From: Winogradskyella forsetii
Lineage (GTDB): Bacteria > Bacteroidota > Bacteroidia > Flavobacteriales > Flavobacteriaceae
NCBI RefSeq assembly: GCF_013394595.1
Contig: NZ_CP053348.1
Coordinates: 248,001-312,000, forward strand
Length of the DNA: 64,000 nt
Direction of reading: 5' to 3'
Positions 1 to 64,000 of the stretch are shown here, in pieces. The position numbers were made by a program, and so were the translations under genes. The notes under the pieces were generated by a model, which was not told the origin of the DNA, did not search any database, and was given only the letters and a program-made list of their open reading frames with translations. The number at the start of each line of letters is the position of its first letter. The stretch's first letter is position 1.

Positions 1-269
1 TCATTTGTATAACTTCGGGTTTTAAGTTTTCCCGATATTCCAACTTCTTTGCCTTTAACAACATACTTCTCTACAATTTCGGCAGTTTTGCCCCAAGCTA
101 CTACGGTATGCCAATTCGTGTCCGTTTGCTTGTTGCCTTCTTTGTCCTTGTAATACTCATTTGTTGCTAATGAAAAACGGGCTACTTTCTTTCCGCTTTC
201 AAGGTTCGTAATGGTTGGCTCTTGTCCAACGTTTCCGATTAACTGTACGTGATTTTTAATAGTACTCAT
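1..269 (-). CDS. ssb: single-stranded DNA-binding protein, 3' part outside window
   Basis: Reading the minus strand from the ATG at 269 gives 89 codons without a stop, running off the window edge. The start MSTIKNHVQLIGNVGQ and the later KVARFSLATNEYY and WHTVVAWGK segments are the OB-fold of bacterial SSB. SSB coats single-stranded DNA in replication and repair; copies on conjugative elements protect the transferred strand. The context (ParB-like and DUF932 genes on the same strand) says this is the element's own copy, not necessarily the chromosomal one. The C-terminal acidic tip cannot be seen. Confidence 0.93.
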   Translation of the reverse strand, partial: MSTIKNHVQLIGNVGQEPTITNLESGKKVARFSLATNEYYKDKEGNKQTDTNWHTVVAWGKTAEIVEKYVVKGKEVGISGKLKTRSYTN

Positions 270-689
270 AATAAAAAGATTTGTGTCTGCTTTGTTACAG
301 ACTGGTTTATATTTCCCTTATTTGATTTAAACTGAATTAAATTTTAAGGGGTGTTTGTTCTTTTCTTCTGTGCGCCGCACAATGGATAGAGTGGGTTTTG
401 TCAAGACTTTTAGGGAATAAATCAGGTGTGTTTGCGACGTAGTAAAATGCTCGCATTTTCAAGGAAGTAGAAACCTTATTTTTCACTAAAACTTGTATAG
501 TCTTTACAAGTTCCATAAGGGCATTAGCAATTCTTTTAAACGCAGTTGCGTTTGAGCGTACCGACAGTTAAGCGAGATAAGCAGCTGTGGTTAAATTAGA
601 ATTGGTTATGTCGTGCCTGTTTTTCGCTGTACCGAAAAACAATAAAGGCTTTATCCATTATAAACCCCTTAAAATGTGTAAGGCAGCGG

Positions 690-759
690 TTCGGTTTTTA
701 AGGATTTTCGAGTAAGGGCTCAAGAAGACCGCGCCGAAAATCCTGTTAAAAAAACCGAA
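690..759. repeat. long inverted repeat, about 20-bp arms
   Basis: The left arm TTCGGTTTTTAAGGATTTTC (690-709) is the reverse complement of the right arm at 736-759 except for a 4-nt bulge on the right side (GAAAATCCT, then GTTA, then AAAAAACCGAA). The loop is about 26 nt. No long T-run follows on either strand, so it does not look like a simple terminator. It could be part of an origin of transfer or a structured RNA of the element. Confidence 0.65.
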
Positions 760-778
760 GTGATGACTTTCCGATGAA

Positions 779-966
779 AAGCGGACTTGATTCACAATTT
801 TGGCAAAGGAATGAAGTGTTCCTTACTAGTCCCGATAGCTATCGGGACGGGAAGGGTTAACGGAATGGAAAGCTAAAATTGGGGATTGTGTCCAAGATAT
901 TTGTAGTGAAGCTCTTTTCCCGAAATGTAGCTTTTCGGGAAATGCAGGGGAATGTGCTGAATGGCT
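779..966. repeat. A-repeat copy 1 of the mobile element
   Basis: First of three related ~140-185 bp sequences (others at 1402-1575 and 3353-3492). It shares with copy 2 the segment from GCGGACTTGATTCAC onward, and with both copies the core GGGAAGGGTTAAC, GGAAAGCTAAAATT (867-880), GATTGTGTCCAAGA and the end GGGAATGTGCTGA. Hairpin 1 here is the palindrome TCCCGATAGCTATCGGGA (830-847). Hairpin 2 is TTCCCGAAA/TTTTCGGGAA. Open frames crossing it on the minus strand are not conserved as proteins. Confidence 0.75.
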
Positions 967-1018
967 TATGAAACTCGCATTAAATAAAAGGGTAATAGTA
1001 CTTTTGTGAATAGTTAGC

Positions 1019-1213
1019 TCACTCTTCAAAAAGTACTTTTTGATTTTTAGAATAAACATTATTTAAAAGTATTTGGTAGTAAAGGGGATGCTTCTCTCTG
1101 TAGTAAGCTAAATGACACTCTGCACTTTCAATAGTATAATTTTCACTACTTAATTGGTAATGTTCTTCGGCTTCTTTTAATGAAATGTTGGATTTTAAAG
1201 CTGTACTTTTCAT
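1019..1213 (-). CDS. hypothetical protein, 64 aa, of the mobile element
   Basis: I do not recognise the family. It is a small soluble protein without a signal peptide or membrane segment, rich in Glu, Ser and Tyr, and probably helical. What supports it as a real gene is its front: the ATG at 1213 sits directly after the same ~150-bp leader that precedes the DUF932 and ParB-like genes, with the ATG in the same place relative to the leader motif TTAAACAAT. It is therefore likely coregulated with them as part of the element's maintenance or transfer functions. Confidence 0.6.
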   Translation of the reverse strand: MKSTALKSNISLKEAEEHYQLSSENYTIESAECHLAYYREKHPLYYQILLNNVYSKNQKVLFEE

Positions 1214-1390
1214 AATGTTAAAATTTTTGGGTTAAACAATATTGAGCAGAAACCAAACGGAAGCTAAAATTCTTGGCTCAAAAGGAAACGGAATAAATAA
1301 GCGAGGGAAGAAGCTATGGCTTTATGCCGTAGTCTTTTGATGGAAGTATTTTACGAGTTTACCTTGCGTGTATATTGTATGATAATTGAT
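1214..1390 (-). promoter_or_regulatory. B-leader copy 1 (upstream of the 64-aa gene)
   Basis: On the minus strand this sequence leads into the ATG at 1213. It matches 4399-4560 and 6461-6640 over about 150 bases, including ATTTATTCCGTTTCCTTTTG, GACTACGGCATAAAGCC and TAAACTCGTAAAATAC. A stem joins TTGAGC and GCTCAA around a loop holding CGGAAGCTAAAATT. No clear TAnnTTTG box is visible within it. It may be promoter plus 5' UTR. Confidence 0.7.
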
Positions 1391-1401
1391 TTCCTTTTTT
1401 A

Positions 1402-1575
1402 AGCGGACTTGATTCACTATTTTGGCTAGGGAATGAAGTGTTCCTTCCCAGCATAGCGGGAAGGGTTAACGAAATGGAAAGCTAAAATTGGGGATTGTGT
1501 CCAAGACTTGCGTAGTGAAGCTCTTTTCTTGGAATGTAGCATTCCGCGAAATGTAGGGAAATGTGCTGAGTGGGT
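1402..1575. repeat. A-repeat copy 2
   Basis: Nearly the same as copy 1 for about 170 bases. The shared core GGAAAGCTAAAATT lies at 1476-1489. Hairpin 1 is a different sequence here, CTTCCC around AGCATAGC closing with GGGAAG, and hairpin 2 is GGAATG-TAG-CATTCC. With copy 3 it brackets the AraC/VOC gene pair in direct orientation. Confidence 0.75.
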
Positions 1576-1806
1576 TATTAAAACTGATATCTATCTTAAA
1601 GTGAATGGGGTGTATTTGTTGCTTGATTAAGCACTTAATCTTTGGTAAAGCACGAAGCCATATTTTTAATTTCCTTTTTAACTTTCTTATCGTCAAAATA
1701 CAAATTAAAAATATGGCTACTTTGCAAATACTCCAAAGCTTTTATTTAAGGACTATTTGCCCTCTTTTTTATATACATTGCTCTGTGTTTGTTCTTTTTC
1801 ACTCGT

Positions 1807-2301
1807 TTAGTTCGGTGAATGCAGACCGATTTTATTTCCTTCCGAATCAAGAAATAGACCGTAATAACCACTTTCATCTGCGTGAAGTGATTTCGGAACA
1901 ATTATTTCGCCACCATTTTTCTCAACTTTATCAAGAATAATTTGAAGATTATCTCCACCATTTAAGTATATAGTTACACCATCAGATGAAGGTTTATAGC
2001 CTTCTGCTTTAATGATAACTCCTGTAACCATTTGTTCTTCATAAGGGAATATCCCCATTTCCATTTCGGGCATTTCTATCTTCTCAATGTTAATGTCTAA
2101 AATTGCTTGATAAAAATTTACTGCTCTTGAAACATCCGTTGCTGGAATTTCAAAGATTGAAATATGACTTTTCATTTCTTTTGTTTTTTGATTAATATTA
2201 GATTCAACCGGGATAGTTTCGGTTTTAGATTTGTTTTGGTTGTTACAGGCTGTAATGCTAAAGGAAAGAATTATGGCTGTACAAAGAATGGATTTTTTCA
2301 T
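1807..2301 (-). CDS. VOC (glyoxalase/bleomycin-resistance fold) lipoprotein
   Basis: The ATG at 2301 gives MKKSILCTAIILSFSITACN, a lipoprotein signal with lipobox ITAC; an upstream start at 2328 would bury it, so 2301 is chosen. After a linker, a VOC domain begins at ISIFEIPATDVSRAVNFYQ and ends at LDSEGNKIGLHSPN, the usual ~115-residue small-molecule or metal binding fold. Its ligand cannot be told. It follows the AraC regulator on the same strand after 75 bases, so the two may form one cargo operon. Most VOC proteins of this type are cytoplasmic, so the membrane anchor is slightly unusual. Confidence 0.85.
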   Translation of the reverse strand: MKKSILCTAIILSFSITACNNQNKSKTETIPVESNINQKTKEMKSHISIFEIPATDVSRAVNFYQAILDINIEKIEMPEMEMGIFPYEEQMVTGVIIKAEGYKPSSDGVTIYLNGGDNLQIILDKVEKNGGEIIVPKSLHADESGYYGLFLDSEGNKIGLHSPN

Positions 2302-2376
2302 TTCGTCCTGTTTGATTTGACAAGACAAATTTAGATTTCGTGCAAATACAAAAATTGTAAAAATGCGACACGCTGA

Positions 2377-3192
2377 CTATTTGTAGAAGAGGGTAGAGAG
2401 TGCCATATTTTCATTGCCTAAAAATTCCTTCGGATTAATTCCGGTAAACTCTTTAAAGTCTTTTATAAAATGCGCTTGGTCGAAGTATTCACTTTCGTAA
2501 GCAATGTCGGTTAGGTTTTCTGACTTTTTATTAAGAAGCATTTTTAGTGCATTTTGCAGTCGGATTACTTTACCCAACTGTTTTGGGCTAACACCAATTT
2601 GTTTTTTGAAATTTCGTTCAAGTTGTCTCCGTTTTGATAAATCTTCTTTAAGGATTTTGCTTATCGAAGCACTTCCATTTGTTGCTAAAAGAGCATCAAT
2701 TGTTGTTTTTACGATATTATTAATTGTAGTTTTTTCATTCAACTTGTCTAAAAAAAAATTTTCAATAATTTCTATTCGTTCACTAGTATTAGTTGCCTCA
2801 ATTATTTTTCGCTCCAAGTCACTAGCAGTTTTTTCTCCGAACAACAATTCTATTGTCGTTTCCTTGTTTGCCAAGTTATTAATGGGCATTGTTACAAAAT
2901 TTGCAAAACCATAAGGGTAAAAACGAATTGCAAAAGTATTCACATATCCTGTAGGTTCTATATAAAAGGGTTCAATTGTCTGTCCGAGAACCATTGCACG
3001 AGGTTGTAGTATAAATTCATCTTTCGAAGTGTATCGTTTAATGTCGTCTCCAAGTATAAACGCCATTTCAATTGTGCCATCAGGAATGATTCGTTGTTTT
3101 TGTACATCAGGTTCAGCAGGAACTTCTAAAGTCCAATAGCAACTGACAAGAGATTCTAAATCCGGATGTGGTTGGAATGTTTGATAGTTCAT
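2377..3192 (-). CDS. AraC-family transcriptional regulator
   Basis: This is a 271-aa protein. The N-terminal ~135 residues (HPDLESLVSCYWTLE, RIIPDGTIEMAFILGD, PRAMVLGQTIEPF) match the sensor part seen in Bacteroidota AraC proteins of the DUF6597 type. The last ~100 residues hold the double helix-turn-helix: SKRRQLERNFKKQIGVSPK, then YFDQAHFIKDFKEFTGINPK. It probably controls the VOC lipoprotein gene downstream. The pair lies between two direct A-repeats and looks like cargo inserted among the element's backbone genes. Confidence 0.92.
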   Translation of the reverse strand: MNYQTFQPHPDLESLVSCYWTLEVPAEPDVQKQRIIPDGTIEMAFILGDDIKRYTSKDEFILQPRAMVLGQTIEPFYIEPTGYVNTFAIRFYPYGFANFVTMPINNLANKETTIELLFGEKTASDLERKIIEATNTSERIEIIENFFLDKLNEKTTINNIVKTTIDALLATNGSASISKILKEDLSKRRQLERNFKKQIGVSPKQLGKVIRLQNALKMLLNKKSENLTDIAYESEYFDQAHFIKDFKEFTGINPKEFLGNENMALSTLFYK

Positions 3193-3352
3193 TGAATAAT
3201 TGATATTTTGTTAAATGACGCACAACTCATTTTTGTGGTCAATAAATATAATGTTATTCGTATTATTAGATAGGATTAATTAATTCTTATAAAAATTTCT
3301 ATTTGAACATTACTGATTAATTTACGTATTTGAATAGGAACTGAAATGTTAT

Positions 3353-3492
3353 TTAGCAGTCTCGAAGTTTCGTGACGGGAAGGGTTAACACTATGGAAAG
3401 CTAAAATTAGGGATTGTGTCCAAGATTATTATAGGGAAGCGCTTTTTCCGGAATGAAGCTTTTCGCGAAATGTAGGGGAATGTGCTGAACGG
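3353..3492. repeat. A-repeat copy 3, in a 370-base gene-free gap
   Basis: The gap 3193-3561 holds this repeat and a terminator only. The match to copies 1 and 2 starts at the first hairpin (GTC-TCGAA-GT-TTCG-TGAC), continues through ACGGGAAGGGTTAAC and GGAAAGCTAAAATT (3395-3408), and ends at GGGGAATGTGCTGA. Only this ~140-base part is shared by all three copies, so it defines the minimal element. Confidence 0.72.
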
Positions 3493-3521
3493 TATTGCTT
3501 TTAAACATAAGTAGCAAGCAC

Positions 3522-3548
3522 AAAAAAATCCAGTTTAAGGTACTGGAT
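3522..3548 (-). terminator. intrinsic terminator after the DUF932 gene
   Basis: On the minus strand ATCCAGT and ACTGGAT form a 7-bp stem followed by seven T. It lies 14 bases beyond the DUF932 stop codon. Confidence 0.75.
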
Positions 3549-3561
3549 GAACCTTTTGGCT

Positions 3562-4398
3562 TTAGGCCATTTCATAAATTTCATCAAACAATTTCTTGTC
3601 CAATCTTTCTTGTTGGCCAAAGCTTTTCTTCAGCGTGTTGTGTAAAACTGCATTGAAGGCATTGTAACCTAACCACAAATTAGGTTCCTCGTTTAGCAAC
3701 AATGCTTCATAATTCAGGATTTCCAGGACTTCACGAGATTTTTTCGAAGGGTCGCTGTTCTTGTCGCTGCATTCATATCTAAAGAGTTTCGTTTTATCAA
3801 GAATGGCTTTTACAAATTCCTGTGTATCGATGATTTTAAATTCTTTCATCTTGTCGAATTTCTTGGTTATCGTATAGAATTCATTGTCCAGAAACTTGTC
3901 GAACAGGTTGTTTAGTCTTGGCATAATAAGGTGTGTATTGTTCTTACTATGCTTGATGGAAAACTCAATTTCGGCTTGTGAAACGTGCAAACCATTGGAA
4001 CATACTTCTCTATAAAATCCGAAGTGTCCAGAAGTCTTTTCACTACCGTCATACGAGTTTTTGAACCGTAGCATTGGCAGTATCACGTCCTTATCGTTCT
4101 TGACGGTAAACTGACTTATATCGTCTATGATAAAGTCGGTAATGAACGACCTATCATTTTTGTTGATGGTGCGCTTGTGAAAGTTCAGTTGTGCATCTGT
4201 CAGCATTTCTTCAGCTTTCTTGAAGAACAATTGGTTTGGAATGTGTCCATAACTGTTAGATACCACATTGACGATTTTACCATTTGAAATGATGGCATTT
4301 TCAAGCCCTCGTCGGGATTCTATCTGTGTCAGAGTTTTTAAGGATTTCATTTCTGATGAAACAAAGATTTCATCCTGTTGCAAATTTTGTAAATACAT
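3562..4398 (-). CDS. DUF932 domain protein of the mobile element
   Basis: A 278-aa protein; residues such as ILPMLRFKNSYDGSEKTSGHFGFYREVCSNG belong to the DUF932 family (quoted here only to identify the core: GFYREVCSNGLHVSQAE). DUF932 proteins are common on plasmids and conjugative elements, often close to ParB-like genes, and resemble phage/plasmid proteins of unknown biochemical role. The start at 4398 (MYLQNLQQDE) is preferred to an ATG at 4422 because it aligns with the ATG position after the same leader in the other two genes. A terminator follows the gene. Confidence 0.85.
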   Translation of the reverse strand: MYLQNLQQDEIFVSSEMKSLKTLTQIESRRGLENAIISNGKIVNVVSNSYGHIPNQLFFKKAEEMLTDAQLNFHKRTINKNDRSFITDFIIDDISQFTVKNDKDVILPMLRFKNSYDGSEKTSGHFGFYREVCSNGLHVSQAEIEFSIKHSKNNTHLIMPRLNNLFDKFLDNEFYTITKKFDKMKEFKIIDTQEFVKAILDKTKLFRYECSDKNSDPSKKSREVLEILNYEALLLNEEPNLWLGYNAFNAVLHNTLKKSFGQQERLDKKLFDEIYEMA

Positions 4399-4560
4399 AG
4401 CTTTTGAATTTAGATTAAACAATATTTGAGCTTAACCCAAACGGAAGCTAAAATCTCAGCTCAAAAGGAAACGGAATAAATAAGTAAGGGAAGAAGCGGT
4501 GGCTTTATGCCGTAGTCTTTTGATGGGTGTATTTTACGAGTTTACCTTTGCGTTACTATT
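4399..4560 (-). promoter_or_regulatory. B-leader copy 2 (upstream of DUF932 gene)
   Basis: Shares AACGGAATAAATAAG, GGCTTTATGCCGTAGTC and ACGAGTTTACCTT (plus-strand view) with the other leaders. The stem around the CGGAAGCTAAAAT loop is TTTGAGCT/AGCTCAAA, one base pair longer than in copies 1 and 3, with both sides changed together. It ends right at the DUF932 start codon. Confidence 0.7.
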
Positions 4561-4610
4561 GATTGATTATTCTCTCTATTCCTTGACCATTTTAACCAAG
4601 TGTCTATTAT

Positions 4611-4650
4611 AAAAAAAAAAGAAGGACCAGCACGAATGCCAATCCTTCTT
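4611..4650 (-). terminator. intrinsic terminator after the ParB-like gene
   Basis: On the minus strand GAAGAAGGA pairs with TCCTTC across a 16-nt loop and is followed by ten T. It lies just past the ParB-like stop codon at 4664. Confidence 0.8.
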
Positions 4651-4663
4651 CAAACAACAAAAG

Positions 4664-6460
4664 CTACTCTTTCAATCCTTGAATTTGCTTTTCAAGAACT
4701 GTTATTCGCTCTTTCAAACGTTCTTCACGCTTGTTTCTTTTTTCGGCATATTCTTTTTCGATGCCGTCAATCTTGGACTTGTAATAACCTTGCATCGCAT
4801 TGTAGAATGAAATGTTAGTCAGATTATTAACGTGATTGCTTTCGCCAAAATGCACTTGCTTCGTTAGTATATACCGTATCAACTTATGAAAGATTTCCTT
4901 TTTAAACTTCTTTTTGAAACTCTCAACAATTTCTTCATCTGTCATCTTGGATGTATTGCCCAATAAATTTGAAAAGAATCTTTGTCGTCCAACATAATCT
5001 ACATTGTTTTCATACAACGTCAATGAGAATGCTACCATTTCATCCACCGAAAGTGTTTTCTTCGTATCAATGTATTTGGTGTCTCTAATCATTTCAACAA
5101 CTTCTTCAAACTGCTTGTTGTTCTCTATTTGCTTCTTGCGTATTTCCCTTTCGTTGATTTTAATTATCTGTTCTTCAGGGGAACAATCTGCCATTTTTCT
5201 GTTTTCCAAAGGTGCTGAATACGATGTCGATTCATTTTTGGACTGTTCAACAATCTTTATAAAGACTTCTTTGTGTCTGTATGTTTCAGGATGGAACACA
5301 ATACCTTTTACAAATTCATTTTCTTTAGCGGAATTGTATTTTTCCAATTCTTCTTCGTATTGCTGTAAGGCTTCATCCAGCTCAGCTTTAAATTCATCTT
5401 CGGAATAATCGTAATGTTGGTATTCTTTCTTGATGTCCTCAATTGTTGGCTTTATCGGATTTTCTATGATTTCAACATCATCCAGCAAATAGACTTTCAA
5501 ACCGTTCTTTTCCAATTGTGAAATAATCAGCTGATTGTTTTCCTCGTCTGCCCAATACTGTCGTATTTCAGGAATTAACAGTATGTTCTCTTGTTTCGAT
5601 TTTTCAATCAAATTCAAGAACGACTTGCTTTTCTTCGTTTCATAACAAGCTGATTTTGTACAAACCATTTTGCCATCGCCGAAAAGATTACCTTGATTTG
5701 CCGCGTTAAACGGACATTCAATACAAGAGCCTACTTTTGGCACCAATTTCTTATCATTTACATCAAAAGATGCTTTTTCCAAATCATAGGTCTGGTCTTT
5801 AATCATCCTGTTCACCTGATGGGCACTAAAATCTTCGCCCATCGTTTCCAACATCATCTGCTGTTCTTCTGGTTCAAAAAGTGCAACACCCACACCTAAC
5901 GAAATCGTCATTTCGCCATTACGAACAAAATGCTTAAAACCTTCAATTAAACCAGCCAGCTTTAATCGTTGTCTGATAAAGTTATCTGTTCTTCCCAATC
6001 GCTTTGCAATTTCTGTAGGCGCATATTTTTCGCTTAAGTAAGCAATCGCCTCAGCTTCTTCGGTAGGTTCAACATCCTGCCTTTGCAGATTTTCGATGAT
6101 TTGAATTTCAAGAACATCGTTGTTCTTATATTCCCTGACAATACACGGAATAGTTTTCTTGTCGGCCATCTTACTTGCTCGATACCTACGTTCGCCCATC
6201 ACGATGATAAATTCGTTTCCAGATTTTCGGACTGTAATAGGCTGTAGAACACCGTGCTTTTTGACGCTTTCGGAAAGCTGTTGCAGATGTGCTTCATTAA
6301 AAGTCTTTCTGGGTTGCATCGGGTCGGGAATGACCTTTGCAGTTGATAGGTTCTCAATCTGAAGCCCAATCGCTTTTTGTGTCAATTTTTCTTTGACTTC
6401 TTTCTTGGCGGTGGTAATTTTTTTACCGCTCTTTCTTGTGGTACTCGCTTTTGTTGTCAT
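4664..6460 (-). CDS. ParB/RepB/Spo0J-type protein of the mobile element
   Basis: A 598-aa protein, about twice the length of chromosomal ParB. Residues ~35-135 are the ParB N-terminal domain: PRKTFNEAHLQQLSESVKKH, the GERRYRA nucleotide-binding box and IENLQRQDVEPTEEA. A helix-turn-helix follows (TEIAKRLGRTDNFIRQRLK). The middle contains a Cys cluster (CIECP...C..SAC) that may bind metal. The C-terminal half is charged and coiled-coil-like. Such long ParB proteins mark Bacteroidota conjugative elements and probably act in segregation or regulation rather than chromosome partition; no ParA lies in the window. The start at 6460 (MTTKAS) is chosen over 6469 because it fits the leader alignment. 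Confidence 0.92.
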   Translation of the reverse strand: MTTKASTTRKSGKKITTAKKEVKEKLTQKAIGLQIENLSTAKVIPDPMQPRKTFNEAHLQQLSESVKKHGVLQPITVRKSGNEFIIVMGERRYRASKMADKKTIPCIVREYKNNDVLEIQIIENLQRQDVEPTEEAEAIAYLSEKYAPTEIAKRLGRTDNFIRQRLKLAGLIEGFKHFVRNGEMTISLGVGVALFEPEEQQMMLETMGEDFSAHQVNRMIKDQTYDLEKASFDVNDKKLVPKVGSCIECPFNAANQGNLFGDGKMVCTKSACYETKKSKSFLNLIEKSKQENILLIPEIRQYWADEENNQLIISQLEKNGLKVYLLDDVEIIENPIKPTIEDIKKEYQHYDYSEDEFKAELDEALQQYEEELEKYNSAKENEFVKGIVFHPETYRHKEVFIKIVEQSKNESTSYSAPLENRKMADCSPEEQIIKINEREIRKKQIENNKQFEEVVEMIRDTKYIDTKKTLSVDEMVAFSLTLYENNVDYVGRQRFFSNLLGNTSKMTDEEIVESFKKKFKKEIFHKLIRYILTKQVHFGESNHVNNLTNISFYNAMQGYYKSKIDGIEKEYAEKRNKREERLKERITVLEKQIQGLKE

Positions 6461-6640
6461 AATACTCAAATTTTAGATTAAACAATATTTGAGCAGAAAC
6501 CAAACGGAAGATAAAATCTTGGCTCAAAAGGAAACGGAATAAATAAGCGATGGAAGAGACGTTGGCTTTATGCCGTAGTCTTTTGATGGAAGTATTTTAC
6601 GAGTTTAAATTGCGGTCATATTGTATGATAATAAACCCCC
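6461..6640 (-). promoter_or_regulatory. B-leader copy 3 (upstream of ParB-like gene)
   Basis: Closest to copy 1: TTTGAGCAGAAACCAAACGG and GATGGAAGTATTTTACGAG are shared (plus-strand view). Reading the minus strand, the GCTCAAAT arm of the stem could instead pair with ATTTGAG just before the ATG. That alternative fold is seen only in this copy. Confidence 0.7.
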
Positions 6641-6705
6641 TTAGTTAAATTTTTATTTTCAATTCATTGGTAATATATTAGTTTAATATTTATTGGTAAT
6701 AAATG

Positions 6706-6734
6706 TTGTTAATTGAAAAGAATTATTATTTTTG
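6706..6734 (+). promoter_or_regulatory. promoter at the end of the mobile element, reading outward
   Basis: TTG at 6706-6708 and TATTTTTG at 6727-6734, spaced by 18, fit the Bacteroidota TTG / TAnnTTTG consensus. Transcription would begin near 6741 and could stop at the terminator at 6893-6920, giving an RNA of about 180 nt. Confidence 0.5.
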
Positions 6735-6843
6735 CATCAGACGAATCAAATTGAACTACAACTCACGAGAATTAGTTCACAAATCGTCAACATAGATAAA
6801 AATATTTGGCAGAAGTGCCACAGCGACAGGGCTCGCCAAGCAA

Positions 6844-6866
6844 GGTTCGAGTCCCGTCCAGACCGC
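6844..6866 (+). repeat. tRNA-Asp 3'-end fragment, putative attachment site of the element
   Basis: GGTTCGAGTCCCGTCCAGAC followed by CGC is what I know as the T-loop, 3' T-stem and acceptor strand of bacterial tRNA-Asp(GUC). The 5' part of a tRNA is missing upstream. Elements that integrate into the 3' end of a tRNA gene leave exactly such a duplicated end at the far boundary, so this probably marks the right end of the element. The intact tRNA-Asp and integrase would lie left of the window. Confidence 0.6.
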
Positions 6867-6892
6867 TATCCCGAATCATCGGGAGCAAAATT

Positions 6893-6920
6893 AAAGCTTC
6901 AAGAAATTGAGGCTTTTTTT
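6893..6920 (+). terminator. intrinsic terminator downstream of the tRNA-Asp fragment
   Basis: AAGCTTCAA and TTGAGGCTT pair over a GAAA loop (one T-G wobble) and run into seven T. It is plausibly the original terminator of the tRNA-Asp gene before integration. Confidence 0.75.
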
Positions 6921-7287
6921 AAGCAAAGTTCCCAAGGACTTGGGACTAAAGATGTTGTGTTGTTCTAGGATAAATCCTAGAGTAGTTGTAAGATTCCCAA
7001 TCAAATTGGGAGCTTACCGATGAAAGGCTTTCCTTTTTTCTGTTCCGATAGCTATCGGAAGAAGATTGGGATGCTTTTTTGTTTTAGGACGTTTTGGTTT
7101 ACTTATACGAACCATCTTTTATTAATTTCTGATTGATCCCGCTTACCTCAATTAACTAAGAAATTTAAAAGTACTTCGTCGGATCTAAACCCTAAGTTAT
7201 CAACAAGTTATAAACATAAATTATGCGTTTAGTCGAACAATGAGAGCGTTTAATCGGTAAAACATTAGGAAATCACAAAATTACGCT

Positions 7288-7295
7288 TATATTTG
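7288..7295 (+). promoter_or_regulatory. TATATTTG promoter box
   Basis: A perfect TAnnTTTG box; the matching -33 TTG is not clear. It would give a 5' untranslated region of about 200 bases before the 57-aa gene at 7509. Confidence 0.4.
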
Positions 7296-7508
7296 TAATC
7301 CTTAATAAGTTTTTAAAGCGCTTATAAAGGAAAATTTAAATCCATTTTACTAATAGACATTCACGTGTCTAGAAAACATCCCTCGTTTTTATTTTAGTAT
7401 AATTTTAGGTTTCCCCTAAAATAGTTAATAATCCATTCCCTTCCCTCAACGTAGCGCATTGCGCTGCAAATTTTAAAGTTAACTAATTTTAACCCTAATT
7501 TAATACTT

Positions 7509-7682
7509 ATGAAAACCCTGAAAATTACTTTTGCTCTTGTAGCTGTTATGTTATTAACTGTATCTGGTGTACAATCTGAGACTGTTTCTAACAAAACCGA
7601 ATCGACTCACAAAGAGAATTCCACTCATATTAATCTATTAGCACATAATAAGGATAAGTTGAAAGCTCCTTCGAATGGCTAA
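7509..7682 (+). CDS. small secreted peptide, 57 aa
   Basis: The ATG at 7509 opens MKTLKITFALVAVMLLTVSG, a clear Sec signal peptide, with probable cleavage after the VQS region at residues 21-23. The remaining ~34 residues are polar, rich in Ser, Thr, Asn and Lys. The family is not recognised. An intrinsic terminator follows after 23 bases, so it forms its own transcript. It lies 130 bases before a histidine kinase with a periplasmic-side TPR region and could be its ligand or reporter, which is inference only. Confidence 0.65.
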   Translation: MKTLKITFALVAVMLLTVSGVQSETVSNKTESTHKENSTHINLLAHNKDKLKAPSNG

Positions 7683-7705
7683 TACTCATAATTTAAAATA
7701 ATACC

Positions 7706-7737
7706 AAAGCCTTTACATTCATTTGTAAGGGCTTTTT
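7706..7737 (+). terminator. intrinsic terminator after the 57-aa gene
   Basis: AAGCCTTTACA and TTGTAAGGGCTT form a stem around ATTCAT-like loop bases and end in five T. Confidence 0.8.
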
Positions 7738-7812
7738 ATAGTTGATAAAGTTAATAGGCTTAAAAAAGGATATTTTACTTTAAATTTGAAGTAATAACTT
7801 ATTACAAATACT

Positions 7813-9843
7813 TTGAGGTCAAATTTCATTAAATTTTCTTTGCTATTTATAGTTACTTTCTGTGGTTACACTCAATCTTTAACAGAAAAAAAACTCTTAG
7901 ATAGTATTCAAAATCTTTTTCATTCTGCAGATAATGAAGATATATCAAATATAAAAACATTTAAACTCTTAAAGCAAGCAAATGAAATTGCCAAGAAGCT
8001 AAAAAATGATTCTATTATTCTACTGACTCAAAAAAAGATTCGTAATTATTATTATAAAGAGAGAGATTTCGATAAATATATTGACGCTAACCATAAAATC
8101 ATATCTCTTGCAGAAAGGTTAAGTGATTCAAGTTCTTTAGCACATGCTTACAATGCTCTTGGATACTCTTATTTTTTAACAGAAAAAAAGGATAGTTCTT
8201 ACCATTTTTATCTAAAAGCAGTTGTCATCTTTGATAAAATAAATGCGGAAGTTGATCTTTCTTATGCTTTAGGCAGCTTGTCAAAATTGCAATTAGATGG
8301 AAAGGATTATTACGGTTCTGGAGAGAATGCAATTAAAGCTCTAAAATTATTAAACGGTGTTGAAGAGACAAATGATATTTTAGATCAAAAATGGATTCTT
8401 TACAATACATTATCAAGTATTTCAGACGCTTTAAATGATAATAGTCAGGCTTTAGCCTATCACGATCAAGCTCTTGCTGTGGCAGGTCGTATGGAAAATG
8501 ATTTCAATAATGGTATATACACCTTGAATAATATAGGTTATTTGAAGCGTAAACAGGGATTATATAAGGAAGCTAAAGAAATTTTTACTGATATTTTAAA
8601 TGAAAAAAATCTATTTGAGGATGATCCTACTTTTTTCGCCTTAATTTTAGAAAATTTAGCATATACCAATTACCTCTCTGGGTCTTATGATCGAGAAAAA
8701 ACAATTGATATGTTCGAAAGGTCTTATGAAATAGCTGACAGCTTAGATGATGAAATTACGAAAACTGGAGCAGCCATAAGCATGGCTAAATTTTATAAAG
8801 GAATAGATGACAAAAAAAATGCATTTAGATTTTCAAAGAAGGCGTATGATCTTTCAAAAAGAATAAAGAAGACCGATATTTTATTAGAATCTATGGTTTT
8901 GATGTCGGATCTAACTGAGGGCAATGAATCAAAACAATATTTAAATGAGCATATTAAGCTAACAGATAGTTTGCTTAATGAAGAAAGAAGTGTAAGAAAT
9001 AAGTACGCCAGAATAGAATACGAAACCGACCAATTAGAAGCCGAAAACAAGCAAATCTCCAAAGAAAACTTATACTTATTAATATTATCCATAGGTTTAC
9101 TTTTAACCGCAATATTGGTTTATGTGGTAATATCCCAACGGTCAAAAAACAGGAAATTAAAGCTTATGCAGGTTCAGCAAAAGGCAAATGAAGATATCTA
9201 TAATCTCATGCTGCGTCAACAAGATAAGGTAGATGAAGCCAGAGCAAAGGAAAAAATAAGGGTGTCCAAAGAATTACACGATGGGGTGTTGGGCCCGCTT
9301 TTTGGTGCCAGATTAAGCTTGGATAGTATTAATTTTAATGAGGGAAAAGAAGCCATGATGGCCAGAGCAAAATACATCGGTCAGTTGCAATCCATTGAAC
9401 AGGATATCCGAAAAATTTCACATGATTTAAGCGTAGATTTTGAATCAGGATCTAGCTTTATCGATATCGTAACTGAGCTTATTGAAACGCAAACAAAAGC
9501 ATACAATTTAGAGCACGAGTTTAATTCTACGGATGCTATAAGTTGGGATTTGGTATCTAACAAAACCAAAATCAATATTTATAGAATCATTCAAGAATCA
9601 ATGCAGAATATCTATAAACACGCAAATGCAAAAGCTATAGAAATTAGCATTTCGTTAGAAAATGATTTAATTTGCTTGGATATTATAGATGATGGCGATG
9701 GCTTTGATACCACTAAAAGCAAAAAAGGGATTGGCTTGAAAAACATGACATCCCGTGTAGAAGATATTGACGGAAAAATTAGTTTTATATCACAACCAGG
9801 CAATGGAACACAAGTGAATGTTAAGATTCCCATCCCTAATTAA
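7813..9843 (+). CDS. TPR-containing sensor histidine kinase (HisKA_3 type)
   Basis: A 676-aa kinase. A signal peptide (LLFIVTFCGYTQS) leads a periplasmic region of about six TPR-like repeats (residues ~30-390), then a coiled coil, one membrane segment (~420-440) and a cytoplasmic kinase. The phosphorylated His is H489 in KELHDGVLGPL, a NarL-partner (HisKA_3) dimerisation motif. The ATPase shows N599, DGDGF (627-631) and GIGL (639-642). The start is TTG at 7813; no ATG lies in a suitable place upstream of the signal peptide. The response regulator gene begins 10 bases after the stop, so both are one operon. The signal is unknown. Confidence 0.93.
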   Translation: MRSNFIKFSLLFIVTFCGYTQSLTEKKLLDSIQNLFHSADNEDISNIKTFKLLKQANEIAKKLKNDSIILLTQKKIRNYYYKERDFDKYIDANHKIISLAERLSDSSSLAHAYNALGYSYFLTEKKDSSYHFYLKAVVIFDKINAEVDLSYALGSLSKLQLDGKDYYGSGENAIKALKLLNGVEETNDILDQKWILYNTLSSISDALNDNSQALAYHDQALAVAGRMENDFNNGIYTLNNIGYLKRKQGLYKEAKEIFTDILNEKNLFEDDPTFFALILENLAYTNYLSGSYDREKTIDMFERSYEIADSLDDEITKTGAAISMAKFYKGIDDKKNAFRFSKKAYDLSKRIKKTDILLESMVLMSDLTEGNESKQYLNEHIKLTDSLLNEERSVRNKYARIEYETDQLEAENKQISKENLYLLILSIGLLLTAILVYVVISQRSKNRKLKLMQVQQKANEDIYNLMLRQQDKVDEARAKEKIRVSKELHDGVLGPLFGARLSLDSINFNEGKEAMMARAKYIGQLQSIEQDIRKISHDLSVDFESGSSFIDIVTELIETQTKAYNLEHEFNSTDAISWDLVSNKTKINIYRIIQESMQNIYKHANAKAIEISISLENDLICLDIIDDGDGFDTTKSKKGIGLKNMTSRVEDIDGKISFISQPGNGTQVNVKIPIPN

Positions 9844-9853
9844 ACAAATCTAA

Positions 9854-10522
9854 ATGGACCACATTAAAATCCTAATGGTAGACGATCACCCAATCATTAT
9901 TGAGGGCTATCAAAATGTGCTATTAGCTACGAAACAAGACTATCAAACCTTACATATTGAAACAGCTCATAATTGTGATGAAGCCGTTGCCATGATAGAA
10001 CAAGCTTCAAAAAAGTATCCCTATCATGTTTGTTTTTTTGATATAAGTTTACCTGCTTCCGAAGATGGGAAGTATGCTTCTGGTGAAGATTTGGCTTTAT
10101 TGGCAAAAAAGTTAATGCCTAGGACTAAGATTGTCATTTTGACGATGTTCAACGAAACTTTTCGGATTCATAACATTATTAAAGAAATTGATCCGCAAGG
10201 ATTCCTCATAAAAAGTGATTTAACGTCCATGGAGTTGGCAGATGGATTTCAGCAAATATTAAAATCGCCACCTTACTACAGTACTACGGTAAATAATTAT
10301 TTGAAGAAAACGATTTCTAGCGATATTTATGTGGATGATATCAATCGGAAGATTTTACATTTGTTATCTCAAGGCGTTAAAACAAAAAGTTTAAATGAAT
10401 ATATCGACATTTCTACAAGTGCCATAGAAAAACGCAAAAAGCAACTCAAGATTTTATTTTCTGTTCATGATGGAAAGGATGAAACCTTGTTAAAAGAAGC
10501 CAAGGACAAAGGTTATTTGTAA
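9854..10522 (+). CDS. response regulator, receiver plus C-terminal HTH
   Basis: A 222-aa protein. The receiver domain has acidic pair D10/D11 (LMVDDHP), phospho-acceptor D63 (CFFDISLP) and conserved K120 (FLIKSD). The C-terminal ~60 residues (ILHLLSQGVKTKSLNEYIDI, then STSAIEKRKKQLKILF) have the layout of a LuxR/NarL helix-turn-helix but deviate from its consensus. It is the partner of the TPR kinase just upstream and should bind DNA when phosphorylated. Targets are not evident here. Confidence 0.93.
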   Translation: MDHIKILMVDDHPIIIEGYQNVLLATKQDYQTLHIETAHNCDEAVAMIEQASKKYPYHVCFFDISLPASEDGKYASGEDLALLAKKLMPRTKIVILTMFNETFRIHNIIKEIDPQGFLIKSDLTSMELADGFQQILKSPPYYSTTVNNYLKKTISSDIYVDDINRKILHLLSQGVKTKSLNEYIDISTSAIEKRKKQLKILFSVHDGKDETLLKEAKDKGYL

Positions 10523-10590
10523 AATAGTAAAAAAAAAGTGCTTTTTTTGAGGTAAAAATAATGCGCTTAGATACTATTAAATAAGAAAAC

Positions 10591-10631
10591 TACGGTTTTT
10601 CCACAGCAAGTTTACGGTTTTTCCGCAGCAA
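10591..10631. repeat. 19-bp direct repeat, 22-bp period
   Basis: TACGGTTTTTCCACAGCAA at 10591-10609 recurs with one change at 10613-10631. The 22-bp period equals two helical turns, as in paired protein-binding sites. It lies downstream of the response regulator in a convergent gap. Confidence 0.55.
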
Positions 10632-10718
10632 AAAGTAAAAACACTAACGTACCTTTACACCATCAGCAAGAATTAATTAATCCCTTATTAAGTTTGTTGA
10701 ATTAATAGCAAGAAAAAT

Positions 10719-10751
10719 AACCTAGTTGTATCATATATGACTAGGTTTTTT
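10719..10751. terminator. terminator between convergent genes
   Basis: AACCTAGT and ACTAGGTT form an 8-bp stem followed by T on the plus strand and preceded by A-rich sequence, so it can serve the response regulator and also the DUF456 gene on the other strand. Confidence 0.7.
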
Positions 10752-10766
10752 CTTGACCCAAATACT

Positions 10767-11273
10767 TTAGTACCAAGTCGTATTGTGTTCCGATAATTTC
10801 ACAATAAAAAAGCCTAAATACACAATTGCCACCATAAACTTCATAAACGTTGACGCTATAAATCCGAGAAATGAGCCAAAAGCAGCTTTCAATGCTTTAT
10901 CCATATCGTTTCTGTGCATCATTTCCCCAATTAGTGCGCCTAGAAAAGGGCCAATTATAATTCCAAAAGGAATAGGAGAGAGCAGTCCTATAATTAAACC
11001 AAGCGTTGTCCCAATCATTCCAGCTCTGCTGCCACCAAAACGTTTTGTGCCAATAGCAGGAATAATATAGTCTAGCACATAAATAAAAATGGCGAATAGT
11101 AACGAAACGATTAAAAAAGTCTGACTCAATTCTACACCTTCTGTAAAATGAAGCACTAAAAGACCAGCCCAACTGGTCAGCGGGCCAGGCAAAACAGGTA
11201 GAAAACTACCTACTATACCTAGGATCATTAAAAGTAGTGCTACAAGCACCAAAAAAATTTCCATGTTTATCAA
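10767..11273 (-). CDS. DUF456 family membrane protein
   Basis: A 168-aa (or 165 if it begins at the second Met) integral membrane protein with four to five hydrophobic segments. The opening LMILGIVGSFLPVLPGPL and the GTKRFGGSRAGMIGT, GIIIGPFLGALIGEM segments are DUF456 signatures, with many small residues packing helices. Its biochemical role is unknown. It is monocistronic, convergent with the response regulator and divergent from the blaI-like gene. Confidence 0.9.
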   Translation of the reverse strand: MINMEIFLVLVALLLMILGIVGSFLPVLPGPLTSWAGLLVLHFTEGVELSQTFLIVSLLFAIFIYVLDYIIPAIGTKRFGGSRAGMIGTTLGLIIGLLSPIPFGIIIGPFLGALIGEMMHRNDMDKALKAAFGSFLGFIASTFMKFMVAIVYLGFFIVKLSEHNTTWY

Positions 11274-11320
11274 TTCAATTTAATGATGAGACGTAATTAA
11301 GAGGTCAAAGTTACATTTTT

Positions 11321-11357
11321 AAAACTAAAAAATTAGTTTAAACTAAAAATTTAGTTA
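11321..11357. promoter_or_regulatory. putative BlaI operator in front of the first blaI-M56 pair
   Basis: Two adjoining dyads, AAACTAA-AAA-TTAGTTT and AACTAAAAATTTAGTT, overlap at the perfect palindrome TTAGTTTAAACTAA. The right one touches the TATATTTG promoter box at 11356-11363, so a bound dimer would block RNA polymerase. The sequence differs from the TACA..TGTA operator of the second pair at 31182, so the two systems should not cross-regulate. Confidence 0.6.
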
Positions 11358-11363
11358 TATTTG
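11356..11363 (+). promoter_or_regulatory. TATATTTG promoter box of the first blaI-M56 operon
   Basis: Exact TAnnTTTG match, 54 bases before the blaI-like ATG and overlapping the operator dyads. Confidence 0.6.
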
Positions 11364-11411
11364 AATACTGAATACTGAATACTGAATACTGAATACTGAA
11401 TACTGAATATT
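11363..11411. repeat. tandem GAATACT repeat in the blaI leader
   Basis: Six perfect 7-bp units (11363-11404) plus a partial seventh fill the stretch from the promoter box to six bases before the ATG at 11417. The unit number is likely to vary by slippage and would change the length of the untranslated leader. Confidence 0.9.
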
Positions 11412-11416
11412 TAACT

Positions 11417-11797
11417 ATGAAACAATTAACTAAAGCAGAAGAGGAAATTATGCAAGCTTTATGGCAGCTTAAAAAAGCAAACGTTAAAACCATTATCGAT
11501 TTGTTACCGAAGCCGAAACCAGCATATAATACCGTTTCTACAATCGTTAGGATTTTAGAAAGTAAAGGCTTTGTGGATTATGAAAAGCAAGGTAAAGCGC
11601 ATCTGTACTATCCATTAGTTGCTAAAGAATCTTACAGTAACCAATCCATTAATAAACTGGTGGATAATTATTTTCAAGGGTCTTTTAAAAGTATGGTGTC
11701 ATTTTTTGTTCAGAAGAATGATGTGGATGTGAAGGACATAGAAACCTTACTAAATGAAATTAACAAACCTGACACTAAGCCAGATAAAAACAAGTAA
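11417..11797 (+). CDS. BlaI/MecI-family transcriptional repressor
   Basis: A 126-aa winged-helix protein. TKAEEEIMQALWQLKKANVK starts the domain and TVSTIVRILESKGFVDYEKQ is the recognition helix and wing. Members bind palindromes as dimers and are cleaved or released when the partner M56 protease senses its signal. The partner gene begins 2 bases after its stop. In Bacteroidota these pairs are widespread and usually not linked to beta-lactam resistance; the signal here is unknown. Confidence 0.93.
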   Translation: MKQLTKAEEEIMQALWQLKKANVKTIIDLLPKPKPAYNTVSTIVRILESKGFVDYEKQGKAHLYYPLVAKESYSNQSINKLVDNYFQGSFKSMVSFFVQKNDVDVKDIETLLNEINKPDTKPDKNK

Positions 11798-11799
11798 TT

Positions 11800-14091
11800 A
11801 TGTTGTATTCTATTCTTCAAATTATTGCCTTTCAGGCGTTGTTCTTATTGGTTTACGATTTATTTCTTAAACGCGAAACCTTTTTTAATTATAATAGAGC
11901 CTATTTAATTATCACATCGATATTGTCATTGGCTTTACCTTTCGTGAAGTTTTCTGAGCTAAAAACAATGGCGACGAAAGATATGGTTATTCGTTTACCA
12001 GAAGTTTTTATTGGACCAAAAACACTAACGCTTTACGATATTCAAATTGCAGAACAAGCTGGTATTGTTATAGAGCAACCGCAAACACCAATTTGGCAAA
12101 TCATTGCGCTTGTCGGCATGCTGATAGCATCAATAATATTTCTAATTAAAATCATCAAAATATATTGGATAAAACATGAAAACCCGAAACGTTGGCAAGG
12201 CAATGTACTTATCGTACAATTGATGAAAAGTACTGCAGCCTTTTCGTTTTTCAATACCATTTTTTTAGGCGAACACATTTCAGAAACGGAAAAACCGACG
12301 ATTTATGAGCATGAGTTGGTACACATTCAAGAATATCACACTCTAGATTTATTGTATTTTGAAGTATTCAGAATAGTTTTTTGGTTTAATCCATTGGTCT
12401 ATATCTACCAAAATAGAATAAAGGAACTTCATGAATATATAGCGGACGCCAAAGCAGTAAAACAAAGTGGAAAATCAGATTATTATAAAAGCTTACTCAA
12501 TCAAATAATGGATGTTAATCAAGTCTCATTTACCAATACATTTTTTAAAAAATCATTAATCAAAAAACGAATCGCTATGTTACAGAAATCAAAATCCAAG
12601 CAGCTTAATCTCTTAAAATATACCTTGTTGATTCCTATTGTTTTTGGGATATTGATTTATACGTCCACAGAGGTTAGAGCTCAAGAAAAATCTGAAGTTC
12701 ATCAAGAAGTTGACCAAGAATTAACTGAAGAGCAAATGATTAAGAAATACTATGATGAATTAGTGAAAATGGATAAGGATGGGGCTAGTTTTAATCAAAT
12801 CATGGAATATGGTGGTTTAACTGAAGAGAATTCTTATAAATATATCGTGTCCAAAGAAACCTTTTTAAAATCGAAAGCACTTTTGAATTATTTTTCAAAT
12901 AAAGGAATTCAAAGAAATTCTGAAAATGGTAATTTGACTCAAAATAATATTTACCGTTCAGAAAAACTCACAGAAGCAGGACTTAAAACCTATTCAGATT
13001 ATAGAGAATGGAGAAAAACAAAAGAGGCTAAAGATTTATGGGAAGCTACTGCTAGAGATGGGGAAATTAAATTATACATAGAAGATTTTTTGAATAAAAC
13101 CAATGAAGAGCAAAATCGCTATGACTCAGCCTTAAAACAAATAGAGACAGATGAAAATTTTGATAAATTGATAGTAGCGAGTGCCAATACCTTTATGGTT
13201 CTAACTGATGTTAAAAACGAGAATTCTAATTCAATAATTTCAGAAGTAGAACAAAATATAGAAGTTCCATTTTCAGCAGTAGAAGAAGTACCAACCTTGC
13301 CAGAATGCAAAGATTTACCAACCAATGCCGAACGAAAAAACTGTATGAATATGTTTGTTAATAAACATATTGGCAAAAACTTTAATACCAATATTGCCGA
13401 CAATTTAAGTCCAGGAAGAAAGCGAGTATTTGTACAGTTCAAAATAGATAAAGAGGGTAAAATTATTGATATTGGTGCTAGAGGTCCAAGTGAAGCATTA
13501 GAGATAGAGGCAAAACGTGTCGTTGCAACTCTACCTCAATTTATTCCAGGTAAGCAAAAAGGGAAAATTGTTGTAGTGCCTTTCTCTATTCCTATAGTTT
13601 TTGAAGTGAAAGACAATTCTAGTGATACTAAAAACAATAGAATTACAACGGATAGTGATGAAAAATCAGTTGAATTTTCACCAAGTGAATACGTGAATTC
13701 AGAATGGGATAATGAGATAGAGTCATGGAACACAGTAAAAGTCGCACCAATTCATCCAGATTGTAATGGGGTTTCGTCAGTTTTAGAACAAAAAGAGTGT
13801 ACTACAAACGCCATCAATAAACATGTTGGTAAAAACTTCAATACCAATTTAGGTAATTCTTTAGGACTAACTGCTGGACAAAAACGAATTTTTGCTCGCC
13901 TCGTAATAGGGATAGATGGTACCGTAACTGATGTACAAGCGAGAGCTCCACATCCAAAACTAGAAGAGGAAGCCATTAGGGTCATAAAATTATTACCAAA
14001 ATTTACACCAGGAACACATGATGGTAAACCTATAGGCGTTGATTATTTTTTACCCATAGTGTTTCAAACTACAGAACCTAAAAAAGATTAA
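11800..14091 (+). CDS. M56 (BlaR1-like) sensor protease with two C-terminal TonB-like repeats
   Basis: A 763-aa protein. Membrane helices at the N-terminus (~1-20, 33-50, 95-118) lead to the cytoplasmic M56 zinc protease: HELVH at 171-175 and HEYIAD at 211-216. Another membrane helix (~273-292) exports the rest to the periplasm. There, two related domains (~498-605 and ~649-760) each begin with a Cys-x11-Cys pair (C503/C515, C655/C667), then KH.GKNFNTN and a TonB C-terminal-like fold. The usual penicillin-binding sensor domain is absent. Gene order blaI-M56 and the 2-base gap show cotranscription. Confidence 0.9.
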   Translation: MLYSILQIIAFQALFLLVYDLFLKRETFFNYNRAYLIITSILSLALPFVKFSELKTMATKDMVIRLPEVFIGPKTLTLYDIQIAEQAGIVIEQPQTPIWQIIALVGMLIASIIFLIKIIKIYWIKHENPKRWQGNVLIVQLMKSTAAFSFFNTIFLGEHISETEKPTIYEHELVHIQEYHTLDLLYFEVFRIVFWFNPLVYIYQNRIKELHEYIADAKAVKQSGKSDYYKSLLNQIMDVNQVSFTNTFFKKSLIKKRIAMLQKSKSKQLNLLKYTLLIPIVFGILIYTSTEVRAQEKSEVHQEVDQELTEEQMIKKYYDELVKMDKDGASFNQIMEYGGLTEENSYKYIVSKETFLKSKALLNYFSNKGIQRNSENGNLTQNNIYRSEKLTEAGLKTYSDYREWRKTKEAKDLWEATARDGEIKLYIEDFLNKTNEEQNRYDSALKQIETDENFDKLIVASANTFMVLTDVKNENSNSIISEVEQNIEVPFSAVEEVPTLPECKDLPTNAERKNCMNMFVNKHIGKNFNTNIADNLSPGRKRVFVQFKIDKEGKIIDIGARGPSEALEIEAKRVVATLPQFIPGKQKGKIVVVPFSIPIVFEVKDNSSDTKNNRITTDSDEKSVEFSPSEYVNSEWDNEIESWNTVKVAPIHPDCNGVSSVLEQKECTTNAINKHVGKNFNTNLGNSLGLTAGQKRIFARLVIGIDGTVTDVQARAPHPKLEEEAIRVIKLLPKFTPGTHDGKPIGVDYFLPIVFQTTEPKKD

Positions 14092-14103
14092 TTGTTGTTG
14101 CGT

Positions 14104-15234
14104 ATGAAATTAGCATTCTGGCTTTCAGTTTTTGTATTTACACTTGGATTAAACGCACAAAGTTTAAAGGAAAAAGCAGACAATCTTTATGCTAATGGTA
14201 ATTATTCCAAAGCTATTGAAACCTATAAGTCGCTTGAAAATTTAGAGGAGGTTTATGATGATATAGCTAAAGCTTATATAGCCATTGGTAACTATGGCGA
14301 AGGCATACTAAATTATGAAAAAGCCATAAAATTCAATGAGGATAATCTTTTGTTACAATATGAATTTGCCAAACTTTTAACCAAAACTAAAAAGTATAAC
14401 AAAGCCAATCAATTATTTTCAAATCTAATTTTGCTGGACAGTTTAAACCCTAATTATTATTATGAGTTGGGCGTTGTTTTAGAAAAGCAGAAAGACACTT
14501 TAGCATTAGATCAGTTTAAGAAAACCTATGGCCTAGATGCGACACACCAAAAAGCAATTTTTAAGTTGGCGAAGTATCATTTAATGAAACGGGACTTTCT
14601 TTCATCCCATGGTTTTGTTGATAGAGGCTTAGAAAGTTACGAGAACAATATAGAACTGATCAGTTTAAAAGCACAAGCGTATTATCATCAAGAATATTAT
14701 ACCCATGCCGTAGTTTGGTTTAATAAATTATTGGATTTAGGAGAGAAATCCGAATTCATCCATGAAAAATTAAGTCTAAGTTATGCCCAAAATTCAGATT
14801 ACGAAGATGCTATTTACCACAGAAAACAAGCATTGAGATTTAACCCAAATGATGCCAATGCCATTTATACTATCGGAATCTATTACCAACGCCTCAATGA
14901 TTTTGAAAAAGCTGAGGAGTATGTTTCAAGAGCATTAAAGCTTAAAGACCAATCCCTTTCAGAGGAATATCAACAACTAGGCGTAATTTTCAATCGCCAA
15001 AAGAAATATGATAAAGCCATCGAAGCGTTTCAGAAATCTTTAAAAGAAGATCCATCAAATATGATGTCTGAATTTTTTATATTGAGAACAAAAGATGAAT
15101 TTTATGCTGATTTGGATAGCAAAATAATGTTGTACGAACAGTTTGTGACCAAGAATAAAAAAAGCGCCTTCATTGCATATGCAGAAAAACGACTCAAAGA
15201 ATTAAAGCAAGAAAAATTTTTGGAAGAAAAGTAA
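14104..15234 (+). CDS. secreted TPR-repeat protein
   Basis: The ATG at 14104 gives MKLAFWLSVFVFTLGLNAQS, a signal peptide. An in-frame TTG at 14092 directly after the upstream stop is possible but less likely. The mature ~355 residues are tetratricopeptide repeats, for example YANGNYSKAIETYKSL, FNPNDANAIYTIGIYYQRL and KKYDKAIEAFQKSLKEDPSN. It lies 12 bases after the M56 sensor gene and is probably in the same operon, perhaps as a periplasmic partner of the sensor. Confidence 0.88.
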   Translation: MKLAFWLSVFVFTLGLNAQSLKEKADNLYANGNYSKAIETYKSLENLEEVYDDIAKAYIAIGNYGEGILNYEKAIKFNEDNLLLQYEFAKLLTKTKKYNKANQLFSNLILLDSLNPNYYYELGVVLEKQKDTLALDQFKKTYGLDATHQKAIFKLAKYHLMKRDFLSSHGFVDRGLESYENNIELISLKAQAYYHQEYYTHAVVWFNKLLDLGEKSEFIHEKLSLSYAQNSDYEDAIYHRKQALRFNPNDANAIYTIGIYYQRLNDFEKAEEYVSRALKLKDQSLSEEYQQLGVIFNRQKKYDKAIEAFQKSLKEDPSNMMSEFFILRTKDEFYADLDSKIMLYEQFVTKNKKSAFIAYAEKRLKELKQEKFLEEK

Positions 15235-15254
15235 ATTTTTTTTCTTGTTTTTAT

Positions 15255-15270
15255 CCCAATAGCTATCGGG
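15255..15270. repeat. interspersed palindrome CCCAATAGCTATCGGG
   Basis: A one-mismatch version of the CCGATAGCTATCGG palindrome also found at 830, 7043 and 30082. It stands in the gap between the TPR gene and the lipoprotein gene. Confidence 0.75.
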
Positions 15271-15341
15271 ACTAAAAGCGAAGCCGTCTTATATCTATTT
15301 TCTCTAAAATATTCGTACTTTTCGCTATCAGAAATTTAGTA

Positions 15342-15818
15342 ATGAATCGAATCGTTTTTCTTTTAATCTTCTTTCTAATAACTTCCTGTAATTATTTTGA
15401 TAAGAAAAAAGTATATCCTGAAGATTTATTGGAGGAAGAACTGCAAACTTTTAATTGGAATGAAGTGGATACTTATCCAACATTCAGTAGTTGTGATACT
15501 TTAACCGCAAAAGAAGAATCGAAAGCCTGTTTTCAAAACACCTTAATTACTAGTGTAAATCAGTTTTTGGAAGCTCAGAATATCGTAGTTTCTAATGATG
15601 TTAACGATACCATTAGACTAAAAATTAAAATCAATAATTACGGTGCCTTAGCCATAGAATCTATAAAAATACAACCAGAAACTATTGAAGAAATTCCGGA
15701 AATTGACAGTCTATTACGTCAGAGTTTAAAAAGTATTCCTAAAATATATCCTGCCATAAAACGAGGGCAACAAGTCACAACGGCTTTCGAATTGCCTGTT
15801 ATTGTGAGAATCAATTAG
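15342..15818 (+). CDS. lipoprotein with Cys-x11-Cys TonB-like domain
   Basis: A 158-aa protein; MNRIVFLLIFFLITSCN is a lipoprotein signal with lipobox ITSC. The mature part repeats the layout of the two periplasmic repeats of the M56 sensor at 11800: a Pro, then C51 and C63 exactly twelve residues apart as in the sensor, then a TonB-like segment ending in FELPVIVRIN, comparable to SIPIVFEV in the sensor. It thus seems to be a free-standing copy of the sensor domain and may interact with it. A 107-base gap with a palindrome separates it from the TPR gene, so it may have its own promoter. Confidence 0.8.
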   Translation: MNRIVFLLIFFLITSCNYFDKKKVYPEDLLEEELQTFNWNEVDTYPTFSSCDTLTAKEESKACFQNTLITSVNQFLEAQNIVVSNDVNDTIRLKIKINNYGALAIESIKIQPETIEEIPEIDSLLRQSLKSIPKIYPAIKRGQQVTTAFELPVIVRIN

Positions 15819-15878
15819 ATCAAACATTTGCCAATTTTACAATGTTATGATTACGAGAGATCTTATGAGATAATAACA

Positions 15879-17027
15879 TCACTTCCTAAATTTTCTCCCT
15901 TTCCATTCATAAGATTTAAAAAAAGACAAAAGCGCCACACTCACACTAAAAAAAGGATAAATAACACTCGAAAACAAATAGGAAAGCAAAAGGCCTTCCT
16001 GTTTAAAAAAACGGGAGGTTTTAAATAACAATAAAAAGTCAATGCTAAATTTTATCACGAATAAAGCAATAGCAATTTTTATAGAAAGAATATTCAAAAA
16101 AACAGTAGGAATTAAAGCTAAACAGGCCAAGTTTCCAAACAAAACAATAAGACCAACCAATTTACCAAACCAATTTTTATAATGGCTAGACTTCGAAATC
16201 CATCGCAAACGTTGCTGAATTAGCGTTTTGGTACTTTGAGCAGGATTTGTAGTTACAATCGCTTGTTCAGATTTTAAATAGTGAACTTTTTTAGCGTCTT
16301 GTTTTAAAAGTTTTTCAAGTAGAAAAATATCATCTCCACTCGAAATAGTATTGTTGCCTTCAAAACCATTAACCGAATTAAATTCAGATTTACGATAAGC
16401 AAAATTGGCACCATTGCACATAAATGGTTTGTTTATGCCAAAACCACCAATAGTTGCCCCTTGTAAACTCAGAAAATCCAAAGTTTGAAACCGGTTGAAA
16501 AAAGACGTTCTACCATGATAAGTCACAGGTGCAACGATAGAATTCGATTGGTTGACTTGAATACATTCATCAAAAGCATCAAGCCAATATTTAGGCAAAA
16601 TACAATCAGCATCAGTGGTTACAATCCAGTTGTATTTTGAAACTTTTATGGCTGTTGTAATGGCATCTTTTTTAGGGGAATTTGATGTTCTTTCATTCTG
16701 AATAATCCGAATGACGTCAATTCGAGGGTTTTGGTTTTTGCGAGATGTATGAAGAATGTTTTCTAGGATTGAAACCGAATCATCTTCAGAATCATCGTCG
16801 ATCAAAATCACTTCAAACATCGTTTTGGGATAATTCAGCCTTGAAATGGAATCTAATAATTTCGGAAGGTTTTTAGCTTCATTCCTAAATGGAATAACAA
16901 CTGAAAATTTAGACTTCGCTGGTAAATCCTGTAACTTAAAATCTTCGACCTTATTATATCCATAAACCAATAGGCCTATAATTATGAGATAAAAAAGAAT
17001 AAAAAAAATGAGTAATGCTGAAACCAT
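15879..17027 (-). CDS. membrane glycosyltransferase, family 2
   Basis: A 382-aa protein. An N-terminal membrane helix leads to a GT-A fold: KFSVVIPFRNEAKNLPKLL, EVILIDDDSEDDS, the metal-binding TTDADC and the acceptor-site motif QQRLRW. Three helices close the C-terminus. This is the layout of processive or lipid-linked cell-envelope GT2 enzymes. The start codon overlaps the stop of the YbhN-like gene by one base, so the pair is translationally coupled. The donor and acceptor cannot be told. Confidence 0.93.
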   Translation of the reverse strand: MVSALLIFFILFYLIIIGLLVYGYNKVEDFKLQDLPAKSKFSVVIPFRNEAKNLPKLLDSISRLNYPKTMFEVILIDDDSEDDSVSILENILHTSRKNQNPRIDVIRIIQNERTSNSPKKDAITTAIKVSKYNWIVTTDADCILPKYWLDAFDECIQVNQSNSIVAPVTYHGRTSFFNRFQTLDFLSLQGATIGGFGINKPFMCNGANFAYRKSEFNSVNGFEGNNTISSGDDIFLLEKLLKQDAKKVHYLKSEQAIVTTNPAQSTKTLIQQRLRWISKSSHYKNWFGKLVGLIVLFGNLACLALIPTVFLNILSIKIAIALFVIKFSIDFLLLFKTSRFFKQEGLLLSYLFSSVIYPFFSVSVALLSFFKSYEWKGRKFRK

Positions 17028-17995
17028 TATTCTACGGGTTTTGGAAGTTTAAAGTTAAGCACAAAATAACTTCCAAAAATACTCGGAATCACAAAATTGA
17101 GCAGCCACATTACTGTTGTAATAGACAAAATAGTTAGTTCATTAATATCAGCATAGCCAAACAAGAATACGGCAATGCTTCCTTTTACAACCACATCAAA
17201 AATTGAAATGGTTGGTAAAATCGACGCCAAAAAATACATGCTTGTAATAATTATCACGGCATCGAAATAATCGATATGGACACCAAATACCTTCATCAAA
17301 TAATAAAACTGAAATGAAAATATGAGGTATCGCATTAACGACAATGTCAAGTTGGTTATATGTGTTTGAGAAGGCATGCTTTTTATAAATTGTAGAATAC
17401 GCTCTAAAGGAAATCCTTTTATTCTAAACCGTTTTTGTTTCGTGACCAACCATAACAACCAACCAAAAAACAAAATAATTATGCCGAAAATCGAAAGCTT
17501 GTAAAGTTTGATATTAATTGGATAACGGTTGATAAAAAAAAGTAGACCAATAAAGCCTAAAAATGTTGTTATGGTCATTTGCGCCATATTTCCCAAAAGA
17601 TTCAACAATACAATTTTTGTTCTAAAGGATTTTCTATAATAAATGACTTTAGCTCCGTAATCACCGATACGATTTGGTGTCATTAACGATGCTGTTTGTC
17701 CTCCTAAACTTTGTTCTAAAGCCGATTTAAAGGAAATAGGCTTTAGGGTTTTTACTAAATATTGCCATTTCAATATTTCGAAAAGCCAATTAAAACAGCT
17801 CAAAAAGAGCAAAAAAATGATGTTTTTGATGGAAAAAGTGTTGTTTTCTTTTAAAAATGAGATTAATTGACTGAATTCTAAATTTTCATTCTTAGCGATT
17901 TTAGAAAAAATAAAATAAAAAGCCCCAACTACAATACCCAACTTAATTAGGACTACAAAGAATTGTTTAGTTTTGTATTGCGAATTGACATTCAT
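17027..17995 (-). CDS. YbhN/lysylphosphatidylglycerol synthase TM-region family protein
   Basis: A 322-aa polytopic protein with about eight membrane helices. The segment SFKSALEQSLGGQTASLMTP followed by NRIGDYGAKVIYYR is the hallmark of the UPF0104/LPG-synthase transmembrane family (pattern G....NR.GE). Members of this family without the transferase domain are thought to move or flip lipids. Coupling to the glycosyltransferase suggests a joint role in an envelope glycolipid. Its start is only 27 bases from that of the divergent gene at 18023. Confidence 0.9.
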   Translation of the reverse strand: MNVNSQYKTKQFFVVLIKLGIVVGAFYFIFSKIAKNENLEFSQLISFLKENNTFSIKNIIFLLFLSCFNWLFEILKWQYLVKTLKPISFKSALEQSLGGQTASLMTPNRIGDYGAKVIYYRKSFRTKIVLLNLLGNMAQMTITTFLGFIGLLFFINRYPINIKLYKLSIFGIIILFFGWLLWLVTKQKRFRIKGFPLERILQFIKSMPSQTHITNLTLSLMRYLIFSFQFYYLMKVFGVHIDYFDAVIIITSMYFLASILPTISIFDVVVKGSIAVFLFGYADINELTILSITTVMWLLNFVIPSIFGSYFVLNFKLPKPVE

Positions 17996-18022
17996 ACTGC
18001 AAATAAAATCAAAAACTTAGAG

Positions 18023-18661
18023 ATGCGATATAATTTTAAACAATACCTTTTCCTTTTTGGTCTCGTTTTTATCACTTTTAAAAGTGAAGCACAGTTTAAG
18101 GATACAGCCAAGTGGAAAGCCCTTTTTGCAGTTGGTGTTAATTATCCAACAACTGATGGCTTTGTAAATGGGTCTTATGCAAAATCAGTGAATTTCCCAA
18201 CGATTAATTTAGGGATTCAGCACATGCTAAAACGGCAATATGGTGTAAAACTGGATTTTGGTTTCAACCGTTTCAAAAATGCAGATGATACACCAGAATT
18301 TAAAATCAACTATTCGAGGATTAATGCGCAGTTTGTTTATGATCCTTCAAGTTACCTTACGTTTTTACCGATGAGATTACGAACCGTTGTTCATGCTGGT
18401 CCCGGAATCACATTTGCCAAACCGCTTGGCACCTTAACCGAAAATAAGCAGATCTTTTTAAATCTGCTTGGTGGATTGGAGATTCATTATGCCATTAACG
18501 AAAAAGTATCTATCTACTCTGATGTCGCTTATTTGTATGGTGTTACAAATTTAGACGATTACAATCCTGCCTTAACAGGCTTAGGTGCTTTTAACGGCAG
18601 CGTTTTTAACCTTACCTTTGGCGTGGCAGTTTCATTAAGTGGTTGCCGATATTGCAATTAA
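18023..18661 (+). CDS. outer-membrane beta-barrel-like protein
   Basis: Start chosen at 18023 (MRYNFKQYLFLFGLVFITFK), which gives a signal peptide ending near SEAQ; a frame opening at 17963 would reach into the divergent gene. The mature ~190 residues alternate polar and hydrophobic residues with aromatic girdles (YGVKLDFGFNRFKN, VSIYSDVAYLYGVT, VFNLTFGVAVSLSG), as in OmpA-like eight-strand barrels. It ends in an odd GCRYCN. A TAGTTTTG promoter box (17968-17975) lies inside the neighbour's first codons. Confidence 0.75.
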   Translation: MRYNFKQYLFLFGLVFITFKSEAQFKDTAKWKALFAVGVNYPTTDGFVNGSYAKSVNFPTINLGIQHMLKRQYGVKLDFGFNRFKNADDTPEFKINYSRINAQFVYDPSSYLTFLPMRLRTVVHAGPGITFAKPLGTLTENKQIFLNLLGGLEIHYAINEKVSIYSDVAYLYGVTNLDDYNPALTGLGAFNGSVFNLTFGVAVSLSGCRYCN

Positions 18662-18694
18662 CGATTAAGATATCCATTGGCATGGATAATGAAT

Positions 18695-19249
18695 ATGAGC
18701 AAAGAAAAAATTATTTTAGGCATAGATCCTGGTACAACCATTATGGGTTTCGGACTCATAAAAATTGTGGGCAAAAAGATGGAATTTATGCAACTCAATG
18801 AGCTCATGCTAAAAAAATATGATGATCATTATCTAAAGCTCAAGCTTATTTTTGAACGTACTGTCGAACTTATAGACACATATCATCCAGACGAAATCGC
18901 TATTGAAGCACCATTCTACGGTAAAAACGTACAAAGTATGCTGAAATTAGGCCGTGCACAAGGTGTTGCCATGGCGGCAGGATTATCTCGTGAAGTTCCC
19001 ATAACGGAGTATGCACCCAAGAAAATCAAAATGGCAATTACCGGAAACGGAAATGCCAGTAAAGAACAAGTTGCCAAAATGCTGCAAAGCATGTTAGGCT
19101 TAAAAGAACTGCCAAAAAATTTGGATTCCATGGATGGCTTGGCAGCAGCCGTTTGCCATTTTTATAATGAAGGTCGTGTTGAGGTTGGTAAAAGTTATTC
19201 TGGTTGGTCCGCTTTTGTGAAGCAGAATGAAGGGCGAGTTAAGAAATAG
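18695..19249 (+). CDS. ruvC: crossover junction endodeoxyribonuclease RuvC
   Basis: A 184-aa protein from the ATG at 18695; a longer frame from TTG 18677 is not needed. RuvC cuts Holliday junctions after RuvAB branch migration. The four acidic active-site residues fit: D11 in GIDPGT, E71 in AIEAPFY, and D144/D147 in LDSMDGLAAAVCH. The KGQVAKMLQ-like segment is here KEQVAKMLQSML. Length is near the usual 160-190. It follows the barrel protein by 33 bases. Confidence 0.96.
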   Translation: MSKEKIILGIDPGTTIMGFGLIKIVGKKMEFMQLNELMLKKYDDHYLKLKLIFERTVELIDTYHPDEIAIEAPFYGKNVQSMLKLGRAQGVAMAAGLSREVPITEYAPKKIKMAITGNGNASKEQVAKMLQSMLGLKELPKNLDSMDGLAAAVCHFYNEGRVEVGKSYSGWSAFVKQNEGRVKK

Positions 19250-19291
19250 TTTTCAGTCTCAGTCACAGTTTTCAGTAAAAAAAAACAGTAA

Positions 19292-19657
19292 ATGAAAGTC
19301 ATTATCTTACTTTTAGTATGCAGTCAATCGCTTTTGAGTTTTAGTCAAGGTCAAGTTGAAATGACTGATATTGCAGAACAAAATTGGTATCTATCTCAAA
19401 AGATTAAAGATTCATTGGTTCTTGAATTAAAAACATTTCATAAGAACGATTCTACTTTTATAAGAAGTTTTGACGCTTCAGAAAAACTTTGGAATGCATT
19501 TGTGGATGAACAATTCAATCTAAAATTTCCAGCTTATGAATCTTGGGAAAACCGAAAGGAAATTTACGGTAGTCAATTTGATATGTTGAATTATAATTTT
19601 TTAAAAATGTATTGTGATTTAAGAATTGCGACCTTATATGATTTGTTTGAAGAGTAA
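19292..19657 (+). CDS. secreted small protein, LprI/DUF1311-like
   Basis: A 121-aa protein; MKVIILLLVCSQSLLSFSQG is a signal peptide. The pattern of a central Trp (EKLWNAFVDEQFNLKF) and a later single Cys (KMYCDLRIATLYDLFEE) recalls the DUF1311/LprI family of periplasmic lysozyme-inhibitor-like proteins, but the usual Cys pairs are incomplete. The function is therefore unproven. It sits 23 bases before the LRR lipoprotein gene and may be cotranscribed. Confidence 0.6.
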   Translation: MKVIILLLVCSQSLLSFSQGQVEMTDIAEQNWYLSQKIKDSLVLELKTFHKNDSTFIRSFDASEKLWNAFVDEQFNLKFPAYESWENRKEIYGSQFDMLNYNFLKMYCDLRIATLYDLFEE

Positions 19658-19680
19658 AAAAAATTAAATAGTCAAAAGCT

Positions 19681-21405
19681 TTGAAGTATATTAAATATCT
19701 TGTTCTTAGTTTAGTATTCTATGCTTGCTCAAAACCTCTGAGCAATGAAGAATTACAAAAACATTATATTGAAGCTAGAGATTCCAAAAATTGGAAGGAA
19801 GCCTTACAATTATTAGACGAAAAAATAAAACGTACTCCTAATGATGCAAATCTTTATTTTGCAAGAGCACTAACCTATTCTAATTTAGATTTAAAATGGT
19901 CTAAAGAAATGGTGAGTGATTTAACTACTTTTTTAGAGTATAATCCAGACGACTATGTAGTTAAATTTATAAGGGCACAAGCGTTAATAGTTAATGGAGA
20001 TGGTAAAAAAGCCATAGAGGATATTGATTCATTAATTGCTCTAAAAGGTAAAAACCCAACACTATTATCTTGGAAAGCCAATGCAGCATTTGCAGATAAA
20101 CAATTCAGTTTAGCCGAACAGACTTATTACGAACGATTAAAATTACCTGGCTCTTACGAGGATTTAAAAAACACATATTATTATTGGATCTTTTCTAAAT
20201 ATTTTGGAGGAAATAAAGAAGGTGCCCAATGGGATTGTGCTTTTTTACCCGACAGAGGTTTTAAAGAAGATAATGCTTTAATGAAAGCCATCGTTCAGGA
20301 TAAACTAGATTTTGATACATTGTCAAAATTTTCAATTCCTAATATGACGTTAGAACAATTAGATGGATTAATAACTAATAATTGTTCTGGAATTGATATT
20401 TTTCAAGGGAAAAATTATTTTAGATCAGAGCTGTTGGAAGAATTAGCTCATCTGGAAAAAACAGAAGACTTAAGTTCACTCTTAGACAATAATGAGGAGG
20501 TTTATGCTCTTAATTTAAGATATAGTGATTTAACTGAATTACCTAAAGAAATATTTCAACTTGTTAATTTGCAATCCATTGATTTATCTGGAAATAGATT
20601 CAGGGATAAGGAAAAATTATTTGAAGATTTAAGCAAACTGCCAAATCTAAAGGTGCTAAGCTTAGGAAGATGTAATTTACGAAGTCTACCAGATAATATC
20701 ACTTTACTTCAAAATTTGGAAGTACTTGTGATTTATGTTAATGGACTAAGGGAAATTAACGAAAATATTGGTAAACTAAAACGATTAAAATTACTGGATC
20801 TTTCTAATAACAGTTATCTGAAAGACTTACCAAAAGCTATTCAAGAATTAAGGTGTTTGCAAAGGTTGGATGTTGCTGGTTCTGGATTGATAAGATTAAG
20901 AGAAGAACTTTCAAATTGTACTGAACTTGTGAGTATTTCAGCAAATGCTTGTAAAATTAAAACTTTGCCAGAACAAATAGGAAATTTAATTAATCTAAAA
21001 CATTTTAATTTGGGCTATAATAAAATTGAAGAAATTCCTATTTCTTTTACAGAACTAAGCTCATTAAAAGAAATAAACTTAGGCTCAAATGAGCTTCTGA
21101 GTCTTCCTAAAGAGATCACTAAAATGCAACAAATAGAAAGGGTAAGTTTTGAGTTTAATAGGTTCAAGGAATTTCCCAAAGAGATTTTGAAACTAGAAAA
21201 TCTCTACAGTATATGGATACATAACAATAGCTTTAAAGAAATACCATTAGAAGTGGCAGAGATGCCAAAAATGAAGAGAATCTTACTAGATCATCAGGTG
21301 ATTACCGAAGAAAATATTGAGGCGTTAAAAACTATTAACCCAAATTTGATGGTAGAACGGCACGATACCCGACAATATGCCAAAGGCCGAAAACGAAAGA
21401 AATAG
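19681..21405 (+). CDS. lipoprotein with TPR and leucine-rich repeats
   Basis: A 574-aa protein starting at TTG 19681; MKYIKYLVLSLVFYACSK is a lipoprotein signal (lipobox FYAC) and no ATG lies near. Residues ~20-170 are TPR-like (NWKEALQLLDEKIKRTPNDA). From ~270 onward there are about ten leucine-rich repeats of 23 residues of the form LPKEIFQLVNLQSIDLSGNR, ending in a basic RKRKK tail. The architecture suggests protein-protein contact at the cell envelope. The partner is unknown. Confidence 0.88.
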   Translation: MKYIKYLVLSLVFYACSKPLSNEELQKHYIEARDSKNWKEALQLLDEKIKRTPNDANLYFARALTYSNLDLKWSKEMVSDLTTFLEYNPDDYVVKFIRAQALIVNGDGKKAIEDIDSLIALKGKNPTLLSWKANAAFADKQFSLAEQTYYERLKLPGSYEDLKNTYYYWIFSKYFGGNKEGAQWDCAFLPDRGFKEDNALMKAIVQDKLDFDTLSKFSIPNMTLEQLDGLITNNCSGIDIFQGKNYFRSELLEELAHLEKTEDLSSLLDNNEEVYALNLRYSDLTELPKEIFQLVNLQSIDLSGNRFRDKEKLFEDLSKLPNLKVLSLGRCNLRSLPDNITLLQNLEVLVIYVNGLREINENIGKLKRLKLLDLSNNSYLKDLPKAIQELRCLQRLDVAGSGLIRLREELSNCTELVSISANACKIKTLPEQIGNLINLKHFNLGYNKIEEIPISFTELSSLKEINLGSNELLSLPKEITKMQQIERVSFEFNRFKEFPKEILKLENLYSIWIHNNSFKEIPLEVAEMPKMKRILLDHQVITEENIEALKTINPNLMVERHDTRQYAKGRKRKK

Positions 21406-21420
21406 AACGGGCTGAGTAGA

Positions 21421-22614
21421 ATGAAAAAAGAAACCAAAAACATACGTAATAGTTCTTCCCCTATGGGGAAGCTAGAAGGGGCTTTTGGCATCTACATCCA
21501 CATACCATTCTGCAAACAAGCCTGTCATTATTGCGACTTCCATTTTTCGACCTCTTTGAAGAAAAAGGGCGAACTTCTCAATGCATTAGCCAAGGAATTA
21601 GAACTCCGTAAAGATGAATTCAATAATTCTACAGTTGAAACTATCTATTTTGGAGGTGGAACACCATCATTATTGAACACTAAAGAATTACTATTTTTGA
21701 TTGATTCGGTATATGAAAATTATGAAGTTTCTGAAAATCCGGAAATTACCCTTGAAGCGAATCCAGATGATTTATCCACTAAACGCATCCACGACTTAAC
21801 GGCTACACCTATTAATAGGCTGAGTATCGGCATTCAATCCTTTTTCGAATCCGATTTAAAACTCATGAATCGCGCGCACAATGCAGAAGAGGCGAAAGTT
21901 TGTTTAGAAGAAGCAACCAAATATTTTGATAATATTTCTCTTGATCTCATTTACGGGATTCCAGGCGCTTCGAACGAACAATGGTTAAAAAATATTGAAA
22001 CTGCTCTAAGTTTTAAAGTACCACATATTTCAAGCTATGCATTGACCGTTGAACCAAAAACGGCTTTAGCCTCCTTCATAAAAAAAGGACTTATTGAAAA
22101 CGTGGATGATGAACAAGCCCACGACCAATTTCATATTTTGAAAGATAAACTCGAAGCTTCGGGTTTTGTGCATTATGAACTTTCCAATTTTGGAAAAGAA
22201 GGTTATTTCAGTAAAAATAATTCGGCTTATTGGCAAGGAAAATCCTATTTGGGGATTGGGCCTTCGGCGCATTCCTTTAATGGCAAACAACGCAGTTGGA
22301 ACGTAAAAAACAATTCAAGATACATCAAAGCCATAGAAAAAAACGAGCTCCCATTAGAAATAGAAACCTTAACCCAAACCGATCGTTATAATGAATATAT
22401 AATGACAGGTTTACGAACCATTTGGGGTGTTTCGCTCAAAAAAGTTGAAAACGACTTTGGCGTTACTTTTAAGGATTACCTAAATGCACAGTCGGAAATT
22501 TTTATAAATCAACATTTATTGTATATTGATGATGCGCATTTACGCGTCACTAAAAAAGGACAATTTTTATGTGATGGAATTGCGTCCGAACTTTTTAAAA
22601 TCAATTTAAAGTGA
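21421..22614 (+). CDS. hemW: radical SAM heme chaperone HemW
   Basis: A 397-aa protein with the radical-SAM cluster C31-x3-C35-x2-C38 (CKQACHYC), YFGGGTPSLL, ITLEANPDDLS and the C-terminal HemW domain (DRYNEYIMTGLR). HemW was long annotated as oxygen-independent coproporphyrinogen oxidase but acts in heme delivery. Family members usually begin a few residues before GIYIHIPFC. Here an extra ~20 residues are coded partly by a palindrome (TTCCCCTATGGGGAA, 21455-21469), and an ATG at 21463 inside it is a possible true start. The stop overlaps the next start (GTGA). Confidence 0.95.
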   Translation: MKKETKNIRNSSSPMGKLEGAFGIYIHIPFCKQACHYCDFHFSTSLKKKGELLNALAKELELRKDEFNNSTVETIYFGGGTPSLLNTKELLFLIDSVYENYEVSENPEITLEANPDDLSTKRIHDLTATPINRLSIGIQSFFESDLKLMNRAHNAEEAKVCLEEATKYFDNISLDLIYGIPGASNEQWLKNIETALSFKVPHISSYALTVEPKTALASFIKKGLIENVDDEQAHDQFHILKDKLEASGFVHYELSNFGKEGYFSKNNSAYWQGKSYLGIGPSAHSFNGKQRSWNVKNNSRYIKAIEKNELPLEIETLTQTDRYNEYIMTGLRTIWGVSLKKVENDFGVTFKDYLNAQSEIFINQHLLYIDDAHLRVTKKGQFLCDGIASELFKINLK

Positions 22615-23360
22615 TTACAACCATACAATATAATTCCCGAAAACTAAAAATAGATTTATCCCAACCTTTGGATATATCTATACCTCTTACGGGAGAAGCA
22701 ACTAATGTAAATGCCTGGTACATAGGGCCACCAAAGATAGAACCAGAAATCATAGACGGAGAAAAGGTGAGTGTTGCCAATGGTGCTGTTGTAAATTTTA
22801 ATACGATTACATTTAATCCACATTCGCACGTTACGCACACCGAAACCGTGGGTCATATTACAGAAAAGGTGTATTCTATAAATAAGCATTTAAAGCAATT
22901 TTTCTTTTTGGCCGAAGTGGTCACGGTTGCGCCAGAAAAAGCAGGAGATGATTACATGGTTTCAAAAAAACAGCTAAAATTTGCATTGGGTAATAAAAAA
23001 CGCGATGCCATTGTGATTAGAACCATGCCCAATATGCGCGATAAATTGTCGAGGCAATACTCTAATACCAATCCGACCTATTTACAAGAAGATGCTGCCG
23101 AATATTTGAAAAATAAAGGGATTAAACATTTACTTATCGATTTGCCCAGTGTGGATAAAGAGAGTGATGGCGGTGAACTCTTAGCGCATAATGCATTTTG
23201 GAATACAAAAGGAAAATTGAGATTAGATGCTACAATATCTGAATTTATATATGTGTCCAATAAAATTGAAGACGGCATGTACATGCTCAATCTTCAAATT
23301 GCCCCATTTGAGAATGATGCTAGCCCAAGCAAACCTATTTTATATAAAATTTTAGACTAA
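22611..23360 (+). CDS. cyclase-family metal-dependent hydrolase
   Basis: A 249-aa protein starting at GTG 22611, overlapping the hemW stop by four bases (GTGA). The motif HSHVTHTETVGH (71-82) is the metal site of the cyclase/kynurenine formamidase family (PF04199). Further segments DAIVIRTMPN and HLLIDLPSVDKESDGGELLA complete the fold. The substrate is open: formamidase-like hydrolysis is the common activity, but the hemW context gives no clue. Confidence 0.88.
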   Translation: MITTIQYNSRKLKIDLSQPLDISIPLTGEATNVNAWYIGPPKIEPEIIDGEKVSVANGAVVNFNTITFNPHSHVTHTETVGHITEKVYSINKHLKQFFFLAEVVTVAPEKAGDDYMVSKKQLKFALGNKKRDAIVIRTMPNMRDKLSRQYSNTNPTYLQEDAAEYLKNKGIKHLLIDLPSVDKESDGGELLAHNAFWNTKGKLRLDATISEFIYVSNKIEDGMYMLNLQIAPFENDASPSKPILYKILD

Positions 23361-23364
23361 GGTG

Positions 23365-23715
23365 ATGAAAGCAATATTAAAGCTGGAAGAATTATTGATG
23401 TTTGCCTTAGGCGCCTACATGTTTAGTTTGTTAGGCATCAGTTGGTGGTGGTTTTTCGGGTTATTATTGTTGCCAGATATTGGAGCATTGGGCTATTTGG
23501 TAAACTCAAAAATAGGAGCGATGTCTTACAATGTTTTTCATCATAAAGGCATTGCGATTGTGGTTTATTTCGTTGGTATTTATTTTGAAAATGAACATTT
23601 AAAGCTCATTGGTATTATTTTGTTTGCCCATGCGTCAATCGATAGGGTTTTTGGTTATGGATTGAAACATTTTGATAGTTTTAAAAGCACGCATCTAGGA
23701 AAAATCGGAAATTAA
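23365..23715 (+). CDS. DUF4260 family membrane protein
   Basis: A 116-aa protein with three to four membrane helices. LPDIGALGYLVNSKIGAMSY, NVFHHKGIAI and HASIDRVFGYGLKHFDSFK are DUF4260 signatures with conserved His and Asp in the membrane. The function is unknown. The ATG at 23365 follows the previous stop by four bases and the next gene starts one base after its stop, so it is inside an operon. Confidence 0.9.
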   Translation: MKAILKLEELLMFALGAYMFSLLGISWWWFFGLLLLPDIGALGYLVNSKIGAMSYNVFHHKGIAIVVYFVGIYFENEHLKLIGIILFAHASIDRVFGYGLKHFDSFKSTHLGKIGN

Positions 23716-23716
23716 A

Positions 23717-24328
23717 ATGGAAACCTTTTTTATAATCATCATCAGTGTTTTAGTCACTTTAGGTTTGGTAACCGTTTATAAACAATGGAAAACTAAAAAA
23801 GTGACCAAAGAGCAATCTATTCTCATATTAGAAAAAATAAAACGCGTTTGTAAATTGGTATCGGTTGAAGGCGATTTTGCGGAAATTTACCATTATGAAG
23901 ATGTTAAAGCAAAGTTTTTAAAACTAATTTCTAGCCGAAAAAAAGCATTGGTTGTGATTAACGCAAAAGCACATGTTGGCTTTGACTTGGGTAAAGTACA
24001 GATGTCATCAAATGCAAAAACAAAAACCGTTGTCCTAACACATTTTCCACAACCCGAAGTAATATCGGTGGAAAGCGATATTAATTATTACGATAAAAGG
24101 GATGGTATGTTCAATAGGTTTGAGGCAGCCGATCTAACGGATTTACACGCTAAAGCCAAAGCACATATTTTAGATAAAATTCCGGAAAGCGGTTTGTATA
24201 CTATTGCGAAGCAAGAAGCTTTGGAAGCGATTCATCTTATTGAAAATTTAGTGGAAACTATCGGATGGACCTTAGATTATTCAGGGTTGAAAATTGAAGG
24301 AGAGGATGATAAAAAACTGTTGAAATAG
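23717..24328 (+). CDS. DUF4230 family protein
   Basis: A 203-aa protein: an N-terminal membrane anchor (TFFIIIISVLVTLGLVTVY) and a DUF4230 domain (LVSVEGDFAEIYHYED, ALVVINAKAHVGFDLGKV, VESDINYYDKRDGMFNRF). DUF4230 proteins occur across Bacteroidota and Firmicutes without a known function. It ends the hemW operon by spacing. Confidence 0.87.
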   Translation: METFFIIIISVLVTLGLVTVYKQWKTKKVTKEQSILILEKIKRVCKLVSVEGDFAEIYHYEDVKAKFLKLISSRKKALVVINAKAHVGFDLGKVQMSSNAKTKTVVLTHFPQPEVISVESDINYYDKRDGMFNRFEAADLTDLHAKAKAHILDKIPESGLYTIAKQEALEAIHLIENLVETIGWTLDYSGLKIEGEDDKKLLK

Positions 24329-24426
24329 TGATTAATATGGAGTTATTTGATATTGCAAGGATGATAGGGCGTGGCAATCTCTAATTCGAGAATTTGAAAA
24401 CATGTATTTAGAAGAAATTAAACAAG

Positions 24427-24445
24427 ATTCCTGCTTTCGTAGGAA
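24427..24445. repeat. interspersed hairpin TTCCTGC..GTAGGAA
   Basis: A 7-bp stem with one mismatch and a TTTC loop, of the kind repeated in many flavobacterial genomes; it ends six bases before the ATG of the next gene. Confidence 0.55.
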
Positions 24446-24450
24446 ATAAT

Positions 24451-24810
24451 ATGAACATAGAAGACTACAGAAACTATTGCCTAAACAAAAAAGCCGTTAC
24501 TGAACACTTTCCGTTCGATAAGGATACACTAGTGTTTAAAGTCTGCAATAAAATGTTTGCCTTGGCCTCTTTAAAACGCTGGGAAAATGGGGAGGCATTT
24601 ATCAACTTAAAATGTGATCCAGAATATGCCCAAGAACTGAGGGCCGAATACGATAGTATCAAACCGGGTTACCACATGCACAAGCAACAATGGAACAGCG
24701 TTTATATTCATACAGGAGAACTTTCACCGCAACTTATTACAAAACTGATTGACCATTCTTATGATATGGTTGTAAAAGGTTTGCCAAAAAAAATTAGGGA
24801 TACATTATAA
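24451..24810 (+). CDS. MmcQ/YjbR family protein
   Basis: A 119-aa protein. MNIEDYRNYCLNKKAVTEHF at the start, FINLKCDPEYAQELRAEYD in the middle and HMHKQQWNSVYI define the MmcQ/YjbR (DUF419) CyaY-like fold, thought to bind DNA. It is about the normal length. It is separated by about 120 bases from the DUF4230 gene and by 32 from phnA. Confidence 0.93.
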   Translation: MNIEDYRNYCLNKKAVTEHFPFDKDTLVFKVCNKMFALASLKRWENGEAFINLKCDPEYAQELRAEYDSIKPGYHMHKQQWNSVYIHTGELSPQLITKLIDHSYDMVVKGLPKKIRDTL

Positions 24811-24842
24811 TAATTTTACATTTGCTACCTAGCTTATAAAAT

Positions 24843-25418
24843 ATGTCATTAGAAAGAGAATTACAACAACGCAGTGGTTCACAATGTGAACTTTGCGGCA
24901 ATAAAGAAAACGTTTCTAGTTATACAGTTTCAGATATAAAAGAGAACGGGTTGAAAACCGCGATATACGCTTGTAAAACTTGTAGAGAACAGATGGATGA
25001 TGCAGACTGCATCGACTCTAACCATTGGCGATGTCTTAACGATAGTATGTGGAGCGAGCACGAAGCGGTAAAAATCATGGCATGGCGAATGCTTAATAGA
25101 ATTAAAGCAGATTGGACACAAGACCTTTTGGCTATGATGTATATGGAAGAAGAGACCTTAGAATTGGCAAAAGCTTCTGGTGATGGTGAAGATGACGAAA
25201 ACAAACTTGTGCATAGAGATGTGAATGGCGTCATTTTGGAGCATGGAGATTCTGTGGTTTTAATAAAGGATTTAAAAGTGAAAGGCTCTAGTATGGTAGC
25301 CAAACAAGGCACGGCTGTCAGAAATATTAGATTGGACCATGAGAACGAAACGTATATTGAAGGAAAAGTCGATGGTCAATTAATAGTGATCATTACGGAG
25401 TATGTAAAGAAAATCTAA
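24843..25418 (+). CDS. PhnA-like zinc-ribbon protein
   Basis: A 191-aa protein with an N-terminal zinc ribbon (C15/C18, C44/C47) and a C-terminal PhnA domain: VHRDVNGVILEHGDSVVLIK, then DLKVKGSSMVAKQGTAVRNI. Despite the name, this family is not part of the phosphonate lyase pathway and its role is unclear. The middle ~75 residues are the Bacteroidota-type insert. The stop codon overlaps a small convergent gene by four bases. Confidence 0.9.
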   Translation: MSLERELQQRSGSQCELCGNKENVSSYTVSDIKENGLKTAIYACKTCREQMDDADCIDSNHWRCLNDSMWSEHEAVKIMAWRMLNRIKADWTQDLLAMMYMEEETLELAKASGDGEDDENKLVHRDVNGVILEHGDSVVLIKDLKVKGSSMVAKQGTAVRNIRLDHENETYIEGKVDGQLIVIITEYVKKI

Positions 25419-25555
25419 TCAGAATCTTTTTTATTGAAAAAATCGAAACTTAACGGAATTAAGCATACCATGAATAAGTACTGCCCTGTTACCAAACCGT
25501 AGATGGTGATGCCTGCCAAAAGAACCATTAGTATTACTTTGTATTTATACTGCAT
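25415..25555 (-). CDS. small membrane protein, 46 aa
   Basis: Minus-strand ATG at 25555 to TAG at 25415. The protein starts MQYKYKVILMVLLAGITIYG, continues with a second hydrophobic stretch (LFMVCLIPLSFDFF) and ends in a charged tail. Two membrane helices are likely. The gene is convergent with phnA and overlaps its last four bases; upstream it is divergent from the DUF1272 gene, starts 25 bases apart. It is short, so support rests on the clean membrane-protein pattern. Confidence 0.5.
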   Translation of the reverse strand: MQYKYKVILMVLLAGITIYGLVTGQYLFMVCLIPLSFDFFNKKDSD

Positions 25556-25580
25556 CTTGCAAAAATAGACATTTTGAACG

Positions 25581-25844
25581 GTGTTACAAATAAAATCAAC
25601 TTGCGAAAACTGTCACAAAACATTGCTTTATAATTCTACCGATGCGATAATTTGCACCTTTGAATGCGCTTATTGCAAGGATTGTGTAGCGCTATTAAAA
25701 AAGGTTTGTCCGAATTGTGGAGGTGGATTTGAGAAACGACCATTGAGACCATTACATCTTTTAGAAAAATTTCCTGTTTCAAATGTTATAATACACCATC
25801 CAGTAGATATCAGAGCGCCTCTTCAAAAGCTTGATTATGAATAG
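25581..25844 (+). CDS. DUF1272 family small zinc-binding protein
   Basis: An 87-aa protein starting at GTG 25581. CENCHKTLLYNSTDAIICTF, then ECAYCKDC and CPNCGGGFEKRPLRP place eight Cys in zinc-binding pairs, the DUF1272 pattern (usual length 60-90). The function is unknown. Followed by a hairpin (CTGTTTAT/ATAAACAG, 25889-25912) without a T-run. Confidence 0.88.
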   Translation: MLQIKSTCENCHKTLLYNSTDAIICTFECAYCKDCVALLKKVCPNCGGGFEKRPLRPLHLLEKFPVSNVIIHHPVDIRAPLQKLDYE

Positions 25845-26065
25845 TTTTACAGTTATTTTTCCTACATTTTATCAATTTTAAAACCTGCTGTTTATCGAAA
25901 AAATAAACAGTCCAGTTCAAATAATCCATTCAAAATTACGGTTTGTCGATTTTATAAGAATGCTCGCATGATAAATCCGATATTGAGGTCATCCCTCTAA
26001 ATAATAGCACAAAAATTACTGATTAATAGCCCTGAATTAGTATGAACGCTTAAACATTATTTATT

Positions 26066-26389
26066 ATGGATTTACAAATTACAAGTTACAACAATCGTTT
26101 TCAGATTAAAGGGACATTAAACAAAATGAACCTCAAAACGTTTAATTCGCATTTCGCTAACATCTTTGATAAGTTAGATGATATTTTAGTGGATATCGAA
26201 CAGGTGAACAGTATTGACAGAGCTGGTGTAATGGCTTTGGCTAGACTTCATAATGAATCCATCACAAAATCAAAAAAACTATCGATTATAGGTTTGGGCT
26301 GCAAAGAACTTTATCAGCATTTTAAGTCTGAAGAAGTAAAAGCACCAAAGCAAACTATGATTGCCACTAACACAATCGTAGCAGCTTAA
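26066..26389 (+). CDS. STAS-domain protein (anti-sigma antagonist-like)
   Basis: A 107-aa protein with the STAS layout: beta strand, LKTFNSHFANIFDKLDDILV, DIEQVNSIDRAGVMALARLH and KSKKLSIIGLGCKELYQHF. The position of the usual phospho-Ser (DSSGL) reads DRAGV, so regulation by phosphorylation at that site is not expected. No kinase or sigma partner is adjacent. A terminator follows. Confidence 0.75.
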   Translation: MDLQITSYNNRFQIKGTLNKMNLKTFNSHFANIFDKLDDILVDIEQVNSIDRAGVMALARLHNESITKSKKLSIIGLGCKELYQHFKSEEVKAPKQTMIATNTIVAA

Positions 26390-26409
26390 CTCATACATTC
26401 TACCTTAAT

Positions 26410-26468
26410 AAAGTGTTTCCAAGGCATTTATGGTGATAGATAGATGTTTCGGATACACTTTGTTTTTT
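26410..26468 (+). terminator. terminator after the STAS gene
   Basis: AAAGTGTTTCC and GGATACACTTT form a long stem around a 30-nt loop and are followed by GTTTTTT. Confidence 0.65.
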
Positions 26469-26615
26469 AGTGAAACTCCAACTTAAAATAATCACGAATT
26501 GATTTATTTAAATTAGTTAGTTGAACCACGCCTGATGCTTGGAGGGCTAATCTTGTTTTTAGAACAAGATCTTATGATTTTAAATCATATTTTAGTTTCA
26601 AATTTCGTGATAATA

Positions 26616-27059
26616 TCAGCAAGACATATCAGCGACTATTTTCCACTCGCCATTAATTTTCTTAAAAATAATGATGAACACACCATTGGCATTTCCAATT
26701 GAGCGTTTGAGATGATATGCTCCCATAACCCAATAATTATTGCCTTCAATTTTTGAGATATCGTTAATTACAAATTTCAGTGTGCCACTTTCTGCTTTCG
26801 TGGGATAGCCTTTTTTATAATTCGCTAACGTTTTTTCCCAACCTTTGGTAAGTCCACTGCTTCCATAGAATTTTAGTGCTTCACTTTTCCAATAGCCTTG
26901 CATAAAGCCTTCTAAATCGTGATTATTCCAAGCGATTTCTTGGTCGTTCATTACTTTTTGGATGGCTGTTTGGGCAGTTTCAAATGTGTCCTCTTGCGTA
27001 TTTTGATGGGATCCACAGCTGAATAATAGAATGAGGAAATTGAAGTAAATTGTTTTCAT
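26616..27059 (-). CDS. DUF4440/SnoaL-like secreted protein
   Basis: A 147-aa protein from the ATG at 27059 (MKTIYFNFLILLFSCGSHQN), a lipoprotein-type signal (LFSCG); an upstream frame to 27098 lacks this logic. The domain has IQKVMNDQEIAWNNHDLEGF, MQGYWKSEALKFYGSSGLTK and FKKINGEWKIVADMSC, the NTF2-like fold of the DUF4440 family. Ligand or activity unknown. It stands alone between a terminator and a large inverted repeat. Confidence 0.87.
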   Translation of the reverse strand: MKTIYFNFLILLFSCGSHQNTQEDTFETAQTAIQKVMNDQEIAWNNHDLEGFMQGYWKSEALKFYGSSGLTKGWEKTLANYKKGYPTKAESGTLKFVINDISKIEGNNYWVMGAYHLKRSIGNANGVFIIIFKKINGEWKIVADMSC

Positions 27060-27121
27060 TACAGATAGGTTTTGGTGTCCTAAAAGTAATGACTTCATTT
27101 TAAAAAATAAGTAATTTAGTG

Positions 27122-27158
27122 TTAGACCTTTCAGGTTTTCAAAACCTGACAGGTCTAA
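27122..27158. repeat. interspersed inverted repeat, 37 bp
   Basis: TTAGACCT-TTCAGGTTTT pairs with AAAACCTGACAGGTCTAA with a single mismatch. It is a near-perfect palindrome in a gap between two minus-strand genes. Similar AACCTGACAGGT hairpins are common between genes of flavobacteria. Confidence 0.8.
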
Positions 27159-27163
27159 TGCAT

Positions 27164-28264
27164 TTAAAGCATACTTTTCTGCTTCTCCAAAAAAGCATCA
27201 GCTTGAAGTTGCATCAACTCACGAGCCTTTTTGCGTTTGTAATTCATCACGTCTTCTTCGTCAGCAATTTCGGTATAGACTTTATTATTGATCTCGTTAT
27301 CGGTTTTTAGAAGCAGTTTCCGTTCTGCTACTTTTTGCATGGTCCAAGTTTGAATAGTGGTTTCTTGGTCTTGTAATCTGTAATCGAATTCACCCTTTGG
27401 CGATAACAGTTTTGCAATTATTGGAGAGGTTTCTATAGCTAAAAACAATAAGAATATAAAGAATGATGGTAACCAAGGTAATGTGCCCAAAGCTGTAATA
27501 CGAGCCATTAAACCATCAAAGTTATCTATGATGGGTTGCGATTCGGCTACATTGGTCGTGTAATCGCCTTGAAGAGTTGCAATTTGGGTTTCCAGGGCGT
27601 CAATTTTAGCGTTGTTGTCGGTTTTTAATTGTTGCAATTCGGCTAAGCCAGCATCATGTTTGTCACGTTTTTCTTTATAAACAGGTCCTTTGCCTAAAAG
27701 TTTAGTGCCTGCTGTACCTTCCGCTTCAGAAATGTATGTATCATATAGGGCATTAACTTCAGTTTCTTTGAGATCTATTTGAGATCGTAATCCTAAAATC
27801 TCACTTTCGAGTTCGGTAATTTTTGGATTAAACTGTTCTGCGATTTGATTTTGGTTGGCTAAGGTCAATTCATTTTTTTGCTCTAATAACACCTGATTGA
27901 TTTCCTTTTCAAAAATCTTAAGTTCTAAAGGTTTCGAAATCACAACAGCGATAATAACAGCTAATAATATCCTCGGCGTAGCTTGTAGAATTTCGTCTAT
28001 AACATTATCTCGTTTTTTAATGGTGGAAACGATATAACGGTCTAAATTAAAAATGAGTAAACCCCAAATTAATCCGAAAAAGATGGAAGAATAAAGGTTG
28101 TCAAAAACCGTGAAAAGTGCATAACTGGCTGCAATAGTTGCCATAACGGCAGTAAAGAAAACGGTGGCACCAATACCGGCATATTTGTTCTGTTCACCAA
28201 TGGAGCAGTCGTTTAAAATGTCTGTGTCTGCACCAGAACAGAGGATGAAGAATTGCTTTAACAT
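27164..28264 (-). CDS. DUF4407 family membrane protein
   Basis: A 366-aa protein: four membrane helices near the N-terminus (~25-115) and one at ~255-275 surround a long coiled coil (residues ~120-240, ELESEILGLRSQIDLKETEV, QQLKTDNNAKIDALETQIAT). NLDRYIVSTIKKRDN is typical of DUF4407. The role is unknown; the family is widespread in Bacteroidota. The gap upstream holds a CTTCGGCTACGCTCAGGA repeat (28287-28305) and the terminator of the blaR1-like gene. Confidence 0.9.
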   Translation of the reverse strand: MLKQFFILCSGADTDILNDCSIGEQNKYAGIGATVFFTAVMATIAASYALFTVFDNLYSSIFFGLIWGLLIFNLDRYIVSTIKKRDNVIDEILQATPRILLAVIIAVVISKPLELKIFEKEINQVLLEQKNELTLANQNQIAEQFNPKITELESEILGLRSQIDLKETEVNALYDTYISEAEGTAGTKLLGKGPVYKEKRDKHDAGLAELQQLKTDNNAKIDALETQIATLQGDYTTNVAESQPIIDNFDGLMARITALGTLPWLPSFFIFLLFLAIETSPIIAKLLSPKGEFDYRLQDQETTIQTWTMQKVAERKLLLKTDNEINNKVYTEIADEEDVMNYKRKKARELMQLQADAFLEKQKSML

Positions 28265-28356
28265 GATTGATTGTTTTTTGATTGATCCTTCGGCTACGCT
28301 CAGGATAGATTGTCTATTAGAACGCTAAATGATTCGTTTTGTTACACTTTGGTACT

Positions 28357-28382
28357 AAAAAAAGCCTCAGTGAATGAGGCTT
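28357..28382 (-). terminator. terminator of the second blaI-M56 operon
   Basis: On the minus strand AAGCCTCA and TGAGGCTT pair around five bases and run into seven T, 25 bases after the M56 stop codon. Confidence 0.85.
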
Positions 28383-28406
28383 ATTATATTTTGTTAAGAA
28401 TATTTA

Positions 28407-30794
28407 TTAATCAATTATGGTAATAACCAAGGGCTCAATCTTAGATTCAGAAGCATCTTTAATTGAAAATAAGACTAATTTCATATCCGTTTTCATACTT
28501 GCAATGGTCGTTAAAACATTTTTGTTTTCATCAAATGAATTACCTTTTATGAGTATTGTGGGTTTGCCTGGAATTTTAAGCTTAAATTCAGTGACATTAC
28601 CATTTTCAGTAGTAAGCTTAAGGCTATTAACTTCTATTTTGGTCATTGTCAATTTAGGGAAATCTACTTTTTTCCCATTAATTATTAATTTAAGTGATTG
28701 TTGTTTACCCGATTTCCCATTGGCGCCGAGCAATATCGGTTTTTTAAAAATATAAACCAGAGGCTGTTTAGATTCTATATTATGACAAGTAACATTCAGC
28801 TTAGGATTCTTTTTTAATTGGTCAATAGCTATATCTGAAGAAATTGATTTTCCTTCGTTAAAAAATTTAGCATTGTTTTTTGCCATTCTAATAACGAAAT
28901 CTAAAGTTGATTCTGGATCAGAGGTTGATGACTTGTTTGTATTAGTAGGCATCTCTACTTCCTTACCAAAACGATTGTAATACGTTGTTTTTTCATTTTT
29001 ATCAGAATAATAATAGCTTTCTCCATCGATTTTTATGGGACCTTGTTTTTGTTCTTCATTTTCAACTATAATTGCAGTTCCCATTTCTATTGACCATGGA
29101 GAATCTTTAGAAGTCTGATCTTCTCGCATCTCTTTTAATGCTTTTTCTTTTTCAACTTTTGCTTCTTCTATTGTTAATCCATTATTAGGACTGAAATGTT
29201 TAGTTAATAAACCAAACTTTTTTTGGTTCTCTTTATGAATAATAAATGAAGACCAAATATCAGTTTTCCTCAATTCAGATTGAACCTTTTTTGCAAAATC
29301 CATACTTTTATTTTGCTCAATAAATATTGAGGCAGTTACATAATTTCTGCGTTCTTCAATCGTGAGATGTTCATTTATTTTGGTTACGGTATCTAATAAG
29401 TTCTTAAAGCTAACAGGTTCATTGTTTAAGGTTATGCTGTTGTCTCTTTTTATTAAAATTTCAACAGGTTTTATGGTTTGATTACTGTTTGTTTTTGCAA
29501 CTTCATAATTATTAGCATTCGGGCCACCTTTCTTAGGGCTATTGGTTTTTTTAGGAGCCGCAGGAGGCGCAGGAGGCGGAGGCGGAGGTATTGCGGTTGA
29601 AGAAGCATCTGCAATGATAATTTTAAACTCATGGTCTATAACCATAGTTTTGATCTTTTCGAGCGCTTTCTTTGATGCTTCACTTGGGTCGTACTTCACA
29701 TAAACGGCTTTAGTAGAATTGGCAAACTCTGATAGAGACTTTAGTTTAGATGCAATGGCTTTTATTGTAGCTAACTCATCATTTACTAGTAACTCTCCGT
29801 TTTTGTTTATTAAAATTGTTAAAAGCGGCTGTTCTTTCTGTACTATAATTTGTGGGTTTGGAATTTCCTTTTCGATTTCTATGCGTTCGGCAAAGCTGTA
29901 AAAGAGAACTGCAATAATTGGCAATACTAATAACGTACTTAGCCAAATTCTGGTTTTTGAGGTTTGTTTTTTCATAACTCTAAATCGTTTTTTGACCTGC
30001 CCGAATGTGTTCTTTGAAAATAATCCGTTCAGGCGGGTTGATGAATAATTGATCGCACTCGATAATGCATAATCTTGAGTGTTCCGATAGCTATCGGAAG
30101 ATGAAAATTGTAATATTATATTTTGATAGGTTTTAGCATCCGAACCTTGTTTTAAAACGCCTTGATCGGCTAAAAATTCATGATTTAATTTGACGTGATG
30201 TTTCAAAATATATATTAGAGGATGAAACCAAAATACAATTTGAAGTAATTCTAGGATTATAATATCTAAACTGTGCAGTTGCTTGGCATGGGTTTCCTCA
30301 TGAAGCTTGACTTCCGCTGGAACAGAGTTGGACTCATATCTCATTTTATTAAAAAAGATATATTTAAAAAAGGAATGCGGAACCAGATTTTCGCGAAGCA
30401 AAACATAGACGAAAGAGCGTTTGGTAAGCTTTACATTTTTAGAAATGCGTCGTTGCATTTTTACGAGGTTAACCACAAATCGTATGAAAAACAACAAAAC
30501 TCCCATCCCGTAAATAAGCCATAATATATGTTCTAATGTGAAAATTGAAGGTGTTTCAATGGGTTCAATTTCAGAAAGTTCTGTTGGAATGTTAATAGAG
30601 GACGTTTCAAAATTTGTTACAACTGGTTCTACGTATTCTGTGATGGTTAATGTTGGAATGACTAAGGCCAGAGCCATGGCGCCCAATAAATAAAAACGTT
30701 TGAAGTGATGCATAGTTTGCCGTTCTAAAAAAAGAACATAGACTAACCAAAACACTAACAAACAAGCCGAAAATTTTAAAAGATAGAGTTCCAT
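28407..30794 (-). CDS. M56 (BlaR1-like) sensor protease
   Basis: A 795-aa protein. Membrane helices at ~5-22, 35-52 and 85-110 lead to the M56 zinc site HEETH (165-169) and HEFLAD (from 205). A fourth helix at ~285-302 exports the C-terminal half. This part has a Pro-rich linker (PPPPPPAPPAAPKK, near 400) and no penicillin-binding domain, but repeated segments about one's own amino (ILIKRDNSITLNNEPVSFKN) that I cannot assign. Codons near 30082-30099 are formed by the interspersed palindrome TTCCGATAGCTATCGGAA, read as SDSYR. The BlaI gene is one base upstream. Confidence 0.9.
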   Translation of the reverse strand: MELYLLKFSACLLVFWLVYVLFLERQTMHHFKRFYLLGAMALALVIPTLTITEYVEPVVTNFETSSINIPTELSEIEPIETPSIFTLEHILWLIYGMGVLLFFIRFVVNLVKMQRRISKNVKLTKRSFVYVLLRENLVPHSFFKYIFFNKMRYESNSVPAEVKLHEETHAKQLHSLDIIILELLQIVFWFHPLIYILKHHVKLNHEFLADQGVLKQGSDAKTYQNIILQFSSSDSYRNTQDYALSSAINYSSTRLNGLFSKNTFGQVKKRFRVMKKQTSKTRIWLSTLLVLPIIAVLFYSFAERIEIEKEIPNPQIIVQKEQPLLTILINKNGELLVNDELATIKAIASKLKSLSEFANSTKAVYVKYDPSEASKKALEKIKTMVIDHEFKIIIADASSTAIPPPPPPAPPAAPKKTNSPKKGGPNANNYEVAKTNSNQTIKPVEILIKRDNSITLNNEPVSFKNLLDTVTKINEHLTIEERRNYVTASIFIEQNKSMDFAKKVQSELRKTDIWSSFIIHKENQKKFGLLTKHFSPNNGLTIEEAKVEKEKALKEMREDQTSKDSPWSIEMGTAIIVENEEQKQGPIKIDGESYYYSDKNEKTTYYNRFGKEVEMPTNTNKSSTSDPESTLDFVIRMAKNNAKFFNEGKSISSDIAIDQLKKNPKLNVTCHNIESKQPLVYIFKKPILLGANGKSGKQQSLKLIINGKKVDFPKLTMTKIEVNSLKLTTENGNVTEFKLKIPGKPTILIKGNSFDENKNVLTTIASMKTDMKLVLFSIKDASESKIEPLVITIID
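30082..30099. repeat. interspersed palindrome inside the M56 coding sequence
   Basis: TTCCGATAGCTATCGGAA, identical to the intergenic copy at 7043-7060. It keeps the reading frame and lies after the protease motifs. Confidence 0.85.
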
Positions 30795-30795
30795 A

Positions 30796-31161
30796 TTACT
30801 TATTTTTAATTTCGGTATCTATGATTTTCTTTAGTGCTTCCAGTTCTTCTTTCGTTAAATCTGTTTTACGTGTAAAAAATGAAGCGAACTGTGATGCACT
30901 ATCATTAAAAAAGGTTTTAATGAGGCCGTTTACATGCTTTGAAAAATAGTCTTCTTTTTTAACTAATGGAAAATATTCTCTAGAGTTACCATGAGTTTTA
31001 TAATCCACAAAACCTTTACCAATCATGCGCTTAAGTAAGGTGGCAACTGTGGTTGTGGCGGGTTTTGGTTCTGGATAAATATCCAATAAATCTTTCATAA
31101 AAGCTTTTTCTAGCTTCCAGAGGTATTGCATTAGTTGTTCTTCAGTTTTAGATAATTGCAT
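30796..31161 (-). CDS. BlaI/MecI-family transcriptional repressor
   Basis: A 121-aa winged-helix protein: LSKTEEQLMQYLWKLEKAFM and TTVATLLKRMIGKGFVDYKT give the DNA-binding domain; the C-terminal ~45 residues dimerise. It represses its own operon through the two operators just upstream and is expected to be inactivated by the M56 partner encoded next to it. The ligand sensed is unknown. Confidence 0.95.
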   Translation of the reverse strand: MQLSKTEEQLMQYLWKLEKAFMKDLLDIYPEPKPATTTVATLLKRMIGKGFVDYKTHGNSREYFPLVKKEDYFSKHVNGLIKTFFNDSASQFASFFTRKTDLTKEELEALKKIIDTEIKNK

Positions 31162-31181
31162 ACTCTACGTATTTAGAATTA

Positions 31182-31227
31182 ACTCTACAAATGTAGAGTA
31201 TATTTTTTAATTCTACAAGTGTAGAGT
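31182..31227. promoter_or_regulatory. BlaI operators overlapping the promoter of the second blaI-M56 operon
   Basis: Two dyads: ACTCTACAAATGTAGAGT (31182-31199, perfect) and ATTCTACAAGTGTAGAGT (31210-31227). The TACA..TGTA core is the classic BlaI/MecI operator. On the minus strand the -7 box TACATTTG is 31195-31188, inside operator 1, and the -33 TTG is 31218-31216, inside operator 2, spaced by 20. Both promoter elements would be covered by repressor. Confidence 0.88.
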
Positions 31228-31242
31228 TAAAAAATAACTGAT

Positions 31243-31270
31243 AAAAAAATCCGTTCGTTAAGAACGGATT
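31243..31270 (-). terminator. terminator of the M20 dipeptidase gene
   Basis: On the minus strand AATCCGTTC and GAACGGATT pair around GTTAA and continue into seven T; it lies six bases after the stop codon. Confidence 0.88.
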
Positions 31271-31276
31271 AAATTT

Positions 31277-32665
31277 TTAAGACGATAATTCTGTAAAATG
31301 CTTATAAAACCAAGGAATAGTCTCAATACCTTTAAGATAATTCCAAATGCCAAAATGTTCGTTTGGTGAGTGAATCGCATCACTATCCAATCCAAAGCCC
31401 ATTAAAATTGTTTTGCTGTTCAGTTCTTCTTCAAAAAGCGATACAATAGGAATACTACCACCACTGCGTTGTGGAATTGGTGTTTTTCCAAAAGTTTGTT
31501 CGTAAGCTTTTGAAGCGGCTTTATAACCAACACTGTCAATAGGAGTTACATAACCTTGTCCGCCATGATGAGGTTTTACATTCACTTTTACCCCTTTTGG
31601 TGCCATACTTTCAAAATGATCTTTGAATAATTTTGTGATCTCTTCCCAATCTTGATGAGGTACCAATCGCATGGATATTTTCGCATAGGCTTTGCTGGCA
31701 ATTACGGTTTTTGCACCTTCGCCAGTGTAGCCTCCCCAAATACCATTGACATCTAAGGTAGGACGAATTGAATTACGTTCATTAGTTGTGTAGCCTTCTT
31801 CACCATAGACCGCATCAATATCCAGTGATTTTTTGTAAGCCTCCAATGAAAATGGGGCTTTTGCCATTTCGGCGCGTTCGCCATCCGATAGGTTCTCAAC
31901 CTTATCATAAAATCCAGGAATGGTTATATGATTGTTTTCATCATGAAGCGATGCAATCATTTTAGTCAAAACGTTGATTGGATTTGCCACAGCACCTCCA
32001 TAAAGTCCAGAATGTAAATCTCTGTTTGGTCCTGTGACTTCAACTTCAACATAACTTAGGCCTCTAAGACCAGTAGTGATTGAAGGAACATTTTTAGCAA
32101 TCATACCTGTATCTGAAATCAAAATCACATCGTTTTTTAATTTCTCACGATTTGCTTTTACAAATTTCGAAAGATTAACGCTGCCAACTTCCTCTTCACC
32201 TTCAATCATAAATTTCACATTGCAAGGCAATTCATTATTGGAAGTCATGTATTCCATGGCTTTAACGTGCATATACATTTGGCCCTTATCATCGCAAGCA
32301 CCTCTGGCGAAAATAGCACCGTCGGGATGTAACTCTGTTTTTTGGATGATGGGTTCAAAAGGAGGGGAGTTCCATAAATCCAAAGGATCTGGTGGTTGCA
32401 CATCGTAATGGCCGTAAACGAGAACTGTCGGTAAATTTTTATCGATTATTTTTTCACCGTATACTATGGGATAACCATCGGTTTCGCATATTTCAACATG
32501 ATCGCAGCCCGCTTTTTCTAGACTGATTTTAATTAGGTCTGCGGTTTTTAAAACATCGCCTTTGTATGCGGAATCTGCACTTATTGAAGGGATTTTGAGC
32601 AATTCTATAAGCTCATTTAGAAAGCGCTCTTTGTTGTCGTTGATGTAAGATTGAATGGATTGCAT
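31277..32665 (-). CDS. M20-family dipeptidase
   Basis: A 462-aa metallopeptidase of the M20F (CNDP-like) group. Metal ligands and catalytic residues are visible: H86 and D88 in YGHYDVQP, D125 in GACDDKGQM, the catalytic Glu in EGEEEVGS (155-162), and HSPNEHFGIWNYLKG at the end. The middle holds the dimerisation (lid) domain with DLHSGLYGG. It cleaves dipeptides or small peptides in the cytoplasm, as no signal peptide is present. Length is normal. It stands alone. Confidence 0.95.
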   Translation of the reverse strand: MQSIQSYINDNKERFLNELIELLKIPSISADSAYKGDVLKTADLIKISLEKAGCDHVEICETDGYPIVYGEKIIDKNLPTVLVYGHYDVQPPDPLDLWNSPPFEPIIQKTELHPDGAIFARGACDDKGQMYMHVKAMEYMTSNNELPCNVKFMIEGEEEVGSVNLSKFVKANREKLKNDVILISDTGMIAKNVPSITTGLRGLSYVEVEVTGPNRDLHSGLYGGAVANPINVLTKMIASLHDENNHITIPGFYDKVENLSDGERAEMAKAPFSLEAYKKSLDIDAVYGEEGYTTNERNSIRPTLDVNGIWGGYTGEGAKTVIASKAYAKISMRLVPHQDWEEITKLFKDHFESMAPKGVKVNVKPHHGGQGYVTPIDSVGYKAASKAYEQTFGKTPIPQRSGGSIPIVSLFEEELNSKTILMGFGLDSDAIHSPNEHFGIWNYLKGIETIPWFYKHFTELSS

Positions 32666-32730
32666 ATATAAATTGGGTTTGTAACAAAAATAAGAAAAAC
32701 AAAATCGAATATTTTCTTATTTAAATCCTA

Positions 32731-32760
32731 TTTGAATATTGAAACTATTGTTTATATTTG
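32731..32760 (+). promoter_or_regulatory. promoter of tRNA-Leu
   Basis: TTTG at 32731-32734 and TATATTTG at 32753-32760 with an 18-base spacer, twelve bases before the tRNA 5' end. Confidence 0.8.
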
Positions 32761-32771
32761 CAGTCCAAAAT

Positions 32772-32853
32772 GCAGGCGTGGTGGAATTGGTAGACACGCT
32801 AGACTTAGGATCTAGTGCCGCGAGGTGTGAGAGTTCGAGTCTCTCCGCCTGTA
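32772..32853 (+). tRNA. tRNA-Leu (anticodon UAG)
   Basis: The acceptor strands GCAGGCG and CGCCTGT pair (one G-T). The anticodon arm is CTAGA-CTTAGGA-TCTAG with TAG in the loop. A long variable arm (TGCCGCGAGGTGTGA region) marks a class II tRNA, and GAGAGTTCGAGTCTCTC is the T arm. The discriminator is A; CCA is not encoded. Confidence 0.96.
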
Positions 32854-32862
32854 CTCCGAATG

Positions 32863-32890
32863 AAAGCCGAAGAGAAATCTTCGGCTTTTT
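32863..32890 (+). terminator. terminator of tRNA-Leu
   Basis: AGCCGAAGA and TCTTCGGCT form a perfect 9-bp stem over GAAA, followed by four T beyond the stem. Confidence 0.9.
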
Positions 32891-33126
32891 GCGTTTTAAC
32901 TTGAACATAAGTTATGCCGTACAGAACGAGTAAATTTCATTGATCTCCTAAAAGTGTTTAATAACGAAAACGCTTAATTGCTAAAAATAAGTCATTTTTC
33001 ACCTATAAATAAGAGCTAGATTCTAATGAAATTTGGTCGATTTGGAATATGATGAATATAAAAATAAAGCTTCAAGCACTTAGAACCCTTTGTTTTGCCT
33101 TGACCTTAAATAATTAAAAATATTCG

Positions 33127-33156
33127 TTGGAACATAACTATTTTTGAATATATTTG
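33127..33156 (+). promoter_or_regulatory. promoter of the xylose operon
   Basis: TTG at 33127-33129 and TATATTTG at 33149-33156, spacer 19. The predicted start falls in a CAGAA x3 repeat (33162-33176). The 230 bases before it hold nothing else that I can name. Confidence 0.75.
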
Positions 33157-33183
33157 CATACCAGAACAGAACAGAACGGTTTT

Positions 33184-34170
33184 ATGATTTTTGATATTAA
33201 TCTTGATAGTGATATACCTAGGTATCAGCAATTGGTGAATACTATAAATGATGCACTTTCTAGTAGTTCTATTTCTAGTGGTGATCCTTTACCTTCGGTT
33301 AATAACATATGTAAAGACTACAATCTTTCAAGGGATACTGTCTTTAAAGCGTATTCAATTTTAAAAGAAAATGGTGTTGTAGAATCTGTGCCTAACAAAG
33401 GCTATTACGTTGCTAACGACACTCGAAAAGTACTTTTGGTTTTAGACACCTTTAAAGCTTATAAAGAGGTGCTTTATCATTCATTTGTAAATAATTTACC
33501 TAAAAATGTGATAGTTGATGTTCAATTTCATCACTATAACATCAATAACTTTAAAACTATTTTAAATAACGGCAAAGGCAAATATTACAAATTTGTGGTT
33601 ATGACATTCAATCATAAGGAAGTGGCTTCAACATTGTCATATTTTGACAATGACAAACTTCTACTTATTGATTGGAATGTGCATTCAAATGCATCCAACA
33701 ATTATGTTTTTCAAGATTTTGGACTGTCATTTTATGAGGCGTTGAAGGAAGCGGTTAATGCCTTTAAAAAATATAAAAAAGTTGTTTTCGTATATCCTAC
33801 GTTCACTAATCATCCCTCCGAAACACTGAAGTATTTTAAAAAGTTTTGTGAGGAAAATAATTTTAAACACCGCATTGTAAGAGATTCTAGTGAATTTAAC
33901 GTCATCAAAAATGAAGCTTATATCAGTGTTAGCGACCGGATTTTAGGTTCATTCTTGGAACAATGCAAAGTCAAAGGTTTTGAGCCAGGAACAGATGTTG
34001 GGTTTTTATCTTACAATGATACCCCAATGAAAAAGTTTATCTACAAAGGTATTTCAGTCATTTCAACCAATTTTGAAGACATGGGCGCCAAAGCTGCCGG
34101 ATTTATTAAGACTGAAAAGCCATTACAAAACTACATACCAACAAAATTAATATTAAGAGATTCATTATAA
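33184..34170 (+). CDS. GntR-type regulator with LacI-like sensor, xylose operon
   Basis: A 328-aa protein from the ATG at 33184 (MIFDINLDSDIPRYQQ); a TTG further up overlaps the promoter. Residues ~8-75 are a GntR winged helix (PSVNNICKDYNLSRDTVFKA, NGVVESVPNKGYYVA). The rest resembles a periplasmic-binding-protein sensor fold as in LacI regulators (GFLSYNDTPMKKFIYKGISV, STNFEDMGAKAAGF). As first gene of the operon it probably controls xylB-xylA-tkt-tal in response to xylose or a derivative and regulates itself. It occupies the place of XylR in other Bacteroidota. Confidence 0.9.
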   Translation: MIFDINLDSDIPRYQQLVNTINDALSSSSISSGDPLPSVNNICKDYNLSRDTVFKAYSILKENGVVESVPNKGYYVANDTRKVLLVLDTFKAYKEVLYHSFVNNLPKNVIVDVQFHHYNINNFKTILNNGKGKYYKFVVMTFNHKEVASTLSYFDNDKLLLIDWNVHSNASNNYVFQDFGLSFYEALKEAVNAFKKYKKVVFVYPTFTNHPSETLKYFKKFCEENNFKHRIVRDSSEFNVIKNEAYISVSDRILGSFLEQCKVKGFEPGTDVGFLSYNDTPMKKFIYKGISVISTNFEDMGAKAAGFIKTEKPLQNYIPTKLILRDSL

Positions 34171-34174
34171 AACT

Positions 34175-35659
34175 ATGTATTATCTAGGATTAGACATCGG
34201 AAGTTCATCAATTAAAGTAGCGCTAGTGGAAATAACTACGGGAAAAAGCGTAGGTGTTGTTCAAGAGCCAGAAAAGGAAATGAGCATGTTTGCTCAAAAA
34301 AACGGATGGGCAGAACAAAAACCTGACGATTGGTGGATGCATTCTTGTAATGCTATTGCACGTTTAAAAAAACAGTACAATATATCTAGAACCCAAATTA
34401 AAGGGATAGGTATTTCTTACCAAATGCACGGATTGGTCATTGTAGACAAAGAAGGAAAACCGCTTCGAAAAAGTATTATTTGGTGTGATAGTAGAGCGGT
34501 TCAAATAGGAAAAGACGCCTTTACAAGCATTGGGGAAGAAAAATGTGCAAGCAGTTTATTAAACTCACCTGCAAATTTTACGGCTTCAAAACTAAAATGG
34601 GTAAAAGATAATGAACCGGATATTTATAGTAATATCTATAAATTTATGCTTCCAGGCGATTATATTGCTTTTAAGTTTTCAAACACAATTAATAGCACTA
34701 TTTCTGGACTTTCAGAAGGTATATTTTGGGATTTTAAAAATGATACCATTGCAGATTTTCTTTTAGAGCATTATGGCATTGATAAGGCCTTGGTTCCCGA
34801 TGTCGTCGATACCTTTGGATTACAATCGGTTGTAGATGAAAAAGGCGAAACAGATAGTGGTATTGCAGCAGGAACACCAATATATTACAGAGCAGGAGAC
34901 CAGCCAAATAATGCACTATCATTAAACGTGTTTAACCCTGGCGAAGTAGCTGCAACTGGTGGAACATCAGGTGTGGTGTATGCTGTAACCGATAATTTAT
35001 CTGGTAAAGAAAGCACAAGGGTTAATAATTTTGCACATGTCAATTATAAACAATCACTTCCTAGAATTGGCAAACTGCTCAATATAAATGGTGCAGGTAT
35101 TCAATATAGATGGTTGTTAAATAATCTAGCTGTAGATTCTTATGACGACATGAATCAATTGGCCTCTCAAGTTCCAGTAGGTTCGGATGGTGTTTGTATG
35201 CTACCGTTTGGAAATGGAGCTGAAAGAATGCTTAACAATATGGAAATAGGAACACGTTTGGTTAATTTAAATTTAAATAACCATCAAAAAGGGCACGTAT
35301 GCAGAGCGGCTTTAGAAGGTATTGCATTTTCATTTGTATATGGTATGGATATCTTAAAATCTGACGGTATTAATATTAAGGTGATGCGAGCAGGAAATGA
35401 TAATTTATTTCGTTCGGAAATCTTTGCAAATACGGTAGCGACCTTAATAGACCAAGAAATCGAAATCTATAATACCACAGGCGCTATTGGTGCGGCCAGA
35501 GCTGCTGGATTACATGAGGGCGATTTTGATTCGTACGGAAAATTGGTTGAAGATAATGATCACGTCATGACCTTTATGCCTTTTAAGGATAAAGCACCCT
35601 ATCTAAAAGCATACGAAAACTGGAAAGCAGAATTAAATCTTAAATTAAATAATAAATAA
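34175..35659 (+). CDS. xylB: xylulokinase
   Basis: A 494-aa FGGY-family kinase. The first ATP-binding segment LGLDIGSSSIKVALVE, the sugar site (GISYQMHGLVIVDKEG, IIWCDSRA), AGDQPNNALSLNVFNPGEV and GAIGAARAAG in the C-terminal domain support the call. It phosphorylates D-xylulose to D-xylulose-5-P. The gene is between the regulator (4-base gap) and xylA (29-base gap), which distinguishes it from other FGGY kinases. Confidence 0.95.
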   Translation: MYYLGLDIGSSSIKVALVEITTGKSVGVVQEPEKEMSMFAQKNGWAEQKPDDWWMHSCNAIARLKKQYNISRTQIKGIGISYQMHGLVIVDKEGKPLRKSIIWCDSRAVQIGKDAFTSIGEEKCASSLLNSPANFTASKLKWVKDNEPDIYSNIYKFMLPGDYIAFKFSNTINSTISGLSEGIFWDFKNDTIADFLLEHYGIDKALVPDVVDTFGLQSVVDEKGETDSGIAAGTPIYYRAGDQPNNALSLNVFNPGEVAATGGTSGVVYAVTDNLSGKESTRVNNFAHVNYKQSLPRIGKLLNINGAGIQYRWLLNNLAVDSYDDMNQLASQVPVGSDGVCMLPFGNGAERMLNNMEIGTRLVNLNLNNHQKGHVCRAALEGIAFSFVYGMDILKSDGINIKVMRAGNDNLFRSEIFANTVATLIDQEIEIYNTTGAIGAARAAGLHEGDFDSYGKLVEDNDHVMTFMPFKDKAPYLKAYENWKAELNLKLNNK

Positions 35660-35688
35660 ATCAAACATTAATTTTATAACATTATACT

Positions 35689-37014
35689 ATGGCAATTTTA
35701 GGAAATAAAGAATACTATAAAGGTATCGGCGACATTAAGTTTGAAGGAAAAGATTCAGACAACCCATTAGCGTTTAAATATTACAACCCAGACCAAGTGG
35801 TTGCTGGTAAAACCATGAAAGAATGGTTTAAATTCTCAATAGCCTATTGGCATACCTTCTGTGGCCAAGGCGCAGATCCATTCGGTCCAGGAACGCAAAG
35901 TTTTGAATGGGATAAACCAGCCGATGCTGTTGAGGCGGCAAAGGAGAAAGCAGATGCTGCTTTTGAATTTATTACCAAAATGGGATTCGATTATTACTGC
36001 TTCCACGATTATGATTTGATAAGAGAAGGTGCAACATTCTCAGAATCGGAATCGCGACTAGCGACGATCACAGACTATTTAAAAGAGAAACAAGCGGCTT
36101 CTGGTGTTAAATTACTTTGGGGTACAGCAAATTGTTTTTCTAATCCGCGTTACATGAATGGCGCTTCAACCAATCCAGATTTTGATGTGGTTGCTAGAGC
36201 AGGTGGACAAATAAAATTAGCGCTAGACGCGACGATGGCTTTAAACGGGGAAAACTACGTATTTTGGGGTGGTCGTGAAGGTTACATGTCTTTACTTAAC
36301 ACAGATATGGGTCGTGAGTTAGACCATATGGGTCAGTTTTTAACCATGTGTAGAGATTATGCCAGAGCACAAGGATTTAAAGGAAATTTCTTTATAGAAC
36401 CAAAGCCAATGGAGCCGTCTAAGCATCAATATGATTTTGATACAGCAACTGCTATCGGTTTCTTAAAAGAGTACGGGTTAGATAAAGATTTCAAAATTAA
36501 TATTGAAGTTAACCATGCTACGTTGGCGCAACACACTTTCCAACACGAAATAGAAACGGCTGCAAAAGCAGGGATGTTAGGAAGTTTAGATGCTAACCGA
36601 GGTGATTACCAAAATGGTTGGGATACAGACCAGTTTCCTAATAACATTCAGGAAACTACTGAAGCGATGTTGGTTTTCTTGAAAGCTGGTGGTTTACAAG
36701 GAGGAGGTGTTAATTTTGATGCAAAAATCAGAAGAAACTCAACCGATTTAGAAGATGTCTTCCATGCACATATTGGTGGTGCAGATACTTTTGCAAGAGC
36801 TTTACTTATTGCAGATAAAATTATAACTTCGTCACCTTATGAGAAACTGCGACAAGAAAGATACAGTTCCTTTGATTCAGGTAAAGGAAAAGATTTTGAA
36901 GATGGAAAATTAAACTTACAAGATCTATATAAAATAGCTCATGAAAATGGAGAACTATCATTAAAGAGTGGTAAGCAAGAATTGTTCGAAAACATAATCA
37001 ACCAATACATTTAA
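35689..37014 (+). CDS. xylA: xylose isomerase
   Basis: A 441-aa class II xylose isomerase (normal length ~440). The active-site His-Asp segment is [13 protein letters not shown]; metal ligands lie in [49 protein letters not shown] and [15 protein letters not shown]. It converts D-xylose to D-xylulose, the substrate of XylB upstream. Tkt follows after two bases, so expression is coupled. Confidence 0.98.
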
Positions 37015-37016
37015 AC

Positions 37017-39059
37017 ATGAATAAAAAAATAGATCAGCAATCGGCCGATAATATTAGAGCATTAGCCGTCGCTATGGTAGAAAAGGCAAATTCAGGACAT
37101 CCTGGAGGGCCAATGGGTGGTGCCGATTATATGCACATACTCTACTCAGAGTTTTTTAATTTTGATCCATCTGATATGGAATGGCCATTTAGAGACCGTT
37201 TCTTTATGGATGCGGGTCACTTATCAACCCTAATGTATGCACAATACTATCTTTTAGGAAATTATTCTAAAGACGATGTTAGTAACTTCCGTCAATGGGG
37301 TTCTATAACGCCTGGGCATCCAGAGGTGGATGTAAAAAGAGGTATAGAAAACACTTCAGGACCATTAGGGCAAGGTCATACTATGGGTGTTGGAGCTGCA
37401 ATAGCTGCTAAGTTTTTACAAGCTCGATTTGGTGATTGGATGAACCATAAAATTTACGGTTTTATCTCTGATGGTGGTGTGCAAGAAGAAATTTCGCAAG
37501 GTGCAGGTCGAATTGCAGGACATTTAGGATTAAGCAATTTCATCATGTTCTTCGATTCCAATGACATTCAACTATCCACTTCTACAGATGAAGTGACGAG
37601 TGAAGATACTGAAATGAAATATAAGGCATGGGGCTGGAATGTGATAACGATTGATGCGCATAACCATGACGAGATAAGAAAAGCATTGACAGATGCGAAT
37701 AAAGAAAAAGAACGCCCAACCTTAATTATCGGTAAAACGATTATGGGCAAGGGCGCAGTGGCTGCTGATGGAAGTATGTTTGAAGGGCACTGTGAATTGC
37801 ATGGTCAACCTATTGGGAACTCTGGAGCAGATTACGAGAAAACCCTACTTAATTTAGGAGCGAAAGTTGAAAGTCCGTTTGATATTTTTGAAGATGTTCA
37901 AACTTATTACAAGGATATTGTAAAGAAAAAAGAAGAAGAAGCGGCTAAAAAGAAAAAAGACATCGCTGCTTGGAAAAAGGATAATGCGGAGCTTTCAGAA
38001 AAATTAAATTTTTTCTTATCAGGAAAGTTGCCGGAATTGGATTTTGAATCGATCGTACATAAAGAAGGGTTAGCTTCTAGAGCAGCATCTTCTGGCGTTT
38101 TAGGCTATTTAGCTGGCAAGGTTGAAAACATGATTGTGTCTTCAGCAGATTTATCTAACTCTGATAAAACCGACGGATTCTTAAAGAAAACAACAGCACT
38201 TCAAAAAGGAGATTTTTCAGGCTCGTTTTTACAAGCAGGTGTAGCGGAATTAACCATGGCGTGTATCGCCAATGGTATTGCTTTACATGGTGGCTGTATT
38301 CCTGTTGTGGCGACATTCTTTGTGTTTTCAGATTATATGAAACCAGCGATAAGATTAAGCGGAATCCAAGAATTACCTGTGAAATATGTCTGGACGCATG
38401 ATGCCTTTAGAGTTGGGGAAGATGGACCAACGCATCAACCTGTGGAGCAGGAAGCTCAAATAAGATTATTGGAAAAATTAAAAAACCACAGCGGCAAACC
38501 AAGTTTTTTAGCCTTGCGTCCTGCAGATTCTGCTGAAACAAGTGTGGCTTGGAAAATGGCTTTAGAAAATACGTCAACGCCTACTGGGTTGATTCTTTCG
38601 AGACAAGGGATTAAAGATATCTTATCCGTTTCTGGTTCGAGATATAAGGATGCCTTGGCTGCCGAAAAAGGGGGCTATTTAGTTAAAGAAGTCGAACATC
38701 CAGATGTAGTATTAATTGCCAATGGTTCTGAAGTTGCAACCTTGGTGGAAGCAGCAGACATTTTAGAATCCGAGAACGGATTAAAAGTCAATATAGCTTC
38801 AATCATTTCTGAAGGATTATTCAGATTGCAATCTAAAGAATATCAAGAAGGCATCATTCCTAAAAACAAACCTTTATTTGGTTTAACAGCGGGTTTACCT
38901 GTGAATTTGGAAGGCTTGGTTGGTGACAACGGAAAAGTCTTCGGATTGGAACATTTTGGATATTCTGCGCCGGCAACGGTTTTGGATGACAAATTTGGTT
39001 TCACAGGAGAGAAAGTGAGCAAAGAAGTATTGGAATATTTAAAAACAACTAAAAAATAA
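37017..39059 (+). CDS. tkt: transketolase
   Basis: A 680-aa full-length transketolase. The N-terminal part shows [14 protein letters not shown] and [18 protein letters not shown]; the thiamine-diphosphate motif is SDGGVQEE...SND (from residue ~155); the pyrimidine domain has [18 protein letters not shown]; the C-terminal domain ends the chain. A charged helix with many Lys/Glu ([19 protein letters not shown]) links the domains and is longer than usual. It moves two-carbon units between pentose and hexose phosphates; in this operon it handles xylulose-5-P made by XylAB. Confidence 0.97.
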
Positions 39060-39063
39060 GATT

Positions 39064-39720
39064 ATGAAATTCTTTATAGATACAGCAAACCTCGATGAAA
39101 TAGGGGAAGCACAAGCTTTAGGCGTTTTGGATGGCGTTACTACAAATCCTTCGTTAATGGCCAAAGAAGGCATTACCGGAAAAGATAATATTTTAGCGCA
39201 TTACAAGAAAATCTGTGATATCGTCGATGGCGATGTCAGTGCCGAAGTGATTTCAACCGATTTTGACGGAATGGTCGAAGAAGGAGAAGCACTGGCAGCA
39301 TTAAATCCGCAAATCGTAGTAAAATTACCGATGATTGCAGATGGTGTGAAGGCTTGTAAATATTTTTCAGATAAAGGTATTAGAACCAATGTAACTTTAG
39401 TGTTTTCTGCTGGTCAAGCCTTATTGGCAGCCAAAGCAGGTGCAACTTATGTGTCGCCTTTTTTAGGACGATTAGATGATATTTCAACAGATGGTTTAAA
39501 CCTAATTGCAGAAATACGATTAATTTACGATAATTATGGATTTGATACGCAAATTTTGGCAGCTTCGATTCGTCACACCATGCATGTTATTGATTGTGCA
39601 AAATTAGGTAGTGATGTGATGACAGGCCCATTATCTTCAATCACAGGTTTATTAAAACACCCATTAACGGATATTGGTTTAGCGAAATTTTTAGAAGATT
39701 ATAAGAAAGGGAATAATTAA
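39064..39720 (+). CDS. tal: transaldolase (short, TalC/fructose-6-phosphate aldolase-like type)
   Basis: A 218-aa protein. [17 protein letters not shown] and [13 protein letters not shown] open the barrel, the Schiff-base lysine is K87 in VVKLPM, and [20 protein letters not shown] closes it. The short form covers transaldolases and fructose-6-P aldolases; next to tkt the transaldolase role is favoured. It is the last gene of the xylose operon. Confidence 0.95.
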
Positions 39721-39828
39721 ATAGTTAATGGCGTTTTCTGGAAAAAATGATAAAGTAATAAACTAAACGATAATTTAAAAATGATTTTGTTTAAGGCTTT
39801 TACCAAAAATCCATAATTATTTTTTGAA

Positions 39829-40017
39829 ATGAAAATTCTTGGTATATCTGCTTATTATCATGATTCGGCCGCTGCAATTGTAGAGGGTGGTAACGTGTTA
39901 TTTGCGGCACAAGAAGAACGTTTTACAAGAATAAAAAATGATGCCTCGTTCCCAGAAAACGCTATTAATTTTTGCCTTAACGAATCAGGGTTAACCTTTG
40001 AGGAATATGCTAATTAA
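39829..40017 (+). pseudogene. carbamoyltransferase (NodU/CmcH family), N-terminal 62 codons only
   Basis: MKILGISAYYHDSAAAIVEG and NVLFAAQEERFTRIKNDASF are the unmistakable start of a ~600-aa carbamoyltransferase. The frame ends at residue 62 (FEEYAN, stop) and no continuation is found in any frame, since 16 bases later the 3' end of a truncated gene from the other strand begins. This is a deletion remnant, not a working enzyme. It lies 108 bases after tal. Confidence 0.88.
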
Positions 40018-40032
40018 GGAAGAATGTGATCC

Positions 40033-40554
40033 TTAAGTAATAATTGAGCCTACGCCCAACGCACCATAATATTCGTTATGTCCAGCATAAATGATAACCA
40101 AATCTGGTTTTTGCTCTATAATGTCGTCGGTTAAATCCCAAAGCGTATACGAGTTTACAGCAGTGATTCCTGTATTTATAACTTCAATGTTTTTGTCGGG
40201 AAAGGTGTGGGATAATCGATGCTTTAACAATCTAGGAAAGGAAGCACCTCTGTAAAAAGGAAAACCTACAACGGTTGATGCGCCTTGTACTACAACCCTA
40301 AATGTACTGTCAGTTTTAGTTTTTAAAAATAAATCGGATTGATTATCAGAACGCAGCCCATTATCTTTGAAGTATTTTCCTGCAATTTTTTTATTCATCA
40401 CAAGATAATCCGGTTTGTTTTCTACATGCGGAATTCCATGAAACAGCTGATAACTTTCACCGTAACCACCAATTCTCAATCCAATTTCTAGAATAAATAT
40501 TAAGACAAAAGGCAATAAGATAGCAATTGATCTAAATAGAAGTTGTTTTTTTAT
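40033..40554 (-). pseudogene. SGNH/GDSL hydrolase, N-terminal fragment
   Basis: The frame from 40554 reads KKQLLFRSIAILLPFVLIFI, a membrane anchor, then the SGNH core with GASTVVGFPFYRGASFP and IIYAGHNEYYGALGVGS, where it stops. The catalytic Asp/His block near the C-terminus is gone. The codon in the place of the initiator (40554-40552) is ATA; the only other start is an internal TTG at 40515. Loss of both ends indicates a decaying gene. Elsewhere in flavobacteria such genes are neighbours of carbamoyltransferase genes. Confidence 0.8.
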
Positions 40555-40619
40555 AGCGTATGTGTTTTAAAATTTGAATCAGGATCTTCGATTGTCATGT
40601 CAGCTTTAATTTTTTGTTC

Positions 40620-40633
40620 GTGCAAATTCGCAC
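40620..40633. promoter_or_regulatory. dyad GTGCAAATTCGCAC upstream of the uronate genes
   Basis: A 14-bp near-perfect palindrome 117 bases before the SDR start, in a 195-base gap otherwise without features. It could bind a regulator of the uronate operon; no regulator gene is adjacent. Confidence 0.35.
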
Positions 40634-40749
40634 TAAAATGTTTAAATTTCACTTCTTGTTTATGTATATTGCATCAAAACAAACGGTTGTCTAAAAACAG
40701 TTCAACAAAAACAGATTAAGCAAATTTAAAACTATTAATATAAACTAAA

Positions 40750-41568
40750 ATGAATAAATCAATATTTGATGTATCTAGTAAAGTTGCCATTGTTACAGGT
40801 GGAGGAGGTGTGCTAGGAGGAAATATATCTAAACATTTAATAAATGCCGGTTGCAAAGTAGTAGTACTAGATATTCGTGAGGAAAACGTAAAAACTAGGG
40901 TTGAAGAATTAGAAGCCATGGGCGGAACAGCTATTGGCTATGTTTCTAATGTTTTAGATGTTGAAGAAATGAAAAATACCCGAGAAAAAATCATTGAAGC
41001 TTGGGGCAAAATTGATATTCTGATTAATGCCGCTGGAGGAAATTTACCGGGAGCCACATTAACAGAAGAGCAAACGGTTTTCGATATGAAAATTGAAGAT
41101 TTTGAAAAAGTAACCAATCTCAACTTAAATGGTACCGTTTATCCGTGTTTGGTATTTGGAGAGGCTATGGCTAATCAAGGACAAGGAAGTATTATAAATG
41201 TGTCATCAATGGCAACATTGTCTGCGATTACAAGAGTTCCTGGGTATTCAGTAGCTAAAAGTGGTATCGATATCTTTACCAAATGGATGGCTATGGAAAT
41301 GGGAACTAAATTTGGAGAAAAGGTGAGAGTGAATGCAATAGCACCTGGGTTTTTTATAGGTGATCAAAATAGAAAAGTTTTAATTAATGAAGATGGTTCG
41401 TTTACTGAAAGAAGTAAAAAAGTCTTAGCCCGAACCCCTATGAAGCGATTTGGTGATATTACGGAACTCAATGGAATTGTCCAATTCTTATGTTCTGATG
41501 CCGCAAGTTTTATAACCGGAACTGTTATTCCTGTAGATGGAGGTTTCAGCTCGTTTAGTGGTGTCTAA
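40750..41568 (+). CDS. SDR-family D-fructuronate reductase (mannonate oxidoreductase)
   Basis: A 272-aa short-chain dehydrogenase. The NAD(P) motif is VTGGGGVLGGNI, INAAGGNLPGA is typical of the mannonate/fructuronate group, and the catalytic set is S152 or S153, Y166 and K170 (YSVAK). It is not the long-chain UxuB of E. coli but an SDR replacing it. Directly followed by two uxuA genes, it should reduce D-fructuronate to D-mannonate. Confidence 0.88.
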   Translation: MNKSIFDVSSKVAIVTGGGGVLGGNISKHLINAGCKVVVLDIREENVKTRVEELEAMGGTAIGYVSNVLDVEEMKNTREKIIEAWGKIDILINAAGGNLPGATLTEEQTVFDMKIEDFEKVTNLNLNGTVYPCLVFGEAMANQGQGSIINVSSMATLSAITRVPGYSVAKSGIDIFTKWMAMEMGTKFGEKVRVNAIAPGFFIGDQNRKVLINEDGSFTERSKKVLARTPMKRFGDITELNGIVQFLCSDAASFITGTVIPVDGGFSSFSGV

Positions 41569-41582
41569 TTTGATTTAACGGT

Positions 41583-42782
41583 ATGAAACTAATTAAAACC
41601 TTAAGGTGGTTTGGAGATAAAGACCCTATATCACTAAAAGAAATAGCCCAAACTGGAGCCACTGGGATTGTTACGGCATTACATCATATTCCTAATGGAG
41701 AAATTTGGACGGAAGAAGAGATTTTAAAAACAAAAACAAACATAGAATCCCATGGACTGACTTGGGAAGTTGTTGAAAGCTTACCCGTTCATGAAGACAT
41801 AAAAAAAGGAACACCTGCAAGAGTAAATTTAATAGCTAATTACAAGCAAAGTGTTGAAAATTTAGGCAAATGTGGTATAACAACCATTTGCTATAACTTT
41901 ATGCCTGTATTGGATTGGGCAAGAACCAATCTTCACTATACTCTAAAAAATGGCGCAGAAGCGATGTATTTCGATAAAAATCTATTTACAGCTTTTGATT
42001 TATTTTTACTAAAACGACCCAATGCAGAAAAAGACTATTCTGAAAGTGAAATTAAAGCAGCAAAATCAGTTTTTGATAGTTTAAGTGAGGAAGAGAAAGA
42101 CACACTGGGTTATAACATTATAGTTAAAACACAATCGTTTATAGATGGTGCCGTAAAAGAAGGAGAGAAAAACTATTTGAATTTATTTAATAATTTGTTG
42201 GCAGCTTATGATGGTATTGATAAAAATAGATTGCGAGAAAATTTTTCCTATTTTTTAAATGAAGTCATACCTGTAGCAGAATCCGCAGGTGTTAATTTGG
42301 CTGTTCATCCAGACGATCCGCCATTTCCACTTTTAGGATTGCCTAGAATAGTGAGTAATGCAGAAGATTTTGAATGGTTGTGCCAAGCATGTCCTTCTTT
42401 ACATAATGGTATCACGTTCTGTACGGGTTCATTGGGAGCAAAGTTAGATAATGATTTAATATCTATTTTCAAAAACAATGCGGAAAGAGTGCATTTTCTT
42501 CACCTAAGGATGACAAGGGTTTTAGAGAATGGTGATTTCTACGAAACATCGCACTTAGAAGAGAATGTTGAACCTATAATGGAGGTTATCATAGAGGAAC
42601 AAATAAGAAGAAAAGCTAATAATAGATTAGATTATAATATCCCATTGAGACCAGATCATGGACATAAAATTTTAGATGATTTTAAACGAGAAGCGAATCC
42701 TGGTTATCCTTTAATAGGTCGTTTAAAAGGGCTTGCAGAATTGTCTGGGTTGGAATCTGGAATTCGATATAAAATGAAATGA
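41583..42782 (+). CDS. uxuA: mannonate dehydratase, first copy
   Basis: A 399-aa enzyme with the UxuA signatures [64 protein letters not shown] and RPDHGH, which hold the His/Asp/Cys metal ligands. It removes water from D-mannonate to give 2-keto-3-deoxygluconate. It begins 14 bases after the SDR gene. A paralogue of similar length lies 70 bases downstream; all signature residues remain in this copy. Confidence 0.95.
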   Translation: MKLIKTLRWFGDKDPISLKEIAQTGATGIVTALHHIPNGEIWTEEEILKTKTNIESHGLTWEVVESLPVHEDIKKGTPARVNLIANYKQSVENLGKCGITTICYNFMPVLDWARTNLHYTLKNGAEAMYFDKNLFTAFDLFLLKRPNAEKDYSESEIKAAKSVFDSLSEEEKDTLGYNIIVKTQSFIDGAVKEGEKNYLNLFNNLLAAYDGIDKNRLRENFSYFLNEVIPVAESAGVNLAVHPDDPPFPLLGLPRIVSNAEDFEWLCQACPSLHNGITFCTGSLGAKLDNDLISIFKNNAERVHFLHLRMTRVLENGDFYETSHLEENVEPIMEVIIEEQIRRKANNRLDYNIPLRPDHGHKILDDFKREANPGYPLIGRLKGLAELSGLESGIRYKMK

Positions 42783-42852
42783 TTTTTTGAGTGACTCTTC
42801 GCTATTATTTTCTCAAATTTGTTGTAACCTTATTTCGGTATAAAAAATAATT

Positions 42853-44028
42853 ATGGAACAAACATGGCGTTGGTACGGACCTAATGATCCCGTATCCTTA
42901 TCAGATATTAAACAAGCTGGAGCAACAGGAGTGGTCTCTGCCTTACATCATATTCCAAACGGAGAAGTTTGGACAGTTGATGAGGTTAAAAAAAGAAAAG
43001 AAACCATTGAAAATAGTGGACTCACTTGGAGTGTAGTAGAAAGCATTCCTGTTCATGAAACCATAAAAACACGCTCAGGAAATTTTCAACAGTATGTAGA
43101 GAATTATAAAAAAAGTTTAGAGAACTTAGCCAGTTGCGGAGTACATATTGTTTGCTACAATTTTATGCCCGTTTTAGACTGGACGCGCACAGATTTAGCT
43201 TTTCAAGTTGCGGATGGTTCAAAAGCACTACGTTTTGATGTCACCGCTTTTGCAGCCTTTGAACTTCATTTATTACAGCGACCAGGGGCGGAAGCAGTGT
43301 ATTTGGCAGAACAAAAAGCTGAGGCAAAAGCCTATTATGATCAACTTTCTGAAGACAGCAAACAAAAACTCGTCAACAACATTATTGCTGGATTACCCGG
43401 TGCAGAAGAAGGCTATACTTTAGAACAATTTCAGGCGATTTTAGACACTTACAAAGACATAGACGCTCAAAAATTGAGAGAAAACTTGGTGGCTTTTTTA
43501 AAGGAAATAATTCCTGTAGCTTCTCAAAATAATATTTTAATGTGTATGCATCCGGACGATCCTCCATATCCAATTTTAGGATTGCCAAGAGTGGTAAGTA
43601 CTGAAAAGGATTATGTTTATTTATTTTCAGAAGTGCCAGATAGAGCCAACGGTATCACTTTTTGTACCGGGTCTTTAGGGGTTAGGGCGGATAACGATTT
43701 GGTAAAGATGTTTAAACGTTTTGCAGACAGAGTTCATTTTTTACATTTGAGAAGTACAAAACGCGATGCTAAAGGTAATTTCTATGAAGCCAACCATTTA
43801 GAAGGCGATGTAGATATGTATCAGGTAGTAAAAGAAGTGGTCGTTGAGGAACATAGACGAAAAGCAGAAGGTATGTCTGACGCATTGATTCCTATGCGAC
43901 CAGATCATGGCCATCAAATGCTAGATGATTTGCAGAAGAAAACCAATCCAGGATATTCAGGTATCGGAAGGTTGAGAGGTTTAGCAGAACTTAGAGGTTT
44001 AGAGTTGGGTATTTTGAAAAGCTTGTAG
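42853..44028 (+). CDS. uxuA: mannonate dehydratase, second copy
   Basis: A 391-aa enzyme with the same signatures ([69 protein letters not shown]). Differences from copy 1 are spread over the whole length, so this is an old duplication or separate acquisition and not a recent one. Its leader (70 bases) is AT-rich. It is followed by the uxaC remnant, showing that a fuller uronate operon once existed here. Confidence 0.96.
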
Positions 44029-44045
44029 TTAGGAGTATAATAAAT

Positions 44046-44270
44046 TCGAAACATTTTATAACAGATAATTTTATATTACAGACTAGTGTAGCAGAAACAT
44101 TATACCATCGTTACACAAAAATCTACCAATAATAGATGATTACAATCATTTATCAGCCAAACAGATTTCTGAAAATAAGTCTGTTAAAAACATGACCGAA
44201 GTTTGGCTAAAAAGGCGATCATTATAAAGGCAGAGCTTAAAGGGCAAATGACAGATAAATACTGTGTTAC
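44046..44270 (+). pseudogene. uxaC: uronate isomerase (uxaC) remnant, frameshifted N-terminal part
   Basis: The ~300-base gap after uxuA encodes pieces of UxaC in different frames: HFITDNFILQTSVAETLYHR (from 44049), then after a lost A, LPIIDDYNHLSAKQISENKS and VKNMTEVWLK, then in another frame GDHYK and RA followed by a stop. The normal order is the same (FI.DNFLL, LPIIDYHNHL, WLKGDHYKWRA). The initiator is replaced by TCG, at least two frameshifts and several stops are present, the metal-binding HNH reads YNH, and the remaining ~400 residues are gone. Confidence 0.85.
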
Positions 44271-44326
44271 GGTCTCAACATCTTAAATAGATAAGTGCTT
44301 CGTTTTAAATAACGTTGTAGAATGAC

Positions 44327-45016
44327 TTATAATTTTAGATAAAAATCGTTAACCTGTTTTGCATCATATTTATTCTGATCAAACTTATAAAGATAGGAAC
44401 CCTTAGTAGAAGAGGTCATGTCTTTTTCATTCAGCTTCACTACAATATCCATAGACTTTATTTTATTGATAAAGTTTCTCTTATCCAATTCTTTATCTAG
44501 AATAGTTTCATATAGTTTTTGCAATTGGCGCATTGTAAACTTTTCAGGAAGTAATTCAAAACCAATAGGATTTATAGATGTTCTGCGTCGTAAGCGTCTT
44601 ACTGCTTTTTCCAACATTTCATTGTGGTCAAAAATTAGCTGAGGAATCTGGCTTAGACTAAACCATTTGGCATTATAATTCTCTATTAATTCTTCGTTAT
44701 GCTTTTCAATGTTTATAATAGCATAATAAGAAGTTGAAATTGTTCTTTCAACAGGATCTCTATCTACCGCACTAAAAGCATAAAGTTGTTCTAGGTAGAT
44801 GTCGTGCATTCCTGTTAGTCTAAATAGTATTCTTGCGGCAGCATCGTCTAATGTTTCATTTTTCTTTAAAAAGCCACCCATTAAAGACCATTTTCCTTTT
44901 TCTGGTTCAAAATCCCTTTGAATTAGAAGTACCTTCAAATCTTCATCATCAAACCCAAAAATGATACAATCTACGGCTAGAAAAATTTTATCTTCTGGTA
45001 TATAGCCTTTAAACAT
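44327..45016 (-). CDS. araR: NUDIX-related transcriptional regulator, AraR type
   Basis: A 229-aa protein: an N-terminal NUDIX fold (residues ~10-150) and a C-terminal winged helix (FTMRQLQKLYETILDKELDK, RNFINKIKSMDIV). The NUDIX box GGFLKKNETLDDAAARILFR lacks the catalytic REx(2)EE residues, so it binds a ligand without hydrolysis. This is the NrtR-derived AraR group that controls L-arabinose genes in Bacteroides and relatives, with arabinose as inducer. It is divergent from the arabinose operon, and palindromes lie between them. The symbol rests on architecture and context. Confidence 0.88.
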   Translation of the reverse strand: MFKGYIPEDKIFLAVDCIIFGFDDEDLKVLLIQRDFEPEKGKWSLMGGFLKKNETLDDAAARILFRLTGMHDIYLEQLYAFSAVDRDPVERTISTSYYAIINIEKHNEELIENYNAKWFSLSQIPQLIFDHNEMLEKAVRRLRRRTSINPIGFELLPEKFTMRQLQKLYETILDKELDKRNFINKIKSMDIVVKLNEKDMTSSTKGSYLYKFDQNKYDAKQVNDFYLKL

Positions 45017-45031
45017 AATTTAAAATTTTCA

Positions 45032-45039
45032 CAAAAGTA
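45032..45039 (-). promoter_or_regulatory. TACTTTTG promoter box of the NUDIX regulator gene
   Basis: TAnnTTTG match on the minus strand, 16 bases from the ATG; a -33 TTG at proper distance is not seen. Confidence 0.4.
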
Positions 45040-45072
45040 TAGTAAATTTTAAATATGACGCCTGTTAGGAGC

Positions 45073-45099
45073 AAATAAGTGTTAATATTACATTTATTT
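45073..45099. promoter_or_regulatory. putative AraR operator 1
   Basis: AAATAAGTGTTAATATTACA then TTTATTT: an inverted repeat with core AGTGT-N7-ACATTT. Located 57 bases upstream of the regulator ATG. Confidence 0.7.
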
Positions 45100-45141
45100 T
45101 TAAAACTATTTGGTTTTAATAATTGTTTTGTATTACTTTGG

Positions 45142-45161
45142 TAGTGTCTTAATTACACTTA
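45142..45161. promoter_or_regulatory. putative AraR operator 2
   Basis: TAGTGTCTTAATTACACTTA, same AGTGT-N7-ACACTT core. It directly follows a TACTTTG box (45134-45140) with TTTG 21 bases before it, a plausible promoter for the GH51 operon. Confidence 0.7.
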
Positions 45162-45298
45162 TTGTTTTTTAACTATAGCATAAATTACTCATTATAGATT
45201 TATCGCTGTGATTGACACCGTTTTCTTTGATTTCCTGACTCATTTATCGTGAGTTTGGGATGGCGAAGTATACTTAATGTTAAATAAATAATCATATA

Positions 45299-46843
45299 AT
45301 GCATCTACAATTTTCTAAATTTTTCAAGGCGTTTGCAGTCATTTTAGTAGCATCATTTGGGCATTCACAAAATAATGCAACAATAGTTAAAATAAATCCT
45401 GCAGAAACAAACCAAACCATTAGTAAACATATTTATGGACATTTTGCAGAACACTTAGGTAGATCTGTTTACGGTGGACTATATGTTGGAGATGATAGTG
45501 CTATTCCGAATACAGATGGGGTGAGAAACGATATTATTGAAGCGCTTAAAGAGCTCAATATTCCTAACCTGCGATGGCCAGGAGGTTGTTTTGCAGATAT
45601 TTATCATTGGAAAGATGGCATAGGCCCAAAAGAAGATAGAAAAAATATAGAAAACGTCTCTTGGGGTAATGTAAGAGAAGATAACGGTTTTGGCACACAT
45701 GAGTTTTTAAATTTATGCGAAACGTTAGGGGCGGAACCTTATTTAGCCGTTAATATGAATTCTGGTTCTGTACAAGAGGCCGTAGAATGGGAGCGTTATG
45801 TAAATAACCCAAATGGATCTAGCGACTTAACAGATTTGAGAAAAGAAAATGGTAGAGAAACACCATGGGACGTTAAGTATTGGGGTATTGGTAACGAGTC
45901 TTGGGATTGTGGAGGTGATATGACCGCAGAATATTATAGCAACCTCTATAAACGCTATGCAACTGCCATATCTAGCTACGATAATACCGAGAAATTATAC
46001 CGAATAGCTGTAGGGCCTGGGGAACCAGATTACGAATGGACAGAAACAGTTATGAAAAACATACCAGCTAATAGGATAGAAGGGCTTTCTGTGCATCATT
46101 ACTCTGTTTTTGATTGGGTAGACAAAGGCCATTCCATTGAATTTACCGATGAAGAATATTTTAAAACCATGCAAAGAGCTTGGTTTATGGACGAGTTTAT
46201 CAATAAAAATGCTGAGGTCATGGATAAGTATGATCCAGAAAAAAAAGTAGGCCTAATTGTAGATGAATGGGGCGGTTGGTATAATGTTTTACCAGGTACA
46301 AATAAATCATTTTTACATCAGCAAAATACAATGCGAGATGCTATGATTGCAGGACTTACTTTAAACATTTTCAATAATCATGCAGATCGAGTGCACATGG
46401 CAAATTTAGCTCAGACCGTTAATGTTTTGCAAGCCATAATTTTAACAGATGACGAAAAGATGTTACTGACACCAACATATCATGTGATGAATATGTATAA
46501 AGTTCATCAAGATGCTGAGTTATTGTCAACTGAAATTGAAAATAATCCTAGTTTTGGAGATGCACCAGCAATTTCTTTATCAGCTTCAACAGATAAATCA
46601 GGAAAAACACATGTATCATTGGTAAATATTGATGGCGATAAATCCTATGAAATTACTGTGAATGTTGATAAAATGAAGCCAATTTCGGCTTCAATCTTGG
46701 AATCCAAAAAAGTACAAGATCATAATACTTTTGATAATCCAGATAAAATTAAGCCTAAAGAATTCAAAGATTTTAAATACAAAAAAGGAAAAATAACATT
46801 AGAAATTCCAGCGTTTTCTGTTGTTGTTTTTGAATTAAATTAA
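45299..46843 (+). CDS. alpha-L-arabinofuranosidase, GH51
   Basis: A 514-aa enzyme with a signal peptide (AFAVILVASFGHSQ), so it is exported. GH51 markers: HFAEHLGRSVYGGLY, LRWPGGCFADIYHW, acid/base E200 in WGIGNESWDCGG and nucleophile E323 in IVDEWGGWY; a C-terminal beta-sandwich ends in IPAFSVVVFELN. It releases L-arabinose from arabinan, arabinoxylan or arabinogalactan side chains. It leads the araBDA operon, five bases before araB. Confidence 0.96.
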   Translation: MHLQFSKFFKAFAVILVASFGHSQNNATIVKINPAETNQTISKHIYGHFAEHLGRSVYGGLYVGDDSAIPNTDGVRNDIIEALKELNIPNLRWPGGCFADIYHWKDGIGPKEDRKNIENVSWGNVREDNGFGTHEFLNLCETLGAEPYLAVNMNSGSVQEAVEWERYVNNPNGSSDLTDLRKENGRETPWDVKYWGIGNESWDCGGDMTAEYYSNLYKRYATAISSYDNTEKLYRIAVGPGEPDYEWTETVMKNIPANRIEGLSVHHYSVFDWVDKGHSIEFTDEEYFKTMQRAWFMDEFINKNAEVMDKYDPEKKVGLIVDEWGGWYNVLPGTNKSFLHQQNTMRDAMIAGLTLNIFNNHADRVHMANLAQTVNVLQAIILTDDEKMLLTPTYHVMNMYKVHQDAELLSTEIENNPSFGDAPAISLSASTDKSGKTHVSLVNIDGDKSYEITVNVDKMKPISASILESKKVQDHNTFDNPDKIKPKEFKDFKYKKGKITLEIPAFSVVVFELN

Positions 46844-46848
46844 TAGTA

Positions 46849-48534
46849 ATGAATAAGACATATGTCATTGGTCTCGATTACGGATCAGATTCGGTAAGAG
46901 CAGTATTAATTGATACGCAAAACGGAGCCGAATTGGCCTCAGAGGTGTTTTGGTATCCACGTTGGAAAGCGCAAAAATATTGTAACCCAGGAATCAATCA
47001 ATTTAGACAACATCCATTAGATCACATCGAAGGATTAGAACACACCATAACATCCGTAATTTCCCAAAGTGGGGTAACACCAGAAACCATTGTAAGCATT
47101 TGTATTGATACTACGGGATCTTCACCTTTACCATTAACAAAAGATGGAACACCACTAGCTTTAGTAGATGACTTCAAGGAAAATCCAAACGCATTAATGG
47201 TGCTTTGGAAGGACCATACAGCGGTCAAAGAAGCTAATGAAATTAATGATTTGGCAAGAAATTGGGGTGGAGAAGATTACACAAAATATGAAGGTGGAAT
47301 TTATTCTTCAGAATGGTTTTGGGCAAAAATCTTGCACGTAGCCAGAGAAGATAAAGCAGTAAAAGAAGCGGCACATACGTGGATGGAACACTGTGATTAT
47401 ATGACGTATATGTTGGTGGACAATCAAGATCTCGCATCCTTCAAACGCAGTCGTTGTGCAGCAGGACACAAAGCTATGTGGCACAAAAGCTGGAATGGGT
47501 TGCCTGCTAAAACATTTTTGGATCAACTAGATCCTTATTTAGCAGAGTTAAGAGATCATTTATACGATGAAACCTATACGTCTGATGACATTGCAGGGCA
47601 CTTAAACCAAAAATGGGCAGATAAGCTAGGGTTAACCACAAAAACAGTCATTGCAGTTGGCACATTTGATGCACATGCTGGTGCTGTTGGTGCTAAAGTA
47701 GATAAGAACACTTTAGTACGTGTTATGGGAACATCAACCTGTGATATTATGGTCGCAGACGAAGACGTAATTGGTAACAATTGTGTTAAGGGTATTTGCG
47801 GACAAGTAGATGGATCGGTAATTCCTGGGTTTATTGGTTTAGAAGCTGGTCAATCAGCTTTTGGTGATGTCTTAGCGTGGTTTAAAAGCGTTTTAGACTG
47901 GCCAATTGAAAACTTAGTAATGACTTCTTCAATACTTTCTGAAGATCAAAAAGAAAAACTTCAAAAGGAAATTGATGCTAATTTTATTCGAACTTTAACA
48001 AGTCAAGCTGAAAAAATCACGTTAGAAGAAGCCGTGCCAATCGCTTTAGATTGGGTAAATGGCCGCAGGACACCAGATGCAAATCAAGAATTAAAAGCAG
48101 CATTTACAGGTGTTTCATTAGGTACAAAAGCACCACATATTTTTAAAGCATTGGTTAATGCCATTTGTTTTGGGTCTAAAATGATTGTAGATCGTTTTGA
48201 AGACGAAGGTGTGAAAATTGATACCATAATCGGTATTGGTGGCGTAGCGCGTAAATCACCATTTATTATGCAAACGCTATCAAATGTTGTGAATATGCCC
48301 ATAAAAGTAGCGGAGTCTGACCAAGCACCAGCTTTAGGAGCAGCGATCTACGCAGCTGTTGCAGCAGGTATTTATAGTAATGTTGTTGAGGCAAGTAAAG
48401 TCATGGGAAGCGATTTTGAAGCAGAGTATTTCCCTCAGGCGAATCAAGTTAAAACATATGCAAACTTCATGGAAGCTTATAAAGTTCTAGGGCAGTTTGT
48501 GGAAGCATCAATAAAATCAAAAACATATGAATAA
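46849..48534 (+). CDS. araB: ribulokinase
   Basis: A 561-aa FGGY kinase of ribulokinase length. VIGLDYGSDSVRAVLID, SICIDTTGSSPLPLTKDG, LWKDHTAVKEANEIN, YEGGIYSSEWFWAK and MGTSTCDIMVAD are AraB segments. It phosphorylates L-ribulose to L-ribulose-5-P. The stop overlaps the araD start by eight bases, so the two are translationally coupled. Confidence 0.97.
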   Translation: MNKTYVIGLDYGSDSVRAVLIDTQNGAELASEVFWYPRWKAQKYCNPGINQFRQHPLDHIEGLEHTITSVISQSGVTPETIVSICIDTTGSSPLPLTKDGTPLALVDDFKENPNALMVLWKDHTAVKEANEINDLARNWGGEDYTKYEGGIYSSEWFWAKILHVAREDKAVKEAAHTWMEHCDYMTYMLVDNQDLASFKRSRCAAGHKAMWHKSWNGLPAKTFLDQLDPYLAELRDHLYDETYTSDDIAGHLNQKWADKLGLTTKTVIAVGTFDAHAGAVGAKVDKNTLVRVMGTSTCDIMVADEDVIGNNCVKGICGQVDGSVIPGFIGLEAGQSAFGDVLAWFKSVLDWPIENLVMTSSILSEDQKEKLQKEIDANFIRTLTSQAEKITLEEAVPIALDWVNGRRTPDANQELKAAFTGVSLGTKAPHIFKALVNAICFGSKMIVDRFEDEGVKIDTIIGIGGVARKSPFIMQTLSNVVNMPIKVAESDQAPALGAAIYAAVAAGIYSNVVEASKVMGSDFEAEYFPQANQVKTYANFMEAYKVLGQFVEASIKSKTYE

Positions 48535-49228
48535 CAAATATAAATCACTAAAGGAAGAATGCTATGAGGCAAATATGCAATTAAATGCATTAAACCTTGT
48601 CGTTTACACGTTTGGGAATGTAAGTGCAGTAGATAGAGCAACTGGTGCATTTGCCATTAAACCAAGTGGTGTGGCTTATGAAAAATTAAAACCGGAAGAT
48701 ATTGTTATTGTTGATTTCGACAACAATATTATTGAAGGCACAATGCGCCCTTCTTCAGATACCAAAACACATGCCTATTTATATAAACATTGGGAGGATA
48801 TTGGAGGAATCGCACATACGCACGCTACATATTCTGTGGCTTGGGCTCAGGCTCAGATGGACATTCCTATTTTTGGAACCACACATGCCGATCATTTAAC
48901 GGCTGATATTCCATGTGCAGCACCTATGCGTGACGATTTAATTGAAGGCAATTACGAACACAATACAGCTATCCAAATTATTGATTGCTTCAAGGATAAA
49001 GGCATTTCACACAGTGAAGTAGAAATGGTACTTTTAGGAAACCATGGGCCATTTACATGGGGAAAGAATGCAGCCAAAGCGGTTTATAATAGTAAAGTGC
49101 TTGAGGTTTGTGCTGAAATGGCTTACTTAACAAGACAAATAAACCCAAAGGCACCAAGATTAAAAGATTCATTAATTAAAAAACATTACGATCGTAAGCA
49201 CGGTGCAAATTCATATTACGGTCAATAA
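48527..49228 (+). CDS. araD: L-ribulose-5-phosphate 4-epimerase
   Basis: A 233-aa class II aldolase-fold enzyme. Zn ligands H97 and H99 are in IAHTHATYSVAWAQ; PSGVAYEKLKPEDIVIVD, PSSDTKTHAYLYKHW and TTHADHLTADIPC are typical; the tail RKHGANSYYGQ is the AraD C-terminus. It converts L-ribulose-5-P to D-xylulose-5-P, which enters the pentose phosphate pathway served by tkt/tal of the xylose operon. Confidence 0.97.
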   Translation: MNNKYKSLKEECYEANMQLNALNLVVYTFGNVSAVDRATGAFAIKPSGVAYEKLKPEDIVIVDFDNNIIEGTMRPSSDTKTHAYLYKHWEDIGGIAHTHATYSVAWAQAQMDIPIFGTTHADHLTADIPCAAPMRDDLIEGNYEHNTAIQIIDCFKDKGISHSEVEMVLLGNHGPFTWGKNAAKAVYNSKVLEVCAEMAYLTRQINPKAPRLKDSLIKKHYDRKHGANSYYGQ

Positions 49229-49243
49229 CTAATAAAATTAAAA

Positions 49244-50740
49244 ATGATAGATATTTCAAATAAGGAAGTTTGGTTTATAACAGGAAGCCAGGATTTATAT
49301 GGTAAAGAAACATTAAAACAAGTCGCTCAGAACTCAACCGAAATTGCAAAAGCCTTAAACGACTCTGCACTAATACCAGTAAAAGTTATCTTTAAGCCAA
49401 CCGTAAAGTCTTCTGATGAGATTTTCGAAACTTTAACGGCTGCAAACCATGAGAAGAATTGTATTGGTATCATTACTTGGATGCATACGTTTTCACCAGC
49501 AAAAATGTGGATTAGAGGCTTAACAGCGCTCCAAAAACCAATGTGTCATCTACATACTCAATTTAATAGAGACATTCCATGGAATTCGATTGATATGGAT
49601 TTTATGAACTTAAATCAGGCCGCACATGGCGACCGCGAATTTGGGTTTATGGTGAGTCGTTTACGTAAAAACAGAAAGGTTGTCGTTGGGCATTGGTCTA
49701 CAGAATTAGTTCAGAAGAAAATTGGAGATTGGACACGCGTAGCTGCTGGTTGGGATGATTGGCAAGGTGCCAAATTTGCTCGTTTCGGTGACAATATGCG
49801 TTTTGTTGCAGTTACCGATGGTGATAAAGTTGAGGCCGAAACAAAGTTCGGGTTTTCAGTAAATACATATGCTGTTGGAGATTTGGTGGCAGTTATTAAT
49901 TCAATTTCAGATAACGCTATAAACAAACTTGTTAAAGAATATGAAGCTTCGTATAGCATGGCGGAATCACTTCTTGAAGGAGGAAAAAACAGACAGTCTT
50001 TACTTGAGGCGGCACGCATAGAATTAGGTCTTGAAAAATTCCTGGTTGATGGTGGTTTCAAAGGTTTTACAGATACATTTGAAGATCTATATGGAATGAA
50101 ACAATTACCAGGTCTACCAGTACAACGATTAATGCAAAAAGGGTATGGTTTTGCTGGTGAAGGTGACTGGAAAACAGCCGCATTAACTCGAGCTATGAAA
50201 GTTATGGGGTATGGATTAACAGGAGGTAATGCCTTTATGGAAGATTACACCTTACATTTAGATCCTTCCGATCCTAAAATTTTAGGGTCGCATATGTTAG
50301 AGGTAGATCCTGTTTTGGCTGGCGATAAGCCGTCTTGTGAAATACACCCTTTAGGAATTGGTGGTAAGGAAGATCCTGTACGTTTGGTATTTAATGGAAA
50401 AGCGGGCGACTCTTTAGTTGCTGCTTTAATGGATTTTGGAAACCGTTTTAGATTATTAATTAACAAAACGGTTGGAGAGGAAGTCACCGAAGCATTACCT
50501 AAATTACCAGTGGCACGGGTGATGTGGAAACCATTACCAGATTTTGAAACAGCATGTACAGCTTGGATTTTAGGAGGCGGCGCCCATCATACGTGTTACA
50601 GCGAAAATCTTTCAGTAGAACAATTAGAGGATTTTGCTGAAATGGCAGGCATTGAAGCCTTGGTAATTGATGAAGATACGACGGTTAGGAATTTTAAACA
50701 ATCGATAAAGGCTAACGAAGCATACTACATGTTTTATTAG
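49244..50740 (+). CDS. araA: L-arabinose isomerase
   Basis: A 498-aa enzyme of normal length. [67 protein letters not shown] and [16 protein letters not shown] are AraA segments with the metal-binding Glu/His. It converts L-arabinose to L-ribulose. It is 15 bases downstream of araD and 28 upstream of the epimerase gene. Confidence 0.98.
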
Positions 50741-50768
50741 TAAATAAACAAACTAATAACTAAATTAA

Positions 50769-51956
50769 ATGAAAAAATCAAAAGCGCTCTTTTATTGCTT
50801 TGTGTTTGCTTTTATAGCAAGTGTTAACATTCAATGTAAAGAATCAAAAAAAGAAGAAACCACTGAAAAAGAAGAGAGTATGGTAGAAGAGAACTTGCCT
50901 ATAGTGAAATCGGAATTTGGTAAAACAAATGATAGTACTACAGTACAACAATACACCTTAAAAAACAGCAATGGTGTAGAGTTAAACGTTATTACTTACG
51001 GTGGTAGAATTACATCTTTAAAAGTGCCAAATAAAGACGGTAAATTAGAGAATGTCGTTTTGGGTCATGACACTATGGAAGGTTATTTGCGAGATGACAA
51101 TCCGTTTTTTGGGGCATTAATTGGTCGTTTCGGTAACCGAATTGCTAAGGGCAAATTCACTTTAGATGGCAAAGAATATAACTTAGAGACTAATGATGGG
51201 GCCAACCATTTACACGGTGGTGTTTTAGGTTTTGATCGTGTTATTTGGAAAGTAACACCTATGGAGGGCAAAGAAGATTCAGCCTTAAAACTAACCTATT
51301 TGAGTAAAGACGGTGAAGAAGGCTATCCAGGAAATCTAGAAGTTACGGTAATTTATACACTTACAAAAGATAATGCCTTGGAGGTTTCCTATGAAGCCAC
51401 AACAGATAAAACTACGGTTATTAATTTAACGCAACATGCGTATTTTAACTTAACAGGAGATTTTTCAAAAGACATTTTAAATCACGATGTTGTGATAGAT
51501 GCAGATACGTATTTACCAGTTGATGAAACCCTAATTCCAACTGGTGAGATCAGAAAAGTTGAAGGCACACCTTTCGATTTCACTTCAGCAAAAAAAGTAG
51601 GAAAAGAAATTGGTTCAGATAATGAGCAGTTAAAACGTGGACAAGGTTACGACCATTGTTGGGTTTTAAATGGAGAAAAAGGGGATATGCGTTTTGTAGC
51701 ATCAGCATATGATGAAAGTAGCGGACGTTTTATGGAAATTTTATCAACGGAACCAGCAATTCAGTTTTACACAGGAAACTTTTTAGATGGTACCTTACCA
51801 AACCCTAATGGTGGAACGTATGCACACAGAACTGGTTTCTGTTTAGAAACACAGCATTATCCAGATTCACCAAATCAAGAAGCATTTCCAACCACAGTTT
51901 TACATCCAGATGAGACGTATTCGACAAAAACAACATTTAAATTTTCGATAAAGTAA
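50769..51956 (+). CDS. galM: aldose 1-epimerase (mutarotase), lipoprotein
   Basis: A 395-aa protein with lipoprotein signal (FAFIASVNIQCK, Cys 23), followed by an acidic linker and the GalM fold: VITYGGRITSLKVPNKDG, FFGALIGRFGNRIAKG, NDGANHLHGGVLGFDR, LTQHAYFNLTG and FCLETQHYPDSPNQ. His in NHLHGG and TQHAYF are active-site residues. It speeds anomer interchange of the released sugar before uptake in the periplasm or at the outer membrane. Confidence 0.95.
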   Translation: MKKSKALFYCFVFAFIASVNIQCKESKKEETTEKEESMVEENLPIVKSEFGKTNDSTTVQQYTLKNSNGVELNVITYGGRITSLKVPNKDGKLENVVLGHDTMEGYLRDDNPFFGALIGRFGNRIAKGKFTLDGKEYNLETNDGANHLHGGVLGFDRVIWKVTPMEGKEDSALKLTYLSKDGEEGYPGNLEVTVIYTLTKDNALEVSYEATTDKTTVINLTQHAYFNLTGDFSKDILNHDVVIDADTYLPVDETLIPTGEIRKVEGTPFDFTSAKKVGKEIGSDNEQLKRGQGYDHCWVLNGEKGDMRFVASAYDESSGRFMEILSTEPAIQFYTGNFLDGTLPNPNGGTYAHRTGFCLETQHYPDSPNQEAFPTTVLHPDETYSTKTTFKFSIK

Positions 51957-52007
51957 TCCATCGTGTAAACGTTATAAATACAACTAACTAAATAAAAACT
52001 AAAAATT

Positions 52008-53573
52008 ATGGGTCTAATTTCTTTTGGTGCTTTTACCTTAATTGTAGCGATCATCGCTTGGTGGTCAACCAGAAAAACGGATGAAAAAACTTCGGATGGT
52101 TATTTTCTTGGAGGCAGGAGCTTAACAGGACCTGTAATCGCTGGTTCATTATTACTAACTAATCTGTCAACTGAACAAATTGTTGGAATGAATGGCGTTT
52201 CATTTAGAGATGGTATTCCAATTATGGCTTATGAAGTAGTTGCTGCTATAGCCATGGTGTTTACTGCTTTTGTTTTGCTGCCTAAGTATCTTAAAAGTGG
52301 TATTGCTACTATTCCGCAATTTTTAGAAAATAGATACGGTAAATCAACCAAAACTATAGTTTCATTATTATTCCTTTTGGGTTACGCTATTTCTATGTTG
52401 CCAACGGTACTGTATTCAGGAGCGTTAGCTATAAATACCATGTTTGATATTCCTGAAATGTTAGGAATGGAGCCAGAACCTGCACTTTGGGTTACGGTTT
52501 GGACTATTGGTGTCATAGGGAGTTTATATGCCATTTTTGGAGGCTTGAAAGCGGTAGCGGTTTCAGATTCAATAAATGCTGTAGGTTTAATCATTGGAGG
52601 ATCTCTTATTCCAATCTTTGGGCTTATGAAAATTGGAGACGGAAATGTACTCACTGGTCTAAACAGACTTACAACAGCATTGCCTGAAAAGTTTGATATT
52701 ATTGGTGGTCCAGATTCGGATGTACCATTTTGGACCTTATTTACGGGAATGATAATCGTGAATTTTTATTATTGGGGAACAAACCAAGCCATTATTCAGA
52801 GAGCCCTTGGTGCTAAAAACCTTAAAGAAGGGCAAAAAGGACTTTTATTTGCAGCTTTTATTAAAATATTAGGACCATTTATTGTGGTATTACCAGGTAT
52901 TATTGCTTTCTATATTTTTAATGGTGATTTGGCAAATGCAGATGAAGCGTACCCAATGGTTGTTAAAGCGGTTTTGCCAGTAGCCTTTATAGGATTTTTT
53001 GCAGCAGTATTGTTTGGGGCGATTTTGAGTTCTTTTAATAGTGCTTTAAATAGTTCGGTGACCCTATTTGGTCTCGATTTCTATAAGTCCTATATTAAAA
53101 AGGATGCAACAGAAAGACAAACCGTAAAAGCAGGTAAACTATTTGGAATCGTTCTTGCTATATTTTCAATGGCCATTGCGCCATTGTTATATGGTGTAGA
53201 AGGTGGTATTTTTACATATTTACAACAGTTAAATGGAACACATAGTGTACCGATTTTAGCTATTGTGATTGTGGGGATATTCTCTAAGCGTGTCTCTGCT
53301 AAAGCAGCGAATATAGCTATCTTATTTAGTGCTATTACCTATTTAGTAACCCTTTACGTGATAAAACCAGATATTAGTTTTTTACATCTTATGGGAATTC
53401 TGTTTGTTTTAACCGTAATGATTATGTTCATTGTCAGCAAATTTATTCCAAGGGAAACGGATTACGTTCAAGTATACACTAAGCAAGTAGATATTACAAA
53501 TTGGAAATATTTGAAGCCTGTAGGTTTTGCAGCTGTTATTGCAGTAGTTGGGCTTTATATTTATCTATCTTAG
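52008..53573 (+). CDS. sodium:solute symporter (SSS/SGLT family), probable arabinose transporter
   Basis: A 521-aa protein with about 13-14 membrane helices. TSDGYFLGGRSLTGPVIAGS, NLSTEQIVGMNGVSFRDG, FLENRYGKSTKT and GAILSSFNSALNSSVTLFGL (the last holds the sodium-site SS.NS pattern) mark the SGLT branch. Position as last gene of the ara operon indicates import of L-arabinose or a related monosaccharide with Na+. It is 51 bases after galM. No SusC/SusD partner is seen. Confidence 0.93.
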   Translation: MGLISFGAFTLIVAIIAWWSTRKTDEKTSDGYFLGGRSLTGPVIAGSLLLTNLSTEQIVGMNGVSFRDGIPIMAYEVVAAIAMVFTAFVLLPKYLKSGIATIPQFLENRYGKSTKTIVSLLFLLGYAISMLPTVLYSGALAINTMFDIPEMLGMEPEPALWVTVWTIGVIGSLYAIFGGLKAVAVSDSINAVGLIIGGSLIPIFGLMKIGDGNVLTGLNRLTTALPEKFDIIGGPDSDVPFWTLFTGMIIVNFYYWGTNQAIIQRALGAKNLKEGQKGLLFAAFIKILGPFIVVLPGIIAFYIFNGDLANADEAYPMVVKAVLPVAFIGFFAAVLFGAILSSFNSALNSSVTLFGLDFYKSYIKKDATERQTVKAGKLFGIVLAIFSMAIAPLLYGVEGGIFTYLQQLNGTHSVPILAIVIVGIFSKRVSAKAANIAILFSAITYLVTLYVIKPDISFLHLMGILFVLTVMIMFIVSKFIPRETDYVQVYTKQVDITNWKYLKPVGFAAVIAVVGLYIYLS

Positions 53574-53625
53574 ATCATTTATTTTACATAGTACTTTAGA
53601 TTATATACAAGATAAGGCATATAGC

Positions 53626-53665
53626 TACACCTAATTAACACAATCGGTTGTTTTTGTTAGGTGTA
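53626..53665. repeat. inverted repeat TACACCTAA..TTAGGTGTA
   Basis: Nine-base perfect arms with a 22-nt loop in the gap between the symporter gene and GH95. It may act as a weak terminator for the ara operon (few T follow), and the loop contains the -33 element of the next promoter. Confidence 0.5.
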
Positions 53666-53678
53666 TTTACTAACTTTG
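53648..53678 (+). promoter_or_regulatory. promoter of the GH95-GH127-GH43-GH3 operon
   Basis: TTG at 53648-53650 and TAACTTTG at 53671-53678, spacer 20. The leader to the GH95 ATG would be about 130 bases and includes the third AraR-like site. Confidence 0.55.
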
Positions 53679-53761
53679 TTAATATAGTATAGTTTTCAGT
53701 TAATATTTTCTATAAGTTAAATCAAAGACTAGCTATATATAAATACTTATGTTTTATTTTA

Positions 53762-53782
53762 AAAGTGTGTAATTTACACTTT
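53762..53782. promoter_or_regulatory. putative AraR operator 3
   Basis: AAAGTGTGTAATTTACACTT followed by T: a 21-base palindrome with the same AGTGT-N7-ACACTT core as the two sites in the araR-GH51 spacer, 33 bases before the GH95 start. Confidence 0.72.
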
Positions 53783-53814
53783 AAAGCTAAAGTAGTTCCT
53801 GAAATAATTAGAAA

Positions 53815-56277
53815 ATGATGAGAAAAAGCATCCTGATAATATTTTTTATATGTTGCCTTCAAGCAATTAGTCAGGATACAGACGGCTTAAAGCTATGGTA
53901 CAATGTGCCATCTGGCGACACCTGGGAAAATGCACTACCAATAGGTAATGGTTTTCAAGCTGCCATGGTTTATGGTAATGTAGAAAAAGAAATTTTTCAA
54001 CTAAATGAAACGACTGTGTGGAGTGGAAGTCCTAACAGAAACGACAATCCCAATGCTTTGGAAGCTTTACCTAAAGTTAGAAAATTAATTTTTGAAGGTG
54101 ACTATAAAGCAGCTGAAAACTTAGCAAATGAGAAAATAATCACCAAAAAATCGCATGGACAAATGTTTCAGCCTGTTGGGAATTTGGAACTTACTTTTAC
54201 GGATCATGATGATTTTTCTAATTATTATAGAGAACTTGATATTGAAAAAGCCATTGCCAAAACTAGTTATATGGTTGGTGGTGTAACGTACACCAGAGAA
54301 GCTTTCATTTCTTTTCCAGACAGAGTTATGGTTATAAAGCTTTCAGCAGATAAACCAGGAAAAATAGCTTTTTCAGCAGCACTTACCAGTCAACACATTA
54401 AACAGAACATTACAGTTAATGGTAAAAATGAATTATCGCTTTGGGGAACTACTAGCGATCATGATGGTGTGGAAGGAAAAGTTGAGTTTAATGCACTGGC
54501 TAGAATAAAGACTGATGGCGGAATTATTACGAATACAGATAACTCATTAAACATTGAAAAAGCTAATAGTGTTTTAATCTTTGTTTCAATTGCGTCCAAC
54601 TTCAATAATTATAAAGATATCAGCGGTGATGAAAATCAACGTGCAAAAGATTTTATAGATAAAGCTTTTGATAAGAGTTTTGATACTATGAAAGCTGAAC
54701 ATATTGCTGCCTATCAAAAATACTTTAACCGTGTTAAACTTGATTTAGGAACAACTGAAGCAAGTAAATTTCCAACTGACGAACGACTTAAAAATTTCAA
54801 TACTACAGAAGACCCTTCTTTTGTTACTTTATACTATCAATTCGGTAGGTATTTATTGATTTCTTCATCACAACCAGGTGGTCAACCAGCAAATCTGCAA
54901 GGTATCTGGAATGGAAGTATGAAACCTGCTTGGGATAGTAAATATACCATCAATATTAATACAGAAATGAATTATTGGCCAGCCGAGAAAACCAATCTTT
55001 CGGAGATGCATGAGCCACTTTTAAAAATGATTCTAGAACTTTCTGAAACTGGAAAGGAAACCGCAAAAGTGATGTATGGTGCTGATGGTTGGTTGGCGCA
55101 TCATAATACTGATATTTGGCGAATTACAGGACCAATTGATGGTTCTTTTTGGGGTATTTGGAATGGTGGTGGAGGTTGGTTAAGTCAACATTTATGGGAA
55201 CGTTATTTATACACAGGTGATAAAAAATATCTAGAATCTGTGTATCCTGCAATAAAAGGTGCTGCAGAGTTTTATGTTGATTTTTTAGTTGAACATCCAA
55301 AGTATAAATGGCTGGTAGTTGCGCCTGGAAATTCTCCTGAAAATGCACCAAAAGAACATCAAGGAGCATCCATAACAGCTGGTTCAACAATGGATAATCA
55401 ATTGGTTTTTGATGTTTTTTCAGCAACCATTAACGCTGCTAAAGCACTTGGAGAAGACAAAGATTTAATCGAGAAACTAGAAGGCTTGAAAAAAAGATTA
55501 CCGCCAATGCAAATTGGCAAACATAACCAGTTACAAGAATGGTTAGATGATGTTGACAGTCCAACAGATAAACACAGACACATTTCTCATTTGTACGGAT
55601 TATATCCTTCAAACCAAATTTCCCCTTATAGAAACCCGAAGCTTTTTGCAGCAGCAAAAAATACACTTTTACAACGTGGTGATGTGTCTACAGGCTGGAG
55701 TATGGGCTGGAAAGTAAATTGGTGGGCAAAAATGCAAGATGGTAATCATGCTTATCAATTAATTCAAAATCAACTGACACCTTTAGGTACTGTAAAAGGT
55801 GGTGGTGGAACTTATAATAACCTTTTTGATGCGCATCCACCATTCCAAATTGATGGGAATTTCGGTTGTACATCAGGCATTACGGAAATGTTGATGCAAA
55901 GCTCAGATGGCGCCATTCATTTAATACCAGCATTACCAGATAATTTTAAAAATGGTATGATTAGTGGTTTAAAAACAAAAGGTGGTTTTACAATTGAGGA
56001 TATGGTCTGGAAAAACGGACAGCTACTTTCAGTAAAAATCACATCCAATCTTGGTGGGAATCTGCGCTTGCGAATACCTAATGAAATGCAATTCGAATCT
56101 GGAAATAAATTAAATAAAGCTTCAGGAGAAAATCCGAATTCATTTTTTTTAGTTCCTAAAATTAAAGACCCAGTCATTTCCGGAGCATCCACGATTCAAC
56201 CGTTACAATTAAAAAAAACGTTCTTATATGATATTCCTACTGAAAAAGGTAATTCATATAGGTTCGTTTTAAAATGA
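53815..56277 (+). CDS. GH95 glycoside hydrolase (alpha-L-fucosidase / alpha-L-galactosidase)
   Basis: An 820-aa exported enzyme (signal ILIIFFICCLQAISQ). LWYNVPSGDTWENALPIGNG, NETTVWSGSPNRND, INTEMNYWPAEKTNLSEMHE (Asn/Glu from 382) and VAPGNSPENAP (E509 as the acid) are GH95 motifs; GNFGCTSGITEMLMQS closes the (alpha/alpha)6 barrel. Family members act on alpha-1,2-L-fucose, and some on L-galactose. In an L-arabinose locus the target is likely a side-chain sugar of arabinogalactan, xyloglucan or an algal polymer. It leads the second operon. Confidence 0.94.
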   Translation: MMRKSILIIFFICCLQAISQDTDGLKLWYNVPSGDTWENALPIGNGFQAAMVYGNVEKEIFQLNETTVWSGSPNRNDNPNALEALPKVRKLIFEGDYKAAENLANEKIITKKSHGQMFQPVGNLELTFTDHDDFSNYYRELDIEKAIAKTSYMVGGVTYTREAFISFPDRVMVIKLSADKPGKIAFSAALTSQHIKQNITVNGKNELSLWGTTSDHDGVEGKVEFNALARIKTDGGIITNTDNSLNIEKANSVLIFVSIASNFNNYKDISGDENQRAKDFIDKAFDKSFDTMKAEHIAAYQKYFNRVKLDLGTTEASKFPTDERLKNFNTTEDPSFVTLYYQFGRYLLISSSQPGGQPANLQGIWNGSMKPAWDSKYTININTEMNYWPAEKTNLSEMHEPLLKMILELSETGKETAKVMYGADGWLAHHNTDIWRITGPIDGSFWGIWNGGGGWLSQHLWERYLYTGDKKYLESVYPAIKGAAEFYVDFLVEHPKYKWLVVAPGNSPENAPKEHQGASITAGSTMDNQLVFDVFSATINAAKALGEDKDLIEKLEGLKKRLPPMQIGKHNQLQEWLDDVDSPTDKHRHISHLYGLYPSNQISPYRNPKLFAAAKNTLLQRGDVSTGWSMGWKVNWWAKMQDGNHAYQLIQNQLTPLGTVKGGGGTYNNLFDAHPPFQIDGNFGCTSGITEMLMQSSDGAIHLIPALPDNFKNGMISGLKTKGGFTIEDMVWKNGQLLSVKITSNLGGNLRLRIPNEMQFESGNKLNKASGENPNSFFLVPKIKDPVISGASTIQPLQLKKTFLYDIPTEKGNSYRFVLK

Positions 56278-56298
56278 AATAAATTTAGAGCAAACATT

Positions 56299-58614
56299 AT
56301 GTACATTCAAAAAAATAATAGCATCACTTTTTCCTTAGTCAAAGTTTTAAGTTTCACCTTCTTTTTGCTGACTTCTTGTGTTATAGTAGGACAACAAATG
56401 CAATCTTTCGATTTAAATGATGTAAGACTGACCGAGGGACCGTTTAAAAATGCCCAAGATGTAGACATGGCATATATTTTAGAGTTGGAGCCCGACAGAT
56501 TGCTGGCGCCATATCTCATCGATGCAGGTTTGCCGGTCAAAGATAAACGTTATGGCAATTGGGAAAGTATTGGGTTGGATGGTCATATAGCAGGACATTA
56601 CTTATCGGCACTGGCAATGTTATATGCGTCTACCGATAATGAAGAGCTTAAAACCCGTTTAGATTATATGCTTTCGGAATTGGAGCGTTGCCAAGATGCA
56701 AATGGGAATGGTTATGTGGGAGGTATTCCAGAAGGTAAAGTGTTTTGGCAACGTATCCACAAAGGTGATATCGATGGAAGTGGTTTTGGATTAAATAATA
56801 CTTGGGTACCATTATATAATATTCATAAATTATTTGCTGGATTAATTGATGCGTATCGTTTTACAGATAGTGAAAAAGCAAAAAACATCGTCATTAAATT
56901 AGGTGATTGGTTTATCGATTTAATAGAACCACTTTCTGATGTGCAAATACAAAATATTTTAAGAACTGAACATGGTGGTATTACTGAATCTTTTGCTGAT
57001 TTATATACGATTACAAAAGATGAAAAATACTTAGAAACAGCTAAAAAGCTTACGCATAAATCGTTTTTAGAACCTTTGATGAATAAAGAAGATAAGTTAA
57101 CAGGGATGCATGCCAATACCCAAATACCTAAAGTTTTGGGTTACGAAAAAGTAGCAGATTTAACTAATAATAAAGAATTAGCTGAAGCCGTTAAGTTTTT
57201 TTGGAGACGCGTAGCACAAACAAGAAGTGTTGCTTTTGGAGGTAATAGTGTTGCCGAACATTTTAATCCTGTTGATGATTTTAGCGGCATGATAAAATCC
57301 AACCAAGGGCCTGAAACCTGTAATTCTTACAACATGGTTCGGTTAAGCAAAGCCTTGTTTTTGGATAATAATGATGTGAGTTATTTAGACTTTTATGAGC
57401 GTACACTTTACAATCATATATTATCAAGTCAGCATCCAGAAAAAGGTGGTTTTGTATATTTTACACCTATTCGTCCTAACCATTACAGAGTCTATTCGCA
57501 ACCAATTACCAGTATGTGGTGCTGTGTAGGTTCTGGTTTAGAAAACCATACGAAATACGGCGAATTAATTTATAGCCATAACGAAAATGATGTGTTTGTG
57601 AATTTGTTTATTCCTTCTACTTTAAATTGGGAAGAGAAAAATATTTCATTAACTCAAAACACGAAGTTTCCTTATGAAAACGAATCAGAATTAGTTTTAA
57701 AACTTAAAAAGAAACAAACTTTTGTAATCCATATTCGCCAACCAGAATGGGCGGAGAACTTTGAAATTTTAGTCAATGGAAAAGTTCAAAAAATACAAGA
57801 AAAGCCATCTAGTTATATAGCCATAAAGAGAAAATGGAAATCTGGTGATAAAATTACTGTTCGTTTCAAAACATATACACATTTAGAGAATTTACCTGAT
57901 GGTTCAAATTGGGTTGCTTATGTTGATGGGCCTATTGTATTAGCAGCTAAAACATCTACAAAGGATTTAGATGGATTATTTGCAGATGATAGTCGTATGG
58001 GACATGCTACACATGGCAAATATTATCCATTAGATGAGGCTTATGCTTTAGTTGGTAATAAAGACAGCTATCTTTCTAAGCCAAAAGAAATAAGAAAACT
58101 TCACATCAGTTTAGATTCTTTAAAACTTCAACCCTTTTTCGAAGTGCACGATGCACGTTACCAGATGTATTTTCAAACCTATAGCCAAGAGGAATATAAA
58201 GAAAAACAAGCTTTGTTAAAAAAGCAAGAAATGGAAGCAGCTGCTTTGGAAGCTAAAACTATTGATAAAGTAAACTGCGGCGAACAACAACCAGAAGTTG
58301 GCCATTTATATAAAGGTGAAAAAAGTTTTTCTGGTTATGATGAAAAGTTTTGGAGAAGCACTCGAGGTTATATGTTTTATCAATTTTCAAATAAAAATTC
58401 TGAAGGTCAATTTTTAGATATTTCAGTTTTGGATGAATTGAAATTAGATAATGTTAAAATTTCTGTAAATGGAAAACCTGCTGAAATTATTTCAACAAAG
58501 GATAAAACCATTCGAATAAAGTTGAGCGACGTGGAAGTTATAAATGTGAAAATCATATCTAACAATGGAGAACCAACACCTCGATTTTATGAATTAAGAA
58601 TTTTGAAAGATTAA
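56299..58614 (+). CDS. GH127 beta-L-arabinofuranosidase
   Basis: A 771-aa enzyme with an N-terminal membrane/signal segment (VLSFTFFLLTSCVIVGQQ). The catalytic zinc site fits the family: E339 and C341 in GPETCNSYNMVRL, C408 and C409 in SMWCCVGSG. WESIGLDGHIAGHYLSALAM is typical of the DUF1680 fold. A C-terminal DUF4986-like sandwich (GEKSFSGYDEKFWRSTRGYM) follows. It removes beta-L-arabinofuranose, as found on plant hydroxyproline-rich glycoproteins and some pectins. It lies 21 bases after GH95. Confidence 0.95.
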   Translation: MYIQKNNSITFSLVKVLSFTFFLLTSCVIVGQQMQSFDLNDVRLTEGPFKNAQDVDMAYILELEPDRLLAPYLIDAGLPVKDKRYGNWESIGLDGHIAGHYLSALAMLYASTDNEELKTRLDYMLSELERCQDANGNGYVGGIPEGKVFWQRIHKGDIDGSGFGLNNTWVPLYNIHKLFAGLIDAYRFTDSEKAKNIVIKLGDWFIDLIEPLSDVQIQNILRTEHGGITESFADLYTITKDEKYLETAKKLTHKSFLEPLMNKEDKLTGMHANTQIPKVLGYEKVADLTNNKELAEAVKFFWRRVAQTRSVAFGGNSVAEHFNPVDDFSGMIKSNQGPETCNSYNMVRLSKALFLDNNDVSYLDFYERTLYNHILSSQHPEKGGFVYFTPIRPNHYRVYSQPITSMWCCVGSGLENHTKYGELIYSHNENDVFVNLFIPSTLNWEEKNISLTQNTKFPYENESELVLKLKKKQTFVIHIRQPEWAENFEILVNGKVQKIQEKPSSYIAIKRKWKSGDKITVRFKTYTHLENLPDGSNWVAYVDGPIVLAAKTSTKDLDGLFADDSRMGHATHGKYYPLDEAYALVGNKDSYLSKPKEIRKLHISLDSLKLQPFFEVHDARYQMYFQTYSQEEYKEKQALLKKQEMEAAALEAKTIDKVNCGEQQPEVGHLYKGEKSFSGYDEKFWRSTRGYMFYQFSNKNSEGQFLDISVLDELKLDNVKISVNGKPAEIISTKDKTIRIKLSDVEVINVKIISNNGEPTPRFYELRILKD

Positions 58615-58620
58615 ATAACA

Positions 58621-60216
58621 ATGAAAAAAACAGCACTCTTATCATTAGCAATAATTTTTTTTACAGTTAACAGCTGTAAACAAGTGAATAAACAAGTTCA
58701 AAAAGAGGTTGACAATCAAGTAAAACATAAAGCACATAACCCAATTATTTTTGCGGATGTGCCAGATCCTTCCATGATTCGTGTAGACGACACTTATTAT
58801 ATGAGTAGTACTACCATGCATATGAATCCTGGAGTACCCATTATGAAATCTAAAGATTTGGTGAATTGGGAATTGATTAGTTATGCTTACGAAACTTTAG
58901 GAAAAAGTGATGTTCTCGATTTAGAAAATGGAAAAAACACCTATGGAAGAGGGTCTTGGGCGAGCAGTATGCGCTACCATAAAGGTATGTTTTATGTGAG
59001 TACCTTTTCAAAATCAACAGGTAAAACCTATATTTTTTCAACCAAAGATCCAGAAAATGAACCTTGGGAAAAAATAGAGTTTGAGCCATCTCTTCATGAC
59101 AACACCATCTTTTTTGACGATGATGGAAAAGTGTATATGATTTGGGCAGCTGGAAAACTCAGTATTGCAGAATTAAAAGAGGACCTTTCTGGAATAAAGG
59201 AAGGGACTGAAAAAGTGTTAATAGAAAATGCCAGTGCGCCAGCTGGAGATAATATTATGTTAGGTGCAGAGGGCTCGCAACTTTTTAAAGTGAATGGTAA
59301 ATATTACTTATTTAATATCACTTGGCCAAGAGGTGGCATGCGTACAGTATTGATCCACAGAGCAGATAATATCAACGGACCTTGGGAAGGCAAATTAGCT
59401 TTTCAAGATTTAGGTGTTGCTCAAGGCGGATTAATTGACACGCCAGATGGAAGATGGTTTTCGTATTTATTTAGAGATTATGGTGGCGTAGGTCGTATTC
59501 CTTATTTAGTTCCTGTTGCATGGGAAGATGGTTGGCCTGTTCTAGGTGAAGATGGCAAAGTACCAGAACAACTTGATTTACCCGCAAATAAAAGTTTAAT
59601 TCCAAGAATTGTAAATTCTGATGATTTTGATAGAAAAGAAAATGATCCAGATTTACCATTAGTTTGGCAATGGAACCATAATCCAGACAATTCACTTTGG
59701 TCTGTAAGAGAACGTGATGGTTTTTTAAGACTAAAAACAGGTAGAATAGATACTAGTTTTGTACAAGCAAGAAACACATTAACCCAAAGAACCATTGGTC
59801 CAGAAAGTACAGGTTCTACGATGTTAGATTTATCAAATATGAAAGAAGGTGATTTTGCAGGATTATGTTTATTACAAAAAGAGTTTGGTTTAGTAGGTGT
59901 TACAATAGAAAATGGCACTAAAAAAATTGTTATGGTAAGTGCTCAAAAAGGTGAACCCAAAGAAGTACAAAGTGCTCCTTTAAATCAAGATAAAATTTAC
60001 TTTAAGGCTGAATGTAATTTTAAAGATAGAGCTGATAAAGCCAATTTTTTCTATAGTCTTGATGGAAAATCGTGGGTTTCTATTGGAGAAACGATTAACA
60101 TGCCTTACACCTTACCACATTTTATGGGCTACAGATTTGGATTGTTCAATTATGCTACACAAAATGTAGGAGGTTATGTAGATTTTGATTATTTCCATAT
60201 TAAAGACAAAATTTAA
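58621..60216 (+). CDS. GH43 glycosidase with C-terminal beta-sandwich
   Basis: A 531-aa protein. MKKTALLSLAIIFFTVNSCK gives a lipoprotein-type signal. The five-blade propeller has the base Asp in FADVPDPSM (D49) and the acid Glu E217 in GAEGSQLF; HDNTIFFDDDGKVYMIWAAG is the middle Asp region. The last ~200 residues form the GH43 C-terminal sandwich. Likely activity is beta-xylosidase or alpha-L-arabinofuranosidase on oligosaccharides. Six bases follow the GH127 stop. Confidence 0.94.
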   Translation: MKKTALLSLAIIFFTVNSCKQVNKQVQKEVDNQVKHKAHNPIIFADVPDPSMIRVDDTYYMSSTTMHMNPGVPIMKSKDLVNWELISYAYETLGKSDVLDLENGKNTYGRGSWASSMRYHKGMFYVSTFSKSTGKTYIFSTKDPENEPWEKIEFEPSLHDNTIFFDDDGKVYMIWAAGKLSIAELKEDLSGIKEGTEKVLIENASAPAGDNIMLGAEGSQLFKVNGKYYLFNITWPRGGMRTVLIHRADNINGPWEGKLAFQDLGVAQGGLIDTPDGRWFSYLFRDYGGVGRIPYLVPVAWEDGWPVLGEDGKVPEQLDLPANKSLIPRIVNSDDFDRKENDPDLPLVWQWNHNPDNSLWSVRERDGFLRLKTGRIDTSFVQARNTLTQRTIGPESTGSTMLDLSNMKEGDFAGLCLLQKEFGLVGVTIENGTKKIVMVSAQKGEPKEVQSAPLNQDKIYFKAECNFKDRADKANFFYSLDGKSWVSIGETINMPYTLPHFMGYRFGLFNYATQNVGGYVDFDYFHIKDKI

Positions 60217-60227
60217 TAATATATATA

Positions 60228-62852
60228 ATGAGTTTTCTGCCAACTAAATACATTTCTCAAAACCAATTATTCCTAACACTTTGCTTAATTATTGTTGGGT
60301 GTTCAAAAGGGCCGGAATTTCCATTTCAAAATCCAGAATTAAGTTCTAAAGAACGTGCTAAAGATTTAATTTCTCGACTAACGCTTGAAGAAAAAGCAAC
60401 TTTGATGTGCGACCAATCTGATGCCATTCCGCGTTTAGGAATTAAAAAATTTAATTGGTGGAGTGAAGCTTTACACGGTTTTGCAAATAATGATAATGTT
60501 ACAGTTTTTCCGGAGCCAGTGGGTATGGCAGCTTCTTTTGATGACGAATTGGTGTATCACATTTTTGATGCAGTTTCTGATGAAGCTCGTGCAAAATACA
60601 ACCAATGGATAAATGATGGCAACGAAAATAAACGCTTTTTAAGTTTATCAGTTTGGACACCAAATGTGAATATTTTTCGTGATCCACGTTGGGGAAGAGG
60701 TCAAGAAACTTATGGAGAAGATCCATACTTAACATCAAAAATGGGAATTTCCGTTGTAAATGGTTTGCAAGGCCCAAAAGATGCCAAATACCGAAAATTA
60801 TTGGCTTGTGCAAAACATTATGCAGTGCATTCGGGACCAGAATGGAGCAGACACGAATTGAATTTAAACAATGTAAATCCAAGAGAATTATACGAAACCT
60901 ATTTGCCTGCATTTAAATCATTAGTACAAGAAGCTGATGTGCGCCAAGTGATGTGTGCCTATCAACGTTTAGATGATGAACCTTGTTGTGGAAATACCAG
61001 ATTATTACAACGTATTCTTCGAGAGGAATGGGGTTATGAATATTTGGTGGTATCAGACTGTGGTGCAGTTACCGATTTTTTCACATCACACAACGTTTCA
61101 TCTGATGCAAAACATGCTGCAGCAAAAGCAGTACTGTCAGGAACCGATGTAGAATGTGTTTGGGAAAATTATCCATATAAAAAATTACCAGAGGCTGTTA
61201 AGAGCGATTTATTAAGAGAAGAAGATGTCAATAAAAGTTTAGAGCGTGTTTTAGTTGGACGTTTCGATTTGGGTGAAATGGATGATGATGCTATAGTGCC
61301 ATGGGCTCAAATTCCGCCTTCGGTTCTTAACAATGACAAACATAGAAAACTTGCGTTAGAAATGGCACAAAAATCCATGACACTTCTACAAAACAACAAT
61401 AATGTTTTGCCGCTAAAAAAAGACATGAATAAACTTGCTGTTATTGGTCCAAATGCAGATGATCAACCTATGCTTTGGGGAAATTATAATGGCACACCAG
61501 TTAGAACGATTACAATTTTAGATGGCATTAAATCTAAAATTTCTGAGAACAATATTGTTTATGATAAAGCTTGTGACTTGGTAGAGGATAAAGTAACCAC
61601 TACTTACATTCCACAAACTATGTTCGATGGAAAAAAAGGTTTTAAAGCGACGTATTGGAACACACCAGACAGAACGGGAGATATTATTGCAACTACTCAA
61701 ATTATAAATCCTTTAAAGTTAACGACGGCTGGTCAACATGAGTTTGCACCAGGTGTAAAATTAGAAGGGTTCTCGGCTAAATATGAAACCAATTTTACAG
61801 CTAAAGAAAATGATACATTGGTTTTTAAAACGGGAGCTACTGGAGCTTTTGAGCTTTTAGTGAATGGGAAATCCTTAAGCAAATATGTCAATTGGAGAAC
61901 CTTACCAGGCAGAATTCCTTTTAAGGTTGAAGCTGGTAAAACGTATAACATTGAAATTCTTTTTGCACAATCAAATAATTGGCAAGCAAACCTTGAATTT
62001 GATTTCGGAAAGGAATATGATGTTGATTTTGGTGGATTACTTAAAAAACTAGAAGGCATTGATACTGTTGTGTTTGTAGGTGGACTGTCAACCTTATTGG
62101 AAGGTGAAGAAATGCCAGTGAATTATCCAGGATTTAAAGGAGGAGACAGAACTAATATTGAGTTACCTAGTATTCAAAAAAGATGTTTAAAAGCCTTAAA
62201 AGAGGCTGGTAAAAAAGTCATTTTTGTAAACTGTTCAGGTTCTGCCATTGCTTTGTTAGATGAAACTGAAACTTGTGATGCCATTCTTCAAGCTTGGTAT
62301 GGAGGAGAATCTGGTGGGCAAGCTGTTGCAGATGTACTTTTAGGCGATTACAATCCTTCTGGTAAATTACCAATTTCATTTTACAAAGATTCAGAAAACT
62401 TAGGCGATTTTGAGGATTACTCAATGAAGGGTCGTACGTATCGCTATACTACAGATGTGCTGTTTCCTTTTGGATTTGGTTTGAGCTATACCAATTTTAA
62501 CATTGGAAATGCTGAATTCAATAAAACAACTATTAAAAATGATGAAAGCATTCAATTAGGTATTCCAGTAACTAACACTGGTGATTATGACGGAACTGAA
62601 ATTGTACAAGTTTACGTTCGTAAACTAAATGATACTGAAGATGCACCATTAAAAACCTTAAAAGGCTACAAACGATTGGAAGTAAAGGCTGGTGAAACTA
62701 AAAACGCCATTATTGTTTTATCATCAACTGCATTTGAATTTTACGATTGGGATACCTTAAGCATGAATGTAACTGCTGGTGAATATGAAGTTTATTACGG
62801 AACCAGTTCTGATCCAAAAGATTTAAAAATGCAAAAAATTATCATTCAATAA
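60228..62852 (+). CDS. GH3 glycosidase with PA14 insert (xylosidase/arabinosidase type)
   Basis: An 874-aa lipoprotein (signal with lipobox IIVGC). The N-terminal barrel has LTLEEKATLMCDQSDAIPRL, FNWWSEALHGFAN, DPRWGRGQETYGEDPYL, KHYAVHSGPEWSRHE and nucleophile D277 in VVSDCGAV. The second domain shows LEGEEMPVNYPG with acid/base E625. A PA14 domain (~455-600, FKATYWNTPDRTG, GLLKKLEG border) is inserted, and an Fn3-like domain ends the chain. The motif set is that of beta-xylosidase/alpha-arabinosidase GH3 enzymes. It removes terminal xylose or arabinose. Confidence 0.95.
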   Translation: MSFLPTKYISQNQLFLTLCLIIVGCSKGPEFPFQNPELSSKERAKDLISRLTLEEKATLMCDQSDAIPRLGIKKFNWWSEALHGFANNDNVTVFPEPVGMAASFDDELVYHIFDAVSDEARAKYNQWINDGNENKRFLSLSVWTPNVNIFRDPRWGRGQETYGEDPYLTSKMGISVVNGLQGPKDAKYRKLLACAKHYAVHSGPEWSRHELNLNNVNPRELYETYLPAFKSLVQEADVRQVMCAYQRLDDEPCCGNTRLLQRILREEWGYEYLVVSDCGAVTDFFTSHNVSSDAKHAAAKAVLSGTDVECVWENYPYKKLPEAVKSDLLREEDVNKSLERVLVGRFDLGEMDDDAIVPWAQIPPSVLNNDKHRKLALEMAQKSMTLLQNNNNVLPLKKDMNKLAVIGPNADDQPMLWGNYNGTPVRTITILDGIKSKISENNIVYDKACDLVEDKVTTTYIPQTMFDGKKGFKATYWNTPDRTGDIIATTQIINPLKLTTAGQHEFAPGVKLEGFSAKYETNFTAKENDTLVFKTGATGAFELLVNGKSLSKYVNWRTLPGRIPFKVEAGKTYNIEILFAQSNNWQANLEFDFGKEYDVDFGGLLKKLEGIDTVVFVGGLSTLLEGEEMPVNYPGFKGGDRTNIELPSIQKRCLKALKEAGKKVIFVNCSGSAIALLDETETCDAILQAWYGGESGGQAVADVLLGDYNPSGKLPISFYKDSENLGDFEDYSMKGRTYRYTTDVLFPFGFGLSYTNFNIGNAEFNKTTIKNDESIQLGIPVTNTGDYDGTEIVQVYVRKLNDTEDAPLKTLKGYKRLEVKAGETKNAIIVLSSTAFEFYDWDTLSMNVTAGEYEVYYGTSSDPKDLKMQKIIIQ

Positions 62853-62862
62853 TCAATAAAAT

Positions 62863-64000
62863 ATGATGAATTTAAAAAATAGGTTTTTTATAATATCCTT
62901 TTTGAGTATATCACTATTGTATAACGGTTTTTCACAAAACCCAATCATTCAAACCAATTATACTGCAGACCCAGCACCAATGGTTTACAATGGTAAAGTT
63001 TACCTCTACACTTCTCATGATGAAGATAATTCAACATGGTTTACCATGGACGACTGGAGACTTTACACCACAGAAGATATGGTGAATTGGACAGACCATG
63101 GCGCAATTTTATCTTACAAAGATTTCGATTGGGCAAAAAAAAACGCATGGGCGCCTCAATGTATTGAGCGTGATGGAAAATTTTATATGTATGTTCCAGT
63201 AACAGATAGAGAAGGAAAAAATGGTATTGGTGTTGCAGTTGCTAACAGTCCTTATGGGCCATTTATAGATCCTTTGGGTAAGTCACTAATACAAGGGCGT
63301 TTGGCAGATATTGATCCGACTGTTTTTATTGATGATGATGGACAAGCTTATATTTTATGGGGAAATCCAATTTGTTACTATGTGAAGCTAAATGAAGATA
63401 TGATATCTTATGATGATGAAATAAAATCGTTTCCAAACACCATTGAAGCTTTTGGAAAACGAGAAGGTGAAGAAAATCCTCGTAGACCAACGACTTACGA
63501 AGAAGGACCTTGGCTTTACAAACGAAATAATTTATATTATTTACTCTTTGCAGCAGGTCCAATTTCTGAGCATATTGGTTATTCTACAGGAAATAGTCCT
63601 ACAGGACCATGGACCTATCAAGGCAAAGTGATGCCAACACAAGGTAAAAGTTTTACCAACCATCCAGGAGTCATTGATTATAAAGGGAAAACCTATTTTT
63701 TCTATCATAATGGCGCTTTACCAGGAGGAAATGGTTTCAATAGATCTGTCTGTGTACAAGAATTACAATTCAATAAAGATGGCACAATCGTGCAAATGGA
63801 TATGACGAATGGTGTTGAAAAAGCATTATCAACTGTAAATCCTTTTGTAAAAAATGAAGCAGAAACCATAGCGTGGTCAGAGCATGTAAAATCCATGCAA
63901 AATGATGCTGTTGGCGTATTTATTACGGCTATGGAAAATGACGCATATACGATGGTGAAAAATGTAGATTTTAGAAAAGATGGCGCCATAAAATTTAAAG
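62863..64000 (+). CDS. GH43 glycosidase, second, 3' end outside window
   Basis: The ATG at 62863 opens 379 codons without a stop to the window edge. [20 protein letters not shown] is a signal peptide. The propeller starts at [20 protein letters not shown] with base D36; [40 protein letters not shown] and the acid Glu in [12 protein letters not shown] (E213/E214) follow. The pattern is that of arabinoxylan-acting GH43 enzymes that often carry a C-terminal CBM6, which would lie beyond the window. It follows GH3 by ten bases. Confidence 0.94.

Follow-up and report, generated by a model that had tools for sequence, protein, structure and literature searches.

A strand-selected, two-hairpin element upstream of ssb in MobB-relaxase elements of Flavobacteriaceae as a candidate initiation structure on transfer DNA

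Analysis of a 64,000-nucleotide stretch of the Winogradskyella forsetii genome (the window, to which all positions refer) revealed a repeated element of about 167 nt, here called A, whose plus strand folds into two imperfect hairpins (domains I and II) and whose family was found in 102 of 349 Flavobacteriaceae genomes. Based on the observed fold, strand, covariation, position and orientation of A, we propose, at about even odds, that it is an Frpo/sso-like initiation structure working on the single-stranded T-strand of MobB-relaxase ICEs of Flavobacteriaceae, with single-stranded DNA as the molecule that may be active.

The window bears three copies, as a previous sequence-only reading had claimed, which appear as ungapped repeat units at 848-973, 1457-1582 (87%) and 3376-3501 (82%); a 31-nt core pattern gave three matches compared with none in 100 shuffles. 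The three sites of that reading were thus retained, but the element is longer than described and starts with CGGACTT, about 100 nt ahead of GATTGTGTCC. Covariance-model extents, converted from genome positions, are 782-961, 1404-1570 and 3313-3489, and the model search of the W. forsetii genome returned these three copies only. Copy A1 (782-961, plus strand; domain I 783-893, domain II 910-958) scores 168.8 bits, folds, lies upstream of ssb and carries an extended domain I tip (GTCCCGATAGCTATCGGGAC). The tip TCCCGATAGCTATCGGGA of this copy was rejected as element-specific, as five near matches (27-30 nt, 90-93%) occur elsewhere in the genome. Copy A2 (1404-1570, plus strand; domain I 1405-1502, domain II 1519-1567) scores 189.1 bits, folds and lies upstream of ORF64 with a B element in between, while the degenerate A3 (3313-3489, plus strand; domain II 3438-3486), situated upstream of the AraC-VOC unit, is recognisable from about 3353, has lost the 5' arm of domain I and scores 88.1 bits, compared with 189 and 169 bits for the other two. 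The fold of A2 was equalled or beaten by 2 of 200 shuffles and that of A1 with DNA parameters gave a computed z of −4.58; the fold of A3 itself was no better than shuffles (z −0.26, 82 of 200 as good). The z values of the two strands of A1 are nearly equal (−3.69 and −3.60), which is expected of a long hairpin and counts against action on single-stranded DNA.

Comparison of the copies also revised the architecture. The stretch from GGAAAGCTAAAATT to GATTGTGTCC, previously taken as an unpaired fixed core, is for the most part the 3' arm of the roughly 100-nt hairpin of domain I, whose 5' arm is GGACTTRATTCACAATTTTGGC. The two flanking hairpins proposed earlier do exist as paired stretches, but merely as the variable tips of the two domains; their quoted sequences were found, with one exception: copy 2 has GGGAAATGTGCTGA in place of GGGAATGTGCTGA. 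The closing pairs of domain I are GGAC/GTCC in 27 of 29 aligned copies; each of the remaining two differs at one position, where pairing is kept. In a sequence-only alignment of these 29 copies, scored with a structure derived from the same copies, 96.8% of the cells pair and double changes occur in 10 of the 47 pairs, values reached by none of 500 shuffles. Covariation in a broader alignment had been set beforehand as the test of the structure: among 118 distinct rows, fitted to the covariance model, 94.3% of cells were paired, 31 of 47 pairs showed two-sided change, doubly changed cells numbered 238 compared with 53 in shuffles, and again none of 500 shuffles was as good. Covariation is therefore strong and supports the earlier claim that pairing kept under sequence change marks a selected structure. 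A GNA-AT-GNA loop module recurs in both hairpins across the 118 distinct rows, 115 of which have letters at each site for the GNA and wobble counts.

Subfamilies of A differ in tip length. RNAalifold on a mixed alignment of 72 copies yielded only 15 pairs and −3.3 kcal/mol; a common fold emerged once 93 copies had been sorted into short (29), long (37) and A' (13) forms, with 14 that could not be anchored set aside. Of 110 pattern matches, 17 had been dropped for lack of flanking similarity; by eye these are partly traG coding sequence and partly true diverged copies. The model scan covered 98 of the 100 loci L084-L183 (L105 and L123, which overlap others, were omitted) and gave 172 matches, 150 of them alignable. 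The 22 left out are 20 opposite-strand matches of strong copies and two additional weak copies, which score 48 and 46 bits. In 31 tandem pairs the gap is kept at 41-44 nt (43 nt in 21 pairs). By eye, the linkers of tandem pairs resemble a small hairpin.

The covariation is strand-specific. On the plus strand, G·T exceeds A·C in consensus pairs by 792 to 49 (118 distinct rows), which argues that one strand is selected. Of 192 copies, 191 were more stable on the plus strand when folded with RNA parameters (−54.5 vs −37.6) and 183 when folded with DNA parameters (−22.9 vs −18.8), and the consensus energy of the 29 short copies was −82.4 on the plus and −50.6 on the minus strand. The suggestion that A is a 3' processing signal is unlikely, because selection acts on the strand antisense to the adjacent genes. 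A minus-strand 5' leader regulating the downstream mRNA, for example by antitermination, would fit the placement of A between transcription units and upstream of ssb, yet both the wobble counts and the consensus energies select the opposite strand, and we regard this reading as highly improbable.

The element is most likely non-coding. Although copies 1 and 2 each share sequence with a minus-strand ORF (77 and 76 aa, respectively), and an ORF of at least 70 aa covers more than half of 41 of 125 copies, 109 of 196 distinct copies lack a frame that is open over their whole length, and none of the frames is common to most copies. The element is thus unlikely to be a conserved protein fragment.

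The genomic position of A supports the earlier view that it belongs to a conjugative element, here the MobB-relaxase ICEs of Flavobacteriaceae. The usual locus order is TraG-MobB-MobA-(DUF6876)-SSB, followed after about 490 nt by A, which is opposite to the recognised genes. Across the 349 genomes, 82 carry both A and MobB, out of 102 with A and 95 with MobB (Fisher p = 5e-46). Among the 150 A and 150 MobB matches listed, 118 A copies lie within 12 kb of a relaxase match, all 118 upstream of MobB and on the opposite strand; a subset with 103 of the listed MobB matches gave 113 of 113. In 99 of 99 distinct patches from loci with an aligned A, an oriT-like site, consisting of an inverted repeat followed by CTCTTGC, is on the same strand as A and to its 5' side, at a median distance of 1.8 kb. 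In 174 of the 189 copies with a 5'-side neighbour of at least 100 aa, this neighbour is transcribed in the direction leading away from A (SSB 127, other 36, ParB 5, DUF932 3, MobA 2, AraC 1), the full set of 201 copies comprising 174 opposite, 15 same-strand and 12 without a neighbour; with a 70-aa ORF cut-off, 101 of 113 neighbours among 125 non-redundant copies were opposite and 12 on the same strand, nine of the latter being ORFs of 74-88 aa. These orientation counts are not independent events, since ICE genes mostly share strand and descent. A's strand, its position relative to the oriT-like site and its placement upstream of genes together favour action on single-stranded transfer DNA. 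Several observations count against it: A matches within 12 kb were listed for only 88 of the 150 listed MobB loci (a lower bound), A is missing from 13 of 95 MobB genomes and a MobB match from 20 of 102 A genomes, and a same-strand 5' neighbour occurs in 15 of 189 copies.

Within the window, the first gene downstream of A1 in the promoter sense is ssb (3-269, minus strand; PF00436, TIGR00621), which is complete in locus L084. Between them lie the C domain (341-675, plus strand), a structured stretch of about 330 nt closed by ATTTTAAGGGGT/ACCCCTTAAAAT, and, just 5' of A1, the D hairpin (TTCGGTTTTTAAGGATTTTCG .. CGAAAATCCTGTTAAAAAAACCGAA; 690-760, plus strand), which folds. In 45 aligned loci, 94.0% of the consensus pairs of the C domain are formed, with G·T at 987 vs A·C at 114, favouring the plus strand. 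An ssb transcript from A1 would bear a leader of about 500 nt, which counts against the single-stranded DNA reading. The minus-strand B element, recognised by repeat comparison, is a shared leader directly upstream of ORF64 (1019-1213, minus strand; no family match, near DUF932 and ParB in relatives) at 1226-1365 and of the DUF932 gene (3562-4422, minus strand; PF06067, TIGR03299 below cut-off) at 4409-4548. A third copy (6470-6612, minus strand), identified by eye and unaligned, lies directly upstream of the gene for a ParB-family protein (4664-6469, minus strand; PF02195, TIGR00180). In the window, DUF932 and ParB are directly preceded by a B element but by no A copy, which also counts against the proposed role.

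Copies A2 and A3 enclose two cargo genes, encoding a VOC/glyoxalase-fold protein (1807-2328, minus strand; PF00903) and an AraC-type regulator (2377-3192, minus strand; PF12833). Such bounding of cargo modules, together with the variable hairpin tips and the 15 of 189 copies in other contexts, would suit a site of recombination, an attC-like site as in integrons, or a MITE/REP-type repeat that disperses and borders modules by chance. The hairpin ends of attC sites are formed by paired RYYYAAC/GTTRRRY boxes. Domain I is instead closed by GGAC/GTCC and has no such paired ends, the orientation to MobB is constant, all three copies of the W. forsetii genome lie within one 3-kb stretch, and a spreading repeat would not be expected to covary in a strand-specific way. 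The recombination site suggested before thus found no support and we consider this family of explanations very unlikely; the attC and MITE readings were rejected on these grounds, and the mRNA-leader reading on selection of the plus strand.

The earlier suggestion of a structured RNA of the element is less probable than action on single-stranded transfer DNA, an option absent from that reading. Here A, perhaps with C and D, would be a small RNA transcribed from the plus strand, antisense to genes, and would act in trans to regulate the element or protect it. In favour of this, structured RNAs often tolerate G·U pairs and contain purine-rich internal loops, the strand difference is larger with RNA than with DNA parameters, the tandem pairs keep their spacing with hairpin-like linkers, and the C domain beside A1 is likewise folded on the plus strand. 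Rfam families of structured bacterial ncRNAs share with A (about 167 nt) a covarying, G·U-tolerant fold, but none matches it: as had been stated before, no described family was found, since at gathering score Rfam detected only tRNA over the 64 kb, and relaxed E-value searches gave only matches far below threshold. On the plus strand, TAnnTTTG was not enriched in 5' flanks (9 of 97 vs 9.7 in shuffles), so that an ordinary plus-strand RNA gene is not indicated; the flank set consists of 97 of the 98 copies left after those with C/D-like (64) or tandem (34) 5' flanks were set aside. In addition, an RNA would explain the placement upstream of opposite-strand units and the constant relation to the oriT-like site by common descent only. 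Overall, we judge this alternative rather unlikely.

In the proposed role on single-stranded transfer DNA, A's folded strand would probably be sent first into the recipient, a direction suggested by the oriT-like motif and by analogy. On entry of the T-strand, the two imperfect hairpins of A would form ahead of ssb and, where an element has several copies, ahead of further leading-region units as well. The folded DNA could then recruit the transcription (or priming) machinery of the recipient, for which the T-strand would serve as template. In this way ssb and its neighbours, which the new cell would require earliest, would be made before the DNA is double-stranded, and second-strand synthesis might be primed too. 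A promoter reading from canonical boxes was rejected, as these are absent from A in 192 copies: on the minus strand, TAnnTTTG occurred in 2 copies vs 7.3 in shuffles, TTGACA in 0 vs 8.4 and TATAAT in 5 vs 14. Minus-strand TAnnTTTG was likewise not enriched in 5' flanks (4 of 97). In the 3' arm of 143 copies with a GTGTCC anchor, a 5-of-6 near match to TAnnTTTG was found in 52 (13% in shuffled arms) and a 6-of-6 match in none.

Frpo/ssi structures of F and related plasmids resemble A in several respects: both lie upstream of ssb and other early genes in the leading region (a predicted one for A), may be present as multiple copies with a separate unit behind each, and are folded on the template strand of the genes with a predicted single-stranded DNA fold. 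Deletion of Frpo2, located upstream of ssbF, abolished the early rise in expression (PMC9849209). In passages from a 2024 survey of leading regions, Frpo is placed upstream of SSB, the listed leading-gene classes are all on the T-strand, and candidates were found via similarity to known Frpo/ssi and the -35/-10/UP consensus; its main text has no word beginning with 'Bacteroid' (PMC11541004). Element A likewise lies upstream of ssb in the leading region of the T-strand, as predicted from the oriT-like motif, and forms a stable single-stranded DNA stem-loop by computation. Unlike Frpo/ssi, its stem rebuilds no canonical promoter boxes (-35/-10 or TAnnTTTG) and it has two domains with GNA-AT-GNA loops; it also belongs to another phylum, has no sequence match among the plasmid records searched and is known here from sequence and computed folds.

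Alternatively, A could serve chiefly as an sso-like single-strand origin, at which second-strand synthesis on the T-strand begins, rather than as a promoter. The sso1 of ICEBs1 is described as three predicted stem-loops when single-stranded and as orientation-specific (PMC4595007); like it and rolling-circle plasmid sso, A is multi-hairpin non-coding DNA with its stem-loops on the predicted transferred strand, and sso1 and A both reside in ICEs. However, one origin would be enough, yet A is repeated upstream of successive transcription units, and no sequence relation was found, A1 having no match in 72,556 plasmid records (PLSDB, E ≤ 1e-3); A further differs in its MobB relaxase and Bacteroidota host. 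We therefore consider this alternative unlikely. In a 15-mer scan, viral contigs gave 45 stretches, none of whose displayed contexts resembles A.

First-gene expression from incoming conjugative DNA has been studied mainly in F-like plasmids, and the promoter code of Bacteroidota differs. Only tentatively, A would be the first single-stranded DNA initiation element of Bacteroidota, as far as the literature was searched, and of a new design: two hairpins, alone or in phased tandem arrays, would present a non-Watson-Crick GNA-AT-GNA:GNA-AT-GNA module instead of canonical boxes to a dedicated factor, which would in turn initiate early transcription or priming on the incoming T-strand. If A were an RNA, it would represent a widespread mobile-element RNA family absent from Rfam. 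With its conserved, strand-specific structure ahead of ssb in many flavobacterial elements, A provides a concrete candidate for such initiation, and the covariance model finds these regions.

Within the single 4.51-Mb contig of the genome (window: G000:C1:248001-312000), the covariance model of element A (R1) detected three copies, every one near the left end of the window and on the plus strand (A1, 782-961; A2, 1404-1570; A3, 3313-3489), in agreement with the three repeat copies proposed in the sequence-only reading, whose 31-nt core occurred three times in the window and in none of 100 shuffles. The surrounding genes (ssb, ORF64, VOC, AraC, DUF932 and ParB) were placed on the minus strand by ORF calls and profile matches. 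The same reading had assigned the element to no known family, and a comparison with Rfam bore this out, as only a distant tRNA reached the gathering score and relaxed searches returned matches far below threshold. Its further proposal that pairing is kept while sequence changes was substantiated by two-sided change in 31 of 47 pairs among 118 distinct rows aligned to the covariance model.

Computed plus-strand folds showed two domains in most individual copies displayed. The outer stem of domain I pairs GGAC-T-TAATTC-A-CAATTTTGGCT with the 3' arm AGCTAAAATTG-G-GGATTG-T-GTCC; inward of it, short helices separated by internal loops lead to the tip CCTTCCC/GGGAAGG, on which an extra hairpin is possible. 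Domain II pairs AGC-C-TTTCCC with GGGGAA-G-GCT, followed by internal loops like those of domain I and a short or long tip. The palindromic tip of A1 (TCCCGATAGCTATCGGGA) has five near matches (27-30 nt, 90-93%) elsewhere in the genome. Both domains carry a loop module in which GNA trinucleotides border an A-T/T-A dinucleotide pair on each strand. Each of the eight flanking sites had GNA in 95 to 111 of 115 rows, its middle base varying, against a background share of 12% of all trinucleotides within the elements. Such GNA flanks would be expected where sheared G·A pairs surround a free middle base, and the module can form in DNA as in RNA. In a MAFFT alignment of 29 copies, from which the scored structure was itself derived, 96.8% of cells were paired versus 33-54% with slid partners, and none of five measures was reached in any of 500 shuffles. 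Across the 118 distinct rows, fitted to the covariance model and compared with shuffles in which relatedness remains, 94.3% were paired and doubly changed cells numbered 238 versus 53. The folds of A1 (z −3.69) and A2 (z −2.93) beat 200 and 198 of 200 shuffles, respectively, and the degenerate A3 folded no better than shuffles in the same test. Tandem A pairs (n = 31) are spaced by 41-44 nt, with 43 nt in 21 cases, and many of 30 linkers inspected by eye look like a small hairpin, e.g. ATCCT..AGGAT.

Consensus energies favoured the plus over the minus strand in the short (−82.4 vs −50.6; 29 copies), long (−80.5 vs −54.2; 37 copies) and A' (−52.3 vs −32.0; 13 copies) subfamilies, and of 192 individual copies, 191 with RNA parameters and 183 with DNA parameters were more stable as the plus strand; the z-scores of A1 (plus −3.69, minus −3.60) did not distinguish the strands. 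Cells at model pairs comprised 4251 Watson-Crick, 792 G·T, 49 A·C and 258 other combinations. Since G·T on the plus strand corresponds to A·C on the minus strand, selection acts on the plus strand in single-stranded form rather than on a cruciform or a minus-strand transcript, and the strand whose fold is selected runs antisense to the genes.

The 126-nt repeat unit was matched in 15 of 68 Winogradskyella genomes, and the exact 31-nt pattern retrieved 86 stretches from the named GTDB collection, 80 of which were taken as loci L104-L183. We take the genera in their titles to be Flavobacteriaceae; one title gives Cytophagaceae and one Flavobacteriales. Under stricter filters, R1 matched 102 of the 349 genomes of the family, in 82 of 237 genera, and a class-wide draw of 395 genomes yielded seven with an A match, six from Flavobacteriaceae including the window's own and one (G748) from another family. 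Five loci (L112, L118, L154, L163 and L183; hosts Maribacter, Nonlabens, Mesonia and a Flavobacteriaceae MAG) share A pairs exactly 609 bp apart and AraC-VOC cargo with the window, probably reflecting a recently spread ICE.

The stretch of roughly 490 nt separating ssb from A1 is likewise strongly folded on the plus strand (RNA z −4.5, DNA z −6.4; minus strand, RNA z −3.6). Among 45 loci clustered at 0.97, from whose sequences the consensus structure was derived, 94.0% of consensus pairs were formed, with two-sided change in 45 of 182 pairs and 987 G·T versus 114 A·C. The C domain (341-675, about 330 nt, beside ssb) is a covarying structure larger than A and could have a function of its own as RNA or ssDNA. 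The B element, a leader of about 140 nt, lies directly upstream of ORF64 (1226-1365), DUF932 (4409-4548) and ParB (6470-6612); of 196 distinct A copies, 13 have it in the 600 nt on their 5' side, and the B copy at 1226-1365 gave a fold z of about −1.4 on either strand. Just past the B copy upstream of ParB, a stretch resembling a tRNA 3' end (GGTTCGAGTCCCGTCCAG, 6820-6960), in which ARAGORN found no tRNA gene, could represent the right end of the ICE (att site) in a tRNA gene.

The first 100 loci showed the order TraG-MobB-MobA-(DUF6876)-SSB-A, often followed by DUF932-ORF64-ParB, with recognised genes opposite A wherever both were detected; the relaxase MobB (NF041495), BfmA-type MobA (NF041200), a VirD4-like coupling protein (Pfam) and SSB were confirmed by profiles. 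Most of a second set of 60 loci, mainly from other genera, kept MobB-MobA-SSB-A, the exceptions having other 5' neighbours. Both A and MobB were found in 82 of the 349 family genomes, A only in 20, MobB only in 13 and neither in 234 (p = 5e-46). Among the matches listed, 118 of 150 A copies lay within 12 kb of one of 150 MobB (median 2.4 kb), all 118 opposite to and upstream of it, and at least 88 of the 150 MobB matches listed had A within 12 kb. With a minimum length of 100 aa, 189 of 201 non-redundant copies had a neighbour on their 5' side, 174 of these neighbours being transcribed away from A (SSB 127, other 36, ParB 5, DUF932 3, MobA 2, AraC 1) and 15 lying on A's own strand. Because these ICEs share descent and have their genes laid out on a single strand, many such context counts are dependent. 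The unit immediately following an A copy, at a distance of 75-76 nt, repeatedly encodes a 136-aa protein (L087:6488-6898, with a weak NOV_C match, PF13020, 23.7 bits; similar ORFs in L085, L111, L160 and L283).

Conservation between MobA and the gene that follows it is highest in a patch made up of an inverted repeat, GTAACA..TGTTAC (variants e.g. GTAACG..CGTTAC), and, after it, CCTCTTGCTATTCC; paired changes in the repeat were seen by eye in MobB-type loci. In the window's genome this oriT-like site lies beside mobA on A's strand, about 1.0 kb beyond the window's left edge (L084:8960-8996; one placing, 8978-8996). We regard the repeat with CCTCTTGCTATTCC as a candidate oriT of MobB-type Flavobacteriaceae ICEs; the accessible portion of the literature, including PMC10865816, yielded no relaxase of this family with a mapped nic. 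All 106 patches were on A's strand with A on their 3' side (median 1.8 kb), as were 99 of 99 after removal of identical ones, a further 8 patches falling in loci without an aligned A. In RP4-type oriTs, the inverted repeat precedes the nick and transfer leads away from the repeat. By this analogy, A's folded strand would be the transferred strand and ssb-A-DUF932-ParB would be the leading region.

Either ssDNA, in the form of the T-strand, or a plus-strand RNA can carry the fold. TAnnTTTG is a promoter box, and its lack of plus-strand enrichment in the 5' flanks of A (9 of 97 vs 9.7 in shuffles) speaks against the RNA, as do the unvarying arrangement relative to the oriT-like site and the placement before transcription units, which together favour ssDNA. 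No description of A was found in the accessible literature on ssDNA promoters (Bacteroid*, leading region) or flavobacterial ICE non-coding elements, a coverage in which subscription journals are mostly absent. As folded ssDNA on the T-strand, A would work like Frpo, the ssDNA promoter of F, which exists as Frpo1 and Frpo2, the latter lying before ssbF and required for early expression according to PMC9849209; sso1 of ICEBs1 (PMC4595007) is another known parallel. Unlike a plain Frpo-type promoter, A has no canonical boxes and is therefore not filed as an Frpo member, and we see about even chances that it works like Frpo without being classed as one.
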